DNA of 64,000 nt from Candidatus Nitrotoga sp. BS (GTDB lineage Bacteria > Pseudomonadota > Gammaproteobacteria > Burkholderiales > Gallionellaceae): positions 1 through 64,000 of the forward strand of contig NZ_CAKMLL010000061.1 in the NCBI RefSeq assembly GCF_927797785.1, written 5' to 3'. The notes under the pieces were generated by a model. That model made no database searches, was not told the DNA's origin, and worked only from the letters and a program-made list of their open reading frames with translations. The position numbers and the translations under genes are program-made. Of the stretch, positions 1 through 64,000 are shown in pieces; positions within the stretch are counted from its first letter, which is position 1; every line of letters starts with the position of its first letter.

Positions 1-55
1 AATTTTTTACTCGCGCCTTGTCTTGTCTAGAAAATTGAATTTTTAGAGGCGCCCT
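1..55 (-). repeat. MITE-like repeat, end copy cut by window edge
   Basis: This stretch is the terminal part of a dispersed repeat also found near 13.0 kb and 24.1 kb. Reverse-complemented, it begins with AGGGCGCCTCTAAAAATTCA and runs into a tract ending in ...GGCGCGAGTAAAAAATT. It aligns almost base for base with 24121-24180. Only this end lies in the window; the rest lies before position 1. There is no coding capacity. Calling it a miniature inverted-repeat element is inference from the inverted termini of the 24.1 kb copy. Confidence 0.7.
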
Positions 56-190
56 CAAGTCTATATTTCGTCGCACTATGAGAAATAGGTAGCTTTAATA
101 GTAAAACGTGACTTTTCAATATTAATTAGCCAATTTTGAAAAGCATGTATTCTAATTGTTAACAATACAGAAGCCGCGCAATGACTGCTA

Positions 191-502
191 TTACTTATTA
201 AAAAGCATGCCAATTTCTTGATGAGCAAGCTGTTCCATGTTCTGTGGAAATGAACCACGTTCTGAAAGCGCTCTAAGAACTAAATGTGCCGGAAGTCTGG
301 CTAAAGTCATCGGTGGACGCACAGGGTTTTCACCACCCGTTGTGCCTTCATCCTCTATTCCTGCAACGATGCCAACACTACCTACTACTTTTGTTACAGC
401 GTGATAGTCCTTTTGATCTTTTAATGCATGGATGATTGCGACTTGAGTATTAATGATACCAATCAGTAATTCGGTCAGCTCTTTCTCGGTTACTACAGCC
501 AT
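191..502 (-). CDS. Conserved-looking hypothetical protein (103 aa)
   Basis: I do not recognise the family. The 103-residue product starts MAVVTEKELTELLIGIINTQ, has an amphipathic helical N-terminus, a Gly/Val-rich middle (VVGSVGIVAGIEDEG) and a Pro/Arg segment (NPVRPPMTLARLPAHL) before an acidic helical tail. There is no signal peptide and no membrane segment. A good Shine-Dalgarno (AAAGGA, about 7 bases before ATG) supports it as a real gene. It stands alone between the MITE end and dsbD, with about 130 bp of leader on its 5' side. Function cannot be assigned. Confidence 0.6.
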   Translation of the reverse strand: MAVVTEKELTELLIGIINTQVAIIHALKDQKDYHAVTKVVGSVGIVAGIEDEGTTGGENPVRPPMTLARLPAHLVLRALSERGSFPQNMEQLAHQEIGMLFNK

Positions 503-635
503 AATATATCCTTTAAAAAAATCAATGTTAAGTAACAGTGTTAAAACAGGCGGTATTCAATAATCATGGAAAAGTGGTGTTTTACACTTTGAATTACTTT
601 AACTCACCATTCTGTAGAAATCAATAATCTAAAGA

Positions 636-2480
636 TCATAGCCCCACATAAGTCAGCGATTGGAGGAATTGCGCTGCACCTTGGTATCCAATCACTCGGC
701 GGCCATCCTGCTCGCGCCCTTGTGCATCAAAAAACAGAATGGCCGGTGGGCCGAATAGCTCAAACCGTTTTAGCAGTGCTTTATCCTCGTCGTTATTAGC
801 AGTAACGTCGATTTGTAGTAACACAGCATTTCTCAGTTTAGCCTGCACCTTGGCATCGCTGAACGTGAAGCGTTCCATCTCCTTACACGATATGCACCAG
901 TCTGCGTAGAAATCCAGCATCACAGTCTTGCCATTCGCCTGTGCAATGCGGGTATCCAGTTCAGCCACATTTTTTATCCGCTCAAATTTCAGAGTCGAGA
1001 TCGCTTCTGTCTTACCGTTACCAATTGCTGCCAGCGGCTGCAGGATGTCGCGTGCGCCAGAGAGTGCACCGACCAAGTAGGCACTACCGAGCAAAAGCGC
1101 GAGAATACCGATACCTTTCCATAGCTTCTGCCAACCTGAAGCATGATTTGGCAGCGCATCCAGTGCGTGCATATAAATGGCAGAGAGCACTAACAGTGTC
1201 CCCCACAGTAACATCTGTATGCTCAACGGGATCAACGGTGAAATAAGCCAGATCGCGAGCGCCAACATTAATACGCCAAAGAAGTGCTTGACCACTTCCA
1301 TCCAGGCACCTGCCTTGGGCAATAGCGCTCCAGCTGATGCGCCGATCAATATCAATGGCAAACCCATGCCCATTGCGAGTGCGAACAATGCTGTTCCGCC
1401 TAGCAAGGCGTCATGTGTCTGCCCGATATACAGTAGCGCAGCCGCCATGGGTGCAGCGACACACGGGCTGACAATAACTGCAGATAGTGCGCCCATCATA
1501 AACACGCCGCTCAAATGGCCGCCATGCAGGCGGTTACTGGTGTTGGTCAATTTGCTTTGCAGGACAGCGGGAAGTTGCAGTTCATAAAAACCGAACATCG
1601 ACAAAGACAGCAACACGAACAAGGCTGCGAAGCTGCCCAGCACCCAGGGCGTTTGCAGCGCACTGGATAATAGCGTACCAGACAGACCCGCAGCCACTCC
1701 GATCGCTGCATAGGTTAATGCCATGCCAAGCACGTAGGCAAGCGACAAAAGAAAGCTGTGCATTTTGGTGGGATGTGAGCTATGACCGACGATGATGCCG
1801 GAAAGAATAGGGATCATCGGTAGCACGCAGGGAGTGAATGCAAGCAGCAACCCGGCGCCGAAGAAAAATGTCACGATCAGCCAAAAGCCACCTTGCTTGA
1901 AGAGTTTGGCAAGCTGCGTACTTTCGGAATCAGCAGGCATTGCAACGCCTTGTGCTGTCTGCGGCGCAGCTTGCATCAGTGGCGAAATAGTTGATGCGAG
2001 ACTTGCCTTGGGTAGCACGATATTGAACTGCTTATCAATCGGTGCGTAGCAAAGATCGTTTTCTTTGCACCCCTGATAACTAGCTGCCAGCGTAATATCC
2101 TGAGTAGTATTATTGTTGCGTTTTAGAGTAATAACCGCCTGAAAGGACTGATGAAATACAGCCATATCACCAAAGTTTGGATCAGACTTCATTTCCCCTT
2201 TTGGCATGGAAACATTCGTAATTTTCACGTCCGCAGCTTTTGCAGAATCACCTGATATTGTAAATTTTATTTTGTCACGATATAAATAGTAATCGGGCGT
2301 AATCCTGAAGTTGGCAAGCAAGGTCGATTCATCACGTACGCTGACCTCCAGCCCGAATGCCTTATCCGGATGCAAGATAACGGCTTTCTTCGCGCCGCCC
2401 AGCAGCGGCAAGCGATCCAGAAAACTGTCCGCATGAGATAACGGAACTAAACACAACAATATCAATAGTAAAAAACGCAT
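636..2480 (-). CDS. dsbD: Thiol:disulfide interchange protein DsbD
   Basis: DsbD carries electrons from cytoplasmic thioredoxin across the inner membrane to periplasmic DsbC/DsbE-type partners. All three domains are visible. A signal peptide (about residues 1-20) precedes the periplasmic alpha domain with its Cys pair (C141 and C147 counted from the upstream TTG). The multi-membrane beta domain has the two redox cysteines in TPCVLP (C221) and SPCVAAP (C343). The C-terminal thioredoxin-like gamma domain has WCISCK (C532/C535). Length (about 615 aa) is normal. The ATG at 2480 is chosen; a TTG three codons upstream (2489) lies closer to an AAAGG and is possible. The gene has its own leader and is not tightly linked to cutA downstream. 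Confidence 0.95.
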   Translation of the reverse strand: MRFLLLILLCLVPLSHADSFLDRLPLLGGAKKAVILHPDKAFGLEVSVRDESTLLANFRITPDYYLYRDKIKFTISGDSAKAADVKITNVSMPKGEMKSDPNFGDMAVFHQSFQAVITLKRNNNTTQDITLAASYQGCKENDLCYAPIDKQFNIVLPKASLASTISPLMQAAPQTAQGVAMPADSESTQLAKLFKQGGFWLIVTFFFGAGLLLAFTPCVLPMIPILSGIIVGHSSHPTKMHSFLLSLAYVLGMALTYAAIGVAAGLSGTLLSSALQTPWVLGSFAALFVLLSLSMFGFYELQLPAVLQSKLTNTSNRLHGGHLSGVFMMGALSAVIVSPCVAAPMAAALLYIGQTHDALLGGTALFALAMGMGLPLILIGASAGALLPKAGAWMEVVKHFFGVLMLALAIWLISPLIPLSIQMLLWGTLLVLSAIYMHALDALPNHASGWQKLWKGIGILALLLGSAYLVGALSGARDILQPLAAIGNGKTEAISTLKFERIKNVAELDTRIAQANGKTVMLDFYADWCISCKEMERFTFSDAKVQAKLRNAVLLQIDVTANNDEDKALLKRFELFGPPAILFFDAQGREQDGRRVIGYQGAAQFLQSLTYVGL

Positions 2481-2638
2481 CGCTTTCAATACCTTTGTGG
2501 GTGTTACCTATTAGTGAGTAATTTGACGAACCAAATGCCTCTACGTAAAAAGAGGATGTTCTATTTTCTAAATGGCTTTATGGTGAGTAATTGTATTCAA
2601 GACAGCCGTCACCTCTAATCCTTTCAACCTCATACTTT

Positions 2639-2977
2639 TCAGAGAAGGCTGGTAGAAGTTGGGGATGTTTCCCGCGCGATCCATTGTAGATAGTCGGGCA
2701 ACCCTGCGTTAACCGAGACCGCAATGATTTCGGGAAGTTCATAGGGATGATGCGCATGGATGACCGCCTCGAGCTGCGGGTAGGCGGCGCGGGTAGTTTT
2801 GATCAGCAGTGGCACCTCACTGGCCGTCTCTGTTTTTTCCTGCCAGCGATAGACCGAAGTGCATTCCGCCAGTATATTAATGCATGCAGCAGCGCGACTT
2901 TCAATCAAAGCATTAGCCACACGTTGTGCACTCTCACGATTCGGCAGGTTGGTCAGAACAAGAAGAATTTCATCCAT
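2639..2977 (-). CDS. cutA: Divalent-cation tolerance protein CutA
   Basis: This is a 112-residue CutA1 family protein, a trimeric ferredoxin-fold protein linked to copper and other divalent-ion tolerance. Family features include the N-terminal strand MDEILLVLTNLPNRESAQRV, the central ACINILAECTSVYRWQ (the conserved Cys and the Y-x-W metal/structural motif), and the HPYELPEIIAV segment near the C-terminus. It starts 5 bp downstream of the holA stop on the same strand, so the two are probably co-transcribed. In many proteobacteria cutA lies beside dsbD, as here. Confidence 0.93.
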   Translation of the reverse strand: MDEILLVLTNLPNRESAQRVANALIESRAAACINILAECTSVYRWQEKTETASEVPLLIKTTRAAYPQLEAVIHAHHPYELPEIIAVSVNAGLPDYLQWIARETSPTSTSLL

Positions 2978-2982
2978 TTGCG

Positions 2983-3996
2983 TTATGCCGCTTTCACATT
3001 AGCGCAGCGAATCCCCAATTGCAGCAGCTCATCCCACACATTGCCGCGACGCAAACCCTTAACCACCTTGTCCACGTGCGCGACCTGGCGCAAGGCGCGC
3101 TCGGCTATAACCGGACTGAAGCGACGCGCAGCACGCTCCACGAACTTTTGGCGTGTACCCCATACACGCGCATCGCGTAGCGCAGAAGTCAAATTACCAC
3201 TGCGCTGCATGGCGCGTAACACCTTGTTCAAGGTGCGGATATCTTCGGTCAACGCCCACAATATAAGAACAGTAGCCGTGCCTTCTGCACGCAGGCCATC
3301 AAGGATGTGCGCATAACGCGCCACATCCCCGGTTAGCATGGCCTCGGACAGTTTAAAAACGTCGTACCGTGCCACATCCATCACTGAACCTTGCATCTGC
3401 TCGAAAGATAATGGCCCGGCGGGGAAAAGCAGCGCGAGCTTTTGAATTTCCTGATAAGCCGCCAGCAGGTTACCTTCCACCCGCTCCGCGAGAAACATCA
3501 ACGTGTCCGCATCAGCCGATTGATTCTGACGTTTCAATCGGCTCGCAATCCAGGTTGGCAATGCATTCAATGCAATTTCCTCGGCGGCGATGACCACCCC
3601 TTGCGCTGACAGAGCAGTAAACCACTTGCTACCCAGGGCAGCCTTGTCCAATCGTGGCAACGATACCAGTGTGATTGTGTCAGCGTTCAATTTTTGGCAG
3701 TAGTCCTGCAAGGTCTGCGCACCTTCCACACCCGGCTTGCCGGAAGGAATTCGTAAATCCACCAACTTGCGCGTAGAGAAGAGCGACAAACTTTGCGCGC
3801 TGTTGCGCAATTCTGCCCACTTGAAGCCTGGCTCGGCGATCAACAATTCGCGTTCGATATACCCTGCCAAGCGCGCCGCAGCGCGGATGGCATCGGCAGC
3901 CTCGATAGCAAGCAGCAACGCCTCACCGTGAATGACATACAACGGCGCAAGCCCTTGGGCAAGGTGGTGCGACAAATCCCCCTCAGATAGCTTCAT
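2983..3996 (-). CDS. holA: DNA polymerase III subunit delta
   Basis: HolA is the wrench subunit of the clamp loader that opens the beta sliding clamp. The 337-residue product has the expected N-terminal APLYVIHGEALLLAIEAADA segment (the degenerate AAA+ domain I), followed by domain II and an all-helical collar domain. The last 40 residues include ALRQVAHVDKVVKGLRRGN, a typical HolA C-terminus with a DxxxKG-like turn. Its start is 16 bp after the lptE stop. The lptE-holA order directly after leuS is a conserved proteobacterial arrangement and supports both calls. Confidence 0.93.
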   Translation of the reverse strand: MKLSEGDLSHHLAQGLAPLYVIHGEALLLAIEAADAIRAAARLAGYIERELLIAEPGFKWAELRNSAQSLSLFSTRKLVDLRIPSGKPGVEGAQTLQDYCQKLNADTITLVSLPRLDKAALGSKWFTALSAQGVVIAAEEIALNALPTWIASRLKRQNQSADADTLMFLAERVEGNLLAAYQEIQKLALLFPAGPLSFEQMQGSVMDVARYDVFKLSEAMLTGDVARYAHILDGLRAEGTATVLILWALTEDIRTLNKVLRAMQRSGNLTSALRDARVWGTRQKFVERAARRFSPVIAERALRQVAHVDKVVKGLRRGNVWDELLQLGIRCANVKAA

Positions 3997-4012
3997 TGTG
4001 GGTCAGCTAGTT

Positions 4013-4537
4013 TCATTGTGATGCTTGCGGCGGCTTGGCATGGCTCAAACGGCGCAATGTCTGCTGTACCGCGTCTTTGCGCATGTCTTGATATAGCAGC
4101 CTTTCCTCGCTTTCCTTAGCAAGAATTAGAGTGTTGTCATAAGATAAATAACGCTGCAACACAATTTCATCTGAGGGCAGCCATTCATGCTGTTTACTAT
4201 CGTCGGCATGCAACACAACACGGTAAATCAACTGGTATTCGCGCACGCGTCCGGCATCGCTCAAGGAAAGTACCTGTTTGCTCATCGTTTCGGAAACGAT
4301 ATGCAGCGTCAGTTGCGCGTTTTTGGACGAGTCAACAAGCTTTACATCGTATAACTGCACAGCACGTTTTAAATCAAGAATAAAGGGTACATTGGTATTT
4401 GCTGCCTGTATGAATAAAGTCTGAAATGGGAATGCTACTCCCCCTTGCCCCTGCCCGCGCAAATGGAAGCCGCACGCGCCCAAGAGCAAGGTGAGTGTCA
4501 ACAGCGGTACTAGCAGCAGATTTGTGCGCATTGGCAT
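4013..4537 (-). CDS. lptE: LPS-assembly lipoprotein LptE
   Basis: LptE plugs the LptD barrel that inserts lipopolysaccharide into the outer membrane. The 174-residue product has a lipoprotein signal peptide with lipobox LLLGAC (acylated Cys at residue 22), followed by GFHLRGQG, the usual LptE mature N-terminus. A conserved TPLILAKESEERLLYQDMR-like C-terminal region also matches the family (here TLILAKESEERLLYQDMR). Length is normal. It lies between leuS (11 bp upstream) and holA, the canonical leuS-lptE-holA operon. Confidence 0.92.
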   Translation of the reverse strand: MPMRTNLLLVPLLTLTLLLGACGFHLRGQGQGGVAFPFQTLFIQAANTNVPFILDLKRAVQLYDVKLVDSSKNAQLTLHIVSETMSKQVLSLSDAGRVREYQLIYRVVLHADDSKQHEWLPSDEIVLQRYLSYDNTLILAKESEERLLYQDMRKDAVQQTLRRLSHAKPPQASQ

Positions 4538-4548
4538 CTTTCCATTAT

Positions 4549-7476
<2,928 letters not shown>

Positions 7477-7526
7477 CTAGAATGCCGCCAAAATAATTTT
7501 TTAATATCTTTCAGGAGAGTTTTACT

Positions 7527-8414
7527 ATGTCCCGCAAGCACCCCGTGATTGCTGTGACCGGTTCATCGGGCGCCGGCACTACTACCGTCAAGCGCGCTTT
7601 TGAAAACATTTTCCGCCGCGAACACATAAATGCCGCCGTAATTGAAGGTGACAGCCTGCACAGCTTGGATCGCATGGAGTTTCGGGCTGCCGTGGCTGAA
7701 GCTAGCAAGGCAGGCAATCATTCGTTCAGCCACTTTGGTCCAGAAGCCAATCATTTCGACAAAATTGCAGAGACCTTCAAATCTTATGGCGATACCGGCT
7801 CTTGCAAGCGTCGCTATTACATTCATAGCGACGCTGAAGCGAAGGAACTAAATGCGCGTTTGAATACCAGCTTGAGCCCTGGTCAATTTACGCCATGGGA
7901 AGATATTGCTGCCAGTACCGATCTGCTATTTTATGAAGGTTTGCATGGCATGGTGAAGACAGATACCGTGGATGCCGCCAAGCATGTTGACTTGAGCATC
8001 GGCGTGGTTCCTATCGTCAATCTGGAATGGATACAAAAAATTCATCGTGATCAAGCTGAGCGCGGTTATTCCGCTGAGGCGACAGTAGAGACCATCCTGC
8101 GACGTATGCCAGACTATATTAACTACATCACTCCACAATTTTCGCTTACTGATATTAACTTTCAGCGCGTGTCTACTGTGGACACTTCTAACCCTTTCAT
8201 TGCACGGGACATCCCCACACCAGACGAAAGTTTTGTAGTGATTCGTTTCCGTGATTCCAAGGGCGTGGATTTTTCACACATTCTTGACATGATTCAACAC
8301 TCATTCATGTCGCGCTCGAATACCATCGTAGTACCTGGTGGCAAAATGAGCTTGGCGATGGAAGTGATTCTTTCTCCAATCATGCATGAGATGCTGCAGA
8401 ACAGAAATAAGTAA
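7527..8414 (+). CDS. prkB: Phosphoribulokinase, proteobacterial (class I) type
   Basis: This enzyme phosphorylates ribulose 5-phosphate to ribulose 1,5-bisphosphate, the committed step of the Calvin cycle. The 295-residue product has the P-loop GSSGAGTTTV (residues 12-21), the DSLHSLDR substrate region, the SPGQFTPWEDI segment and YEGLHGM typical of bacterial octameric PRK. The length fits the proteobacterial class and not the longer cyanobacterial/plant class. A strong Shine-Dalgarno (CAGGAGAG) precedes ATG, and a rho-independent terminator follows at 8434-8470, so it is probably monocistronic. No RuBisCO genes are in this window. The distant CbbR and RegBA genes (58-61 kb) are candidate regulators. 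Confidence 0.95.
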   Translation: MSRKHPVIAVTGSSGAGTTTVKRAFENIFRREHINAAVIEGDSLHSLDRMEFRAAVAEASKAGNHSFSHFGPEANHFDKIAETFKSYGDTGSCKRRYYIHSDAEAKELNARLNTSLSPGQFTPWEDIAASTDLLFYEGLHGMVKTDTVDAAKHVDLSIGVVPIVNLEWIQKIHRDQAERGYSAEATVETILRRMPDYINYITPQFSLTDINFQRVSTVDTSNPFIARDIPTPDESFVVIRFRDSKGVDFSHILDMIQHSFMSRSNTIVVPGGKMSLAMEVILSPIMHEMLQNRNK

Positions 8415-8433
8415 TTTTTTAATTTGATATAAG

Positions 8434-8470
8434 CGGGGAATCAGGCATCGTTGCTGGTTCCCCGTTTTGT
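8434..8470 (+). terminator. Rho-independent terminator after phosphoribulokinase
   Basis: A GC-rich stem, CGGGGAA-T-CAG pairing with CTG-G-TTCCCCG, has a short loop and is followed by TTTTGTTT. It lies 20 bp after the prkB stop and ends 16 bp before the helicase ATG, so it separates the two transcription units. Confidence 0.8.
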
Positions 8471-8485
8471 TTACGGATATCCCTA

Positions 8486-10660
8486 ATGGATTTTCTTTCT
8501 GGCCTAAATCCAGAACAGCGTGCTGCCGTTATCCTGCCAGAACAATCGGCGCTGATCCTGGCTGGTGCGGGCAGCGGCAAAACACGCGTGCTAACCACGC
8601 GTATCGCTTGGTTGATCAGCACCGGGCAAGTCAGCCCGCATGGCATTCTGGCTGTCACCTTCACTAACAAGGCGGCGAGGGAGATGCTCTTGCGCTTGTC
8701 CGCCATGCTATCAATCAACATACGCGGGCTATGGATGGGTACTTTTCATGGGCTGTGTAACCGTATGTTGCGTGCCCATCACCTCGAAGCGATGTTACCG
8801 CAGACATTCCAGATTCTAGATAGCGGCGATCAGCTTGCTTCCATCAAGCGGTTAATGAAAGCACTGAATGTGGATGACGAAAAATATCCGCCGCGCGAGG
8901 TTCAAAACTTTATCAGCAAAAACAAGGAACAGGGCCTGCGCGCGCATGAGGTGGAAGCCTTTGATCCCTACACCCGCCGCAGGGTGGAAATTTTTGCTGC
9001 TTATGATGAGCAGTGCCAGCGCGAAGGCGTAGTGGATTTTTCTGAGTTGCTCTTACGCTGCTATGAATTGCTGACGCGCAATCAATCATTACGGGAGCAT
9101 TATCAGTCTCGCTTTCGCCATATTTTAGTGGATGAATTTCAGGACACCAACCGCCTGCAATATCAATGGCTAAAATTATTAGCTGGGCAACACAATGCTT
9201 TGTTTGCGGTGGGCGACGACGACCAGTCTATTTATGCGTTCCGTGGTGCGAATGTCGGCAATATGCAGGAACTGACGCGCGATTTTCATGTTCAGAATGT
9301 GATCAAACTGGAGCAGAACTATCGCTCGCACGGCAACATTCTTGATGCCGCCAATGCGCTAATCAAGAATAATCTCAGTCGTCTTGGCAAGAATTTATGG
9401 ACCTCGGAAAATAAAGGTGAGCCATTACGCGTTTACGAAGCACCCACCGATGCGGAAGAAGCCAGATTCATCGCTGAAGAAGCGCGCCAACTCAACCGCG
9501 AAGGCATTCATCTGGCCGAGATGGCCGTGCTATACCGTTCCAATGCTCAGTCGCGCGTCATCGAACACGCACTGGTGTCCGCAGGGGTGGCCTATCGCGT
9601 GTATGGCGGACTGAGATTTTTTGAAAGACAGGAAATCAAGCATGCGCTGGCTTATCTGCGCCTGATACAGAACTCGGGTGACGATAACGCACTGCTGCGC
9701 ATCATCAACTTTCCAACGCGCGGCATCGGTGCGCGCACTATCGAACAATTACAGGAAGCGGCACGCGCGCAAAATATCAGTCTGTGGCAGGCGGCAAAAC
9801 AGACCAGCGGCAAGGTGGCGGCGTTTGTAACTTTAATCGAAATGATGACCGGCGCCACGCGTGAACTGCCGTTGCCGGAAGCCATCGACCATATACTTCT
9901 GCACAGCGGGCTGCTTGCACATTATCAAAACGAAACGGGTGTTAAACAACGCGAGGCTCAGGAACGGCTCGAAAACCTTAATGAGCTAATCAATGCCGCT
10001 ACCCTGTTTGTGCATGAGAATGAGGACGACAGCCTGACTTCCTTTCTTACCCATGCCGCGCTTGAGTCAGGTGAAAGTCAGGCAGAAGCTAATGCGGATG
10101 CGTTGCACCTGATGACGGTACATTCTTCCAAAGGTTTGGAATTTCATACTGTGTTCATGGGTGGACTGGAAGAGGGCTTATTTCCGCACCAGAACAGTCG
10201 CATGGCGGATGCCGGAGTGGATGAAGAACGCCGCCTGATGTACGTGGCTATCACCCGCGCGCGGCGCAGACTGTATCTCTCCTTTGCCCAGAGCCGCATG
10301 CTGCATGGACAGGTGAACTACAGCTTGATGTCCAGTTTTTTACGCGAGCTGCCAGAGAAGTTGTTGCACTGGATTACACCACGCATAGCGACACGCAATA
10401 ACTTCAGTTCTCCTGCTTATTCAACCGCTTTTGTCCCCAAGCCTCCTCCCATAAACATGAGTGGGCTTGGGGCTAAAAAGTGTGTTAGTGTGCAGAATTC
10501 ACCATGGCATATAAGCCAAGAGGTTCATCACGCCAAGTTTGGCGAAGGGGTAATAATCGACATTGAAGGTGGTGATTCAGATATGCGCGTACAAGTGAAG
10601 TTTCGCACAGCTGGTACGAAATGGCTGGCGCTGGAATATGCGAAGCTCACTCCGCTATAA
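8486..10660 (+). CDS. uvrD: UvrD/Rep-family 3'-5' DNA helicase (UvrD type)
   Basis: Superfamily 1 helicase of 724 residues. It shows the Q-motif GLNPEQRAAV, Walker A AGAGSGKT, motif Ia TFTNKAAREM, Walker B VDEFQDTN, motif III GDDDQSIYAFRGA, motif IV QNYRSHGNIL, motif V TVHSSKGLEF and motif VI YVAITRARRRLYL. The C-terminal 60 residues carry the Tudor-like HHAKFGEGVIIDIEGG segment typical of UvrD/PcrA. The best reading is UvrD (helicase II: excision repair, mismatch repair, fork maintenance); Rep is the alternative, but the C-terminal VxHxxFGxG domain favours UvrD/PcrA. It starts just after the prkB terminator and has its own leader. Confidence 0.93.
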   Translation: MDFLSGLNPEQRAAVILPEQSALILAGAGSGKTRVLTTRIAWLISTGQVSPHGILAVTFTNKAAREMLLRLSAMLSINIRGLWMGTFHGLCNRMLRAHHLEAMLPQTFQILDSGDQLASIKRLMKALNVDDEKYPPREVQNFISKNKEQGLRAHEVEAFDPYTRRRVEIFAAYDEQCQREGVVDFSELLLRCYELLTRNQSLREHYQSRFRHILVDEFQDTNRLQYQWLKLLAGQHNALFAVGDDDQSIYAFRGANVGNMQELTRDFHVQNVIKLEQNYRSHGNILDAANALIKNNLSRLGKNLWTSENKGEPLRVYEAPTDAEEARFIAEEARQLNREGIHLAEMAVLYRSNAQSRVIEHALVSAGVAYRVYGGLRFFERQEIKHALAYLRLIQNSGDDNALLRIINFPTRGIGARTIEQLQEAARAQNISLWQAAKQTSGKVAAFVTLIEMMTGATRELPLPEAIDHILLHSGLLAHYQNETGVKQREAQERLENLNELINAATLFVHENEDDSLTSFLTHAALESGESQAEANADALHLMTVHSSKGLEFHTVFMGGLEEGLFPHQNSRMADAGVDEERRLMYVAITRARRRLYLSFAQSRMLHGQVNYSLMSSFLRELPEKLLHWITPRIATRNNFSSPAYSTAFVPKPPPINMSGLGAKKCVSVQNSPWHISQEVHHAKFGEGVIIDIEGGDSDMRVQVKFRTAGTKWLALEYAKLTPL

Positions 10661-10760
10661 TAAAGACCAGAATAGAGTGTCCACATAAAATGAGCGTAAA
10701 TTGGGCAAATTTTTTCGCCTCACTATAAAGCCAGAATTATCCAGACTCTCAGGAAAGCAC

Positions 10761-12983
10761 ATGAGCAAGAAGCCAAACGAACTAAGTCCGTTACACGCGC
10801 AAGCTGAAACGCAATTTGCCCAAGTACCAGAGAAACTATGGAAGCCGCGCCCTGCCGAAGAACTTCTACAAGAGCTCCAAGTGTATAAGGCTGAACTGGA
10901 GATACAGAACGAGACGTTGTGGCAGGCACAGATTGAACTGGAAGCGTCTCATGATCGCTACATGGATCTTTATGATTTTGCCCCTGTTGGTTATCTTACG
11001 CTCACCAGCGAAGCCCTGATCGCCGAGGTAAATCTCACTGGCGCTGCGCTGTTGGGAGTCAATCGCAAGGAATTGCTACTACACCGTTTCGCACATTTTA
11101 TCGCAGAAGATTACACCGATAACTGGTATCTTTTTTTAGGGAGCTTTCTGCAACGTGATGAGCGGCAGAGTTGCGAATTGGTTCTTAAGCACAGTAATGG
11201 TCAGAACTTTCATGCGCATCTGGACTGCCTGCACATAAAAGCTGGCAACGGCGAGCACTTGGTGCGCATCGCATTTACCGATATCAGCGAGCGCAAGCAA
11301 GCCGAGGAAGCACTCAGCATTGCCGCTATAGCCTTTGAGTCACAGGAGGGGATTATGGTGACCGATGCTCACGGCGTCATCCAGCGGGTAAACAATGCCT
11401 TTGCACGCCTCTCTGGTTACAGTTCGGAAGAAGTGGTGGGAAAAACACCAGCGCTACTGAGTTCAGGACGGCATGACAAAGATTTTTTCCAAGGTATGTG
11501 GACAGCCCTGAATGAGCAGAAATACTGGCAGGGTGAAATGTGGAATAAACGCAAAAATGGCAAAATAGTTGCCGATTGGCTAACCATTACTGCCGTCACT
11601 ACACTTGATGGAAACATCACTCATTACGTTGGAATTGTTTCCGATATTACCAGCAACCCCGAGTCATTGGCTGAGATTCACCGGTTGGCCTATTATGATT
11701 TTCTCACCCAGTTGCCCAACCGCCGCATGCTGCTTGACCGTATGAAGCAGGCGCTCGCGGCCAGCAGTCGCAGCAAACATTATGGCGCCCTTCTATTCCT
11801 AGACCTGGATAATTTCAAGAATCTTAATGATACGCGCGGCCACTATATTGGCGATTTGCTGCTGGTTGAAGTCGCGCGCCGCCTTAATGCCATCGTGCGC
11901 GAAGGCGATACTGTGGCCCGGTTGGGCGGCGACGAGTTCGTGTTGATGCTGGAAAATTTAAGCGAGGATATTCAGGAAGCTGCCAATCAGGCCGGATTGG
12001 TTGGTAAAAAAGTATGCGATGCAATTGCATCGTCTTATTTGCTTGAAGGCATTGAGTTACGGTGTACAGCCAGTATCGGAGTCGGCCTGTTTTTCGGCCA
12101 TGAAGCTTCAGTCGATGAGCTGCTCAAACACGCCGATTTCGCAATGTACCACGCAAAAAAGGAGGGACGCAATAGCGTGCGCTTCTTCGACCCAGAAATG
12201 CAGGCCACGTTGATCAATCGTAGCGCGCTTGAAAGCGACCTGCACCATGCGCTAGAACGCCAGCAACTACGCCTCTACTACCAGATACAGGTAGGCAATG
12301 AGCGCCATGCTATCGGTGCCGAGGCATTACTCCGCTGGGTGCATCCCGAGCGCGGCCTGATTCTTCCCGAACAATTTATTCCGCTGGCCGAAAAAACCGG
12401 TCTGATCTTACCAATTGGATTGTGGGTGCTGCAAACGGCGTGCGCGCAACTCAGTGACTGGGCTGACAATCCGGCCACCAGCAGCCTGCAACTCTCCCTT
12501 AATGCCAGTGCGCTCGAGTTGCGCCAGCCAGATTTCGTCGAACAGGTGCAGCGGGCCATTTTAGTAACCGGAATTAATCCGACGCTTCTAAAAATAGAGC
12601 TAACCGAGAGCCTGCTAATCGACAATGTGTATGATACCGTTGCTAAGATGAATGCTCTCAAGGCTCTCGGCATCAGTTTTTCGATGGATGACTTCGGCAC
12701 CGCTTATTCCTCACTCGCCTACCTAAAACAGCTACCACTGAATCAATTGAAGATAGACCAATCCTTCATCCGTGATTTGGGCGAGAATCCCAGCAATGCA
12801 GCCCTTGTGCAGGCTATCATCCTTATGGGACGCACGTTCGGTTTAGACGTCATTGCCGAAGGTGTGGAAGACGAAGCGCAGCTAGCGTTTCTCAATTTGA
12901 ATGGCTGCCATGCCTATCAGGGATATCTGTTTAGCCGCCCACTGCCACTGGCAGAATTCGAGGAGTTTGTAGAACGAGTTTGA
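10761..12983 (+). CDS. PAS-GGDEF-EAL cyclic-di-GMP turnover protein
   Basis: Bifunctional c-di-GMP protein of about 740 aa with no membrane segment. In order it has a helical N-terminus, a PAS domain (DLYDFAPVGYLTL), a second PAS (EGIMVTDAHGVIQRVNNAFA), a GGDEF domain and an EAL domain. GGDEF is intact (ARLGGDEF) and is preceded at the right distance by an inhibitory RxxD (REGD). The EAL domain keeps its catalytic set: EALLRW, LSLNAS, ELTES, MDDFG, KIDQSF, IAEGVE and YQGYLFS. Phosphodiesterase activity is therefore expected, and diguanylate cyclase activity is possible. The ATG at 10761 follows AGGAAAG; the frame opens 20 codons earlier without a good site. The sensed signal cannot be told from sequence. 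Confidence 0.92.
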   Translation: MSKKPNELSPLHAQAETQFAQVPEKLWKPRPAEELLQELQVYKAELEIQNETLWQAQIELEASHDRYMDLYDFAPVGYLTLTSEALIAEVNLTGAALLGVNRKELLLHRFAHFIAEDYTDNWYLFLGSFLQRDERQSCELVLKHSNGQNFHAHLDCLHIKAGNGEHLVRIAFTDISERKQAEEALSIAAIAFESQEGIMVTDAHGVIQRVNNAFARLSGYSSEEVVGKTPALLSSGRHDKDFFQGMWTALNEQKYWQGEMWNKRKNGKIVADWLTITAVTTLDGNITHYVGIVSDITSNPESLAEIHRLAYYDFLTQLPNRRMLLDRMKQALAASSRSKHYGALLFLDLDNFKNLNDTRGHYIGDLLLVEVARRLNAIVREGDTVARLGGDEFVLMLENLSEDIQEAANQAGLVGKKVCDAIASSYLLEGIELRCTASIGVGLFFGHEASVDELLKHADFAMYHAKKEGRNSVRFFDPEMQATLINRSALESDLHHALERQQLRLYYQIQVGNERHAIGAEALLRWVHPERGLILPEQFIPLAEKTGLILPIGLWVLQTACAQLSDWADNPATSSLQLSLNASALELRQPDFVEQVQRAILVTGINPTLLKIELTESLLIDNVYDTVAKMNALKALGISFSMDDFGTAYSSLAYLKQLPLNQLKIDQSFIRDLGENPSNAALVQAIILMGRTFGLDVIAEGVEDEAQLAFLNLNGCHAYQGYLFSRPLPLAEFEEFVERV

Positions 12984-13010
12984 TGCATGTTCTATGAAGG
13001 GGATGGCTGT

Positions 13011-13178
13011 AGGGCGCCTCTAAAAGCCGCAATTTTTCGAACAGCCACTTTACTGCTTGCCTGGTTAACTCGTTTCGTCATAATACGGTGTTACTTTAAA
13101 ATTTATCGCTTACATATCAACTATATGCCGCGCTCAAATTTTTTACTCGCGCCTTATCTTGCCTGAAAACTTTAATTA
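13011..13178 (-). repeat. MITE-like repeat copy, one end eroded
   Basis: This is a second copy of the repeat seen at 24121-24300, in opposite orientation. The clean terminus AGGGCGCCTCTAAAAGCCGC is at 13011-13030. The interior (AACGAGTTAACCAGG read on the minus strand, the GATATGTAAGCGAT tract, and AGTAAAAAATTTGAGCGC) matches the 24.1 kb copy along most of its length. The other terminus is degraded after CTTGCCTGAAAACTTTAATT and merges with the ATG of the next gene. Confidence 0.75.
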
Positions 13179-13948
13179 TGTGGTCGTTGCTCAAAAAACT
13201 CCCACCTTCCATCGTTGCACTACTACTGCAAACAGCAGCAGTAGTGCTTGCGTTGCTGACGCTAAACGTTATAGAACGGCACGACTCAGCGTTTTTATTT
13301 GCCGTGCTTTGTGGCCTGCTCGCCGCCACGTTCAGTTTTTTTGCCGGACTTGCCAAGTGGTGGTTGGTCATTCAACTGCTGTTTGCACCCGCTTTGGTGT
13401 TGATGCTCGCAGTCAATTTACCGCCTACTCTTTTCCTCGGTGCATTTCTAATACTACTGCTTGTGTATTGGAGTACTTTTCGCACGCAAGTGCCGCTGTA
13501 TCTTTCCAGCAATAAAGTGTGGCATGCCTTGGAGCATTTGTTGCCTGTTGCTAAAACTGATTCGGGTTTTACCTTCATTGATTTAGGTTCCGGTTTAGGC
13601 GGGGTATTGACGCATCTTGCCAGTGCTCGCCCGGACGGACGATACATCGGCGTGGAGGCAGCACCCTTACCTGTTTTCTGGAGTTGGTTGCGTATCAAGT
13701 TAGGCAGTCATCGCAACTGCCGAGTAAAGTGGGGCAGTCTATGGGATTGCGACTTGTCGCAGTACGACGTGGTGTTTGCCTACCTCTCACCCGTACCGAT
13801 GGAAAAGCTCTGGAACAAGGCACGCTCAGAAATGCGTTCTGGCACAATATTTATCAGCAGTACCTTTACCGTACTTGATCAAGCACACCATGAAATCGTG
13901 CAGGTGAATGATCTGCATCATTCCACTCTGTTTATCTGGCATATGTAA
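13178..13948 (+). CDS. Membrane-anchored class I SAM-dependent methyltransferase-like protein
   Basis: A 256-residue protein with two regions. Residues about 10-100 form three to four hydrophobic helices (for example SIVALLLQTAAVVLALLTL). Residues about 115-256 look like a Rossmann-fold methyltransferase with the SAM-binding motif FIDLGSGLGG (133-142), an acidic second motif (YIGVEAAP) and a motif-IV-like YDVVFAYLSPVPM. The substrate is unknown. No Shine-Dalgarno precedes the ATG, which lies at the eroded end of a MITE copy, so the original start or promoter may have been altered. Its stop overlaps the start of a 47-codon ORF (TAATG). Confidence 0.7.
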   Translation: MWSLLKKLPPSIVALLLQTAAVVLALLTLNVIERHDSAFLFAVLCGLLAATFSFFAGLAKWWLVIQLLFAPALVLMLAVNLPPTLFLGAFLILLLVYWSTFRTQVPLYLSSNKVWHALEHLLPVAKTDSGFTFIDLGSGLGGVLTHLASARPDGRYIGVEAAPLPVFWSWLRIKLGSHRNCRVKWGSLWDCDLSQYDVVFAYLSPVPMEKLWNKARSEMRSGTIFISSTFTVLDQAHHEIVQVNDLHHSTLFIWHM

Positions 13949-14091
13949 TGATCTGGCAATATTACGAAATCAGAACTGACTATCTAATACGCAGCGTTGT
14001 GGAAGGCGCAGTAGAGAAGGATGTAGGTGGCGTAAAGTCAGTGCATATTTTCTCGAGTCCGGAAACTGAGTTTTCCCATGGCCGTTCGTAA
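13948..14091 (+). CDS. Small ORF (47 aa) coupled to the methyltransferase
   Basis: The ATG overlaps the stop of the methyltransferase gene in a TAATG junction, a usual sign of translational coupling. The predicted peptide starts MIWQYYEIRTDYLIRSVVEG, is mixed in charge and has no signal or membrane segment. I recognise no family. With only 47 codons it could be chance, and the overlap is the only positive evidence. Confidence 0.3.
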   Translation: MIWQYYEIRTDYLIRSVVEGAVEKDVGGVKSVHIFSSPETEFSHGRS

Positions 14092-14222
14092 GTCACGATA
14101 TACAGCAGCAATATATCAAAATACAATCAAGCCCGATTAAGAGTGAAGAAGTAAGTGCTTTTCGTTGGCGATGCACGGTTATCGTATCTGCTAAAATACC
14201 AAACTTGTCTACGAGGTTAATC

Positions 14223-14242
14223 AATTGATCAAGTGATCAATT
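14223..14242. promoter_or_regulatory. Perfect 9-bp inverted repeat upstream of slt
   Basis: AATTGATCA-AG-TGATCAATT is a perfect 20-bp dyad in the 315 bp between the small ORF (end 14091) and the lytic transglycosylase start (14407). It contains two GATC sites. It could be an operator or only a Dam-site palindrome. Nothing else recognisable lies in this spacer. Confidence 0.35.
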
Positions 14243-14406
14243 AGACAACAAGCCACGTCAAGTTCAAGTTTCAAACATTGGCTACCGATAAGTAGGTGAA
14301 ATGAGCTCATTTGCAATATTAAGTGGGGAAATTACCCGCCATGGGAAAACTTGAAAGTCAGTCGGGAATTAAGGTGGCTAAACGGAATTCTATAAGGGCA
14401 TTACCC

Positions 14407-16323
14407 ATGCGTTTTCCAAAGTTTTTTTTGTTTGTATTGATTTTTTTTCCTGCTTTGGCGATAGCAAATCAGGATGCGGATTTTCTCGCCGCGCGGGATG
14501 CATTCCGTAAAGGTGATTTAGTGAAACTTGACCATATGGCCAAGCGATTAAAGCATTCCCCGCTAGAGCCTTATCTAGCTTATTACCAGTTACGTATGCA
14601 ACTAGAAACGGCAAGCGTCGCCGATATCAAGAAATTTTTGGCGCGCACCGATGAGACTCCAGTGATTAACCGCCTGCGCGCGGAATGGTTGAAGTTGCTT
14701 GGGGAAAGGCAGCAATGGGACGAGTTTTCGACCGAGTACCCACGCTTGGTGGGTAAACAGGTAGATCTGACCTGTTATGAAATGCGATCGCGCCAACATC
14801 TGCAGGAGGAACCCATACTGCAGGAGGCCCGCAACCTGTGGTTAACCGGTAGCTCGGAATTGCCGGAGAGCTGCACTCCCTTGTTTGATATGGCAATTGG
14901 TAGCGGTATCATTAGTGTATCGGATATATGGCTACGCTTGCGCCTGGCATTGGAGGCAGGCAATCTGACATTAGCTAAACAGCTTTCGGAAAAGTTGCCT
15001 GCCAACCGCGCCCTTTCTTCATCCGAACTGGATAGTGCTGCCACTGATCAAGTGCGATATCTTGCAACGGCCAAGCTAGAAAACGCCTCTGAAGCTCTAC
15101 GCACAGTGGCGATATTTGCCTTGCAACGGCTTGCCAAACAGTCGCCACAATTAGCCGATTTACAGTGGGAAAGCAAAGCAGCCTATTTTACTGCGGATGA
15201 ACAGCATTATTTTTATGGGTGGTTAGGTTACGAAGCAGCACGTAAACGAGATGTGCGCGCGCTGGAATGGTACAAGGCGGCAGGTGAAGGTCCTCTGACT
15301 GAACAGCAGCTGGCATGGCGTGCCCGAACAGCGTTGCTTACGCAGGATTGGCTCGAAGTAGGGGCGAGCATTAATGCCATGACGCCGCAACAGCAGCGCG
15401 AGAGTGTGTGGCGCTATTGGAAGGCGCGTGCTCTGAAAGCACAGGGAAACTTGTCAGAAGCAAATGTGTTGTTTGCTGAATTGAGCCGCGAACATGATTA
15501 TTACGGTCAACTTTCCATCGATGAGATCGGACTAGTGCTTTCCGCAACTACGCCTGCCAACTATCAGCCTAGCAAAGCGACAATAAATGCAATGCAGGCG
15601 CAGCCCGCCATTCAGCGGGCACTAGCATTATACCGTATGGATTTGCGCACTGACGCGGCCAGAGAATGGGCATGGGCACTGCGCAAACTTGACGACAAAC
15701 AGCTATTGGTGGCAGCTGAAATTGCGCGCCGTAACGAGATGTATGACCATGCTATTAATACCGCCGATCGTACAGTGCAGATACATGATTTCAGCCTGCG
15801 TTATCTCGCGCCTTACCGGGAAGCATTACAGAGCCATATTCGCAATAATGAACTGGAAGAAGCTTGGGTGTATGGCTTGATGCGGCAAGAGAGTCGTTTC
15901 ATCCATCAGGCCAAATCGCCAGTAGGCGCGACAGGTCTTATGCAGATCATGCCTGCTACTGCTCGCTGGATAGCGCAAAAGATAGGAATGAAAAGTTATC
16001 GCCAGACACTTTTGAGTAAACTAGATACTCAATTCAAGCTTGGCACTTATTACATGAAAACGGTGCTATCGTCACTAGACAATAGTCCGGTGCTGGCCTC
16101 CGCCGCCTATAACGCTGGACCTTCACGCGCCCGCAAATGGCGTGGGGAAAGCGCATTGGAAGGAGCCATTTACATCGAAAACATTCCCTTTGACGAAACG
16201 CGCGCTTACGTAAAAAAGGTAATGAGCAATACCATGCATTATTCTCGGCTTTTCGGCCATCCAACGCTTTCCCTCAAGCAACGTTTGGGTGTGATTGCGG
16301 CAAAGGATGTAATTAGCCTTTAG
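14407..16323 (+). CDS. slt: Soluble lytic murein transglycosylase (Slt70 family)
   Basis: Periplasmic enzyme that cleaves peptidoglycan glycan strands to 1,6-anhydro-muropeptides. From the ATG at 14407 the product (638 aa) starts with a signal peptide MRFPKFFLFVLIFFPALAIA. A long alpha-superhelical U/L domain follows, and then the C-terminal SLT domain with catalytic Glu in GLMRQESRF, then GATGLMQIMPATA and ASAAYNAGPSRARKW. Length is close to E. coli Slt (about 645). The open frame runs 28 codons further upstream (14323), but that extension would bury the signal peptide. cca follows after 10 bp, so the two are probably co-transcribed. Confidence 0.93.
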   Translation: MRFPKFFLFVLIFFPALAIANQDADFLAARDAFRKGDLVKLDHMAKRLKHSPLEPYLAYYQLRMQLETASVADIKKFLARTDETPVINRLRAEWLKLLGERQQWDEFSTEYPRLVGKQVDLTCYEMRSRQHLQEEPILQEARNLWLTGSSELPESCTPLFDMAIGSGIISVSDIWLRLRLALEAGNLTLAKQLSEKLPANRALSSSELDSAATDQVRYLATAKLENASEALRTVAIFALQRLAKQSPQLADLQWESKAAYFTADEQHYFYGWLGYEAARKRDVRALEWYKAAGEGPLTEQQLAWRARTALLTQDWLEVGASINAMTPQQQRESVWRYWKARALKAQGNLSEANVLFAELSREHDYYGQLSIDEIGLVLSATTPANYQPSKATINAMQAQPAIQRALALYRMDLRTDAAREWAWALRKLDDKQLLVAAEIARRNEMYDHAINTADRTVQIHDFSLRYLAPYREALQSHIRNNELEEAWVYGLMRQESRFIHQAKSPVGATGLMQIMPATARWIAQKIGMKSYRQTLLSKLDTQFKLGTYYMKTVLSSLDNSPVLASAAYNAGPSRARKWRGESALEGAIYIENIPFDETRAYVKKVMSNTMHYSRLFGHPTLSLKQRLGVIAAKDVISL

Positions 16324-16333
16324 GTTATTTCTG

Positions 16334-17560
16334 ATGAAAGATAGCGGCCTGAAAATTTACAGTGTTGGCGGTGCTGTGCGCGATGAATTGCTCAACCTAC
16401 CAGTGAACGACCATGATTGGGTAGTGGTAGGAAGTACGCCGGAAGATATGGTGGCACGTGGCTATAAGCCGGTTGGCAAAGATTTTCCGGTGTTCTTGCA
16501 CCCCCAAAGACACGAGGAATATGCGCTAGCACGCACCGAGCGTAAAACTGCGCCCGGTTATAGGGGTTTTACCATCCATGCCACGCCGGACGTAACGCTG
16601 GAGCAAGACTTGCAGCGCCGCGACTTTACCATTAACGCCATTGCACGTGACCAAGACGGTACGTTAATTGACCCCTATAACGGCATCGCCGATTTGCAAG
16701 CCGGAATTTTGCGCCACGTCAGCTCGGCATTCAGTGAAGACCCGGTGCGGATTTTGCGTGCAGCGCGCTTTGTGGCACGTTTCGGTTTCAACATAGCACC
16801 GGAAACTTTGTCACTGATGCGCGCAATGGTGACAAATGGTGAGGTGGATGCGTTGGTCCCGGAACGAGTGTGGCAAGAATTGGCGCGTGGTCTGATGGAA
16901 AAAGTACCTTCACGCTTTTTTTTCACGCTACGTGATTGCGGTGCGCTGGTGAAAATCTTGCCGGAAGTGGACGCGCTGTTCGGCGTGCCACAGCCACCTA
17001 AATATCACCCGGAAATAGATTGCGGCATACACACCATGCTGGTGCTGGACGATGCGGCACAACATGATTACCCACTGGAAGTGCGTTTTTCTGCGCTTAC
17101 ACACGACCTCGGCAAGGGGAATACGCCGACAGACATTTTACCGCGTCACATTGGCCATGAGGTGCGCAGTGTAGAGTTGCTGCGTACCTTGTGTGTGCGT
17201 CTGCGCGTAACAAATGAATGCCGCGACCTCGGCTTACTGGTGGCACGCTATCACGGGAATGTGCATCGTGCCCCTGAGCTACGCCCCGATACCATTGTCG
17301 CCCTATTGCAGAGTTGCGATGCTTGGCGCAGGCCGGAACGCTTCACACACTTGTTGCAGGCATGCGCGTCAGATGCGCGGGGGCGAACCGGTCACGAACA
17401 GGATGTTTATCCACAGGCAGGTTATCTATTGCGAATGTTACAGGCCGCACTGACGGTGAATGCAGGAGAGATTGCGCAGCAATGTGAGGATAAAAATACT
17501 ATTGCTGACAAGGTACGCGAGGCGCGGGTTATGGCAGTGGAGCGGGCAATCAAAGGTTGA
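16334..17560 (+). CDS. cca: Multifunctional CCA-adding tRNA nucleotidyltransferase
   Basis: Adds or repairs the 3' CCA of tRNAs. The 408-residue product shows the class II nucleotidyltransferase signature YSVGGAVRDELL, catalytic DHDW (DxD), the RRDFTINAIA motif and a C-terminal HD domain (HTMLVLDDA...LTHDLGKG), which in E. coli-type Cca gives phosphodiesterase/phosphatase activity. Length equals the E. coli enzyme within a few residues. It sits 10 bp after slt. Confidence 0.94.
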   Translation: MKDSGLKIYSVGGAVRDELLNLPVNDHDWVVVGSTPEDMVARGYKPVGKDFPVFLHPQRHEEYALARTERKTAPGYRGFTIHATPDVTLEQDLQRRDFTINAIARDQDGTLIDPYNGIADLQAGILRHVSSAFSEDPVRILRAARFVARFGFNIAPETLSLMRAMVTNGEVDALVPERVWQELARGLMEKVPSRFFFTLRDCGALVKILPEVDALFGVPQPPKYHPEIDCGIHTMLVLDDAAQHDYPLEVRFSALTHDLGKGNTPTDILPRHIGHEVRSVELLRTLCVRLRVTNECRDLGLLVARYHGNVHRAPELRPDTIVALLQSCDAWRRPERFTHLLQACASDARGRTGHEQDVYPQAGYLLRMLQAALTVNAGEIAQQCEDKNTIADKVREARVMAVERAIKG

Positions 17561-17603
17561 ATTTCTCGCTGCCAAATCTCAATAGATTCAGTCAAAACAT
17601 ATA

Positions 17604-18644
17604 ATGAATTTTCTTTCGATCTCTCAACTCCTCCAACGCCATCTGCTCTGGTTCTTGATCGCTGTATATGTTATTGCCGTTGTTTTGCCGGTTCCCGGTC
17701 TCAGGATAAGGAATATTTCTTTTGGTGAGATCACTATATACCAGCAAAAAATGAATATATCGTTGCTAATGATGATGCTCGCCATACTCATGTTCAATGC
17801 TGGCCTAGGGTTGCAGATTTCCCATATTAAAAAATATTTTGAAAAAAAATTTGTATTACTGGCCGGATTAATTGCTAACGTAATTATCCCAATTATCTAT
17901 ATTTTTGGCGTAACGCTCTTAATGCGGCTTTGGACTGAGCCGGTAGAAGTCCAATACATTCTTGTGGGTCTAGCATTGGTTGCCGCGATGCCGATTGCTG
18001 GAGGGTCTACAGCGTGGGCACAAAACGCTAATGGAAATTTGGCTTTAAGCCTGGGATTAGTACTTTTCTCCACACTTCTGAGCCCCATGATCACTCCGGT
18101 AATGTTTAACATTTTTGGTGAAATGGCCTCGGAAAAGTTCGAGACGGTCTTGCAAGGTTTGGCAGTATATGGCTCTGGAGCGTTTCTAGGTCTTTGGGTG
18201 GTCCTACCATCATTGCTAGGCATTGCGGTGCGCTTTATAGTCTCCGAAGACTGGATAGTTGGAGGAATGCATTATCTGAAATTCATCAATAGCATTGTTT
18301 TGTTGTTGTTGAATTACTCAAATGCTGCAGTATCATTGCCTCAAGCCATAGCTGAACAGGATTACGATTTCTTGGCCATCACAATGGTCATTTCTGCAGG
18401 ACTATGCTTAACTTTGTTTGCTGTAGGGTATGGTATGAGCCGCTTGTTCAAGTTGGATCGAGCTGAGCGCGTCTCACTTATGTTCGGACTGGGTATGAAC
18501 AATAACGGGACGGGGTTGGTATTGGCATCACTCGCTTTATCTTCTTACCCAAATGTAATGGTTCCGATTATTTTCTACAACTTGGTTCAGCACATCGCAG
18601 CAGGGTCTGTGAACGAAGTAATGAACAGAAAAGCAAGCGGATAA
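17604..18644 (+). CDS. BASS-type (bile acid:Na+ symporter family) membrane transporter
   Basis: A 346-residue integral membrane protein with about nine to ten hydrophobic segments. The resemblance to the bile-acid:sodium symporter superfamily rests on the NAGLGLQISHIKKYF region, the PIAGGSTAWAQNANGNLALSLG segment (shown here in part) and the late GMNNNGTGLVLASLAL motif, where the crossing helices bind Na+ and substrate. The substrate is unknown; family members carry organic acids, pantothenate or sulfated compounds. It lies 43 bp after cca but may be separately transcribed. It converges with the fusion gene on the other strand. Confidence 0.75.
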   Translation: MNFLSISQLLQRHLLWFLIAVYVIAVVLPVPGLRIRNISFGEITIYQQKMNISLLMMMLAILMFNAGLGLQISHIKKYFEKKFVLLAGLIANVIIPIIYIFGVTLLMRLWTEPVEVQYILVGLALVAAMPIAGGSTAWAQNANGNLALSLGLVLFSTLLSPMITPVMFNIFGEMASEKFETVLQGLAVYGSGAFLGLWVVLPSLLGIAVRFIVSEDWIVGGMHYLKFINSIVLLLLNYSNAAVSLPQAIAEQDYDFLAITMVISAGLCLTLFAVGYGMSRLFKLDRAERVSLMFGLGMNNNGTGLVLASLALSSYPNVMVPIIFYNLVQHIAAGSVNEVMNRKASG

Positions 18645-18881
18645 AGGGCCACTGTTCTTTAAAATGACGTGACAATGAAGTAGGCACACAATATTCTATT
18701 TATCGAGGTGTCCGCTATGTAGTTGTACCATTTCAGGTTGCAGCCATCGCTTGAAACCTACCTGTTGTTCGAGGACGACGGCACAATGTGATCAGCTTGC
18801 TTAATATCGTCTTACCAATCGTGCATAGCCACTCAACCAAAATCGAGTATTTAATTCGGTTTGGATAAATATAATTCAAGC

Positions 18882-20393
18882 TCATTTCAAATGTAACAAG
18901 GGGATCAATCCAAACCAAATAATATATGTTAACGATGCCACCATCAGTCCGTCGATGCGGCCGCCTAGCCGCTGTTGTCTCCAGTTGCGGTAAATCAGAA
19001 ATCCGAGCAGGCAAACATGGGGAAGCACCCACGGTAGCAATCCTTGAAAGCTTCCGTGCAAAGCTGGCTGATCCTTGATGAGCACAACGACCAATGGTGC
19101 CGCCGCGGCCAGTATCATAGCTAGCAGCGCTGCCCTGCCTGGGCTTAGACGAACCACCAAGGTGCGCTTTCCAGCTTGTTTATCTGCCTCGAGGTCTGGG
19201 ATACCGGAAAGGATGATGGCCGGCATCACTGCCAGAAGCAGTGGCAAGCTAATAAGCCAAGGAAAGGAACTGTTCCATGCTCCGCCCTGGAATATGTAGC
19301 CACAGAGTATTACACCAAAACTGTGAGTGAGAGCCACATTGAGCTCCCCCAACCCTCGCCAAGCGAGCTTCAGGGGAGGTGCCGTATAACCCAGCCCTAA
19401 TATTGTCATTATGAGTATAACGATAGGTACAGCACTGTTACCTGCGAGGTCATCCACTAACAAGCCCGCACAGGCCGCGGCGGCCATTAATGACATCACG
19501 ATGCCCACTCGTAATTCACTGAAGCTTAGGTTTTTATCCACAAGTACCCGAGAGCCGCCAGTAAAGGGGCCAAAATTGCGGTTGCACCGGTCGCTTTCAT
19601 AGTCGAACCTATCATTGGTAAATACTGTGGCTGCTTCCAGGAAGAACAGGCAGGCATAACCCAGCCAATAGACCCATAGGTTCCAATTTCCACTGATCAA
19701 TGCCGCTCCCAATGCGCCTACCGTATAGGCCATCCAGGTCATCGGATAAAATTGGAGCCGTAACGCCTTGAGCCAAGCTTTGAGCTTAGTGGTAATACGG
19801 TCGGTATAGCTTGAGGCACCATTCCTTAAGGAAAAACCGAGCCCTCGACTTTGCTCCAACCACTGGGCTCGTCGAACCGGCTCTGAGTCCTTGACTGGAC
19901 CCAGCGCAAGAATGCAAGTAGTAGTGATGCCACAGAAGCCTAACGTGGATCGCTTCATGGCATTGTGACCGGGGGCGCGGTAGATAAATCGATATACCCA
20001 AGGTGGCATATCTAAAGTGGTAATTAAATGAGCTGTCTTGCCGGTCAGCAATCCCTCGAAGTGGCCGTCTTCACATTCTTTGAAAGCGAATCCCGGTAAT
20101 AGAACCCGATCAAGAAACCCCTTAAGACGAGCTGGCCCTACTCCCCACCAGGCAGGATAGATAAAAGCCACATGATCTGCCCACTTGATAAGCTGCAAGG
20201 CGTGTTCCAGACCAGGTTCCAGAGGCTGATCTCGAGGCGAGATCAGGTGTACATCAAAGTCGAAGTCTATCGCTCCCAAATCTATCTTTTCAACTTCCAC
20301 TCCGGCCGCTAGTGCGCCATTTTCATAGGCAGTTGCAAGAGCTGAACATAGGCTGGGGCTACGTGGATGTCCTAAGATCACAAGTACTTTCAT
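18882..20393 (-). CDS. Fusion: NAD(P)H:quinone oxidoreductase-like flavodoxin domain + UbiA/MenA-type prenyltransferase
   Basis: One uninterrupted 503-residue frame joins two enzymes. The first about 200 residues form a flavodoxin-like NQO/KefF/MdaB-family domain: MKVLVILGHPRSPS (FMN/FAD phosphate loop), then YPAWWGVGPARLKGFLDRV and LLPGFAF. Residues about 215-500 form a polytopic UbiA-superfamily prenyltransferase with both Asp-rich motifs, NDRFDYESD and IPDLEADKQAGKRTL, plus YTAPPLKL. MenA-like or related aromatic prenyltransferases are the closest in feel. Inference: it may make and reduce a prenylated quinone-type product. The start at 20393 (MKVLVI) is by family; an ATG 11 codons upstream exists, and neither has a good ribosome site. 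No partner genes are adjacent. Confidence 0.82.
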   Translation of the reverse strand: MKVLVILGHPRSPSLCSALATAYENGALAAGVEVEKIDLGAIDFDFDVHLISPRDQPLEPGLEHALQLIKWADHVAFIYPAWWGVGPARLKGFLDRVLLPGFAFKECEDGHFEGLLTGKTAHLITTLDMPPWVYRFIYRAPGHNAMKRSTLGFCGITTTCILALGPVKDSEPVRRAQWLEQSRGLGFSLRNGASSYTDRITTKLKAWLKALRLQFYPMTWMAYTVGALGAALISGNWNLWVYWLGYACLFFLEAATVFTNDRFDYESDRCNRNFGPFTGGSRVLVDKNLSFSELRVGIVMSLMAAAACAGLLVDDLAGNSAVPIVILIMTILGLGYTAPPLKLAWRGLGELNVALTHSFGVILCGYIFQGGAWNSSFPWLISLPLLLAVMPAIILSGIPDLEADKQAGKRTLVVRLSPGRAALLAMILAAAAPLVVVLIKDQPALHGSFQGLLPWVLPHVCLLGFLIYRNWRQQRLGGRIDGLMVASLTYIIWFGLIPLLHLK

Positions 20394-20426
20394 AGCAGCA
20401 TCGCTCGATTCATAAATTTCACCCAT

Positions 20427-20968
20427 CAGTTATGATAATAGTCGCATACCATCAACGTTTTATCCTCCCACTTTTCTTTAACGTGCAACTCGTGCAGCGT
20501 ATCGTTTACTCCGCCCTCTTGCAAGGGAGAGAGGTGGAATGAAGAAACAGGCATGGCTAGCATGCCTGTCGGACTTAATCATCGGGGGTATTTTTGCCTG
20601 CAAGTTCAATTATCGTAGCCGCTGCAGCATTAGTGGTAGATAAACCATGTTGGAAAAATATTATCGAGAATACGATACTCATAGGGATTGTAAGGTTGTG
20701 TAAACGGAAGTTAACCAACGCCATGATGCCAAGACATCTAAAACAGGTGTAATGGATGTGAGTCTGCCTCAAGCATTGATCTTACAAAGTGCTGGGATAC
20801 AGAGCATTATTTCAGGTATTCTTCAAGAAGAAGGTGCGCTACACTGAAAAGTTACATGTAATAATTTTTATCAACTGTTGCACTTCGAATTTAAATCCGC
20901 GCTACTTTATCAGGATGTCAATCCTTGCAGCGTTTAAGCTACGGGAATCAGTCAACGGAGAAAATATC
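20427..20968. other. Gene-free spacer with a perfect hairpin
   Basis: About 540 bp between the divergent fusion gene and yebC. I see no convincing gene. A perfect 9-bp stem, ACAGGCATG-GCTAG-CATGCCTGT, lies at 20547-20569; it lacks a T-run on the plus strand and is followed by TTTCTTC on the minus strand. The spacer also holds the yebC leader, with Shine-Dalgarno ACGGAG at 20955-20960. Confidence 0.5.
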
Positions 20969-21694
20969 ATGGCAGGTCATAGTAAATGGGCAAATATTCA
21001 GCACCGCAAAGGTCGTCAGGACGAAAGGCGCGGCAAGATTTTTACACGCCTGATCAAGGAAATTACCGTATCGGCCAGATTGGGCGACAGCGATCCGGCC
21101 ATTAATCCGCGCCTGCGTTTGGCGATGGAAAAAGCCTATGACCAGAATATGCCGAAAGATAATGTGGAGCGCGCCATTAAACGCGGCAGCGGTGAACTGG
21201 ACGGTGTGGATTATATTGAGCTTCGCTACGAAGGCTACGGCATCAATGGCGCAGCAGTGATGGTAAATTGTATGACCGACAATAAAACACGCACCGTGGC
21301 CGATGTGCGCCATGCTTTCACCAAGTACGGCGGCAATCTCGGCACGGATGGTTCTGTGTCATTTTTATTTAAACATTGCGGGCAGATGATTTTTGCACCT
21401 GGCACTGATGAGAACGCGCTAATGGAAGTAGTATTGGACGCGGGAGCAGAGGACGTAGTGAGCAATAATGACGGCAGCATTGAAGTTATCACCGCACCCA
21501 ATGATTTTGTCGAAGTGAAACAGCGCATGGAAGCAGCCGGCTTTAAGCCGGAAATAGCAGAGGTCACTATGAAGCCTATTGTCGAAGTGATGTTTACTGG
21601 TGACGATGCAGTGCGCATGCAAAAGCTATTGGACGCACTGGAAAATCTTGACGATGTACAAGAAGTGTATACCACGGCCGTGATAGAGGAATGA
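20969..21694 (+). CDS. yebC: YebC/PmpR-family translational factor
   Basis: A 241-residue YebC/TACO1 family protein. The start [18 protein letters not shown] is invariant in the family and fixes the ATG at 20969, preceded by ACGGAG at 8 bases, although the frame is open 60 codons further upstream. Three domains are apparent: the helical N-terminal domain, then [20 protein letters not shown], then the [15 protein letters not shown] segment. Family members act in translation of difficult (for example proline-rich) sequences and have been described as DNA-binding regulators. It heads yebC-ruvC-ruvA-ruvB, a common proteobacterial order. Confidence 0.95.
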
Positions 21695-21740
21695 ATGAAG
21701 AGGGCGGTAGAAGGGATAAGGGTAAGTCTTCCCTGCACCG

Positions 21741-22277
21741 ATGAATCTTTCTTCTGCTTCACGCATTTTAGGTATAGACCCTGGTCTGCGCATTACCGGA
21801 TTTGGCGTGCTGGACAAAGTGGGGCAAAAACTCATTTATGTTGCCAGCGGTTGTATCAAAACGCCCGTAGGCGAGCTGCCTGAACGACTTAAAGTCATTC
21901 TCAATTCATTGCGTGAGGTGATTGAGACGCATCAGCCGCAGCTGGTAGCGGTAGAGAAAGTATTCGTCAACGTCAATCCGCAATCCACCTTGCTGCTGGG
22001 GCAGGCGCGTGGTGCGGCGATTTGCGCTGCGGTTCTGGCTAGCCTGCCGGTTGCAGAATACACAGCATTGCAAGTGAAGCAGGCAGTGGTAGGCAACGGC
22101 CATGCGAAGAAAGAGCAGGTGCAAAATATGGTACAGCGACTGCTGGAATTGTCTACTTCCCCCAGCTCGGATGCTGCGGACGCGCTGGCTTGTGCGATTT
22201 GTCACGCACACGCTGGCATGGGGCTGGGTCAGTTGGCAACCAAGGGCTTGCGCATGCGAAATGGCAGATTAAGATAA
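21741..22277 (+). CDS. ruvC: Holliday-junction resolvase RuvC
   Basis: Endonuclease that cuts four-way junctions. The 178-residue product has the RNase H-like fold signature [15 protein letters not shown] with the first catalytic Asp, the [14 protein letters not shown] region with catalytic Glu, and the C-terminal [16 protein letters not shown] with the closing acidic pair. It lies 46 bp after yebC and 107 bp before ruvA. Confidence 0.95.
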
Positions 22278-22384
22278 AAAGCATGATCACTTTCTCCAGC
22301 CACAGAATAAACGTGATCGAAATTTTTCTAATGCAATAATTATCGCGCTTGCACAATTAGCCGAGAAAGATTAACAAGGGAAAC

Positions 22385-22963
22385 ATGATAGGGCGTTTGA
22401 CAGGCATTTTGTTGGAAAAAAATCCGCCGCAAATTTTGTTGGATATTCAAGGCGTGGGGTATGAGGTGAATGTACCGATGAGCACCTTCTATAACCTGCC
22501 CGTACTGCATGAACGGGTGGTTCTATATACTCAACTTATTGTTCGTGAGGATGCACATTTGCTCTATGGTTTTTCCTCTGAAGACGAACGCGTGGCGTTT
22601 CGTCACTTGTTAAAAATTAGTGGCGTGGGGCCGAAATTGGCGCTGTCAGTGCTGTCTGGCTTGAGTTTGAAAGATCTTGCCCTTGCTGTGGCGAGTAAGG
22701 AGGTGGGGCAGTTGACCCGAATCCCAGGGGTTGGCAAGAAGACCGCCGAGCGTCTGCTATTGGAGCTGCAAGATAAGTTCGTCGTGTCTATGTCGGATGG
22801 CGTGAGTGGAATTGGGAAGCCACATTGCAACGACATCACTAACGCGCTATTGGCGTTGGGCTACAGCGGGAAGGAGGCGGATTGGGCAGCCAAACAATTG
22901 GCCGCCGATGCAAACGTCGCGGACGGCATCCGCCAAGCACTTAAGCTATTATCCAAAGCATGA
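22385..22963 (+). CDS. ruvA: Holliday-junction branch-migration protein RuvA
   Basis: Tetrameric junction-binding subunit of RuvAB. The 192-residue product has the N-terminal OB fold ([20 protein letters not shown]), the central tandem helix-hairpin-helix motifs ([18 protein letters not shown] and [19 protein letters not shown]) and a C-terminal domain III ([17 protein letters not shown]) that regulates RuvB. Its last four bases overlap the start of ruvB (ATGA). Confidence 0.96.
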
Positions 22964-24021
22964 TCCAAAACGATAATTTGACTGCGGTCGATCGTATTAT
23001 TTCTCCCGTTCCGGTCTCTTCGCAGGAGGAAATGCAAGAGCGAGCATTACGCCCTAAGCATCTGGACGAATATATTGGTCAGGAAAAAATACGCGGACAG
23101 CTTGAAATTTTTATTGAAGCCGCTCGCAAACGTAAGGAGCCACTTGACCATGTGCTACTGTTTGGCCCGCCGGGGCTGGGCAAGACTACTTTGGCGCATA
23201 TCATCGCACGTGAAATGGGTGTCAACATGCGCCAAACTTCCGGGCCAGTTTTAGAACGTGCCGGCGACCTCGCTGCCCTGTTAACCAATCTCGAGCCGAA
23301 CGATGTTTTGTTTATCGATGAAATCCACCGTCTGTCACCGGTGGTGGAAGAAATTTTGTATCCCGCGCTCGAGGATTATCAGATCGACATCATGATCGGC
23401 GAAGGCCCCGCAGCGCGTTCAGTAAAGCTGGACTTGCCACCGTTCACTCTAGTTGGAGCAACCACTCGCGCCGGTATGTTGACCAACCCCTTGCGCGACC
23501 GTTTTGGTATCGTGGCGCGTCTAGAATTTTACACCGCCAGTGAATTGCAGCGCATCGTGACGCGATCATCCGGTTTACTGGAATTGCCGATCTCGTCTGA
23601 AGGAGCCCTGGAAATTGCAAAGCGTTCACGCGGTACACCACGTATTGCAAATCGTTTGCTACGCCGCGTGCGTGATTTTGCCGAAGTAAGGGCGCAGGGC
23701 GAAGCTACGCGCGAAGTGGCAGATGCCGCGCTGACTATGCTCGACGTGGATGTGCAGGGATTGGATCTGATGGATAGAAAATTATTGTTGACCGTGATCG
23801 AAAAGTTTAGCGGTGGCCCGGTGGGCGTAGACAACCTTGCCGCTGCCATCGGCGAGGAGCGCGATACCATTGAGGATGTGTTGGAGCCTTATTTGATCCA
23901 ACAGGGCTACTTGCAACGCACATCCCGCGGAAGGGTGGCGACCACCAATGCTTACAAACATTTTGGACTAGTGCAGCCGCGCAATATGAATAGTAAAGAT
24001 TTATGGGATGAGAGCCAATAA
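22960..24021 (+). CDS. ruvB: Holliday-junction DNA helicase RuvB
   Basis: AAA+ motor of branch migration. The 353-residue product shows the [19 protein letters not shown]-terminus, Walker [15 protein letters not shown], Walker [12 protein letters not shown], sensor 1 [18 protein letters not shown] (shown in part), the arginine finger region, and the C-terminal winged helix ([17 protein letters not shown]). It overlaps ruvA by 4 bp, indicating translational coupling. Confidence 0.96.
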
Positions 24022-24120
24022 AAACAGTTGGTTGCGAATAATTCGGCATCCGCAATTCCCGCACAGCAGGCTGTGCAGGAAATTTCTTTAAAGGACTGAG
24101 ATACTTAAACTCAAGTTTAG

Positions 24121-24300
24121 AGTACCTCTAAGAATTCAAGTTTCTATGCAAGACAAGGCGTTAGTAAAAAATTTGAGCGCAGCATATGGTTGATATGTAA
24201 GCGATGATTTTTTCGAGTAGTGCCGTATTGTGACGGAACGAGGTAAGCAGGCAAACCGCAAAGCGGCGGCTCGCTGAATTGCGATTTTTAGAGATGCCCT
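24121..24300 (+). repeat. MITE-like element, most complete copy (180 bp)
   Basis: A 180-bp non-coding unit bounded by imperfect inverted termini: AGTACCTCTAAGAATTC at the left, and GATTTTTAGAGATGCCCT at the right, which reads AGGGCATCTCTAAAAATC in reverse. The interior matches the copies at 1-55 and 13011-13178. It carries no transposase, so if mobile it depends on one encoded elsewhere. Target duplication cannot be judged. Confidence 0.75.
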
Positions 24301-24301
24301 T

Positions 24302-24919
24302 TCTATATTCAGTCCCAATATATCCGTACTTAAGCGTATATAGGTATGGCTCATGTGAAACAAAATAGGTAATCAACTACCAACCTCCCGTAGAAGAAGT
24401 TAATCCGATCAACCTGAACCAGTCGAAGGATGAATGGATTCACTTTTCGCCAAGAGCAGATCCCAAGTCAGCATCATTCTCAACTGCAGACGCTCCAAAA
24501 ATCGACTCATATTACCTCAGCTCCTACCACTCACCGTGCACCGCGTTGATGTGGCGCTCACCTTTTATGTCATCCAAACCGCCTGGTACTTCTCCTATTC
24601 GGATGGAGCTCGACACACCTATACACGGCGTTTACCGATGGAAGTAGATGGAGCGTATCTTGCCCCTGTGCCGATCATAAGTACGTCATGAGTCAATAAA
24701 ATGGCCCAGAATTGCCGCTTATCCTAACAAACAGGCTATCGGTCAGCGGAAGTTTGCAATAAGGCTTGGTTGAATTAAAGTCGATGATATCAGTGCCGAT
24801 AGTAAGCGTGTGGTGAGTCAAGCCAGAGCAACCTAATGGACTGCCCGTACATTCTGGCAAGGCGACCGGTGGTCAAAGCAAAGTGGGGATTTAATTCAAA
24901 TCTGTCTATCGAATGAGCT
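24302..24919. other. Gene-free stretch, possible degraded coding sequence
   Basis: About 620 bp between the MITE and the pilin genes. Two short overlapping plus-strand frames look faintly protein-like: one starting near 24371 (QPPVEEVNPINLNQSKDEW) and the 85-codon frame 24434-24691. They lie in different frames and I recognise neither, so they may be the remains of one frameshifted gene. No clear promoter for fimT was picked out. Confidence 0.3.
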
Positions 24920-25483
24920 ATGGAAAACAAACTCCCAAAATTGGGTAACCGAAGAGACGATACATTGCGTGGTCAAACGGGGTTCACTCTGATCGAATTG
25001 CTGGTTACGGTCGCAATCTTGACGATTTTGCTGTCAATCGCTGTTCCCAGCTTCATTACGTTTGTGCAGGACAGTCGCCTGGTCGGTCAAACGAATGACC
25101 TGGTCACATCGCTCAATTTCGCCAGAAGTGAAGCCATCAAGCGCGGTGTTCGGGTTTCAGTATGCAGCCGCGCAAGCAATACCGCCTGTTCGGGTGCGGC
25201 TGTAGTTAATTGGGATACGGGCTGGCTGGTATTTATTAATCCCAATAACAATGCAGCGGCAGACGCAGGCGAAACGGTGCTGCAAGTGCGGCAGCCGCTT
25301 GAAAATGGTAATACGCTACGCACGGCTGGGCTACAACGCGTTACGTATCTAAACTCCGGTTTTTCTGGCAACGCTGACACTTTCCGCCTTTGTGACGTTC
25401 GTGGTACAGCAAGTGGGCGTGCCATTGCTGTGAGTGTGCAAGGTCGAGTATCTACCACCACAGGAACCACAGCATGCCCCTGA
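24920..25483 (+). CDS. fimT: Minor type IV pilin, GspH/FimT family
   Basis: First of the minor-pilin genes. The 187-residue prepilin has a 21-residue basic leader, then the class III signal G-FTLIELLVTVAILTILL (Glu5 present), cleaved and N-methylated by PilD. The GspH/FimT-type body follows (NDLVTSLNFARSEAIKRGV), with cysteines (VCSRASNTAC...RLCDVRG) that may pair. It overlaps pilV by 10 bp. Minor pilins of this kind prime pilus assembly together with PilV, PilW, PilX and PilY1. Confidence 0.88.
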   Translation: MENKLPKLGNRRDDTLRGQTGFTLIELLVTVAILTILLSIAVPSFITFVQDSRLVGQTNDLVTSLNFARSEAIKRGVRVSVCSRASNTACSGAAVVNWDTGWLVFINPNNNAAADAGETVLQVRQPLENGNTLRTAGLQRVTYLNSGFSGNADTFRLCDVRGTASGRAIAVSVQGRVSTTTGTTACP

Positions 25484-25977
25484 TCAAAACACAATCTGGC
25501 TTTACCCTCCTGGAAATCATGGTGGCGATCGTCGTTCTTTCTCTTGGCCTGCTCGGTCTGGCGGGGTTGCAAGCTGCCAGCCTGCGCAACAACCAGACTG
25601 CCTACTATCGCGGCATTGCCACCCAGCAGGCGTACGACATCGCCGATCGGTTGCGCGCCAATCTGGCTGGTGCGGGACCGCTTCATGGTTATAGTTACAA
25701 CAATTTGGCGATAAACCTCCCGGTTGGAAATCCCGATTGCTTTACTGCGGCTTGCACCCCTGAAAATATGGCCATTTCCGACCATCGTCAGTGGAACGCG
25801 GCTAATGCAGCCTTGTTACCTAACGGCAATGGAACCGTCGTGTGTGCAGACGGTCCTGCTGCTGCGGGGTGTACCGCAGCCACAGGCACCTGGGTATTCA
25901 ACATTACCGTTACGTGGACTGAAAAAGTTTTGGGAGGGGTCATTACACGTTCCTTTGTGACGAGTATCACACCGTGA
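25474..25977 (+). CDS. pilV: Type IV pilus minor pilin PilV
   Basis: A 167-residue prepilin with a short leader (MPLIKTQSG) and cleavage before FTLLEIMVAIVVLSLGLLG. The PilV hallmark AGLQAASLRNNQTAYYRG...AYDIADRLRAN follows. Several cysteines sit in the C-terminal half. It overlaps fimT by 10 bp and pilW by 4 bp, so the three are translationally linked. Confidence 0.9.
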   Translation: MPLIKTQSGFTLLEIMVAIVVLSLGLLGLAGLQAASLRNNQTAYYRGIATQQAYDIADRLRANLAGAGPLHGYSYNNLAINLPVGNPDCFTAACTPENMAISDHRQWNAANAALLPNGNGTVVCADGPAAAGCTAATGTWVFNITVTWTEKVLGGVITRSFVTSITP

Positions 25978-26855
25978 GAAACAGCATGTTTTTGTCTTCG
26001 ACCCACAACGAAACGTCTCAACCTAGCCTATCCAAGCATCAGGCAGGATTTTCGCTAGTGGAATTCATGATCGCGCTTACGTTGGGCATGGTTGTATTGC
26101 TTGGTGTTGGTTCTATTTTTATCGGTAGTCAGCAGACCTATCGGGTTCAAGAAGATAACGCCCGCATTCAGGAATCGGGTAGATATGCGCTGGAAATGAT
26201 TGGCCGCAGTATCAGGCAGGCGGGCACAAATGCGGAGATGAATTTCAACAAAACGGCAACCACAGCGCAATGTAATGTGGCGGGTGTATGTATTGCTATT
26301 GGCGGAGTCAATGGCGCCTTGGCGACGCCTGATACGCTAACCGTGCAATTTTATGCGGGTAGCGAAGAATTTGTTCCCACTCCGGCACCAGGCTCATGGA
26401 TAGCCCGTAACTGTACTGGCGGTCAAGCTGCATTAGGCGCAGTGGTAAGCAACGCATTTGACATCGCGGGAACCGATCTGCGATGTACTGGCAGTGTAGG
26501 AGGCGTTGTAGGAGGAGTGCAACCACTGGTTGAAAATGTCCAGGATTTTCAGGTGATTTACGGCATAGATACCGACGTTTCGGGGAGCACAGGATATCGG
26601 TCAGCTGATTTATATGTGGCCGCGCCCACTGCGGCACAATGGCCGAATGTCGTGACCGCGCGCGTTTGTGTGCTGATTCAATCGGCCAATAACAACTTGA
26701 CCACCTCACGGCAGAGCTATCTTAACTGTGCGGGTGCGCTGGGCACCGCAACAGGAGCCGCAGCCTTTACCACAGCAGCTGCCGGGGATCTGCGCTTACA
26801 CCGCAGTTTTGTGGCCACCTACAACCTGCGTAACCGTGTCGCTGCTGCGCCTTAA
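25974..26855 (+). CDS. pilW: Type IV pilus minor pilin PilW
   Basis: A 293-residue prepilin with leader ending in KHQAG and processed N-terminus FSLVEFMIALTLGMVVLLG. The PilW-type QQTYRVQEDNARIQESGRYALEMIGRSIRQAG region follows (shown in part). The frame opens with a GTG that overlaps the pilV stop (GTGA); an ATG four codons later (25986) is an alternative. Six or more cysteines are present downstream. PilX follows after 4 bp. Confidence 0.9.
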   Translation: MRNSMFLSSTHNETSQPSLSKHQAGFSLVEFMIALTLGMVVLLGVGSIFIGSQQTYRVQEDNARIQESGRYALEMIGRSIRQAGTNAEMNFNKTATTAQCNVAGVCIAIGGVNGALATPDTLTVQFYAGSEEFVPTPAPGSWIARNCTGGQAALGAVVSNAFDIAGTDLRCTGSVGGVVGGVQPLVENVQDFQVIYGIDTDVSGSTGYRSADLYVAAPTAAQWPNVVTARVCVLIQSANNNLTTSRQSYLNCAGALGTATGAAAFTTAAAGDLRLHRSFVATYNLRNRVAAAP

Positions 26856-26859
26856 GCCC

Positions 26860-27426
26860 ATGATAAATCAACGCTACAATACTCGTCCCGCCAATCACCA
26901 GCATGGTATCGCCTTGATTACCGGGTTAATTTTCCTAGTAGTGCTAACTCTAATTTCCGTCACGGCGGCGCGCATGTCCAGTCTTGAAGAGCGCATGTCG
27001 GGCAATATGCGGGATCGCTCCATAGCCATGCAGGCAGCCGAAATGGCTTTGCGTGATGCCGAGCGGGATATTCGCGGAGGTACAGGCATTACCCGGGCAC
27101 CGGTAATTTCCGGATTGACCAACTTCAACTCAACCTGCACTGCTGGCCTGTGTTACAACGGACTCACAGGAAGTGCTAATGGAACAAACTGGAATACCAC
27201 CCCCGTCTGGAGCGTGGTCAACATGACGGCTGCCCCCAGCGTTGCATATGGCGCCAATACGGGGGCAACACCTATTGGCGAGCTTTCGGCGCAGCCGCGT
27301 TACATTATCGAAGGAATCGAGAAAAGTGAAACAGGTACAACCGTTTATTACTACCGCATCACCGTGCGTGCGCAAGGTGCGAACGCTAACACGGTGGTGT
27401 GGTTGCAAGAAGTACTCAGGTCATAG
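26860..27426 (+). CDS. pilX: Type IV pilus minor pilin PilX
   Basis: A 188-residue protein starting MINQRYNTRPANHQHGIALI. The hydrophobic helix IALITGLIFLVVLTLISVTA follows the Gly cleavage site and lacks the usual Glu at position 5, as in many PilX proteins. The next segment, SSLEERMSGNMRDRSIAMQA, is the PilX N-terminal signature. The frame is open 44 codons further upstream inside pilW, but the ATG at 26860, 4 bp after the pilW stop, is the natural start. Confidence 0.9.
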   Translation: MINQRYNTRPANHQHGIALITGLIFLVVLTLISVTAARMSSLEERMSGNMRDRSIAMQAAEMALRDAERDIRGGTGITRAPVISGLTNFNSTCTAGLCYNGLTGSANGTNWNTTPVWSVVNMTAAPSVAYGANTGATPIGELSAQPRYIIEGIEKSETGTTVYYYRITVRAQGANANTVVWLQEVLRS

Positions 27427-27454
27427 CAGTTCCGTTTAATCGAGGAATAGAACT

Positions 27455-27562
27455 ATGAAAATCATCCCCGGCAAGGTTACATCATCGAACTTATTTCGCT
27501 TCCGTCCCGCTTCCCGGAGAAAGCATGTCGATCAGCAGAGTGGTCGCATGGAGAACAAGTGA
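27455..27562 (+). CDS. Possible leader-like small ORF before pilY1 (35 aa)
   Basis: ATG at 27455 is preceded by a fair Shine-Dalgarno (CGAGGA, 8 bases) and opens a 35-codon frame (MKIIPGKVTSSNLFRFRPAS...) that ends at 27562, 100 bp before the pilY1 start. It is basic and matches no family I know. It may be a translated leader, a decayed gene or chance. Confidence 0.25.
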   Translation: MKIIPGKVTSSNLFRFRPASRRKHVDQQSGRMENK

Positions 27563-27662
27563 TTCCATTCCGTATTACACCATGTGGCTGGGGATTACTG
27601 GACAAGCCTGGGCAACCATAGAGGTTGTTATTAACAACTTATTCAAAGGAGTGCATTTCATA

Positions 27663-30600
27663 ATGACTTTTAAACGCAAACCATTGACGCTGTTGCTGTT
27701 AGCCACTTTTTCTGTAGGCCATTACGGAGTGGCAAGTGGCACATTATTCATAAGCCAGACCCCTCTGTTTGTTCTTTCTGCGACAAAAGCCAATGTGCTG
27801 CTGATTTTTAGTAATTCAAACGCTATGGATGAAGACCCCACCGGCCTGGCTGTGGGTAGCAACAGCTCAACCAGTAAATCAGAGATCGCACGTGTGGCAG
27901 CCAGGGAGTTGATTGCGAATTACACCGGACGAATCAATATGGGTTTGATGGCATACCAGCAGAGCGGTGTGGTGCATCAGTGGCTGAATCAAAGCCCTTA
28001 CGATGCCAGCTTTAACCCAGCCAATTATGATCCAGCCTGGACGGGTGCAAGAGATAGCGCAACCCATAAAAAATTTAAAATCCCCAACTCCAGCAGTCCT
28101 AATGCGGCAGGGGCATGCACAACGAGCGGTGGTATTCAGGTTGATTGCGTGTATTACAACGTCAATCTACCTTATTACACGGCAACGCCGCAGGGTAACA
28201 GTTTTTGTTATTCAGGCCCGGTTGGGGCAACCACGCCCACCTTTCCGGGTGACCATACAAGTTTTGCTTGCTACGGTACCAAGACAGGTACATCTGATGC
28301 CGCACCGGGCGCAGCTGGTGCAGGGTATAGTGCGTTTCAGTTCAATGCAATTTTTGGCCCGACAGAGAGTGATTTTGCACAAAACATTGACGACTTTGGC
28401 CAAGTACTAACATCTTCTGATCAGGGGCCGACTTGGTTTGCCAATGGCAGCCCAGGTTTGGGCTATTTGCATGCACCGATCGTAAACCTGGATGCGGTTC
28501 AAGCAGGTAAGCTTAATGTAAAGCTGGCAACAAGTGTAGTGCCCACTTGTACTCGTGTCGCAAATGTTTGTACTTGGAACGACAACCCTACCGCCATTTC
28601 AGGTGGAAATACCCCTACGAATCCTAACGCGCCCCTGATAAATGCGGGTTTGTCTCCCATTACCGGAACATTCAGGACAGCCAAGGATTACTTTAATGGT
28701 GCCACCACGAACTTTACTGCCACTCAAGGCGGGGCGCAGGCGGCACCCATAGCTGCGTGTGGCCACGATTTCGTCGTATTATTGACCAATGGATTACCTA
28801 GCCGAACCGCGTCCGGTGGAGCCGTTACTTACGGCGTTGGCCAACCATTTTCGGCGAGTGAGGTGGTAAACGCGGTTGCCGCAGTGACTAATTTGAAAGG
28901 TGGTGCGCGTCCAGTCGAAACTTATGTCATCGGTTTTGCCTTGCCGGAATTTACCAATAATTATTTCGTCAGCAACCCACCCAATCCGCTCGATCAAATG
29001 GCAGTCGCGGGCGGCACGTTCTCGGCTTTTTTTGCGAACGACCGTGCCTCGCTGAATTCCACATTCAGCAGAATCTTCACCGACATTCTTGCGAAAACGG
29101 GATCTGCCGCTGCGGTTGCCACCAATACGGCGAATCTTCAGATCGACAATTATATCTTCCAGGCTAAATTTCAAACGACGGACTGGAGCGGGCAATTGCT
29201 TTCGCTCCGCCTCGACACCAGCGGTGGCTCGGTGGTTTTGACGGAAAAATGGGATGCTGCACCCAAGCTCGATGCTATGTCACCCGCTAGCCGGATCATC
29301 CTGACCAAGGGGGCGGCTGGCGGAGTGAGTTTCGAATGGGCAAACCTGACGTCTGGCTCACCCACTAGCCAGCAAACCTTGCTCAACACTAACAATCTTA
29401 ATGTCGACGATGGACTGGGTTCGGCTCGCCTGAATTACCTGCGTGGTGAGACATCCAATGAAGGTAACTCGGCGGGGCAGTTCCGTGTTCGTAACTCGTC
29501 AACCGTGACTGGCAGCGTCCTTGGCGATATCGTCAATTCCGGCCCGCTTTATGTAGGCGCACCCAAAGCCGGTTATTCGGATGTCGATTACCCTGGCTAT
29601 GCTGCTTTTCGTGCGCGGTATTTGAGTCGTAAACCGGTGGTATATGTAGGGGCAAACGATGGTATGTTGCATGGCTTCGATGCGCAACTTGATAGCGGCG
29701 GAGACCCGGTTTCCACAGGGGGAAACGAGGTGATTGCCTATGTACCTTCGCAAATGTTTGGCTCCCTGAGCCAGCTCACTGCTCAAACCTATAACCAGAA
29801 CCATCGCTATATGGTAGATGGCACACCCATGTCAGCCGATGTGTATTTGCCGTCACTGACAGGCAGTAGCGTAGACAAGTGGCGCACCGTGTTGATCGGC
29901 AATATGAACAGCGGCGGCAAGGGTTATTTTGCGCTCGATATCACCAATCCCAATCTGTCCAGTATGTCTGCACCCACCTTCAGCACTGGCAATGCAGCAG
30001 ATTTGCTGTTATGGGAATTCACCGATGCCGATGACACCGATATGGGCTACGCGTATAACCTGCCACCACAGGATTCGGGTAATAGTCAGGCCAAGCAGAT
30101 CGTCAAGCTGCAAAACGGTAATTGGGCAGCAGTCGTCGGCAATGGTTACAACAGCACGAGTGGCCAGGCGGTGTTGTATCTGCTGAACATTGAAAAGGGG
30201 ATTGATGGCAGTTGGGTTACCTCGGGCGATTTCTTTAAAGTGGTGGCGGATGGTGGACCCAACAATGGTTTGTCGACACCCGTACCTTACGATAGTGATG
30301 GGGATGGCATGGTAGATGTTGCCTACGCGGGCGATCTGCTGGGTAATATGTGGCGGTTTGATATCAGTACCCCCTCCACCCCCGTCGCCTCACTCTTGTT
30401 CAGTAGCGGAACAACCAAGCCGGTTACGACCCCCCCCGTAGTGTTCACTCATCCATACGGCGGTAACATGGTGTTATTTGGGACGGGCAAATATCTGGAA
30501 CTGACAGACAACGCAACTACCGCAACGCAAACGATATATGGCGTACGCGATAGTGCTTCAGGCACAGTGCTGGCGAGCGCGTTGGAAGTGCGTACCATGC

Positions 30601-31112
30601 TTGATCCAACTGGGAAGCGCACGATATCAGGTGCGTTGATTGATTGGTCAACAAAGAAGGGGTGGCTCCTCGACCTTCCTGCTTCAGGGGAGCGTCTGAC
30701 CGGTGTCTCCAAACTGGAGAGCGGTAAGTTTTTCTTTAATACCTTGATTCCTTCCACGGTACCATGCGAATCCGGGGGGACGGGTTGGTTGATGGCGGTG
30801 GATAGTCTGACCGGAGCTCAGCCTGGCTTTCTGGTGTTTGACGGGAATCACGATGGTGTTTTTAGTGATGCAGATAAGGACTTCGGTGGATTAAAGATCG
30901 GCGCCGCCATCGGAGGTACGACGTTTATCAAGGCAGCAGCAGGTGGTTCGGCCGGGACAGGTAGTTCGGGCGGAACAGGTGGTTCGGGCGGAACAGGTGG
31001 TTCGGTCGGGATTGGTATTGCCTCACTGACCAACGGCATATTAAGTACACCATTGATTAATTTCGGTTCCTTGTCTGGTGGCCGCGTCAACTGGCGGGAA
31101 ATTTTGCAATAA
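27663..31112 (+). CDS. pilY1: Type IV pilus tip/assembly protein PilY1
   Basis: Large (1149 aa) secreted pilus-biogenesis adhesin. The ATG at 27663 follows AAAGGAG and starts a signal peptide (MTFKRKPLTLLLLATFSVGH); the frame opens 46 codons earlier. An N-terminal von Willebrand A-like region begins at ANVLLIFSNSNAMDEDPTG. In it the metal-site motif expected as DNSNS reads SNSNA, so the MIDAS appears lost. The C-terminal half is the PilY1 beta-propeller (KPVVYVGANDGMLHGFDAQ; VIAYVPSQMFGSL) with the calcium loop DSDGDGMVDVAYAGD intact. A low-complexity Gly/Ser/Thr tract precedes the C-terminus. It is in line with pilX and pilE. Confidence 0.93.
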   Translation: MTFKRKPLTLLLLATFSVGHYGVASGTLFISQTPLFVLSATKANVLLIFSNSNAMDEDPTGLAVGSNSSTSKSEIARVAARELIANYTGRINMGLMAYQQSGVVHQWLNQSPYDASFNPANYDPAWTGARDSATHKKFKIPNSSSPNAAGACTTSGGIQVDCVYYNVNLPYYTATPQGNSFCYSGPVGATTPTFPGDHTSFACYGTKTGTSDAAPGAAGAGYSAFQFNAIFGPTESDFAQNIDDFGQVLTSSDQGPTWFANGSPGLGYLHAPIVNLDAVQAGKLNVKLATSVVPTCTRVANVCTWNDNPTAISGGNTPTNPNAPLINAGLSPITGTFRTAKDYFNGATTNFTATQGGAQAAPIAACGHDFVVLLTNGLPSRTASGGAVTYGVGQPFSASEVVNAVAAVTNLKGGARPVETYVIGFALPEFTNNYFVSNPPNPLDQMAVAGGTFSAFFANDRASLNSTFSRIFTDILAKTGSAAAVATNTANLQIDNYIFQAKFQTTDWSGQLLSLRLDTSGGSVVLTEKWDAAPKLDAMSPASRIILTKGAAGGVSFEWANLTSGSPTSQQTLLNTNNLNVDDGLGSARLNYLRGETSNEGNSAGQFRVRNSSTVTGSVLGDIVNSGPLYVGAPKAGYSDVDYPGYAAFRARYLSRKPVVYVGANDGMLHGFDAQLDSGGDPVSTGGNEVIAYVPSQMFGSLSQLTAQTYNQNHRYMVDGTPMSADVYLPSLTGSSVDKWRTVLIGNMNSGGKGYFALDITNPNLSSMSAPTFSTGNAADLLLWEFTDADDTDMGYAYNLPPQDSGNSQAKQIVKLQNGNWAAVVGNGYNSTSGQAVLYLLNIEKGIDGSWVTSGDFFKVVADGGPNNGLSTPVPYDSDGDGMVDVAYAGDLLGNMWRFDISTPSTPVASLLFSSGTTKPVTTPPVVFTHPYGGNMVLFGTGKYLELTDNATTATQTIYGVRDSASGTVLASALEVRTMLDPTGKRTISGALIDWSTKKGWLLDLPASGERLTGVSKLESGKFFFNTLIPSTVPCESGGTGWLMAVDSLTGAQPGFLVFDGNHDGVFSDADKDFGGLKIGAAIGGTTFIKAAAGGSAGTGSSGGTGGSGGTGGSVGIGIASLTNGILSTPLINFGSLSGGRVNWREILQ

Positions 31113-31126
31113 ACGGGGAGGGTTCC

Positions 31127-31615
31127 ATGCGAGCACATAAGATTGAGAGTCACGCCGATAGGGTTACACCTGCACGGTTTACGATGCTGGCAATACTTAA
31201 ACGCCAGCCCGCCGGGTTTACGCTGGTTGAACTGATGGTCACGGTGGCAATCATCGGCATTATCTCTGCGATTGCTTACCCCAGTTACACGCAGTATGTG
31301 TTACGTGCAAACCGGGCGGAGGTACGCGCTATATTACTGGAGACCATTCAGTTTCTTGAACAGAATTACACTACGGCTAATCGCTATGACCTAGACAGTG
31401 CAGGCAATGCTATCGTGTTGCCATACGCAACTTCACCAAAAGCCGGGACAGCAAAATACAACATCACCGAAACGTCTGGTGCAGCCCAAACTTTTGCGCT
31501 TAGTGCGGCACCTACTGGCGTCATGACTGGTGATGCATGCGGCACCTACACACTGGATAATACTGGGGCACAAGGAAATAGCGCAGGCACAATAGCCGAG
31601 TGCTGGGGAAAATAG
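31127..31615 (+). CDS. pilE: Type IV pilin-like protein PilE
   Basis: A 162-residue prepilin with an unusually long basic leader (about 30 residues). Cleavage is expected at QPAG before FTLVELMVTVAIIGIISAIA. The PilE/minor-pilin body QYVLRANRAEVRAILLE...LEQNYTTANRYD follows. A strong GGGGAGG precedes the ATG at 31127, 14 bp after the pilY1 stop. PilE of this cluster is a minor pilin that partners PilY1; the main pilin gene is elsewhere. A shorter start (ATG within the leader) is possible. Confidence 0.88.
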   Translation: MRAHKIESHADRVTPARFTMLAILKRQPAGFTLVELMVTVAIIGIISAIAYPSYTQYVLRANRAEVRAILLETIQFLEQNYTTANRYDLDSAGNAIVLPYATSPKAGTAKYNITETSGAAQTFALSAAPTGVMTGDACGTYTLDNTGAQGNSAGTIAECWGK

Positions 31616-31658
31616 TCAAGAGATATTGGCAAATAGTTCTGTTAAAACAATTACAAAT

Positions 31659-31735
31659 ATTCCGTTCGGATTGAGCTTGCGAAGGCCAGCATCGGCGCGG
31701 GATCAGCGGTTCGACAAGCTCACCGCAAACGGTAA
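31659..31735. repeat. REP-like inverted pair of the GAGCTTGTCGAA type
   Basis: CCGTTCGGATTGAGCTTGCG on the left and, in reverse, CCGTTTGCGGTGAGCTTGTC on the right form an inverted pair. Both match the CCGTTCG..GAGCTTGTCGAA intergenic repeat common in many proteobacteria. It lies in the 280 bp between pilE and the PilY2-like gene and could fold into a long stem. Confidence 0.6.
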
Positions 31736-31894
31736 TGGTTTTGTTGGAGCGATCGACTCGTTTCTGTGGGTGATTATTGCTTTTTGTCCACTTTGATCTG
31801 ACCGTCGCAGGCGTGCCGGATGTTGATTTAACCCACTGCCGTCCATACCATATTGTTTGAGACGGCGGCATATTTTTCAATAGGAGGATAAGTG

Positions 31895-32254
31895 ATGAAA
31901 CAGCTTGTTGCGATATTTTTTTCAGTCATTTGTTTCGGTAGCTTGGCGCATGCCAGGATGCAGATTGGCACACCCCAGTCGGCAAACGTCGCCTCGGCCA
32001 CGCCAAAAGATTCTGTCTGGCAGAGTGGCAGGGTGGGTGAAATCCACGCAGATGCAAGCACAATGGTGATTGGAGGAGTGACCTATGCATATACCCCTTT
32101 AAGGACAAAAGTCACAGTAAATGGAAAGCGTGCCACGATCAGTGACGTACGCAAGGGTACAGTGGTACAGTTTGAAGCTGTATCGCTAGATAAGAATCAA
32201 TTGAATCTTTTAACAACTGTCAATATGCAGATTCTAAGTAAGCAGAATAAATAA
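31895..32254 (+). CDS. Small secreted protein, PilY2-like
   Basis: A 119-residue exported protein: signal peptide MKQLVAIFFSVICFGSLAHA, then a beta-rich domain (WQSGRVGEIHADASTMVIGG ... KVTVNGKRATISDVRKGTVV ...) resembling a small OB-like fold. Its size and its place after pilY1-pilE recall PilY2 of pseudomonads; that naming rests on context. A perfect AGGAGG lies 7 bases before the ATG at 31895; a GTG one codon upstream is less well spaced. Confidence 0.65.
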   Translation: MKQLVAIFFSVICFGSLAHARMQIGTPQSANVASATPKDSVWQSGRVGEIHADASTMVIGGVTYAYTPLRTKVTVNGKRATISDVRKGTVVQFEAVSLDKNQLNLLTTVNMQILSKQNK

Positions 32255-32258
32255 GGCT

Positions 32259-32476
32259 ATGCCACAATTGCCTGTTGATTCTTGGCAACTATTTAGTACC
32301 TGCCAGCAAACGGCTGTTATTGAAAAACCTTTCCTGAATTTTCAGTTCGTTCTCCACAAATTTTTTTGTGGCAGGAAGTTAAAAAACTTTACTATCCTGA
32401 TACTGATGCATTAATTTACTTAACTCCGGGCGATCGCAACTCCCCTATTGTTAAAGTCAGGCCTAAAGAAATTTAG
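32259..32476 (+). pseudogene. Frameshifted small ORF (72 codons if repaired)
   Basis: ATG at 32259, 4 bp after the previous stop, opens MPQLPVDSWQLFSTCQQTAV..., which reads to a run of seven T (32352-32358). One more T there would join it to a second protein-like frame (LWQEVKKLYYPDTDALIYLT ... VRPKEI) ending at TAG 32474-32476. As written, the first frame continues differently to an early stop. Either a homopolymer deletion, a sequencing error or slippage is possible. No family recognised. Confidence 0.35.
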
Positions 32477-32559
32477 TGTTGCTGAAGTCGCCAGTTTCAA
32501 TCAGTATCCTTTTATAACACCTCTTCCACATCCGGTGTAACAAATTGTTTTTAAGTAGA

Positions 32560-32586
32560 TAATGGGTCGCGTATCTGGACCCATTA
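32560..32586. other. Perfect 9-bp hairpin between convergent genes
   Basis: TAATGGGTC-GCGTATCTG-GACCCATTA forms a clean stem in the 250 bp between the frameshifted ORF and the kup stop. No T-run follows on either strand, so a factor-independent terminator is doubtful. Confidence 0.4.
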
Positions 32587-32725
32587 TTCAGGAACCACAC
32601 CCCTTCAGTGACATATGCCACGCTTATCAATTGACGGTCGTTATCTGCAAATTCAATGGTAGATGCCATTGATTCATTGACGGTCATACCACGCCAGAAT
32701 CGACTCGACAGGGATATTTTGGAAA

Positions 32726-34594
32726 CTATATTTCAATACGAGTACCCATTTCAACAACCCGATTCGTTGGGATTTTATAAAACTCCGTCGCATTCATCGC
32801 GTTCTTGGACATCATAATAAATATCCATTCACGCCATTTCATCATGCCAGGAGTCGACGCTGAAACAATCAAAGCGCGAGACGTAAAGAAAGTTGTATCC
32901 ATCATGTCAAATGTCATCCCCAATGGCGCACATAAATCCAAAGCGGCAGGTACATCGGGTGTTTGCATGAATCCGTAAAAAACCCTCACCCGATAAAAGC
33001 CCTTGCCCAAGTCATTAATTAACAGGCGGTTACCCTTCGTAACAAAAGGTTTGTCTTCAATAATGACGGAAAGCAAAACATTGCGTTCATGCAGCACTTG
33101 ATTGTGTTTCAGGTTGTGTAGTAATGCGGCAGGTGCCCCCTCATTAACGCCAACCAGGAAAACAGCGGTTCCGTGTGCCCGGTTGACATCGCCCACATAA
33201 TCCACAATGGTCTGAACAGGGATCGATCGACGGGCAATCACTTCGAACAACAACTTTCTTCCGCGCTTCCAAGTGGTGAGGACAACAAATGAAACGAGAG
33301 CGATACCCAACGGGAACCAGCCACCTTGCGGAATCTTTATGGCATTGGCCGCAAAATAGGCCAAGTCAACGCAAAGAAATGTGCCTATCAGAGGAATAAC
33401 CAGCCATGGGGACCAACGCCAAGCAACAAGCACAAAAGCAATCAGCATTGTGTCGATCATCATCGTTCCGGTAACTGCAATGCCGTAGGCTGCCGCCAGA
33501 TTGCTGGAGCTTTGAAAGGTGAGGACCAAATAAATCACTGCCAGATACAGCGTCCAATTAGTAAAGGGGACGTAAATCTGACCATGCGCTTTACTAGAAG
33601 TTTGGCGGATTTCCATTCTAGGCAAAAAACCCATCTGCACTGATTGACTTGCAACTGAAAATGCACCTGATATCACTGCCTGTGAAGCAATCACTGTTGC
33701 CGCAGTTGCAAGCAAGACCATTGGAATTATGGCCCACTCAGGAGCCAGAAGAAAGAATGGACTTTTGATAGCTTGTGGGTTGTTTAGCAACAGTGCACCT
33801 TGCCCGAAGTAATTGAATACCAGCGCAGGCAGTACAAAGGAGAACCAGGTTAGCCTAATTGGAAACCGTCCAAAGTGTCCCATGTCGGTATACAAAGCTT
33901 CGCCACCCGTAACGGCAAGCACGACTGAGCCGAGAGTCAGAAATGAAAGCCAAGGGTCAAGCACAAGAAATTGGTAGGCATAAACAGGATTGAGTGCCAA
34001 AAGTACATGCGGACTTTGCGCGATCGATAAAACACCTAGAACGCCCAAGACTAAGAACCAAAGGATCATGATGGGACCGAATGCCATTCCCATCGCACCA
34101 GTGCCGCGTTTCTGAACAAAGAACAATGCGGTGAGCACCATAATAGTGATCGGCAGCACAAAGCTATTTAGTTGGGGCGCAATAATATTCAGACCTTCGA
34201 CGGCTGATAGCACTGAAATGGCCGGTGTAATCATGCTATCGCCAAAAAATAATGCAGCAGCAAATACACCCAGCATTGCGAACAACCACTTGGATTTGGG
34301 TTTGTCGGAATACAATTCGCTAACCAAGGCCAGCAAAGCCAATGACCCCCCCTCACCATGATTGTCGGCTCGCATAATAATGATCACGTATTTCAGTGAC
34401 ACCAACAGCATGATGGTCCAGAACATTATCGAGAGTACACCAAGGACATTGGCCTCAATGACTGGCAGAGGATGATGCCCAGCGAAGGTTTCCTTCAAGG
34501 CATAAAGGGGGCTGGTGCCAATGTCGCCATACACGACACCAATTGCGCCCAACATCAGTGCGGATAGATTTTTCTGCGTTTGCGGGCTGCCCAT
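32726..34594 (-). CDS. kup: Low-affinity potassium transporter Kup
   Basis: KUP/HAK/KT-family K+:H+ symporter. From the ATG at 34594 ([20 protein letters not shown]), which has GAGAG just upstream, it is 622 aa, the same as E. coli Kup. The signature [19 protein letters not shown] lies in helix 1, and [17 protein letters not shown] and the [20 protein letters not shown] region follow (shown in part). About twelve transmembrane segments precede a cytosolic C-terminal domain of about 150 residues. A TTG nine codons upstream is an alternative start. No kdp or trk genes are nearby. Confidence 0.95.
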
Positions 34595-34789
34595 ATACTC
34601 TCTAATCTCTGCCTTGCCCAAAGTGGGTAGCTCTACGCTTAATTATTTCAACAAAGGCAATAGTAACGGGTCCAGTCGCTTGATCAATACAAAATGGATC
34701 TGTCGCCTTACCTCAACGCCCTGCCCCGTAACGAATCTAATATGTGAATGGCTATAATCACGTAATGAGTCGTGGTAGAAACTGAGGTC

Positions 34790-34914
34790 GTATAAAAATA
34801 TTCCGTTCTCCCGAATATGCTGAAGTATTCCTACATACTCTAATTAAGCAAGGATATCAAACTGACGGATGAAGTAGAAGATGTATGTAAATTTATCATT
34901 AATCAAGCAGTTTG
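34790..34914 (+). pseudogene. Degraded coding remnant upstream of kup
   Basis: Two short plus-strand frames without starts look protein-like: KIFRSPEYAEVFLHTLIKQG..., ending at TGA near 34872, and in another frame KDIKLTDEVEDVCKFIINQA, ending at 34914. They overlap, as pieces of one frameshifted gene would. I recognise no family. Evidence is only the amino-acid texture. Confidence 0.22.
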
Positions 34915-35040
34915 ACCCATTAGTTCAGCTGCGTGTACCGGTTGTCCAAGTCGAAAAAGCTGCTTTGCATGTTTGCCTACCCTGTCTATATTTATCCTTA
35001 GCATTAACGCAAAACACAGCAAATTCGATTACAGAGATAG

Positions 35041-35060
35041 GGGATTTTTAGAGGTGCCCT
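35041..35060 (+). repeat. Solo terminus of the MITE-like repeat
   Basis: GATTTTTAGAGGTGCCCT is the same terminal motif as the MITE copies (reverse AGGGCACCTCTAAAAATC), but the rest of the element is not alongside. The bases after it (CTATAGTAAAA) resemble those after the other solo end at 41159-41176. Confidence 0.5.
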
Positions 35061-35104
35061 ATAGTAAAACGATAGTATTTTGTGCTAGGTATGGTTGAAC
35101 GCGA

Positions 35105-36178
35105 CTAACCGTTGGAAATACTGTTGACCCAGTGGTAGCGATCTGGGTCTTCATGGAGTAAAAACTCCATAATCGCTTCGCGTTTTGACTGGTTGGCACG
35201 AAGAATAATGCCACGCAAGTCATAATCGATTGAGCTTTCTTTGGCTCCGCGCGCAGTGGCTTTTTCGTACCAGTCACGGCCGACATCATAGTGCCCGAGT
35301 TCAAAGTTGACAGCGCCGAGTAAAGTACATGGTCGGAAGTCTTTCGGCGTCAGCATGTTGGCCTGCTCGCCATGTTTCAGCGCTTCATCCAAGCGCCCCA
35401 TGTCGCGCATGACGCCACCATGAGTTGTGGCAATTGCTGACCGTAACTTTGGAGCTCGCAACTGTTCCTCAGGGATAGCTGAAAGCAAGTCGTGTGCTTT
35501 TTTAGGCAGCTTGCATTTGCGGTAATGGCTGCTTGCATTGACTGCATGCCATGGGTTTCCCGTTCGCTTGTATTCGCTTAGGTAGAATTCTGCTTCACGT
35601 TTATGGATTGCCTCCCGTAGAGGCTGAGAGTAGTAATCTTGGCCGTGAGTTGTCAGCCATAAGATATCGTCGTCTGTACGTCGGTTGCCACTCTCGATGC
35701 GGCGGAGAATATCCATAAGCTGCGCCAAACATTCCACTTCGACGTATTGGTCAATATTGTAGCACTCGCGAAGTGCTTTATTTTTAAGCCTAGCAATGTA
35801 CTTAGGATTGCTCTCGCGCTCACGACGAGCTGCTGCCTGACGGGCGAACAATGCTGTTTCACGGGCCTTTTGCTCGGCTGCCCGCACCAACATTGCCGAG
35901 TGTTTAGCCATCCTTTCAGCTTCGACCGCCAGCGCACGCTTAGCTTGTTCAAGGGTAGCAGCCTCGCAGAATTTATCATAGGTAATTGCGCCCTGAGCAA
36001 ACTGGTGAAGTGCGATGAGCTCTTGCTGGTAAAGATAGTACATCGCTAAGGTGGTAAGCGAACGCTTTTGCTGAAGGTCATTCAAAATGTTACGCAAGCG
36101 GCTAGCTGGGATAGTAGCGCCTGGAAGGTCGCTGACAAAGTAACGTTGAGCGAGCTCAAGTAAAATCGGACGGGCCAT
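35105..36178 (-). CDS. Orphan helical/TPR-like protein of unknown function (357 aa)
   Basis: I do not recognise the family. Residues about 1-70 are a compact helical region. Residues about 75-130 form a long charged Ala/Arg-rich helix (AERMAKHSAMLVRAAEQKAR ...), a likely coiled coil. The C-terminal 160 residues look like TPR hairpins (GVMRDMGRLDEALKHGEQAN, LLGAVNFELGHYDVGRDWYE). There is no signal peptide or membrane segment. It stands alone with gene-free flanks of about 400-500 bp on both sides and a solo MITE end just downstream, which suggests an accessory gene. A scaffold or protein-protein interaction role is a guess. Confidence 0.6.
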   Translation of the reverse strand: MARPILLELAQRYFVSDLPGATIPASRLRNILNDLQQKRSLTTLAMYYLYQQELIALHQFAQGAITYDKFCEAATLEQAKRALAVEAERMAKHSAMLVRAAEQKARETALFARQAAARRERESNPKYIARLKNKALRECYNIDQYVEVECLAQLMDILRRIESGNRRTDDDILWLTTHGQDYYSQPLREAIHKREAEFYLSEYKRTGNPWHAVNASSHYRKCKLPKKAHDLLSAIPEEQLRAPKLRSAIATTHGGVMRDMGRLDEALKHGEQANMLTPKDFRPCTLLGAVNFELGHYDVGRDWYEKATARGAKESSIDYDLRGIILRANQSKREAIMEFLLHEDPDRYHWVNSISNG

Positions 36179-36601
36179 ATATTATTGTACGGACGTCCTG
36201 CAAAGAAGTATTGCAGGTAAGCTGCCATTGTATGCGATTAGTCAATTTCTACAATGTCAAAATTCTGTGTGAACAGCCACGCTGAGAGACCGCTTACTGA
36301 AGCATCGACGATCTGGTATCGCGATCAGCATCAATAAGTTGAGACATGAGCATAAAGCAGAATTTTATAAAATAAAGTTAGCTTCCCCGTGCCCAGATTT
36401 ATCCCATATGGCGCACCATGTGGACGGGGCACAGCGGCTATTGTAAAGTTATTCGGTACATTTACAGACCATCTGCAATTGGCACTTAACGGCTACTGGC
36501 AAGTAATAAGTAACCACATAGCTATCTGTTCACAGTAAATAATTCTGTAGAAAACATAAGCGTAGGGGCAGAATAACCTCTAGTGTGATACCTTTCTTTT
36601 T
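36179..36601. other. Gene-free spacer upstream of recQ
   Basis: About 420 bp between the divergently transcribed orphan TPR-like gene and recQ. I see no credible ORF, repeat or strong hairpin here. It should hold the promoters of both flanking genes, but no convincing -35/-10 pair was picked out by eye. Confidence 0.5.
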
Positions 36602-38443
36602 ATGACTGCTCCTACCGCCCAACAAATTCTCCACGATGTTTTCGGCTACACGTCCTTTCGCGGTGAGCAGCAATCCATAGTTGAATATGTTGTTGCCGGG
36701 GGTGATGCTCTGGTATTAATGCCAACCGGCGGCGGCAAGTCGTTGTGCTACCAACTTCCCGCATTGTTGCGGCGGGGAGTGGGCATAGTGGTGTCGCCGT
36801 TGATTGCACTTATGCAGGATCAGGTAGACGCACTTAGCCAGCTTGGTGTGCGCGCCGCTTTTCTTAACTCCAGCCTGGATGCGAACACTGCCCGTGCCGT
36901 GTCCAGCCGTTTGTTGCGGGGTGATTTGGATCTCTTGTATGTGGCGCCAGAACGGTTGCTGATGTCTGGCTTTTTGTCCATGCTGGAACAAGTGCAGGCC
37001 GAGCATGGTATAGCATTGTTTGCCATTGACGAGGCGCATTGTGTATCGCAATGGGGCCATGATTTCCGTCCAGAGTATCGCGGCCTGACGATATTACATG
37101 AACGCTTTCCAGACGTGCCGCGCATCGCGCTGACGGCCACGGCGGATGCGCCGACGCGAGGCGAGATTGTCGAGCGGCTGGCGCTGGAGCAGGCGCGCCA
37201 ATTTGTGTCCAGCTTCGACCGTCCCAATATCCGTTACAGAATAACGCTGAAAGCCAATGCCCGGCAGCAATTGCTGACCTTTCTGGAAACAGAGCACGCC
37301 AATGATGCGGGCATCGTATATTGCCTGTCGCGAAAAAAAGTGGATGAAACGGCCAGTTGGCTGCAGGAGCGCGGATGGAATGCATTGCCTTACCACGCCG
37401 GGCTGGATGCGGCCGTGCGGAGCGAGAATCAACGTTCTTTCCTGCGTAAGGAAGGCATCATCATCGTCGCCACTGTCGCATTCGGCATGGGCATTGACAA
37501 GCCCAATGTGCGCTTTGTCGCTCACCTTGATCTGCCCAAGAGCATGGAAGGCTATTATCAGGAAACGGGCCGTGCCGGGCGCGACGGCCTGCCCGCAGAT
37601 GCATGGATGACTTACGGTTTGGGCGATGTGGTTTCCATGCGCCAGATGTTGGCATCCGGCGAGGCGACCGAGGAGCGCAAACGATTAGAGATTCATAAAC
37701 TTGATGCGCTACTGGGGTTTTGCGAATCCACTGCGTGCCGCCATCAAATTATATTGCGTTACTTTGGAGAGGGGCACCCGGGCAATTGTGCCCAGTGCGA
37801 CAATTGCCTGGAGCCGATGGAGACTTGGGACGCGACTCAAGCAGCACGGATGGCTTTGTCATGTGTTTACCGCACCGGGCAGCGCTTCGGTGTTGGTTAT
37901 TTGATTGACGTGCTACTGGGCAAGGTCACGGCACAGGTCGAAAAATTTCGTCACCAACAACTGAGTACCTTTGGGATCGGCCAGTCGCTCTCGCAGACTC
38001 AATGGAGCAGTGTCTATCGCCAGTTGGTTGCTGCCGGTTTGCTCAATGTGGATATGGAAGCTTACGGCGGATTGCGTCTAACCGAACAAGCGCGCCCGGT
38101 GCTACGCGGTGAGTCCGAAGTGTGGCTGCGACGCGATGCTGAACCGGCTAAAAGCAAAATCAGTAAAATTGAACGCGGCGCAAGAATGCGTGAAGCATTT
38201 GCCGGTGCAAATGAAGACCCGCTGTGGCTGGCACTTAAAGCCAAACGCATGGCGCTCGCCCGCGAACAAGGCGTACCGCCTTATGTGATTTTCCACGACA
38301 GCACTTTGCTGGAAATCCTCAAACTTCGCCCTGGTAATCTCACCGATTTGGGAAAAGTTAGCGGGGTTGGGTTAGCCAAATTAGATCGTTATGGAGATGA
38401 TTTTTTGAAAGTAATTGAGGATGAGAGAAATGGTGTTAACTAA
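36602..38443 (+). CDS. recQ: ATP-dependent DNA helicase RecQ
   Basis: A 613-residue 3'-5' helicase of the RecF recombination pathway. Motifs: FRGEQQSIVEYV (motif 0), MPTGGGKSLCYQLPA (Walker A), DEAHCVSQWGHDFRPEY (DEAH plus aromatic loop), YHAGLD, VATVAFGMGIDKPNVRFV (shown in full as motif V) and QETGRAGRDG (motif VI). The RQC zinc site follows (C-x-H/C pattern in CESTACRHQ...CAQCDNC), then the winged helix and a C-terminal HRDC domain (LREQ-like ALAREQGVPPYVIFHDSTL). Length matches E. coli RecQ. Confidence 0.95.
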   Translation: MTAPTAQQILHDVFGYTSFRGEQQSIVEYVVAGGDALVLMPTGGGKSLCYQLPALLRRGVGIVVSPLIALMQDQVDALSQLGVRAAFLNSSLDANTARAVSSRLLRGDLDLLYVAPERLLMSGFLSMLEQVQAEHGIALFAIDEAHCVSQWGHDFRPEYRGLTILHERFPDVPRIALTATADAPTRGEIVERLALEQARQFVSSFDRPNIRYRITLKANARQQLLTFLETEHANDAGIVYCLSRKKVDETASWLQERGWNALPYHAGLDAAVRSENQRSFLRKEGIIIVATVAFGMGIDKPNVRFVAHLDLPKSMEGYYQETGRAGRDGLPADAWMTYGLGDVVSMRQMLASGEATEERKRLEIHKLDALLGFCESTACRHQIILRYFGEGHPGNCAQCDNCLEPMETWDATQAARMALSCVYRTGQRFGVGYLIDVLLGKVTAQVEKFRHQQLSTFGIGQSLSQTQWSSVYRQLVAAGLLNVDMEAYGGLRLTEQARPVLRGESEVWLRRDAEPAKSKISKIERGARMREAFAGANEDPLWLALKAKRMALAREQGVPPYVIFHDSTLLEILKLRPGNLTDLGKVSGVGLAKLDRYGDDFLKVIEDERNGVN

Positions 38444-38586
38444 GCCAAAAATCCAGCTGAAATATTTATGGAAATCACGTTAGTTACTCCAGCAACGTTC
38501 AACTTCAAGATTTCTCCAGTAGTTCAGCCGACTATTGGCACAGTGCCTCAAATCACGCTCCGCATCAACTGAGAATTCTCATACGA

Positions 38587-38635
38587 TTGACAGCCTTCAA
38601 ATTCCGCCCGATAATTAACCAATAAGTTAATTATC
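38587..38635 (+). promoter_or_regulatory. Promoter and probable ArsR-family operator
   Basis: TTGACA (38587-38592) and GATAAT (38610-38615) are spaced by 17 bp. The -10 box is the start of a perfect 10-bp inverted repeat, GATAATTAAC-CAATAA-GTTAATTATC (38610-38635), which ends 17 bp before the regulator's ATG. A dyad over the -10 and start region is the usual operator layout for ArsR-type repressors, so self-repression of the five-gene cassette is expected. Confidence 0.7.
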
Positions 38636-38652
38636 CAATTAGATAGATACAT

Positions 38653-39024
38653 ATGTCCACAAATGGCACCATAGACCATCTCAGCGCAACCTTCTCAGCG
38701 TTAGCAGATCCCACACGACGGGCGATGTTGTCGCGTTTGGCTGCGGGTGAAGCATCGGTTAACGAGCTTGCTGCGCCATTTGCAATGAGCTTACCTGCTG
38801 CATCAAAGCACATTAAAGTGCTGGAAAAAGCCGGACTCGTCACTAAAGGGCGTGACGCGCAATGGCGCCCTTGCCGTATTGACGGTGAACAGCTGAAAGT
38901 GGCGATGGACTGGATTGGTCAATACAAACAGTTTTGGGAAGATCGCCTGGATCGCTTGGATACTTATTTACTTACCCTGCAACAAAACCCAGACCCCGAT
39001 ATTAACCCTAGCAAAGGAGAGTAA
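38653..39024 (+). CDS. ArsR/SmtB-family transcriptional regulator
   Basis: A 123-residue winged-helix repressor: [20 protein letters not shown] and [20 protein letters not shown] are the classic ArsR helices, followed by the wing ([20 protein letters not shown]). It lacks the CxC metal-sensing motif, so it belongs with the metal-independent members found next to AHSA1/SRPBCC genes. It heads the cassette and probably acts on the dyad at 38610-38635. The next gene starts one base after its stop. Confidence 0.9.
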
Positions 39025-39025
39025 A

Positions 39026-39544
39026 GTGAAAACTGAAGAATCATCTAGCCAATTCAACCCCAAACTTGACCTCACTTTTGAGCGCATTGTTGATGTTCCA
39101 AAAGAACTTGTTTGGCGAGCTTGGACTGAGCCAGCGCTGCTTAAACCGTGGTTTTGCCCGTTGCCCTGGAAAACAATAGACGCGGAGATTGATCTGCGAC
39201 CCGGTGGCATGTTTCGCACCACCATGCAGTCGCCAGAAGGTAAGGACTTCCCCAATATCGGCTGCTATCTGGAAGTTATCTCCAACCAAAAACTAGTCTG
39301 GACGAATGCCTTGTTGCCAGGCTTTCGTCCCAGCACGCCCAGCCCAACTTGCGGAGACGAACAGGTAGATTTTAAGTTCACCGCCATCATCGAGCTGGCA
39401 GACCACCCCAGCGGCACACGCTACACCGCCACGGTAATCCACGCGGATGAAACAGGTTGCAAGCAACACGCTGCAATGGGTTTTGAAAACGGCTGGGGTA
39501 CAGCGCTCGATCAATTGATTGCTATGATCAAGAAAGGCATCTGA
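39026..39544 (+). CDS. SRPBCC / AHSA1-family protein (first copy)
   Basis: A 172-residue protein of the START/Bet v1-like AHSA1 family. A GTG at 39026 with AAAGGAGAG is chosen; the frame is open further upstream but overlaps the regulator. Landmarks: [45 protein letters not shown] and a C-terminal [13 protein letters not shown] helix. Such proteins bind hydrophobic ligands in a cavity; the ligand is unknown. It sits between the ArsR gene and a second AHSA1 gene (2 bp). Confidence 0.88.
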
Positions 39545-39546
39545 TC

Positions 39547-40008
39547 ATGTCTGTCGTGACTCCCGAGAAATCCAACGAACTCATCATCACTCGAACATTC
39601 GATGCGCCAAGAGCTTTAGTGTGGAAGGCGTGGACTGACCCCAAGCACGCGTTGAATTGGTGGGGGCCAAGCCATCATCCCGCCGTCAATGTGATGTGGG
39701 ATGTGAGGTCGGGCGCTCGTTGGCGCAATTGTTTGCGTTCTGTTGAAACCGGAGATTTGTTATGGCACGGTGGCGAATTTCGTAAGGTAGTTGAGCCAGA
39801 ATTACTTGCATTTACTTTTGCGTGGGAAGAAACAGGCGAACGAGGCATAGAAAATTTAATAATTATCACCCTTACCGAGAATCATGGAAAAACGACTATG
39901 GTGCTGAGGCAAACACCATTTCAGTCATTGCTCGAGCAAGAGGGACATAACGAAGGCTGGAACAATACATTTGACCGTTTAGCGACCTATCTGACAAAGG
40001 TTATTTAA
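39547..40008 (+). CDS. SRPBCC / AHSA1-family protein (second copy)
   Basis: A 153-residue homologue of the preceding gene: IITRTFDAPRALVWKAWTDP, ALNWWGPSHHPA, DVRSGARWRNCLRS and a C-terminal GHNEGWNNTFDRLATYL helix. It starts 2 bp after its neighbour, clearly in the same transcript. The two copies are well diverged, so distinct ligands are likely. Function is inferred only from the fold. Confidence 0.88.
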   Translation: MSVVTPEKSNELIITRTFDAPRALVWKAWTDPKHALNWWGPSHHPAVNVMWDVRSGARWRNCLRSVETGDLLWHGGEFRKVVEPELLAFTFAWEETGERGIENLIIITLTENHGKTTMVLRQTPFQSLLEQEGHNEGWNNTFDRLATYLTKVI

Positions 40009-40037
40009 TCGTTTTCAACCCCAGCAGGAGAAAAACC

Positions 40038-40508
40038 ATGCAAAAAATCACCACTTGTTTGTTGTTCGACGGACAAGCCGAAGAAGCGATGAACTATTAC
40101 GTCTCTATTTTTAAAAACTCAAAAATATTGAAAGTCACTCACTACGGCCAAGGCGCGCCCATGCCAGAGGGCACAGTAATGACCGCAAATTTCGAGCTGG
40201 AAGGACGCCAATTTATGGCGCTAAACGGGCCGTTGTACAAATTTTCACCTGCGACCTCTTTCGTCGTGAACTGCGAAACGCAGGAAGAAGTGGACTACTA
40301 CTGGGACGCATTGGTCGCTGGCGGCAAGCCCAGCCAATGCTCGTGGCTAGACGATAAATACGGCGTGTCATGGCAAATTGTTCCCAAGCAACTCATACAA
40401 TTGATAAGTGACCCAGACCCTGTTAAAGCGGGGCGTGTGATGCAAGCAATGATGACTATGTCGAAAATCGTGATTGCAGATATACAGCAAGCTTACGACG
40501 GGAAGTAA
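40038..40508 (+). CDS. VOC-superfamily protein, PhnB/3-demethylubiquinone-methyltransferase-like fold
   Basis: A 156-residue vicinal-oxygen-chelate protein: ITTCLLFDGQAEEAMNYYVS, NSKILKVTHYGQGAPMPEGT, FELEGRQFMALNGP and the WQIVPKQL motif are typical of the PhnB-like (DUF1338-unrelated) group often annotated 3-demethylubiquinone-9 3-methyltransferase. No methyltransferase SAM site is present, so that name would mislead. A good GCAGGAGAA precedes the ATG. Enzyme activity is unknown. Confidence 0.85.
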   Translation: MQKITTCLLFDGQAEEAMNYYVSIFKNSKILKVTHYGQGAPMPEGTVMTANFELEGRQFMALNGPLYKFSPATSFVVNCETQEEVDYYWDALVAGGKPSQCSWLDDKYGVSWQIVPKQLIQLISDPDPVKAGRVMQAMMTMSKIVIADIQQAYDGK

Positions 40509-40582
40509 GCGGTTTGTCAGCAGGTAGTACGTGCACCAAGTAAGTAATTTTAATATTCATCAAAAATCTAGGAGAATTAACC

Positions 40583-41050
40583 ATGACCAGTTTAAAAGTC
40601 AAAGCCATTCCTGATGGCATGCATTCGATTACTCCATACATCATCTGTGCAGACGCATCGGAGGCTATTACGTTTTACAAAAATGCATTCAATGCCATAG
40701 AGTTAATGCGCCTCCCAGGCCCAGACGGCAAAATCATGCACGCCTGTGTCCAGATAGGCGACTCACAATTGATGCTCACTGAAGAAAACCCGAAATGGGG
40801 CGCACTGGGACCAAAAACATTGAAAGGCTCACCGATCACGATCCATTTGCAAGTCGAAAACGCGGACGAAACTATGGCGCAAGCTGTCGCAGCGGGTGCG
40901 AAAATTACCATGCCTATTGCGGATATGTTTTGGGGCGATCGATACGGTCAAGTGGAAGACCCGTTTGGTCACCGCTGGTCGATAGCCACCCATACGCGTG
41001 ATGTGACTCCGCAAGAAATGCAGGCGGAGATGGCCAAGATGAGCTGCTAA
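40583..41050 (+). CDS. VOC-superfamily protein, glyoxalase/PhnB type
   Basis: A 155-residue VOC protein: HSITPYIICADASEAITFYK, the MHACVQIGDSQLMLTEE strand, QVENADETMAQAVAAGAKIT and a C-terminal WGDRYGQVEDPFGHRWSIAT, which carries the usual His/Glu metal ligands. TAGGAG lies 12 bases before the ATG. It closes the ArsR-AHSA1-AHSA1-VOC-VOC cassette. A lyase or dioxygenase activity on a small molecule, or a resistance role, is possible but not shown. Confidence 0.87.
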   Translation: MTSLKVKAIPDGMHSITPYIICADASEAITFYKNAFNAIELMRLPGPDGKIMHACVQIGDSQLMLTEENPKWGALGPKTLKGSPITIHLQVENADETMAQAVAAGAKITMPIADMFWGDRYGQVEDPFGHRWSIATHTRDVTPQEMQAEMAKMSC

Positions 41051-41158
41051 AATCAACCATCATTTACCTTTGAGAATTATATTAGGGCTATGCTGAACAT
41101 GCCCCGTACTTCTAATAGTCCAAAATAAATGTGACGCGCTTCATTCTCCATAAATGTT

Positions 41159-41176
41159 GGATTGTTAGAGGTACCC
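41159..41176 (+). repeat. Solo terminus of the MITE-like repeat, diverged
   Basis: GGATTGTTAGAGGTACCCTA resembles the MITE end (GATTTTTAGAGGYGCCCT) with two changes and is followed by CTATAGGTAAAA-like sequence, as at 35041. It stands 190 bp before the IS630 transposase remnant; whether it is that element's own end is unclear. Confidence 0.4.
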
Positions 41177-41347
41177 TATAGGTAAAATTCAATAAAAACA
41201 TAATTTTTAGGTTTATTCTAGTCTGCGCAATAAGATAATTTCCTTTAGAATTAACAACCGACTAAATGGCTAGTGCAGTGCTTGCGAATTGTTCGAATTA
41301 TTCGGCTTTTTGTTTATCGTGCTCGCGTCCTTTCCACGAAGCGAAAG

Positions 41348-41895
41348 ATGAATCTGAGTACGTTGATCATTCTTAACAATGAGCGTCAAAACGAATTGAA
41401 GTGTCGCGTGAGGTCGCAGCCACTGTATGTGCACAGCATAAGGCGTGCGCGCAAAGCGCTGCTTGCTACCGACGAGGTTGGCTATTTTGAAATTACTCAG
41501 AGGTTCAAAATCAGCCGAGGGGAAATAATTGCATGGCACTATCGATTCGCCAATGGCAGCTTAGAGGCGATTCAGTCTAACTTTCCACGTAGCGGGCGCA
41601 AGAATTGGGTCGTACACAACTTGCATTGCCGCTGAATAAAGGGCGCACGGCGACCATGACACACGATTTCAAATGCAACGGCATAACGACATCATTAGTT
41701 GCGCTCAACATGCTTAACGGACAGGTATCATGCAGTGTCAGCAGCTGCACTGCCATATTTAAAGAGCAAGTCACCATGCACAAGCAAAATTCGAAACGCT
41801 TCATCTGGCCTGCCAAGGTCAATGATATTCTCCAGAATCTCAACATTCTTGCCATTCGTAAACTTGGTCCGAAGATAAATGACGCAATACCCTAG
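41348..41895 (+). pseudogene. IS630-family transposase remnant, internally deleted and frameshifted
   Basis: Three pieces of an IS630/Tc1-mariner-type transposase are recognisable. The N-terminal helix-turn-helix region is RRARKALLATDEVGYFEITQ...WHYRFANGSLEAIQ (frame ending 41635). Then, in another frame, comes the catalytic-core segment KGRTATMTHDFKCNGITTSL...ALNMLNGQV. Last is the C-terminal KRFIWPAKVNDILQN. Most of the DDE core is missing between the last two. The frame change lies near 41605-41620. The remnant runs to TAG 41893-41895 and overlaps the start region of nadB. Confidence 0.75.
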
Positions 41896-41896
41896 C

Positions 41897-43474
41897 ATGC
41901 TGCAATTTGATGTTTTGATTATAGGCAGCGGACTGGCAGGGCTTTCATTGGCATTGAAACTTGCCGATCAGCGAAAAGTTGCCGTCATCACCAAGAAATC
42001 ACTATTGGAAAGTGCGAGTGTGTGGGCACAGGGCGGAATTGCTGCTGTGTTGTCGCAAGAAGATTCTCTGACCGAGCATATACAGGATACCGTGACCGCC
42101 GGTGCAGGTCTTTGCGACCCGGCCGCCGTGCGCTATGTTATCGAGCACGCCAAACCGGCAATTGACTGGCTCATTGCACAAGGCGTGCCGTTCACACGTG
42201 ATGCCGATACCGATACCGGCTATCACCTGGCACGCGAAGGCGGCCACAGCCGTCGACGTATCATCCACGCCGCCGATGCCACTGGCTATGCCGTACAGAA
42301 AACGCTCGCCTCCAAAGTTCTGGCGCATCCCAACATCACACTGCTGGAACATTACATTGCCATCGATCTGATTACTGGGAACAAACTCGGTTACACGCAC
42401 AATCAGTGCTATGGCGCTTACGCACTCAACAGTCTGAGCGATGAAGTCAGCACCATCGCTGCTCATGACACAATTCTGGCCACCGGCGGTGCTAGCAAGG
42501 TCTATCTTTACACCACCAATCCAGACACCGTCACTGGCGATGGCATTGCCATGGGTTGGCGTGCCGGTTGCCGGGTGTCCAATATGGAATTCATTCAATT
42601 TCATCCGACCTGTCTATATCACCCGCACGCCAAGTCTTTCCTCATTTCTGAGGCAGTTCGAGGTGAGGGTGGCATCCTGAAGCTGCCCGACGGCACACGA
42701 TTTATGTCTGCTCACGATGAGCGCGCCGAACTTGCGCCGCGCGACATCGTCGCTCGCGCTATTGATTTTGAAATGAAAAAGCATGGTTTAGATTGCGTGT
42801 ATCTCGATATTTCACATAAATCAGTTGAATTTTTGCAAGCGCATTTCCCTACCATCTACTCGCGCTGCCTGTCGCTGGGTATTGATATCTCGCGCCAGCC
42901 CATTCCTGTGGTACCGGCAGCTCACTATACCTGCGGTGGTATCGTTACTGATCTGCATGGACGTACCGATCTCGCCAATCTCTATGCCGTTGGCGAAACT
43001 GCACACACCGGCCTGCATGGAGCCAACCGGCTGGCAAGCAATTCCCTGCTGGAGTGTATGGTGTTTGCCGATGCTGCTGCACGCAACATATTGGCCTCGC
43101 CGCAAAGTCAGTTCATACCACTGCCGCAATGGGATGAGAGCCAGGTGACCGATGCCGACGAAGAAATTATTATCTCGCACAACTGGGCGGAATTACGCCA
43201 ATTCATGTGGGACTATGTCGGAATTGTGCGCACCACTAAAAGACTGCAACGTGCACAACACCGCATTCGATTATTGCATGAGGAAATTAACGAGTATTAC
43301 GCCAATTTTCATGTTACAGCTGATTTACTGGAACTGCGCAACCTGGTGTTAACAGCCGATCTCATCGTACAAAGTGCGTTGTTTCGGCACGAAAGTCGTG
43401 GCTTACACTACAGCAAGGACTACCCCGATACGCGGCCGCTGGCCGCATCGACCATACTCACTCCAACTGCATAA
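41897..43474 (+). CDS. nadB: L-aspartate oxidase
   Basis: Flavoenzyme that makes iminoaspartate for NAD synthesis (with NadA). From the ATG at 41897 the product is 526 aa: FDVLIIGSGLAGLSLALKLA (FAD dinucleotide fold), SVWAQGGIAAVL, REGGHSRRRIIHAAD (substrate region), the HPTCLYHP segment, PVVPAAHYTCGGI and the GANRLASNSLLECMVFADAA C-terminal FAD loop (in part), all typical. An ATG six codons upstream (41879) is also in frame. Neither has a good ribosome site, and both lie in or at the edge of the IS630 remnant, so the native leader has probably been replaced. Confidence 0.93.
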   Translation: MLQFDVLIIGSGLAGLSLALKLADQRKVAVITKKSLLESASVWAQGGIAAVLSQEDSLTEHIQDTVTAGAGLCDPAAVRYVIEHAKPAIDWLIAQGVPFTRDADTDTGYHLAREGGHSRRRIIHAADATGYAVQKTLASKVLAHPNITLLEHYIAIDLITGNKLGYTHNQCYGAYALNSLSDEVSTIAAHDTILATGGASKVYLYTTNPDTVTGDGIAMGWRAGCRVSNMEFIQFHPTCLYHPHAKSFLISEAVRGEGGILKLPDGTRFMSAHDERAELAPRDIVARAIDFEMKKHGLDCVYLDISHKSVEFLQAHFPTIYSRCLSLGIDISRQPIPVVPAAHYTCGGIVTDLHGRTDLANLYAVGETAHTGLHGANRLASNSLLECMVFADAAARNILASPQSQFIPLPQWDESQVTDADEEIIISHNWAELRQFMWDYVGIVRTTKRLQRAQHRIRLLHEEINEYYANFHVTADLLELRNLVLTADLIVQSALFRHESRGLHYSKDYPDTRPLAASTILTPTA

Positions 43475-43567
43475 AATATGCCTTTAGGGTATACATATTG
43501 CGCAATCAAGCAGATATCCACTTGCTTGGAATGCGCTTCAACAGCAGCAACATAGTTAAATTTAATA

Positions 43568-43587
43568 AATGCGCAAGTTGGCGCATT
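43568..43587 (+). terminator. Hairpin, possible terminator after nadB
   Basis: AATGCGC-AAGTTG-GCGCATT is a perfect 7-bp stem about 95 bp after the nadB stop, followed by ATTTGGCAATTATTTATT. The 290 bp gap also holds a second dyad, CGTACGAAA...TTTCGTGCG (43678-43699), before the methyltransferase leader. The T-run is weak, so terminator function is uncertain. Confidence 0.4.
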
Positions 43588-43764
43588 ATTTGGCAATTAT
43601 TTATTGAATTGTTTAGAATACTGCCCTCACTTTGCATAAGTATATCCATTGGTGGTGTAGGACATAATGTCCAGTATCGTACGAAATAAATTTCGTGCGA
43701 AATGCAACATTAATTATTGAGCAGGCAATAGTACTTAGCGTATTTAGTCTATTAAGGAGACGAA

Positions 43765-44550
43765 GTGGAAAAAATTGAAAAAGATGTTGCAAAAGACTAT
43801 TGGGAAAATCAGGCTAAAACCCATAAAGGTTCACATCTAGCATCTTGGAGCGATAACTTTATGATTGAACTTGAAATCGATGCTATAGGAGAGCATATTT
43901 CAAGTGGGGATCATGTTCTTGATGTAGGTTGTGCAAATGGATATTCCGCGTTCCAACAATTGGAACGGCACAAAGATGTTGGCTCTATAACAGGGGTTGA
44001 TTTTGCTGAGAACATGATTAAACAGGCCAACCTTCTGAAAAAAGCTCAGTGGGTAGGAGATGTTGTAAAGTTTGAAATTGGCGACATTAACGCTTTACAA
44101 TTTCCTGACGATACTTTTGATTTAGCTTATGCCACACGAGTGGTCACCCTTATGGCTACCTGGGAAGAACAGCAAATTGCTATCAATGAATGTCTGAGGG
44201 TTGTTAAGCCAGGCGGTAAGGTGATCTTATCCGAGCCTTTTTTGGAGCCATTTACATTGCTCAATGCAATGAGGCAACTTAAGGATATGCCCCCATTGAT
44301 TGAGCATGACTCAAATCGATTCTTTAAAAAAGCTGTATTAGAGGAATTTCTCACTCAAAAGGGTTTGACGTTTAAGGTAGATGAATTTTCATCAATTTAT
44401 TACCTGGGATCAAGATTTTTGAGGGAATTGGTAACAGACCCGGCAGCATACCCTGGCTTCAACCCGATTAACCGTCTTTTTTATGATATAGAAAAAGACT
44501 TTTCTGGCGGTGGTTTTGGCATTCAGCAGGCTTATATTATTACCAAATAA
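43765..44550 (+). CDS. Class I SAM-dependent methyltransferase
   Basis: A 261-residue soluble methyltransferase of the Methyltransf_11/25 type. Motif I is VLDVGCANGYSAFQQ, with acidic residue in ITGVDFAENMI (motif II), FPDDTFDLAYATRVV (motif IV) and LRVVKPGGKVILSEPF (motif V). A GTG start at 43765 with AAGGAGA 6 bases upstream is clear. Codon use is AT-rich (many AAA, GAA, TTT, ATT) compared with its neighbours, suggesting later acquisition. The substrate is unknown. It is followed by fumC after 12 bp. Confidence 0.85.
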   Translation: MEKIEKDVAKDYWENQAKTHKGSHLASWSDNFMIELEIDAIGEHISSGDHVLDVGCANGYSAFQQLERHKDVGSITGVDFAENMIKQANLLKKAQWVGDVVKFEIGDINALQFPDDTFDLAYATRVVTLMATWEEQQIAINECLRVVKPGGKVILSEPFLEPFTLLNAMRQLKDMPPLIEHDSNRFFKKAVLEEFLTQKGLTFKVDEFSSIYYLGSRFLRELVTDPAAYPGFNPINRLFYDIEKDFSGGGFGIQQAYIITK

Positions 44551-44562
44551 AATCAGTATTGC

Positions 44563-45945
44563 ATGACTCACACCAGAATAGAGCACGACACCTTCGGCCC
44601 CATAGAGGTTGCAGCTGACCGACTTTGGGGCGCGCAAACACAACGTTCGCTTGAGTATTTCCATATTTCTTCCGAGCGTATGCCGGAGGAACTCATCCTT
44701 GCACTCGCCATGGTCAAGCGCGCTTGCGCGCAGGTTAATCGCGATTTGAATCTACTAAGCGCGGCCAAGGCGGATGCTATTGTGCAGGCGGCGGATGAAA
44801 TACTGCTTGGCCAGCATACGCAAGAGTTTCCTCTTTCTGTTTGGCAAACAGGTTCGGGCACCCAGACCAATATGAACTTGAATGAGGTGCTCGCTAACCG
44901 TGCTTCTGAACTGCTAGGCGGTAAGTGGGGCAAAGACCGTCTGGTACATCCCAATGATGATGTAAATCTCGGTCAATCATCAAATGACATTTTTCCCACT
45001 GCCATGCACGTGGCAGCCTGCCTCAGTATCACTCAATCCCTGCTTCCTGCGCTGCGCAAACTGCGCTCGACATTGGAAGAAAAATCCCGCAACTTTGACG
45101 CCATCGTCAAGATTGGGCGCACGCACTTGCAGGATGCCACTCCGCTAACGCTTGGGCAGGAATTTTCTGCTTACGTGGCGCAGTTGGATTATGCTGAATC
45201 CATAATTAATGCTTCCCTGCCCTCGCTGTGCGAACTTGCGGTCGGAGGGACTGCAGTTGGAACCGGACTTAACACACATGTCGAATTCGGGGAACGCGTT
45301 GCTGCGGAACTCGCTCGCAGCACCAGCTTGCCGTTCAAAAGCGCGGCTAACAAGTTTGCAGCTCTGGCCGCACATGACACTCTGGTGGCAGCACATGGCA
45401 TGCTCAAAACACTCGCTGCCGCTCTTATGAAAATTGCTAACGACATCCGCTGGATGGCTTCGGGACCACGCTCTGGTCTTGGGGAAATCAGTATTCCCGA
45501 GAATGAACCGGGCAGCTCGATTATGCCGGGTAAAGTTAATCCCACTCAGTGCGAAGCACTTACCATGCTGTGTTGCCAAGTCTTTGGTAATGACGTTGCT
45601 ATCAATATCGGTGGCGCTTCGGGAAATTTTGAACTCAATGTCTTCAAGCCACTTATCGTTCACAATTTCCAACAAAGCGTGCGCCTACTTGCTGACGGAA
45701 TGGCAAGCTTCGAGACACATTGCGTGTGCGGCATCCAGGCCAACGATGAACGTATTGCAGAACTGCTGGAGCGCTCGCTAATGCTGGTGACCGCTTTAAC
45801 ACCGCATATAGGCTACGATCGGGCAGCTAAAATCGCCAAGCAAGCTCACCGGGATGGCGGCACGCTAAAACAGACGGCATTAGCTCTGGGTTATGTTACG
45901 GAAGAAGAGTTCGACCGCTGGGTGCAGCCAGCGAAGATGACTTGA
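44563..45945 (+). CDS. fumC: Fumarate hydratase class II
   Basis: Iron-independent fumarase of the TCA cycle. The 460-residue product has the superfamily signature [35 protein letters not shown] (catalytic His region) and the [16 protein letters not shown]-terminal active-site loop. Length is normal. No Shine-Dalgarno precedes its ATG, 12 bp after the methyltransferase stop, so translation may depend on read-through from upstream. It converges with def. Confidence 0.95.
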
Positions 45946-46046
45946 TCTATCTAAAATTACTGAATCTCGCAACTCTAACATCGCTGACTCATAAATATTG
46001 TTGATGTTAGCTCTCTAATCCATAAATTTTAGATCTTCCCCTCTCC

Positions 46047-46637
46047 CTACTCGTCCACCTGATCTTGTTTATTTGGACGCAGTGCATCAACAAAGCCAAA
46101 CCGGCTCAGGTCGCGGATTCGCATGGGGTACAGAATCCCGTCCAGATGATCGCACTCATGCTGCACCACGCGAGCATGAAAGTCATTTACCGTGCGATCT
46201 ATCAATACGCCATATTCATCTCGTCCCTGGTAATGGATAGATTGAAAACGCGGCACCAGCCCGCTTAGTCCCGGCACGCTCAAGCAACCTTCCCATCCTT
46301 CCACCATATCAGGATTCAATGTCAATCCCGCATGCGAATCTACTACACTTAATGAATTACCTGATTTTGTTAACGGCGTGATAACGGGGTTAATCAACAC
46401 CGTTTCCGGGACTGATTTAGCCTCGGGATAGCGAGAATTAAACTGCACACCAAAGATCACTACGCGCAAATTCACGCCTATCTGAGGTGCTGCCAACCCC
46501 GCACCGTTTAGCGCCTGCATGGTGTCGCGCATATCAAGCAGCAAGGCATGCAGTTCCGGCGTATCGAAATCAATCACTTCCTCCGCGCAACGCAACAGGC
46601 GTGCATCGCCCATACGTAATACTTCCCTAATCGCCAT
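46047..46637 (-). CDS. def: Peptide deformylase
   Basis: Metalloenzyme that removes the N-formyl group from new proteins. From the ATG at 46637 (MAIREVLRMGDARLL) it is 196 aa and has all three motifs: GAGLAAPQ, EGCLSVPG and HECDHLDG (metal-binding His pair). The frame is open further upstream into mtnP, but this start is the family one. It overlaps the end of mtnP by 11 bp, so the two are co-transcribed. The slight extra length against the 170-residue norm lies in an insert after AAPQIGVNLRVVIFG. Confidence 0.94.
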   Translation of the reverse strand: MAIREVLRMGDARLLRCAEEVIDFDTPELHALLLDMRDTMQALNGAGLAAPQIGVNLRVVIFGVQFNSRYPEAKSVPETVLINPVITPLTKSGNSLSVVDSHAGLTLNPDMVEGWEGCLSVPGLSGLVPRFQSIHYQGRDEYGVLIDRTVNDFHARVVQHECDHLDGILYPMRIRDLSRFGFVDALRPNKQDQVDE

Positions 46638-47373
46638 CAGAATACACCATACATTCAAGGATGTTGCGCACGCGCGCCATGGCAGGTTGTGCCACTGTAC
46701 TGATAGTTTCCAAATGCACGCCATCGCGGCTGCTACCACGTCCGGCAGCATGATTTACCACCACCGCGATAGCGGCGTAATTCAAGCCAAGTTCTTTGGC
46801 CAAGGCGGCTTCGGGCATACCAGTCATGCCCACCATATCGGCACCGTCACGCTCCAGGCGATTGATCTCTGCTGCTGTATCCAGGCGCGGCCCCTGTGTA
46901 GCGGCATATACTCCGCCATCCAGACAAGGGAAGCCGGCACATCTGCCAGCATCCAGAATTTGTTGGCGTAGTTCCTGACTATACGGCTGGGTAAAATCAA
47001 TATGCGTTACTGAGCAATCGCGCCCATCAAAGTAGGTAAACTCGCGCCCATAGGTATAATCAATAATTTGGTCTGGCAGCACAAGAACACCGGGCGACAG
47101 GTCAGCACGGATTCCCCCAACTGCCGCGACAGAAATAATGCGTTGCGCTCCCTGCTCTTTCAACGCCCACAGATTGGCACGATAATTCACTACATGCGGC
47201 GGGATCGTATGGCCGTAGCCATGACGGGCAATAAACATCACCTCATGCTGGCGCAAGCGGCCAAAGACAATCGCTCCGGAAGGCTCACCATATGGTGTGC
47301 GCATCACCTGTCGATGTGATATTTCCAGATTGGTCAGCTGCGTCAGCCCCGTACCACCAATAATCGCTAACAT
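46627..47373 (-). CDS. mtnP: S-methyl-5'-thioinosine / methylthioadenosine phosphorylase
   Basis: A 248-residue PNP/MTAP family enzyme that splits methylthio-nucleosides made by polyamine synthesis. Landmarks: MLAIIGGTGL (phosphate loop), ARHGYGHTIPPHVVNYRANL, ISVAAVGGIRADL and GVYAATQGPRLDTAAEINRL (in part), DMVGMTGMPEAALAKELGLN. The short size and purine-site residues fit the thioinosine-specific group found in Pseudomonas-like bacteria; plain MTA phosphorylase is the alternative. It lies upstream of and overlapping def. Confidence 0.88.
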   Translation of the reverse strand: MLAIIGGTGLTQLTNLEISHRQVMRTPYGEPSGAIVFGRLRQHEVMFIARHGYGHTIPPHVVNYRANLWALKEQGAQRIISVAAVGGIRADLSPGVLVLPDQIIDYTYGREFTYFDGRDCSVTHIDFTQPYSQELRQQILDAGRCAGFPCLDGGVYAATQGPRLDTAAEINRLERDGADMVGMTGMPEAALAKELGLNYAAIAVVVNHAAGRGSSRDGVHLETISTVAQPAMARVRNILECMVYSDGD

Positions 47374-47505
47374 TTTTTATTACCTTTTGGAAAATCTAGC
47401 AGCCTATCAGACTTACTAATTCCCGCATGACCAAAAATTCAGAAAGCACAAATTAATATACTAATGCAATAAATAGAATGCAATACTTTCATACAGTTGG
47501 CTCCA

Positions 47506-48051
47506 TTATTCCTTCGTGGCGTAAATTGCAGGCAGATTACGCCACGCGCCATGTATGTCCATGCCATAGCCGAATACAAAGCGATCTGGTAATTCTACCC
47601 CTACAAAATCGGCATGTATCGGCTTGACCTTTGCAATCTTTTTATCCGCAAACACCGCACTGTAAAACCTGGTAGCACCCAAATCCAGCACACGCTGCTT
47701 AACTGCGGCCAGTGTCTCACCCTCGTCGAGGATGTCATCCACCACCAAAACCACGCGCCCAGTTACATTTTCGCGTGGCTCGACTTTCCAGTGCAAGGCT
47801 CCACCCTGTTGGTGACTGCCATAGCGCGATACATGCACATAATCAAAATCAAGCGGAAAAGTAAGGAGTGGCAGCAACTGCCCGGTAAACACCACCGCAC
47901 CACCCATCACAGATAGCAATAGTGGATGAACGTCAGTTAATACCGTATTGATCTCCCGCGCGACGTTCATTACGGCCGCTTGCACTTCTCCAGCTGAAAT
48001 AATCAACTCAGCTTGATTCAGGATATCGTTCGCTTGCTGATTGGAGAGCAT
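47506..48051 (-). CDS. hpt: Hypoxanthine-guanine phosphoribosyltransferase
   Basis: A 181-residue type I phosphoribosyltransferase for purine salvage. PRPP motif VVLVVDDILDEGETLAAVK is present, as is the flexible-loop YVHVSRYGSH and the C-terminal purine-site DFVGVELPDRFVFGYGMD. Its ATG overlaps the galU stop by one base (TAATG), indicating coupling. Hpt near mtnP suggests a purine-salvage neighbourhood. Confidence 0.92.
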   Translation of the reverse strand: MLSNQQANDILNQAELIISAGEVQAAVMNVAREINTVLTDVHPLLLSVMGGAVVFTGQLLPLLTFPLDFDYVHVSRYGSHQQGGALHWKVEPRENVTGRVVLVVDDILDEGETLAAVKQRVLDLGATRFYSAVFADKKIAKVKPIHADFVGVELPDRFVFGYGMDIHGAWRNLPAIYATKE

Positions 48052-48917
48052 TATTTAATCGTTGCCAGGTAAGCGGCAAATCCTTCACTCAGTTCAGGAT
48101 GCTTAAGGCCGAATGCAACAGTTGCCTTGAGATAGCCCAGCTTGGAGCCGCAATCATAACGGGTACCTTTAAACCGGTATGCCAGCACTTTTTCTTCCTT
48201 TAGCAACGCTGAAATACCATCGGTTAGCTGAATTTCGCCGCCCGTGCCCGCCTGCAATTTCGCCAAGTGATGAAAAATACGCGGCGTCAACACATAGCGC
48301 CCCACCACCGCCAGAGTGGAAGGCGCATCTGACGGGCTGGGCTTTTCAACGATGGCATGTACCTGCTCCACATTCTGTTCTACATTGCTACTACTAACGA
48401 TTCCATACTGCCCCGTCTGTGAAGGTGGCACGTCTTCCACGCCGAGCACGGAACATTGATAGCGCTGGTATACATCTGCCATCTGTTTAATGATGGATAT
48501 GTCTCCAGCGATTAAGTCATCGGCCAAAATCACCGCGAACGGCTCGTTTTGCACCACCGGCTGCGCGCACAAAACTGCATGACCGAGCCCAAGCGTTTCT
48601 GATTGCCGGATGTAGATGCAATTCACATGTTTAGGAATGACTTCTTGAACTGCACGTAACAGCTCGCTTTTGCCACGCGCGAGAAGTTCAGCTTCTATTT
48701 CATAAGCCGTGTCGAAATGATCCTCAATAGCGCGTTTATTGCGACCAGTAATGAACACCATATCAGTAATACCCGCTGCCACCGCCTCTTCCACCGCATA
48801 TTGGATTAATGGTTTGTCGACTACCGGCATCATTTCCTTGGGACTGGCCTTGGTGGCAGGCAGAAAACGGCTGCCCAATCCAGCTACCGGAAATACAGCT
48901 TTAGTAATTCGAGTCAT
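48051..48917 (-). CDS. galU: UTP-glucose-1-phosphate uridylyltransferase
   Basis: Makes UDP-glucose for cell-surface polysaccharides. The 288-residue protein has [20 protein letters not shown] (nucleotide loop), [43 protein letters not shown] (catalytic Asp) and the [18 protein letters not shown]-terminal motif. It lies between ligA and hpt, overlapping hpt by one base. Confidence 0.95.
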
Positions 48918-48967
48918 AACATATTCCCATAACTGTCCGGTTAAAGATTTTAAAAATGAATTACGAT

Positions 48968-52113
<3,146 letters not shown>

Positions 52114-52615
52114 ATTAAAATAATGCGGTAGATTAATTTTTTCATACGCGGCAAGTCACGCCGTTACTGTTGAATTATCGCAAGAGAGCTGATAAATGGC
52201 AAAGGTCAGTAAGCTCTCTTAGTTAAGTTTAGATCATATTTCTGATATTACCTACCGTATTGAAGGCATGGCTGCCGGAACCCTCTGACTCGGCAGAACA
52301 AGAAAAATGGTTGGACTTTGAAACTTGTTAGCCTCTTAAGCCACCCACCTCTAGCATCTTGACCAAGGACAACCAGGATGCCTCATCATCTCAGTGCGTA
52401 CAAGATTCATCCCATTCCACAACGCCCCTGTGCGCTGATAGGTGAAATACAATGCAGCGCAAAAAGAACGTTCATCCTTTGGACAATCCAATGGCCTATG
52501 CTATTTGCTCCAGAGTCATGCCGTGTTGTAGTGGCACGACTACCAACAATGAGATTGTTACCTTTCATTTTCGTCGCAATATCAATCTTTCAACTAATAA
52601 ATTGAAAACACCAAC
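52114..52615. other. Gene-free spacer downstream of the divergent zipA start
   Basis: About 500 bp upstream of both zipA (minus) and the small CxxC genes (plus). A 75-codon plus-strand frame (52378-52605) has no ribosome site and no recognisable family and is not called. Nothing else is seen here. Confidence 0.4.
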
Positions 52616-52644
52616 TTGACATTGTTAGGATTCCTTATTATATT
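52616..52644 (+). promoter_or_regulatory. Sigma-70-type promoter for the small CxxC genes
   Basis: A consensus TTGACA (52616-52621), exactly 17 bp, then TATATT (52639-52644). The expected start site is near 52651, giving a leader of about 34 bases to the ATG at 52685. Confidence 0.75.
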
Positions 52645-52684
52645 CAGATTGGCAACTATTTCAATTAACCAAAAGGGATACAAA

Positions 52685-52918
52685 ATGAGTAAATCAGTTT
52701 TCTATCATGCCGGCTGTCCTGTTTGCGTCGGTGCCGAACAGGACATTATCAATTTGATCGGTACCGATAGCGTGGAAATCGTCCATTTTGGCGAGGATAT
52801 GTCGAGATTTGACGAGGCAAGAAATGCAGGCGTGAAATCTGTTCCGGCGTTAGTAACGCCAAACGGAACTGTACTTCACATCAATTTCGGTGCATCAATG
52901 ACTGATATCAAAGGTTAA
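52685..52918 (+). CDS. Small thioredoxin/glutaredoxin-like CxxC protein (77 aa)
   Basis: Starts MSKSVFYHAGCPVCVGAEQD after AAAGGGA. The N-terminal strand, the CPVC redox motif (C11/C14), and a late VKSVPALVTPNG segment with the cis-Pro typical of thioredoxin folds (VPALV) indicate a minimal thioredoxin/glutaredoxin-like protein. It ends in NFGASMTDIKG. A close paralogue follows 71 bp downstream. Redox partner unknown. The frame opens further upstream, at the promoter, so the ATG at 52685 is preferred. Confidence 0.75.
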   Translation: MSKSVFYHAGCPVCVGAEQDIINLIGTDSVEIVHFGEDMSRFDEARNAGVKSVPALVTPNGTVLHINFGASMTDIKG

Positions 52919-52989
52919 ACTTCGAGGGAGCCAGATTTTTTGATATTAGGCTTCCTAATTAATTTTTAATTTTCAAAGAAGATCAAGTT

Positions 52990-53229
52990 ATGAAAAATTC
53001 TATTCTCTATCACGACGGTTGCGACATATGTGCATTAGTTGGACAGGAAGTTGTAAATCTAATTGGATTAGCCAATTTAGACATTATCCATATCGGGTTA
53101 AATCCTTCAAAACAAATTGAAGCGAAGAACAAAGGAGTCAAAGCATTTCCGGCACTTGTCCTGAACAATGGCAACATATTGCATTTCAACGTTGAAGAAC
53201 ACGAAGGTAGTGTGGACTGTTTATTTTAA
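52990..53229 (+). CDS. Second small CxxC protein (79 aa), possibly frameshifted at the end
   Basis: Paralogue of the preceding gene: MKNSILYHDGCDICALVGQE with a CDIC motif, EAKNKGVKAFPALVLNNG with the cis-Pro, and ILHFNVEEHEG. The written frame ends in GSVDCLF at 53229. Another frame starting inside the same region continues as TKVVWTVYFKKQNIKSADEI..., to TGA 53297-53299, and looks protein-like, so a frameshift near 53205-53212 may have shortened a longer protein. Its composition is AT-rich. ATG follows AAAGAAG. Confidence 0.65.
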   Translation: MKNSILYHDGCDICALVGQEVVNLIGLANLDIIHIGLNPSKQIEAKNKGVKAFPALVLNNGNILHFNVEEHEGSVDCLF

Positions 53230-53447
53230 AAAACAAAACATTAAAAGTGCGGATGAAATCGAAGATTTCCTGCTGACACGGAATAAGGGAATTCCGTGAG
53301 TAATCGAAACGCTACAAATTCCTGGCAATCTCTTTTGGTGGCTGAAAATCCCTGAAGATATTGATTGGTTTTAGATGGAGGCGTGAGTGCTTACGAATGC
53401 TAAATGTCCGGCCTCGTTATTTTCAGGATTTGGGAAGATATAGAAAC

Positions 53448-53478
53448 GGTGAATCGATGCAGTATGCGCCGATTCACC
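53448..53478. other. Hairpin between the CxxC pair and the amber-interrupted ORF
   Basis: GGTGAATCG and CGATTCACC form a perfect 9-bp stem around a 13-base loop. It lies 34 bp beyond the stop of the minus-strand ORF at 53512 and could end that transcript. No T-run is present on either side. Confidence 0.4.
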
Positions 53479-53511
53479 CTTGCTTTTGCTACAACGAACG
53501 AATAGGCTCAA

Positions 53512-53733
53512 TCAATTCATGCGCTTGATAACAATTTGGGCTGCCGGATTGCGCCAGTCATAAATAGTCGTATCAAGCCCACCTATCCCGTGAATACCGT
53601 TGTGAATATGTGTCCCATCCCGTGTGATCATATACCTGCCCGAACTAAGCTTGTTAAAACCCACGTAGTCTTCGTCAGATTCTGGGTGAGCGACCCACTA
53701 TTTAATGACATAATTTTTAACTATATGATTCAT
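53512..53733 (-). pseudogene. Small ORF with an in-frame amber codon, downstream of radA
   Basis: Reading from ATG (53733) gives MNHIVKNYVIK, a TAG, then 61 further codons without a stop: WVAHPESDEDYVGFNKLSSG ... THIHNGIHGIGGLDTTIYDW ... IVIKRMN, ending TGA 53512-53514. The texture after the TAG is convincingly protein-like. It starts 28 bp after the radA stop on the same strand. It could be a pseudogene, a gene starting inside at a GTG or ATG, or stop-codon read-through. No family recognised. Confidence 0.45.
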
Positions 53734-53761
53734 TTTATTGCAAGAATTATATTGATCATTT

Positions 53762-55120
53762 CTAGCGCATTTTCGCCACCGCATCCTCCACTCGCTCAAC
53801 CGCAATAATTTCCATGCCAGCTATTTCTTGCTTCGGCTTGTTAGCTTTGGGAATAATGGCCAGGGTAAAGCCTAACTTGGCAGCCTCTCGCAATCGTTCC
53901 TGACCACGCTGCACCGGACGTATTTCACCAGCCAGGCCGACCTCCCCAAACACCACCAATTTTTCTGGCAGAGGTTTATTTCGCAACGAAGACACGATGG
54001 CCAGCAATACAGGCAAGTCGGCGCCCGGCTCGGTAATTTTCACTCCGCCCACCGCATTGATAAACACATCTTGATCAAAACAGGCTATCCCTGCATGGCG
54101 GTGCAATACGGCCAGCAACATGGCCAAACGGTTTTGTTCCAGGCCCAACGAAAGCCGGCGCGCATTGGGTGAGTGCGCCTCATCCAGCAGCGCCTGGATT
54201 TCCACCAGTAGCGGACGTGTACCTTCCTGCGTCACCATCACACATGAACCAGCCACTTGCGCGCCATGCTGCGACAGAAACAACGCGGAAGGGTTGCTCA
54301 CTTCACGTAAGCCTTTTTCGGTCATGGCAAAAACGCCTAGTTCGTTTACTGCTCCGAAACGATTTTTAAACGCGCGTATCATGCGAAAGCTGGAGTGTGT
54401 ATCGCCCTCGAAATACAGCACGGTATCTACGATATGTTCTAGCACACGCGGCCCAGCCAACGTCCCATCCTTGGTCACGTGGCCAACCAGAATCATGGTC
54501 ACTGCTGTGCTCTTGGCTATGCGCGTAAGTTGCGCTGCGGACTCGCGCACCTGGGCTACCGAGCCAGGGGCTGAAGTGAGGTGTTCAGAATACATGGTCT
54601 GGATGGAGTCGATCACCACCACGTCGGGTTTTTCCTGCTTGATAACAGACTGAATTTTTTCCAGCTGAATTTCAGCCAGCAGGTACATTCCACGCGCATC
54701 CAGCGATAGTCGCTTTGCGCGTAAGGCAATTTGCTGCGCCGATTCCTCTCCACTGACATATAAAACTTTTTTATGTGTAGCGAGATGCGCCAGTGCTTGC
54801 AATAGCAGGGTAGATTTACCTATTCCAGGATCACCGCCTATCAAAACTACGCCACCACTCACTAAGCCGCCACCCAAAACGCGGTCAAACTCGGCGATGC
54901 CGGTTGGCGTACGCGGCACTTCTTCTGCCCCTACTTCGGCCAGCGTCTGCACCATGCTCATGGTCGACAGCGAGCTATAGCGATTTTTTCCACTAGTCGG
55001 CGATTCCGCCACACTTTCCGTCAGCGTATTCCAAGCCGTGCAATGCGGACATTGCCCCTGCCATTTGGCAGCCTGTCCCCCACATTCAGTGCAGCTATAT
55101 ATTATTTTTTCTTTCGCCAT
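53762..55120 (-). CDS. radA: DNA repair protein RadA (Sms)
   Basis: RecA-like branch-migration factor, 452 aa. The zinc finger CTECGGQAAKWQGQCPHC opens the protein, followed by Walker A GGDPGIGKSTLL, the RadA-specific KNRFGAVNELG motif, and a C-terminal Lon-protease-like domain (FINAVGGVKITEPGADLPVL ..., KLVVFGEVGLAGEIRPV). The length is normal. It is monocistronic or heads the small amber-interrupted ORF. Confidence 0.95.
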   Translation of the reverse strand: MAKEKIIYSCTECGGQAAKWQGQCPHCTAWNTLTESVAESPTSGKNRYSSLSTMSMVQTLAEVGAEEVPRTPTGIAEFDRVLGGGLVSGGVVLIGGDPGIGKSTLLLQALAHLATHKKVLYVSGEESAQQIALRAKRLSLDARGMYLLAEIQLEKIQSVIKQEKPDVVVIDSIQTMYSEHLTSAPGSVAQVRESAAQLTRIAKSTAVTMILVGHVTKDGTLAGPRVLEHIVDTVLYFEGDTHSSFRMIRAFKNRFGAVNELGVFAMTEKGLREVSNPSALFLSQHGAQVAGSCVMVTQEGTRPLLVEIQALLDEAHSPNARRLSLGLEQNRLAMLLAVLHRHAGIACFDQDVFINAVGGVKITEPGADLPVLLAIVSSLRNKPLPEKLVVFGEVGLAGEIRPVQRGQERLREAAKLGFTLAIIPKANKPKQEIAGMEIIAVERVEDAVAKMR

Positions 55121-55503
55121 GATTACCCTTATATTTGCAGCAAAATAGGAAAAATTGGCGCCGTCAAAAATTAAATTTTCTATTTAAGGCTAGATTCAAT
55201 GAGATTAAACGCGAGAAAGTTTTGCTGGGGGTTAAATAATTTTTAATAAACAACAAGTTCAACACATAGCCTACACCGTCAATGACCGGCATCTAGATTA
55301 CGTAAATATCTACCACGACACATCGCCTTGACCTGTAAGGAAGGGTGAAGGCTTCCGAGCGGCAGAGAATAAGGCCGGCGCAAAACCCCATGTACGCCAC
55401 TCATCTACATCCACCAAATTCAACTGGGTTCCAGCAAGAATTGTTCATATGAATGTATGAGGGCGCCTGCCTTTAATCAAAACTTCAATCTTATTATTGG
55501 CAA
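55121..55503. other. Gene-free spacer between radA and the Sel1-repeat gene
   Basis: About 380 bp. It carries GAGGGCGCCTGCC near 55468, which resembles the MITE terminus only in its first ten bases. No supported gene, promoter or terminator was seen. Confidence 0.4.
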
Positions 55504-56379
55504 CTATGAATGAGATTTTTTCCACTCATTTGCCAGCTCTTTCGCTTCGGCAATTTGGGAGGCCGTCATAAACGATTCCGCAATCTCCAGTCCATTTCTT
55601 GCACTTTCATCACCAGCCTCATTGGCAAGAGTGAACCATTTATATGCTTCGATGTAGTCCTGTGTAACACCATGGCCTTGCGCATACATGAGTGCCAAAT
55701 TGTTTTGTGCAACCGGATGCCATTTTTCTGCGGCCTTAGTCCACCAAGTTACAGCCTGCTTTTGATCTTGCTCTACACCTTCGCCAGTGTCGTACAAACC
55801 GCCTAGATTTAATTGGGCATCGGTATTGCCCTGCCCTGCAGCCATGCTGTATAAAAAAACAGCTTGCTGGTAATCCTGAGTGACGCCTATGCCTTTTTCA
55901 TACATAAAGGCCAGGTTGTATTGAGCCACCTCATCTCCCTGCTCTGCAGCTTTGCGAAACCAAAACACAGCCTGCTCATCGTTCTGTTTAACGCCTTGGC
56001 CTTTTGCGTACATAAAAGCCAGGTTATATTGTGCCTCTGAATTTCCCTGCTCTGCAGCTTTTAGCAACCATGACGCGGCGTGCTCGTGATCCTGTGCCAC
56101 CCCCTCACCTTTGGCATACATGAGCCCCAGATTGTTTTGTGCCAATGGTTCACCCTGCTCTGCTGACTGACGAAACCAAGGCTCTGCTTTCTGAAAATCC
56201 TGTTTAACACCCAGGCCTTTTACGTACATTAGCCCCATATAATTTTGCGCCAGTGAGTGCCCCTGCTCTGCAGCCTTCTTAAATGACTTCATGGCTTTAG
56301 CATAGTCTTTGCTGGCTATATGCTTTTCACCTGCCTCAAAGTCTTTTGTAACCGCTCCAGCGGGTGTTGATGCCTTCAT
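55504..56379 (-). CDS. Sel1-like repeat (SLR) protein
   Basis: A 291-residue protein made of about seven tandem 36-residue Sel1-like TPR repeats, each with the pattern A-Q-x-N-L-x-x-M-Y-x-x-G-x-G-V-x-Q-D (for example AQNNLGLMYAKGEGVAQDHE, AQYNLAFMYAKGQGVKQNDE). A short helical cap (residues 1-20) and a C-terminal helix (ASQIAEAKELANEWKKSHS) bracket them. No signal peptide, so cytoplasmic. GGAGAG precedes the ATG. SLR proteins usually scaffold protein complexes; the partner is unknown. The repeats are very similar to one another, pointing to recent duplication. Confidence 0.85.
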   Translation of the reverse strand: MKASTPAGAVTKDFEAGEKHIASKDYAKAMKSFKKAAEQGHSLAQNYMGLMYVKGLGVKQDFQKAEPWFRQSAEQGEPLAQNNLGLMYAKGEGVAQDHEHAASWLLKAAEQGNSEAQYNLAFMYAKGQGVKQNDEQAVFWFRKAAEQGDEVAQYNLAFMYEKGIGVTQDYQQAVFLYSMAAGQGNTDAQLNLGGLYDTGEGVEQDQKQAVTWWTKAAEKWHPVAQNNLALMYAQGHGVTQDYIEAYKWFTLANEAGDESARNGLEIAESFMTASQIAEAKELANEWKKSHS

Positions 56380-56609
56380 AATTTCTCTCCGTTATTTTAA
56401 TCGTGGCTAGCGGCAAATCGAGTTAACGCTGTGGGAATAAATATATAAGTCAGAATCATTGATCACACAATGGCTGACACCTTCGAATGATGTCATCAAT
56501 TACGCGCCGATGTCGAGAGTATATTTTGTTTTTTTCAAGCAGGAAGCAGCGATTTTCAATCGCGAATTGATCCCATTTCTAACAAGAACGTAAATAATCA
56601 TCTAAAGCA

Positions 56610-57554
56610 TCAGCTCTCGCTTTGTGTTTCTGTTTGTTTTTTTTGAGACACCCCAATGTGCGAATCACCTCGTTTACGTGCCAGTTCATTCTGTTTTTGT
56701 CGCTCAATAGCTCGGGCGCGTGTTTTTTCCGGCAAGGTATCAAAGCAATGCAGGCAAGATATGCCAGCTTGATAGCTGGGCAATGCCTTCTCATCCTGTG
56801 AAACAGGATGACGACAGGCAAAACATTGATCATGCGTCCCTACTTTCAGGCCTTGTCCAACAGAAACTCGCTGATCAAAAACAAAACACTCACCCTCCCA
56901 CATGCTCTTTTCAGCAGGAATGTTTTCCAGATATTTTAGAATGCCGCCCTGTAGGTGATAGACCTCCTGGAAACCCTGCCCAAGCATGAAAGAAGTCGCC
57001 TTTTCACACCGAATTCCGCCAGTGCAAAACATGGCAATTTTTTTATGCTTTACAGGATCAAGATTTTTGCTGATGTACTCTGGAAACTCGCGAAATGTCG
57101 TGGTGTGTGGGTCGACTGCGCCACGAAAAGTTCCTATATCGTATTCGTAACCGTTTCTTGTATCGATAAGCACTACTTCTGGATCGGAAATTAGAGCATT
57201 CCAATCTTTTGCGTCCACATAGGTGCCAACCTTTTCGTTCGGATCTACTCCTGGCACGCCAAGCGTGACAATTTCCTTTTTAAGGCGAACCTTCATTCTG
57301 TCAAAAGGCATTTCATCAGAATAAGATTCTTTGTGTTCGATACCCGCTAATCGCGCATCAGCCCGCAAGAAAAATATCAATGCATCCACCCCTGCGCGCG
57401 TACCGGCGACAGTTCCGTTAATACCTTCTGCAGCCAGTAAAATTGTTCCATTAATCCCTTGCGCAACGCAAAAATCGAATAAACCGTTCTGCATCTCGCG
57501 GTAGTCAGGGAGTTTGGCAAACTTATATAGCGCAGCAATAACAATATTGGACAT
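56610..57554 (-). CDS. trhO: tRNA uridine(34) hydroxylase TrhO (rhodanese-domain protein)
   Basis: A 314-residue YceA/TrhO family protein that hydroxylates the wobble uridine of certain tRNAs on the route to 5-carboxymethoxyuridine. Landmarks: [20 protein letters not shown] (family N-terminal domain), [20 protein letters not shown] (rhodanese fold), the catalytic-loop Cys in [14 protein letters not shown], and a C-terminal four-Cys patch (CFACRHP...CLHCFD). Length is normal. It stands alone on the minus strand. Confidence 0.92.
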
Positions 57555-57775
57555 GAATTATTAGATCTATTAAAACCTATGTGAGGATATTGCAAAAAAT
57601 TAGCTATTGAGTACAAAGTTCGAGCAGCCTACAGCACCGCATCCGGATTATATGCTGGCATTGATTCCAATGTTCGTTATGTGCCCGTACTCAGACTGAA
57701 TTTTAAACCGGTTCAGAGCTGCTTTCCAGTCATGGTGCACGCTAATAACATCAAGCTGTTGTTATTTTTTATGAA

Positions 57776-58342
57776 CTAGTCGCCACGCTCAGGAACTGGG
57801 TGTTTCTGCAACTTACGTTGTAACGTGCGCCGATGCATATTAAGTGTGCGAGCGGCAGCGGAAATATTACCGCCACAGTCAGCAAGTACCTTTTGCAGAT
57901 GCTCCCACTCGAGGCGATCTACTGACATTGGTTTTGTCATAATCGCAGCTTCAGCGACACCCGGCTGATGATCAAAAGCTGCGACTATTTCATCCGCATC
58001 TGCGGGCTTGGCCAGATAGTATGTCGCACCCAGCTTCACCGCTTCCACAGCAGTTGCAATGCTCGAGTAGCCAGTAAGCACCACAATACGCACATCAGAC
58101 TTACGTTCCTTGAGATATGCAACCAATGTTAAACCCGACGGCCCGGGCATTTTTAAGTCAACCACAGCGTGAGAGGGAAGATTTTGTGCAATCATTTGCA
58201 TAGCTTCATTCACATTGTTTGCGACACTTACCACGAAACCGCGCCGGGCAAGAGCCTTCGCTAACACTGTGCAATACGTAACGTCATCATCCACCAGCAG
58301 CAGCGTGCGCGACAACGATTTTTTCAATCCTGGCAAGGTCAT
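57776..58342 (-). CDS. regA: Response regulator of the RegA/PrrA/ActR family
   Basis: DNA-binding partner of RegB. From the ATG at 58342 (MTLPGLKKSLSRTLLLVDDD) it is 188 aa: receiver domain with the acidic pair VDDD, phospho-acceptor Asp in HAVVDLKMPGPSGL, and conserved TGYSSIATAVEAVKLGATYY. The C-terminal Fis-type helix-turn-helix is GNISAAARTLNMHRRTLQRK, the RegA signature. The start overlaps the regB stop by ATGA. RegA-type regulators control redox-responsive genes, including cbb genes in Rhodobacter. Confidence 0.93.
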   Translation of the reverse strand: MTLPGLKKSLSRTLLLVDDDVTYCTVLAKALARRGFVVSVANNVNEAMQMIAQNLPSHAVVDLKMPGPSGLTLVAYLKERKSDVRIVVLTGYSSIATAVEAVKLGATYYLAKPADADEIVAAFDHQPGVAEAAIMTKPMSVDRLEWEHLQKVLADCGGNISAAARTLNMHRRTLQRKLQKHPVPERGD

Positions 58343-59607
58343 ATTACATTCGTTACACGTAAACGAGCCAAGGGCAATATCACGCAGGTGCACACTCCCC
58401 CGCCATCCCGGTTCGATAATGAGAGTACGCCACCAAACCGGCGCAGTGTGGCATTGACCAGAAATAATCCGAGCCCCTGCCCACTTGCTTTAGTAGTAAA
58501 AAATAATTTTCCGGCATGTGTTTTAGCTGATGGCGTCAGGCCATTGCCGCGGTCAGAGACTTCGATCTTCAATTGCTCTGCATTGCAACTGGCCTCCACT
58601 TCAACACTGTGTTCCGAAGCATCGGCAGCATTGTTTAGAATATTAGTGATCACTTGGCCCAACACTAGTTCCGCTACAATCTTCGGTGCAGGAGATGGGC
58701 CCGTCCAGCGATAGCTCACCTGTGCAGCAGGACGCATGCTGCGCCATTGCGCAAGCAAATCTGCAAGATAACGATCAAGCTCAATACTGTAACCACTTTC
58801 CGCACGGGCTTGTTCTGTGGACGAAAGCATATGGGAAAGCGTGTTCTTACATCGCGTAACTTGGTCACGCAACAAGTGCAGTTCTTTTACCAATTCTGGT
58901 TGCATCGCATATTCGTGTTCCAGCTCTTTAAGCACTACCGCCATCGTCCCCAACGGCGTGCCTAGCTCATGCGCCGCACCCACTGCCAGTGTGCCAAGCG
59001 CCACCAGATGTTCATCACGCAGTGCGTTTTCACGCACTTCCGCCAGCATGCGCTCGCGTTCGCGCAAGGTGTTACCCATCTTCACCACATAATAACCGAC
59101 CAACCCCACACCCAGTACAAACCCGAACCACAGAAGCCAAGCACTTGAGTCAAGACGAGCAACGTGGTCAATATGAAAATGCGGCAGCGGGATGTAAACG
59201 AACATCAAGAACGTGTAACAAGCCACGATTATCGCGGCCAACAACCAGGCATAGATCGCCAACAGCGTGGCGGCGGCTATTGTAAGTGGCAACAATAGCA
59301 GTAGCACAAACGGATTAGTGGTGCCCCCAGCCAGATAGAGCAACGTGCTCAGTAACAGAACATCCAGCACCAACTGTCCGAACACCTCGATTTCTTGCAC
59401 TGGCCATGGCAATTTGAACCGTATCCAAGTGAGTATATTGAGAACCAGTAGCACGGTCCCGATCACTGTGAATGGCAAAGGCATCCCCATACCTTTGGCA
59501 ACCACCAGCACCGCCAGCGTCAGACCGACCACAGCAATATTTTTGAGCACCAGCACACGTCGCAGATTTACTGGTGACGACATTGAGAAAGAAACAAATG
59601 ACTTCAT
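58339..59607 (-). CDS. regB: Redox-sensing histidine kinase of the RegB/PrrB/ActS family
   Basis: Membrane sensor kinase, 422 aa. Six transmembrane helices precede the kinase. The quinone-site loop GGTTNPFV between helices is typical of RegB. The phospho-acceptor box is AAHELGTPLGTMAVVLKELE, and the redox-active Cys of the family is in DQVTRCKNTLS. The ATP-binding N (NILNNAADAS), G1 (DRGNGL) and G2 (GQGLGLFL) boxes are intact. It is paired with regA by a 4-bp overlap. Inference: it senses the state of the quinone pool and tunes CO2-fixation and respiratory genes. Confidence 0.93.
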   Translation of the reverse strand: MKSFVSFSMSSPVNLRRVLVLKNIAVVGLTLAVLVVAKGMGMPLPFTVIGTVLLVLNILTWIRFKLPWPVQEIEVFGQLVLDVLLLSTLLYLAGGTTNPFVLLLLLPLTIAAATLLAIYAWLLAAIIVACYTFLMFVYIPLPHFHIDHVARLDSSAWLLWFGFVLGVGLVGYYVVKMGNTLRERERMLAEVRENALRDEHLVALGTLAVGAAHELGTPLGTMAVVLKELEHEYAMQPELVKELHLLRDQVTRCKNTLSHMLSSTEQARAESGYSIELDRYLADLLAQWRSMRPAAQVSYRWTGPSPAPKIVAELVLGQVITNILNNAADASEHSVEVEASCNAEQLKIEVSDRGNGLTPSAKTHAGKLFFTTKASGQGLGLFLVNATLRRFGGVLSLSNRDGGGVCTCVILPLARLRVTNVI

Positions 59608-59855
59608 TAATTAATCCGATAATTCAATTTTCTCTCACTGAAGAAAGAAATAATAAACCATAGTAGCACCTAGCAGCCTGTCCGCTGTATACCTACTTAC
59701 TATCCAATTATGATCGACGTACTTCGATTATAAAAGCTGAGCAGGGGGCATGATGTGAAATATAGAAGCAGAAAAAATTTGGGCAGCGTTTGTAGTGCAC
59801 ATGATGGCTTGAGCTAAGGAAACGCCTAATAATTCATAAATATAAGTCAATCATA

Positions 59856-59885
59856 TTGATACTGACTATAGGTATTGCTTATAAT
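59856..59885 (+). promoter_or_regulatory. Promoter of cbbR, possibly giving a leaderless transcript
   Basis: TTGATA (59856-59861), 18 bp, then TATAAT (59880-59885). Transcription would start near 59891-59893, practically at the ATG (59892), so the message could be leaderless. Confidence 0.6.
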
Positions 59886-59891
59886 CAAACG

Positions 59892-60839
59892 ATGTTAAAT
59901 TTAACCATTCGTCAGCTTAGAATTTTTGATGCCGTAGCACGGCATTTAAGTCATTCACGTGCAGCCAAAGAGTTGTATTTAAGCCAGCCGGCAGTCTCTA
60001 TGCAAATCAAACAACTCGAACATTGTGTCGGCTTACCCTTGTTTGACCAAGTGGGCAAAAAAATGCACCTGACCGAAGCAGGACAGGAAATGCTGCACTA
60101 CACTCGCAGTATCGCGCAGCAGCTAGAGGAAATGGATGCTATGTTGAGCGAGATGAAAGGGCTGGAATATGGTCGCTTGAATATCTCTGCAGTCAGCACC
60201 GCCAGCTATTTCATAGCCCAGCTATTGGCAAAATTTATTCAGCAATACCCCCAGATCAAAGTAAGCCTCAATGTTGCCAACCGGGATGCGGTCATAAAAT
60301 TGCTCGCCGATAATAGCGCCGATCTTGCCATCATGGGTCAGCCACCGGAAGGGACGGTCATGCAGTCGCAACCGTTTATGCAAAACCCGCTGGTTGTTAT
60401 TGCTGCACCCAACCACCCTTTGACCAAGGTATGCAACATCAAGCCCAAGCAATTGGCACAGGAAATTTTTTTGCTGCGCGAACAAGGGTCTGGCACGCGC
60501 GGTGTGGTAGAACGATATTTCGCCAGTCACCATTTGAAATTACCGACTCATATGGAAATGGACACGAATGAAGCTATCAAGCAATCAGTACAAGCAGGCA
60601 TGGGAATAGGCATCATCTCTAAGCATTGCATCGAACTCGAACTGGAAATCAAGCGTCTACAAGTACTAGATGTGGATCATTTTCCTATCTTGCGTCACTG
60701 GCATATCGTCCATCGTAAAAATAAACGGCTTTCCACTGCTGCAAATGCATTTAATCAATTTTTACTGAATGATGCAGAGAGTCAGGCATCAGCAACAAAG
60801 CTTACTACAATACCGAGCAAGCGAAGCCGCACCAAGTAA
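59892..60839 (+). CDS. cbbR: LysR-family regulator CbbR
   Basis: A 315-residue LysR regulator. The N-terminus TIRQLRIFDAVARHLSHSRA and helix-turn-helix LYLSQPAVSMQIKQLEHCVG match the CbbR type, which activates Calvin-cycle operons in response to metabolites. The effector domain includes REQGSGTRGVVERYF and MDTNEAIKQSVQAGMGIGII. The start at 59892 is by family alignment; the frame opens 12 codons upstream at a TTG. It is divergent from regB, which puts two levels of CO2-fixation control side by side. No cbbL/S genes follow. Confidence 0.85.
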   Translation: MLNLTIRQLRIFDAVARHLSHSRAAKELYLSQPAVSMQIKQLEHCVGLPLFDQVGKKMHLTEAGQEMLHYTRSIAQQLEEMDAMLSEMKGLEYGRLNISAVSTASYFIAQLLAKFIQQYPQIKVSLNVANRDAVIKLLADNSADLAIMGQPPEGTVMQSQPFMQNPLVVIAAPNHPLTKVCNIKPKQLAQEIFLLREQGSGTRGVVERYFASHHLKLPTHMEMDTNEAIKQSVQAGMGIGIISKHCIELELEIKRLQVLDVDHFPILRHWHIVHRKNKRLSTAANAFNQFLLNDAESQASATKLTTIPSKRSRTK

Positions 60840-60967
60840 GCAAAAAAATCTTTACTATCTGCCTTCATTATTTTAGGCAGCTATTATTATGTGCCGCTAT
60901 TCGATAAAGCATAGCTGTTCTGAGATAGAGTGCGACATAGGCAAGGCCATGTATTTGTTCTTCGGCC

Positions 60968-61282
60968 AACGGCAATCGCAAGAAGGTGATGCGTCTGGAA
61001 ACGTGCGAGTTCATCGGGCGTTTTATGCAACACATGTTGCCCAGTGGTTTCAAGCGTATCTGCCACTACGGCTTGCTCGGCCCCGCGCACAAAACCGCCA
61101 ACCTGGCCGCTGCGTGCGCGGCGCTGGAAGCGCCCGAACCTGACTCGATTATGGTGGAATCGGTGGAAGCGTTCATGCGGCGGGTGGCGGGCATCGAGTG
61201 GCTGAACTGTCCGCACTGTGGCGAAGGCGTATTTCGGGTAGCGCAGGCGATTCCCCCGCACATGCCCCGCGCGCCATCATGA
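60968..61282 (+). pseudogene. IS91-family transposase, C-terminal remnant
   Basis: About 105 codons remain of what is usually a transposase of around 400 residues. The segment ANGNRKKVMRLETCEFIGRF, then MQHMLPSGFKRICHYGLLGP and EWLNCPHCGEGVFRVAQAI, is the C-terminal part of IS91-type Y2 transposases, including the final zinc-like CPHCG. The frame is intact from about 60968 to TGA 61282, but the N-terminal and catalytic parts are absent. The next 250 bp (61283-61532) show no gene and may be the element's terminal region. Confidence 0.75.
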
Positions 61283-61532
61283 AGCCGCTCTTTTTTATTG
61301 CGCCGTCCCGGCAATCGTGTGTTTACACCTGTTGTGGATGCGCTCGTCCATACGGCAGGAATGGCGTTTGCATTTATCCTTTTGCGCGGTATTCAGGCAG
61401 CAATGTGCTGCAGAAAGTATGCTCCGGATCAACCGCTTATTCCTCACCCACTAGCGTACTCTCCGATCATGCAGTTGACGATCTGCCGCAAAACCTTACA
61501 ATCCCCATAGGTTCCTCTCTCCGCAAGGTTCA

Positions 61533-61616
61533 GTTCAACAAGGTTTATCTGCCGCCAATAAGGTCGCGGGTTTAATAAACTTGGGGAGGGCGGCAGATAA
61601 ACGCTATTCGTTGGGC
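61533..61616 (+). other. attC-like recombination site 1 (84 bp)
   Basis: A core-like GTTCAAC (61533-61539) fits RYYYAAC and a terminal GTTGGGC (61610-61616) fits GTTRRRY. Between them lies a perfect 14-bp inverted repeat, GTTTATCTGCCGCC (61543-61556) with GGCGGCAGATAAAC (61589-61602). That is the folded-strand layout recognised by integron integrases. The cassette downstream would start at TTGGGC (61611). The long perfect stem is unusual, so a terminator is the alternative. Confidence 0.55.
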
Positions 61617-61645
61617 ATATTAATAATCTAAGAAGGAAAAAAAGA

Positions 61646-61825
61646 ATGGTGAAGTTAGTTTCAGTTACAAAGGCTGGTGGCGAAATGCTTGATGACGAAA
61701 ATGATGTTCGTGTTTCTGTGAACGCCGACAACATTAATATTTGCAAACCAGTACATGAAGATCAAGTAGGAAAAACAAAAATAGTCTTCAACGACGGTAC
61801 AACAATTAACGTTGTAGAAACCTAA
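61646..61825 (+). CDS. Integron-cassette gene, hypothetical protein (59 aa)
   Basis: ATG at 61646 with AAGGAAAA upstream opens a 59-codon frame, MVKLVSVTKAGGEMLDDEND ... KIVFNDGTTINVVET. It is acidic, strand-rich, without signal or membrane segments, and not recognised. It sits as the only gene in a cassette bounded by core sites at 61610 and 61932, with its attC 54 bp downstream. Short unknown proteins are typical of environmental cassettes. Confidence 0.65.
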   Translation: MVKLVSVTKAGGEMLDDENDVRVSVNADNINICKPVHEDQVGKTKIVFNDGTTINVVET

Positions 61826-61878
61826 GAACAATTGCAAAAACTCATTAATACATAAGTGTCTCTAACCTCGCAAAATTT

Positions 61879-61938
61879 GCCCAACCCATCCATCAAGCGG
61901 GACGCGCTAAAGCGCGCCCCTTATGTCAAACGTTAGAT
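61879..61938 (+). other. attC site 2 (60 bp) of the first complete cassette
   Basis: R-core GCCCAAC (61879-61885) and GTTAGAT (61932-61938) bound a 60-bp site with an imperfect stem AAGCGGGACGCGC-TAAA-GCGCGCCCCTT. The start of this cassette, G/TTGGGC at 61610-61616, is the exact reverse complement of GCCCAAC, as expected when a circular cassette integrates. Length equals the common 60-bp attC of resistance cassettes. This match is the strongest evidence for an integron here. Confidence 0.85.
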
Positions 61939-62099
61939 TCGGACAGGGCCTCCGTTGAACGGAAAGGCCGGAGCAATGATCCGGAGTGGATGGCAACATT
62001 AAATAATAGCGCGATAAATACGCATGTATAAAACGCGGGAAAAATGCTAAAAAGCTAAAAAGCGAAGTGCGTAAATGCGCTGCCGCATAACTGAAAGCG
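61933..62099. other. Short cassette without a plus-strand gene, hairpin-rich
   Basis: A 167-bp unit between two core sites. It carries two hairpins, GGCCTCCGT-TGA-ACGGAAAGGCC and CCGGA-GCAATGA-TCCGG, and an AT-rich tract (AACATTAAATAATAGCG). No plausible plus-strand ORF is present; a minus-strand frame crossing it is not supported. It may encode an RNA or a regulatory element. Confidence 0.5.
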
Positions 62100-62105
62100 T
62101 TAGGC
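62046..62105 (+). other. attC-like site 3, right half clear
   Basis: The right half GCGCTGCCGCATAACTGAAA followed by GCGTTAGGC, with terminal core GTTAGGC (62099-62105), closely follows the classic attC right arm. The left core is degenerate (GCTAAAA or ATGCTAA instead of the expected ATCTAAC). It separates the gene-less cassette from the TIR-domain gene. Confidence 0.6.
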
Positions 62106-62148
62106 GTCACGCACCTCCGCAAACCGCTCGCGTACAAAGAAGGAATCT

Positions 62149-63078
62149 ATGGACATATTTATTGGAAGCTCCCGCGAGGCCTCAGAAGTACTCGATTGGG
62201 TGTCAGAGGCTCTTGAGCGCCAGGGTCACAAGCCAGTGCGCTGGGACAACCCTGGGCTGTTCCCACCGGGGAAGGCCACGTTCGACCGGTTGATTGAAAT
62301 AAGCAAGACAGTTCATGGCGCCGTCTTCATCTTTGCGGAGGACGACAAGGCCTGGTACAGAGGCGACGGTGTGTATCTCCCGCGTGACAATGTGCTTATC
62401 GAGTACGGACTCTTTGCGGGTCGCCTTGGTGCAGGCAGATCGATCGTGGCAGTGCACAAGTCGCCAAAGCAACCGGCAGATCTTCTGGGCATAATCTACG
62501 TAGATGTCAGCGAACCTCGAAGAGAACGAGCGCGTGTGGAGCTTCGAATTTGGGCAGGCAGTCTTCAGTCTGAGCAAGTTGACCCGGCCACCCTCCAACT
62601 GCTCGCAAAGCTCGCGGAGAAGGACAAGACGATTGAGTCCTTGGGACACAAAGCCGCATTCGAAAATGAGAAGAGCCTGGAGCTTGAAGCAATCCTTGCT
62701 AAGAAGGGCATACTTGATCTCGCAGAGTTTGATTTGCAAACTGATGGCTATTGGAAGCTATTATTTGAGTACGGATTCTTCGTTGGGATAGTCGAGCAGC
62801 TCACAACCTTCTACGGCTCTCAAGACGCGATGAGCGCGGCGTTGAGTGATTGCGGGGCTGATGCGATAAAGGAGTCACTTGCTTGGGACGGAAATCCAAT
62901 GCGAAACAGATTTCTTATGCGCAAGATTCTTCGGCAGTTCCGCGCATTGTTTCTAAAGGACTCGTTCCGCGAACTCCTGGAGCACACTGGCAATGAATCA
63001 TTGGCCAAGATCAAGACAATCGCGTCCGACGCCATTACCAGGCGCCGCATGAGCGAGCCGCTGAATGACGCCCCTTAA
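62149..63078 (+). CDS. TIR-like (CAP12/Pycsar-effector family) domain protein, cassette-associated
   Basis: A 309-residue protein. Residues 1-115 are a TIR-like domain of the PF10137 type: MDIFIGSSREASEVLDWVSE, AVFIFAEDDK, and LPRDNVLIEYGLFAGRLGAG, where Glu85 lines up with the catalytic glutamate of bacterial TIR NADases. These effectors degrade NAD+ in CBASS, Pycsar and TIR-STING defence. Residues about 135-180 look like a coiled coil (LLAKLAEKDKTIESLGHKAA) and 185-309 are helical, matching no domain I know; they may be the sensor. ATG follows AAGGAA. It begins 44 bp after an attC-like core; no attC is found downstream, so it is either the last cassette with a lost site or the flank of the array. 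Confidence 0.8.
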   Translation: MDIFIGSSREASEVLDWVSEALERQGHKPVRWDNPGLFPPGKATFDRLIEISKTVHGAVFIFAEDDKAWYRGDGVYLPRDNVLIEYGLFAGRLGAGRSIVAVHKSPKQPADLLGIIYVDVSEPRRERARVELRIWAGSLQSEQVDPATLQLLAKLAEKDKTIESLGHKAAFENEKSLELEAILAKKGILDLAEFDLQTDGYWKLLFEYGFFVGIVEQLTTFYGSQDAMSAALSDCGADAIKESLAWDGNPMRNRFLMRKILRQFRALFLKDSFRELLEHTGNESLAKIKTIASDAITRRRMSEPLNDAP

Positions 63079-63162
63079 GAAACACCTCCCAACCAACTGA
63101 TTTTAAAAAGCGGAATTAAACGGGCTGTTCATTGACGACAAACTCGCGTAAGGCGTATGTAG

Positions 63163-63190
63163 GGTGTCAATAAGCGAAGCGCATTGCACC
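63163..63190. repeat. Hairpin repeat in the spacer after the TIR gene
   Basis: GGTGTCAAT and ATTGCACC pair around AAGCGAAGCGC, a type of small palindromic repeat common in proteobacterial intergenic DNA. The 340 bp from 63079 to 63418 otherwise holds no gene. Confidence 0.45.
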
Positions 63191-63384
63191 GGATGTTTTC
63201 CATGCGTCGCAATAACGTTCGCGCCCTGCGCTGGGGGGGTGCCAGGCACGACGGTAATCAGGCATGGCGGCAGCATCCTTGAGAAATCATTCGGCGTTAC
63301 GGCGGACCCCTTACGCGCGTTGCATCACACAAAATTGAGATAGCCGCTTCAGAATTACACGCTAATGTTCATTTACTATCCAAC

Positions 63385-63412
63385 TTGACAATGCTTATTA
63401 AATACTTATATT
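63385..63412 (+). promoter_or_regulatory. Promoter of the toxin-antitoxin pair
   Basis: TTGACA (63385-63390), 16 bp, then TATATT (63407-63412), immediately upstream of the broken toxin frame. It is intact, so the antitoxin is presumably still transcribed from it. Confidence 0.6.
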
Positions 63413-63418
63413 TTACAA

Positions 63419-63677
63419 ATAAACACAATCGACTGGAAACCCAAAGCAGCCAAGCAGCTTTTTAAGTTACCCAAGTCAGCACAAACCTCCATTCGAGACA
63501 GTGTTGCTGATAAATTAATCTTACTTCCCGAAATGCGATGGTGTAAAAAAGCTGGTCAATCACGCATACGGCTATCGGCTTCGAGTTGGAAATTACCGCG
63601 TATTTTTTGAGTTTGACGGCACCGTCAATATTGTTGAAATTGAAGAAGTGAGGAAACGAGATGAACGCACCTACTAA
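63419..63677 (+). pseudogene. RelE/HigB-type toxin, disrupted by lost start and frameshift
   Basis: The N-terminal half reads NTIDWKPKAAKQLFKLPKSA...RDSVADKLI, and the C-terminal half, in another frame, reads DGVKKLVNHAYGYRLRVGNY...FEFDGTVNIVEIEEVRKRDE, together a standard RelE-superfamily toxin. The join needs removal of one A in CCCGAAATGCGATGG (about 63527-63532). The codon where the start belongs is ATA (63419-63421). The C-terminal end overlaps the antitoxin start, a normal layout. Confidence 0.75.
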
Positions 63678-63990
63678 TATCCAAACCATCATGGGCGCAG
63701 ACGGCAAGCCAGCGTTCGTTGTAATGCCCTACGCTGATTTTTTGAAATTACCAGGCAGCTTCCGCCCCGGCATGATTCCGCATGCAGTCGTCAGTGCCGC
63801 TGTAGATGGAAAACCCATGCTTCAGACATGGCGTGAATACCTGCACTTAACGCAAACTGAATTAGCCGAGCGCATGGGGATTACACAGGCCGGATATGCA
63901 CAGATCGAAGCTGCCAAACGTCCGCGCAAGGCTACCCTGCTAAAAGCGGCTGAAGCTATGGGGATTACACTGGAGCAGTTGGCACTGTAA
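63661..63990 (+). CDS. XRE-family antitoxin
   Basis: A 109-residue protein. Residues 1-50 (NIQTIMGADGKPAFVVMPYA) look like the Phd-like N-terminal part seen in antitoxins paired with RelE toxins. Residues about 60-105 are an XRE helix-turn-helix (HLTQTELAERMGITQAGYAQ). It overlaps the tail of the broken toxin frame (stop 63675-63677) and is itself intact. It is expected to bind its own promoter. The window ends 10 bp after its stop. Confidence 0.87.
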   Translation: MNAPTNIQTIMGADGKPAFVVMPYADFLKLPGSFRPGMIPHAVVSAAVDGKPMLQTWREYLHLTQTELAERMGITQAGYAQIEAAKRPRKATLLKAAEAMGITLEQLAL

Positions 63991-64000
63991 AGATCATAAT

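Follow-up and report, generated by a model that had tools for sequence, protein, structure and literature searches.

We found that a single gene of Candidatus Nitrotoga sp. BS encodes an NQO-type flavodoxin-fold domain joined to a UbiA-superfamily prenyltransferase domain which, on sequence comparison, groups with MenA and not with UbiA/COQ2. In our estimate there is an even chance that the protein is a two-step enzyme in one chain, in which reduction of a quinone nucleus would be followed by its prenylation. The gene was analysed in a stretch of 64,000 nucleotides (positions 1 to 64,000 of contig NZ_CAKMLL010000061.1, hereafter the window), and its features are collected in Table 1.

The single frame of 503 codons joining two domains, described in the initial annotation, was confirmed as an open frame of the minus strand. 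Its coding part (residues 1-503) extends from 20393 to 18885 and is followed by the stop codon at 18882-18884; there are zero internal stops, and the plus-strand frame across 18882-20393 is full of stops. An alternative in-frame ATG at 20426 would give 514 codons and a protein of 514 aa; in two Nitrotoga relatives (L022 and L026) the open frame begins only at the later methionine. Both Pfam domains exceeded their curated cut-offs, Flavodoxin_2 with 108.5 bits (E 4.5e-31, gathering score 27) and UbiA (PF01040) with 67.4 bits (E 1.5e-18, gathering score 34.2). The assignment of the N-terminal domain to the NQO type also held in structural comparisons, the predicted fold of this half matching Smu.1420, NQO2 and NQO1 with Z about 20-22 (21.8 for 3lcm, 20.4 for NQO2 and 20.3 for NQO1). 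The KefF and KefG equivalog models scored well below their cut-offs (23 vs. 210 bits and 13.4 vs. 240 bits, respectively).

Table 1. Features of the fusion gene and of related loci. Positions are those of the window unless a locus is named.
Feature	Position	Strand	Basis
Whole fusion gene	18882..20393	-	Open frame, 503 codons + stop; Pfam
NQO-like flavodoxin-fold domain, residues 1-190	19824..20393	-	Flavodoxin_2 match; fold matches
Linker, residues 191-211, length nearly constant	19761..19823	-	Prenyltransferase half begins at 210-214 in 17/17 fusions
MenA-like UbiA-superfamily domain, residues 212-503	18885..19760	-	UbiA Pfam match; tree position; fold
NQO loop PAWWGVGPARL, residues 80-90	20124..20156	-	P-x-W-W-G-x-x-P-A-x-L pattern in 17/17 fusions
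First Asp-rich motif NDRFDYESD, residues 260-268	19590..19616	-	N260, D264, D268 invariant in 17/17
GGSR segment, residues 279-282	19548..19559	-	G279, G280, R282 invariant in 17/17; S281 not
Tyr336, the family's conserved active-site Tyr	19386..19388	-	Invariant in 17/17 fusions and three MenA rows
Thr356-His357, fusion-specific pair; Phe-Phe in three MenA rows	19323..19328	-	17/17 fusions
Second Asp-rich motif PDLEADKQAGK, residues 399-409	19167..19199	-	D400, D404, K409 invariant in 17/17
PNPOx fusion L122	2300-3976	-	One of three genomes, same class
PNPOx fusion L123	5795-7534	+	One of three genomes, same class
PNPOx fusion L124	4057-5646	-	One of three genomes, same class
Chlorite-dismutase-family gene upstream of the fusion, L024	6120-6962	+	
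Chlorite-dismutase-family gene upstream of the fusion, L021, L023, L025, L026, L055, L056			

The C-terminal domain had been described as a UbiA-type prenyltransferase. This stands at the level of the superfamily (PF01040), but the domain is not UbiA/COQ2-like, as it groups with MenA both in the tree and by BLAST. A tree of 29 rows placed the fusion half among the MenA and MenA-like rows (branch support 99/97) and apart from the UbiA, heme O synthase and phosphoribosyltransferase-type rows; the sampled rows included no labelled digeranylgeranylglyceryl phosphate (DGGGP) synthase, chlorophyll synthase or homogentisate enzyme. BLAST against the half from the window gave an E value of 9e-10 for E. 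coli MenA, as compared to 7.2 for E. coli UbiA.

In the mechanism that we propose, the cytoplasmic NQO-like domain would use NAD(P)H and a bound flavin to convert a quinone nucleus into its hydroquinone by two-electron reduction. In the membrane, the MenA-like domain would then ionise a polyprenyl diphosphate by means of its two Asp-rich motifs and Mg2+, the prenyl chain would be attached to the electron-rich hydroquinone ring, and the fusion would deliver the reduced, prenylatable acceptor at the site of use. The use of NAD(P)H and flavin, the order of the steps and a quinone acceptor other than DHNA are all predicted. According to the accessible text of the UBIAD1 study, microsomes containing this enzyme yielded zero menaquinone-4 (MK-4) without DTT, and its authors conclude that menadione must be reduced in order to be prenylated (PMC4398444). 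By analogy, the reductase domain most likely stands in, within the same polypeptide, for the DTT of the UBIAD1 assay, because the UBIAD1 acceptor needs reduction and because the accessible text on AfUbiA places the Asp-rich motifs on the cytoplasmic side of the membrane (PMC4106721), a side on which NAD(P)H would be available to a reductase at the N-terminus.

The opposite order of events, in which the prenyltransferase would make a prenylated quinone and the NQO domain would keep this lipid reduced, as a hydroquinone antioxidant or electron carrier in the membrane, seems to us clearly less probable than reduction followed by prenylation. The NQO family reduces many quinones, the fold matches of the modelled NQO half include an azoreductase solved with ubiquinone-1 (4n9q), and the plasmid copy of the fusion from Roseinatronobacter lies near catalase and superoxide dismutase genes. 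However, stress genes were seen at this one locus only, and an oxidised quinone is, as far as the accessible text of PMC4398444 goes, a poor prenyl acceptor, so that reduction would come first unless the acceptor arrives already reduced.

In the window, the genes flanking the fusion (an SBF-type transporter gene, yebC, ruvC, ruvA and ruvB) all lie on the opposite strand. No recurrent gene partner emerged when frames neighbouring the fusion were compared between loci by BLAST (E <= 1e-8, alignment over 50% or more of the shorter protein) or when neighbours were scanned with Pfam; broad sharing of gene order was seen in the BLAST comparison only between L027 and L037, and the other matches were scattered (for example GGDEF/EAL-type proteins and a cytochrome c-type pair). 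The 18 hand-picked neighbours scanned with Pfam, from eight fusion loci, belonged to mixed families, none recurring; the other two of the 20 proteins in these scans were a frame of L024, which had no match, and a neighbour of the standalone NQO locus L041. In seven of the nine Nitrotoga loci examined, a chlorite-dismutase-family gene of the same orientation is found upstream of the fusion, about 120-225 bases away in four of them; in the window and in L022 this place is taken by yebC-ruvC. L056 has just upstream of the fusion a chlorite-dismutase-like fragment of 59 residues (10657-10833, minus strand, 69% identical), and its full chlorite-dismutase gene about 4.7 kb upstream.

Somewhat less probable still than the opposite order of events is a non-quinone acceptor, that is, another lipid or aromatic compound prenylated by the membrane domain, with a reductase that acts on a different step or only senses the redox state. 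The evidence that speaks for it comes from profile and fold comparisons. The best NCBIfam score of the fusion was obtained with the generic prenyltransferase model PRK12884 (68.6 bits, cut-off 269), and a profile search of the PDB gave weak matches, with the archaeal lipid synthase DGGGP synthase first (E 0.0014) and UBIAD1 at E 0.0035. In the full-length model, UBIAD1 was the top match in the fold comparison (Z 23.5, rmsd 3.0, 268 residues aligned), but when the half was modelled alone DGGGP synthase (Z 22.6) and UBIAD1 (Z 22.3) were tied. For this reason the fold ranking was dropped as a clue to the substrate. The two-domain model has a pTM of 0.62 and does not settle the relative placement of the domains. 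Against a non-quinone acceptor, the tree and BLAST favour kinship with MenA, within the sampling of labelled rows given above, and a partner of the quinone-reductase type best fits a quinone acceptor.

The position in the tree would also suit an enzyme that is in effect MenA, with DHNA or a near analogue as its acceptor, supplied from outside or through an unrecognised pathway; we regard this as unlikely on the basis of residues and of host gene content. The MenA equivalog TIGR00751 scored 30.4 bits, under its cut-off of 102.15, and the PRK06080 models likewise remained below theirs. At six positions where three MenA rows agree, all 17 aligned fusions have other residues: Q214 and F215 in place of Lys-Thr, V257 in place of the Asn before the first motif, T356 and H357 in place of Phe-Phe, and P399 in place of the Arg that precedes the Asp of the second motif; this last Arg is retained in UBIAD1. 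The GGSR segment, missing from the three MenA rows, has near-identical counterparts in MenA-like relatives and in three PNPOx fusions described below. The replacement of MenA residues hints, as far as sequence can tell, at an acceptor other than DHNA.

Markers of the menaquinone routes were searched for in 19 genomes, 18 of which are fusion hosts. MenD exceeded its cut-off in one of the 18 hosts, a Verrucomicrobiales MAG in which a distinct MenA was also identified by model (L094), and in G300, which carries a standalone NQO only; the other 17 hosts were without it. Every searched genome has weaker MenD matches below the cut-off (50.3 bits at best in the genome of strain BS, cut-off 244.2), and the controls passed in 7 of 14 cases. 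The futalosine marker PF02621 was found in none of the 19 genomes, that of strain BS included, with 4 of 14 controls positive, so that the genome of strain BS gave a positive result for neither route. Because MenD was under the cut-off in 17 of 18 hosts and PF02621 absent from all 19 genomes, most hosts lack a recognised naphthoquinone route; together with the replaced MenA residues, this makes it probable that the acceptor is not DHNA.

Most hosts possess the fusion in addition to another prenyltransferase, since 16 of the 18 carry a further PF01040 match of more than 200 bits. The genome of strain BS has two PF01040 proteins over the cut-off, the fusion and one on contig C19, which scored 334 bits with the UbiA model TIGR01474 (cut-off 275.45) and follows a frame that reads as ubiC. 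The observation that the usual ubiquinone genes are not near the fusion was therefore borne out, the canonical UbiA lying on this other contig. A third match, on contig C62, was rejected, as it reached 23.1 bits, under the cut-off, and its frame looks like another protein, presumably an AI-2E-type transporter. In the Verrucomicrobiales MAG G803 the best other PF01040 match is a heme O synthase. In G370 (L040), which is 96% complete, the fusion is the sole PF01040 match found; either the assembly misses ubiA, or this organism has no UbiA-type protein other than the fusion.

The residues expected of a working prenyltransferase are conserved. The initial annotation had reported both Asp-rich motifs as intact, and indeed NDRFDYESD (260-268) and PDLEAD (399-404), which with the conserved Tyr are hallmarks of the UbiA superfamily, are kept in 17/17 aligned fusions. 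Seven of these 17 proteins are near-identical Nitrotoga sequences, and L027, whose frame is broken, was left out of all alignments and trees. The residues N68, D72, D76, D198, D202 and Y139 described for AfUbiA in the accessible part of PMC4106721 correspond by motif and spacing to N260, D264, D268, D400, D404 and Y336 of the fusion, and a role for Tyr336 may be proposed by analogy with Y139. It is very unlikely that the membrane half only anchors or places the reductase, having lost its prenyltransferase activity: the activity of both halves is predicted and nothing specific favours such a loss, but the Asp-rich motifs and Tyr336 are invariant in 17/17 fusions and the dN/dS of this half is about 0.11-0.13.

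Compared with six Nitrotoga homologues, dN/dS was 0.07-0.14 for the NQO half and about 0.10-0.13 for the UbiA half, and scattered between 0.06 and 0.79 for a linker of 15 codons; L037 was excluded because its alignment was one codon out of register. Judged from these ratios, both halves are under purifying selection. Phylogeny of each half gave one clade, with the standalone relatives outside: the 17 fusion UbiA halves form one group in the 29-row tree (95/95), and 12 fusion NQO halves form one group as compared to six standalone NQO relatives in an 18-row tree (100/98), from which five near-identical Nitrotoga rows were left out. These small samples are most simply explained by a single fusion event, after which both halves were inherited and transferred together. 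The branching orders of the two halves are not comparable, as few inner branches are well supported.

A search for the same fusion in related genomes had been suggested in the initial annotation, and full-length copies were found both inside and outside Nitrotoga. Among 61 relatives, nine carry it, all within the 19 genomes of the genus (strain BS included), and 18 more match with one half alone; the remaining 10 of the 19 Nitrotoga genomes, some of them incomplete, gave no full-length match. All 11 named loci match across the whole protein, one of them with a broken frame (L027); six are Candidatus Nitrotoga and belong to genomes already counted among the nine. The fusion was present in 5 of 369 genomes of the class sample and in 2 of 398 of the phylum sample, strain BS included in both, a sixth match in the class sample covering the NQO half only; among 224 matching plasmid records, one (Roseinatronobacter) reached at least 80% coverage. 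Outside Nitrotoga, 11 genomes or records have the full-length fusion, one broken in frame: L027 and its near kin G302, Noviherbaspirillum, Roseinatronobacter, G079, G231, G370, G549, and MAGs labelled in the records as Reyranella, Vitreoscilla and Verrucomicrobiales. This sparse spread is as expected for a transferred or often-lost gene.

Separate homologues of the two halves do exist, with at most 53% identity to the NQO half and about 26-39% to the prenyltransferase half, but in the trees they are placed outside the clades of the fusions. No adjacent split UbiA half was found at E <= 0.01 in the stretches surrounding L041-L046, six loci with a standalone NQO relative. An artefact of assembly or frameshift, as could be imagined from the frame of the related MAG locus L027, broken into 116 and 377 aa, was excluded with a negligible residual probability, because intact full-length copies with a near-constant junction occur in many other genomes, including the single-contig assemblies G005, G007 and G079, and in G302, which shares neighbours with L027.

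A second fusion was observed among the relatives of the prenyltransferase half. A profile of this half matched 30 of the 369 class genomes at E <= 1e-20, five of which are the NQO fusions; 15 other matching places (L107-L121) were read and are 26-39% identical to the half from the window. In three genomes (G274, G385 and G153) a PNPOx-type split-barrel domain is N-terminal to the MenA-like prenyltransferase. PNPOx_N and UbiA were found by Pfam in the two proteins scanned (L114 and L121), and the third (L124) was assigned by its 60-73% identity to them. In a 33-row tree rooted on UbiA, the prenyltransferase halves of the PNPOx fusions form a group (100/100), split from the NQO fusions by a 99/97 branch. 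The same five near-identical Nitrotoga rows, and the heme O, HAD and phosphoribosyl rows, were left out of this tree, and the standalone row X_L125 (G068) was trimmed to start 110 residues ahead of GGSR, since the upstream part of its long frame appeared to be non-coding. Since the PNPOx-fusion halves form a separate clade, flavin-type domains of unrelated folds appear, from sequence, to have been joined to MenA-like prenyltransferases at least twice, apparently independently.

The neighbours of these relatives were read in 16 gene-called loci, and ten hand-picked neighbours were scanned. A standalone MenA-like gene lies directly before nqrA and an nqrB-type gene in L127 (7314-8294, plus strand); in L126 (6699-7664, plus strand) one stands between the gene for a NiFe hydrogenase large subunit and, downstream, a gene for a NapC/NirT-type cytochrome, and in L131 (7178-8122, plus strand) one stands directly after a similar NiFe hydrogenase set (by BLAST). 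The genomes of L126 and L131 are without MenD over the cut-off. In L132 (3092-4003, minus strand) and L133 (6931-7812, minus strand) the standalone prenyltransferase is adjoined by a flavin amine-oxidase-type gene, 83% identical between the two loci. The L124 PNPOx fusion has an adjacent NapC/NirT-type cytochrome gene and, about 1.2 kb off, an NqrB/RnfD-type gene. Quinone-linked neighbours in this hand-picked set, several other loci of which showed none, are suggestive. Among the genomes with these relatives, neither MenD over the cut-off nor PF02621 was found (0/15 for each).

Reduction followed by prenylation is thus the reading that we favour, because the domains and motifs are conserved, each half forms one clade under a dN/dS of about 0.07-0.14, the prenyltransferase lies on the MenA side, the NQO half finds NQO-type fold matches, and a separate PNPOx fusion occurs in three genomes. 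The suggestion that the two halves serve the same chemistry gains indirect support, by analogy, from the PNPOx fusion and from the acceptor reduction described for UBIAD1 in the accessible part of PMC4398444. What weighs against reduction followed by prenylation is that the fold of the half alone is as close to the archaeal lipid synthase as to UBIAD1, that UBIAD1 keeps the Arg lost from the fusion, that even the best-matching prenyltransferases of solved structure show weak sequence similarity, that a recurrent gene partner was not found, and that the pTM is 0.62.

Several known systems resemble the fusion in part. MenA shares with it the side of the tree, both Asp-rich motifs, Tyr336 and the GK-T of the second motif, but differs in the replaced positions, the TIGR00751 score, the fused reductase and the hosts, which are mostly without MenD. 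UBIAD1 resembles it in the fold of the full model and acts on a reduced quinone nucleus (PMC4398444, accessible text); however, it has no fused reductase and retains the second-motif Arg, it is tied with DGGGP synthase when the half is modelled alone, and its profile match has an E of only 0.0035. NQO1/NQO2, MdaB and KefF (Flavodoxin_2) have the domain family and fold of the N-terminal half, but are free-standing or soluble partners, whereas here the domain is joined to a membrane enzyme. Fusions of UbiA-like prenyltransferases are already known. In IspH-UbiA, which its authors read as a Rosetta stone protein in the accessible text of PMC4746011, an isoprenoid-related enzyme is likewise N-terminal to the prenyltransferase, but IspH makes the prenyl donor, whereas the NQO partner would prepare the acceptor. 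HAD-UbiA (PRK08238), found with 662.9 bits in the related Nitrotoga genome G005, also has a soluble N-terminal partner, which is however of phosphatase type, and it belongs to a different tree branch. The PNPOx-MenA-like fusion (L122, L123 and L124) is new here; it shares with the NQO fusion an N-terminal flavin-type redox domain and a MenA-like half with GGSR, but its redox fold is unrelated and its prenyltransferase half is a separate clade. A literature search at the level of titles and the opening parts of abstracts, with most subscription journals and supplementary files outside its scope, found no report of this NQO fusion.

The fusion suggests that quinone reduction and prenylation are linked directly, within one chain, and its retention in distant bacteria points to a membrane quinone made by an uncharacterised route. 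Drawing also on the standalone relatives beside nqr genes, a NiFe hydrogenase gene set and NapC-type cytochromes, we tentatively put forward, as a possibility that we rate well short of probable, that bacteria without a detected menaquinone route make an uncharacterised prenylated quinone, that a broad MenA-like family, standalone in some genomes and at least twice fused to unrelated flavin-type domains, would prenylate a hydroquinone other than DHNA, and that the Nitrotoga protein would be the self-reducing version of that MenA-like enzyme. Since two unrelated redox folds are fused to such prenyltransferases, the shared chemistry of the two halves is testable. If true, the fusion would offer a single-gene handle on the role of MenA-like prenyltransferases in bacteria without a detected DHNA route, and might open the way to a new lipid quinone of nitrite oxidisers, which are important in the environment.
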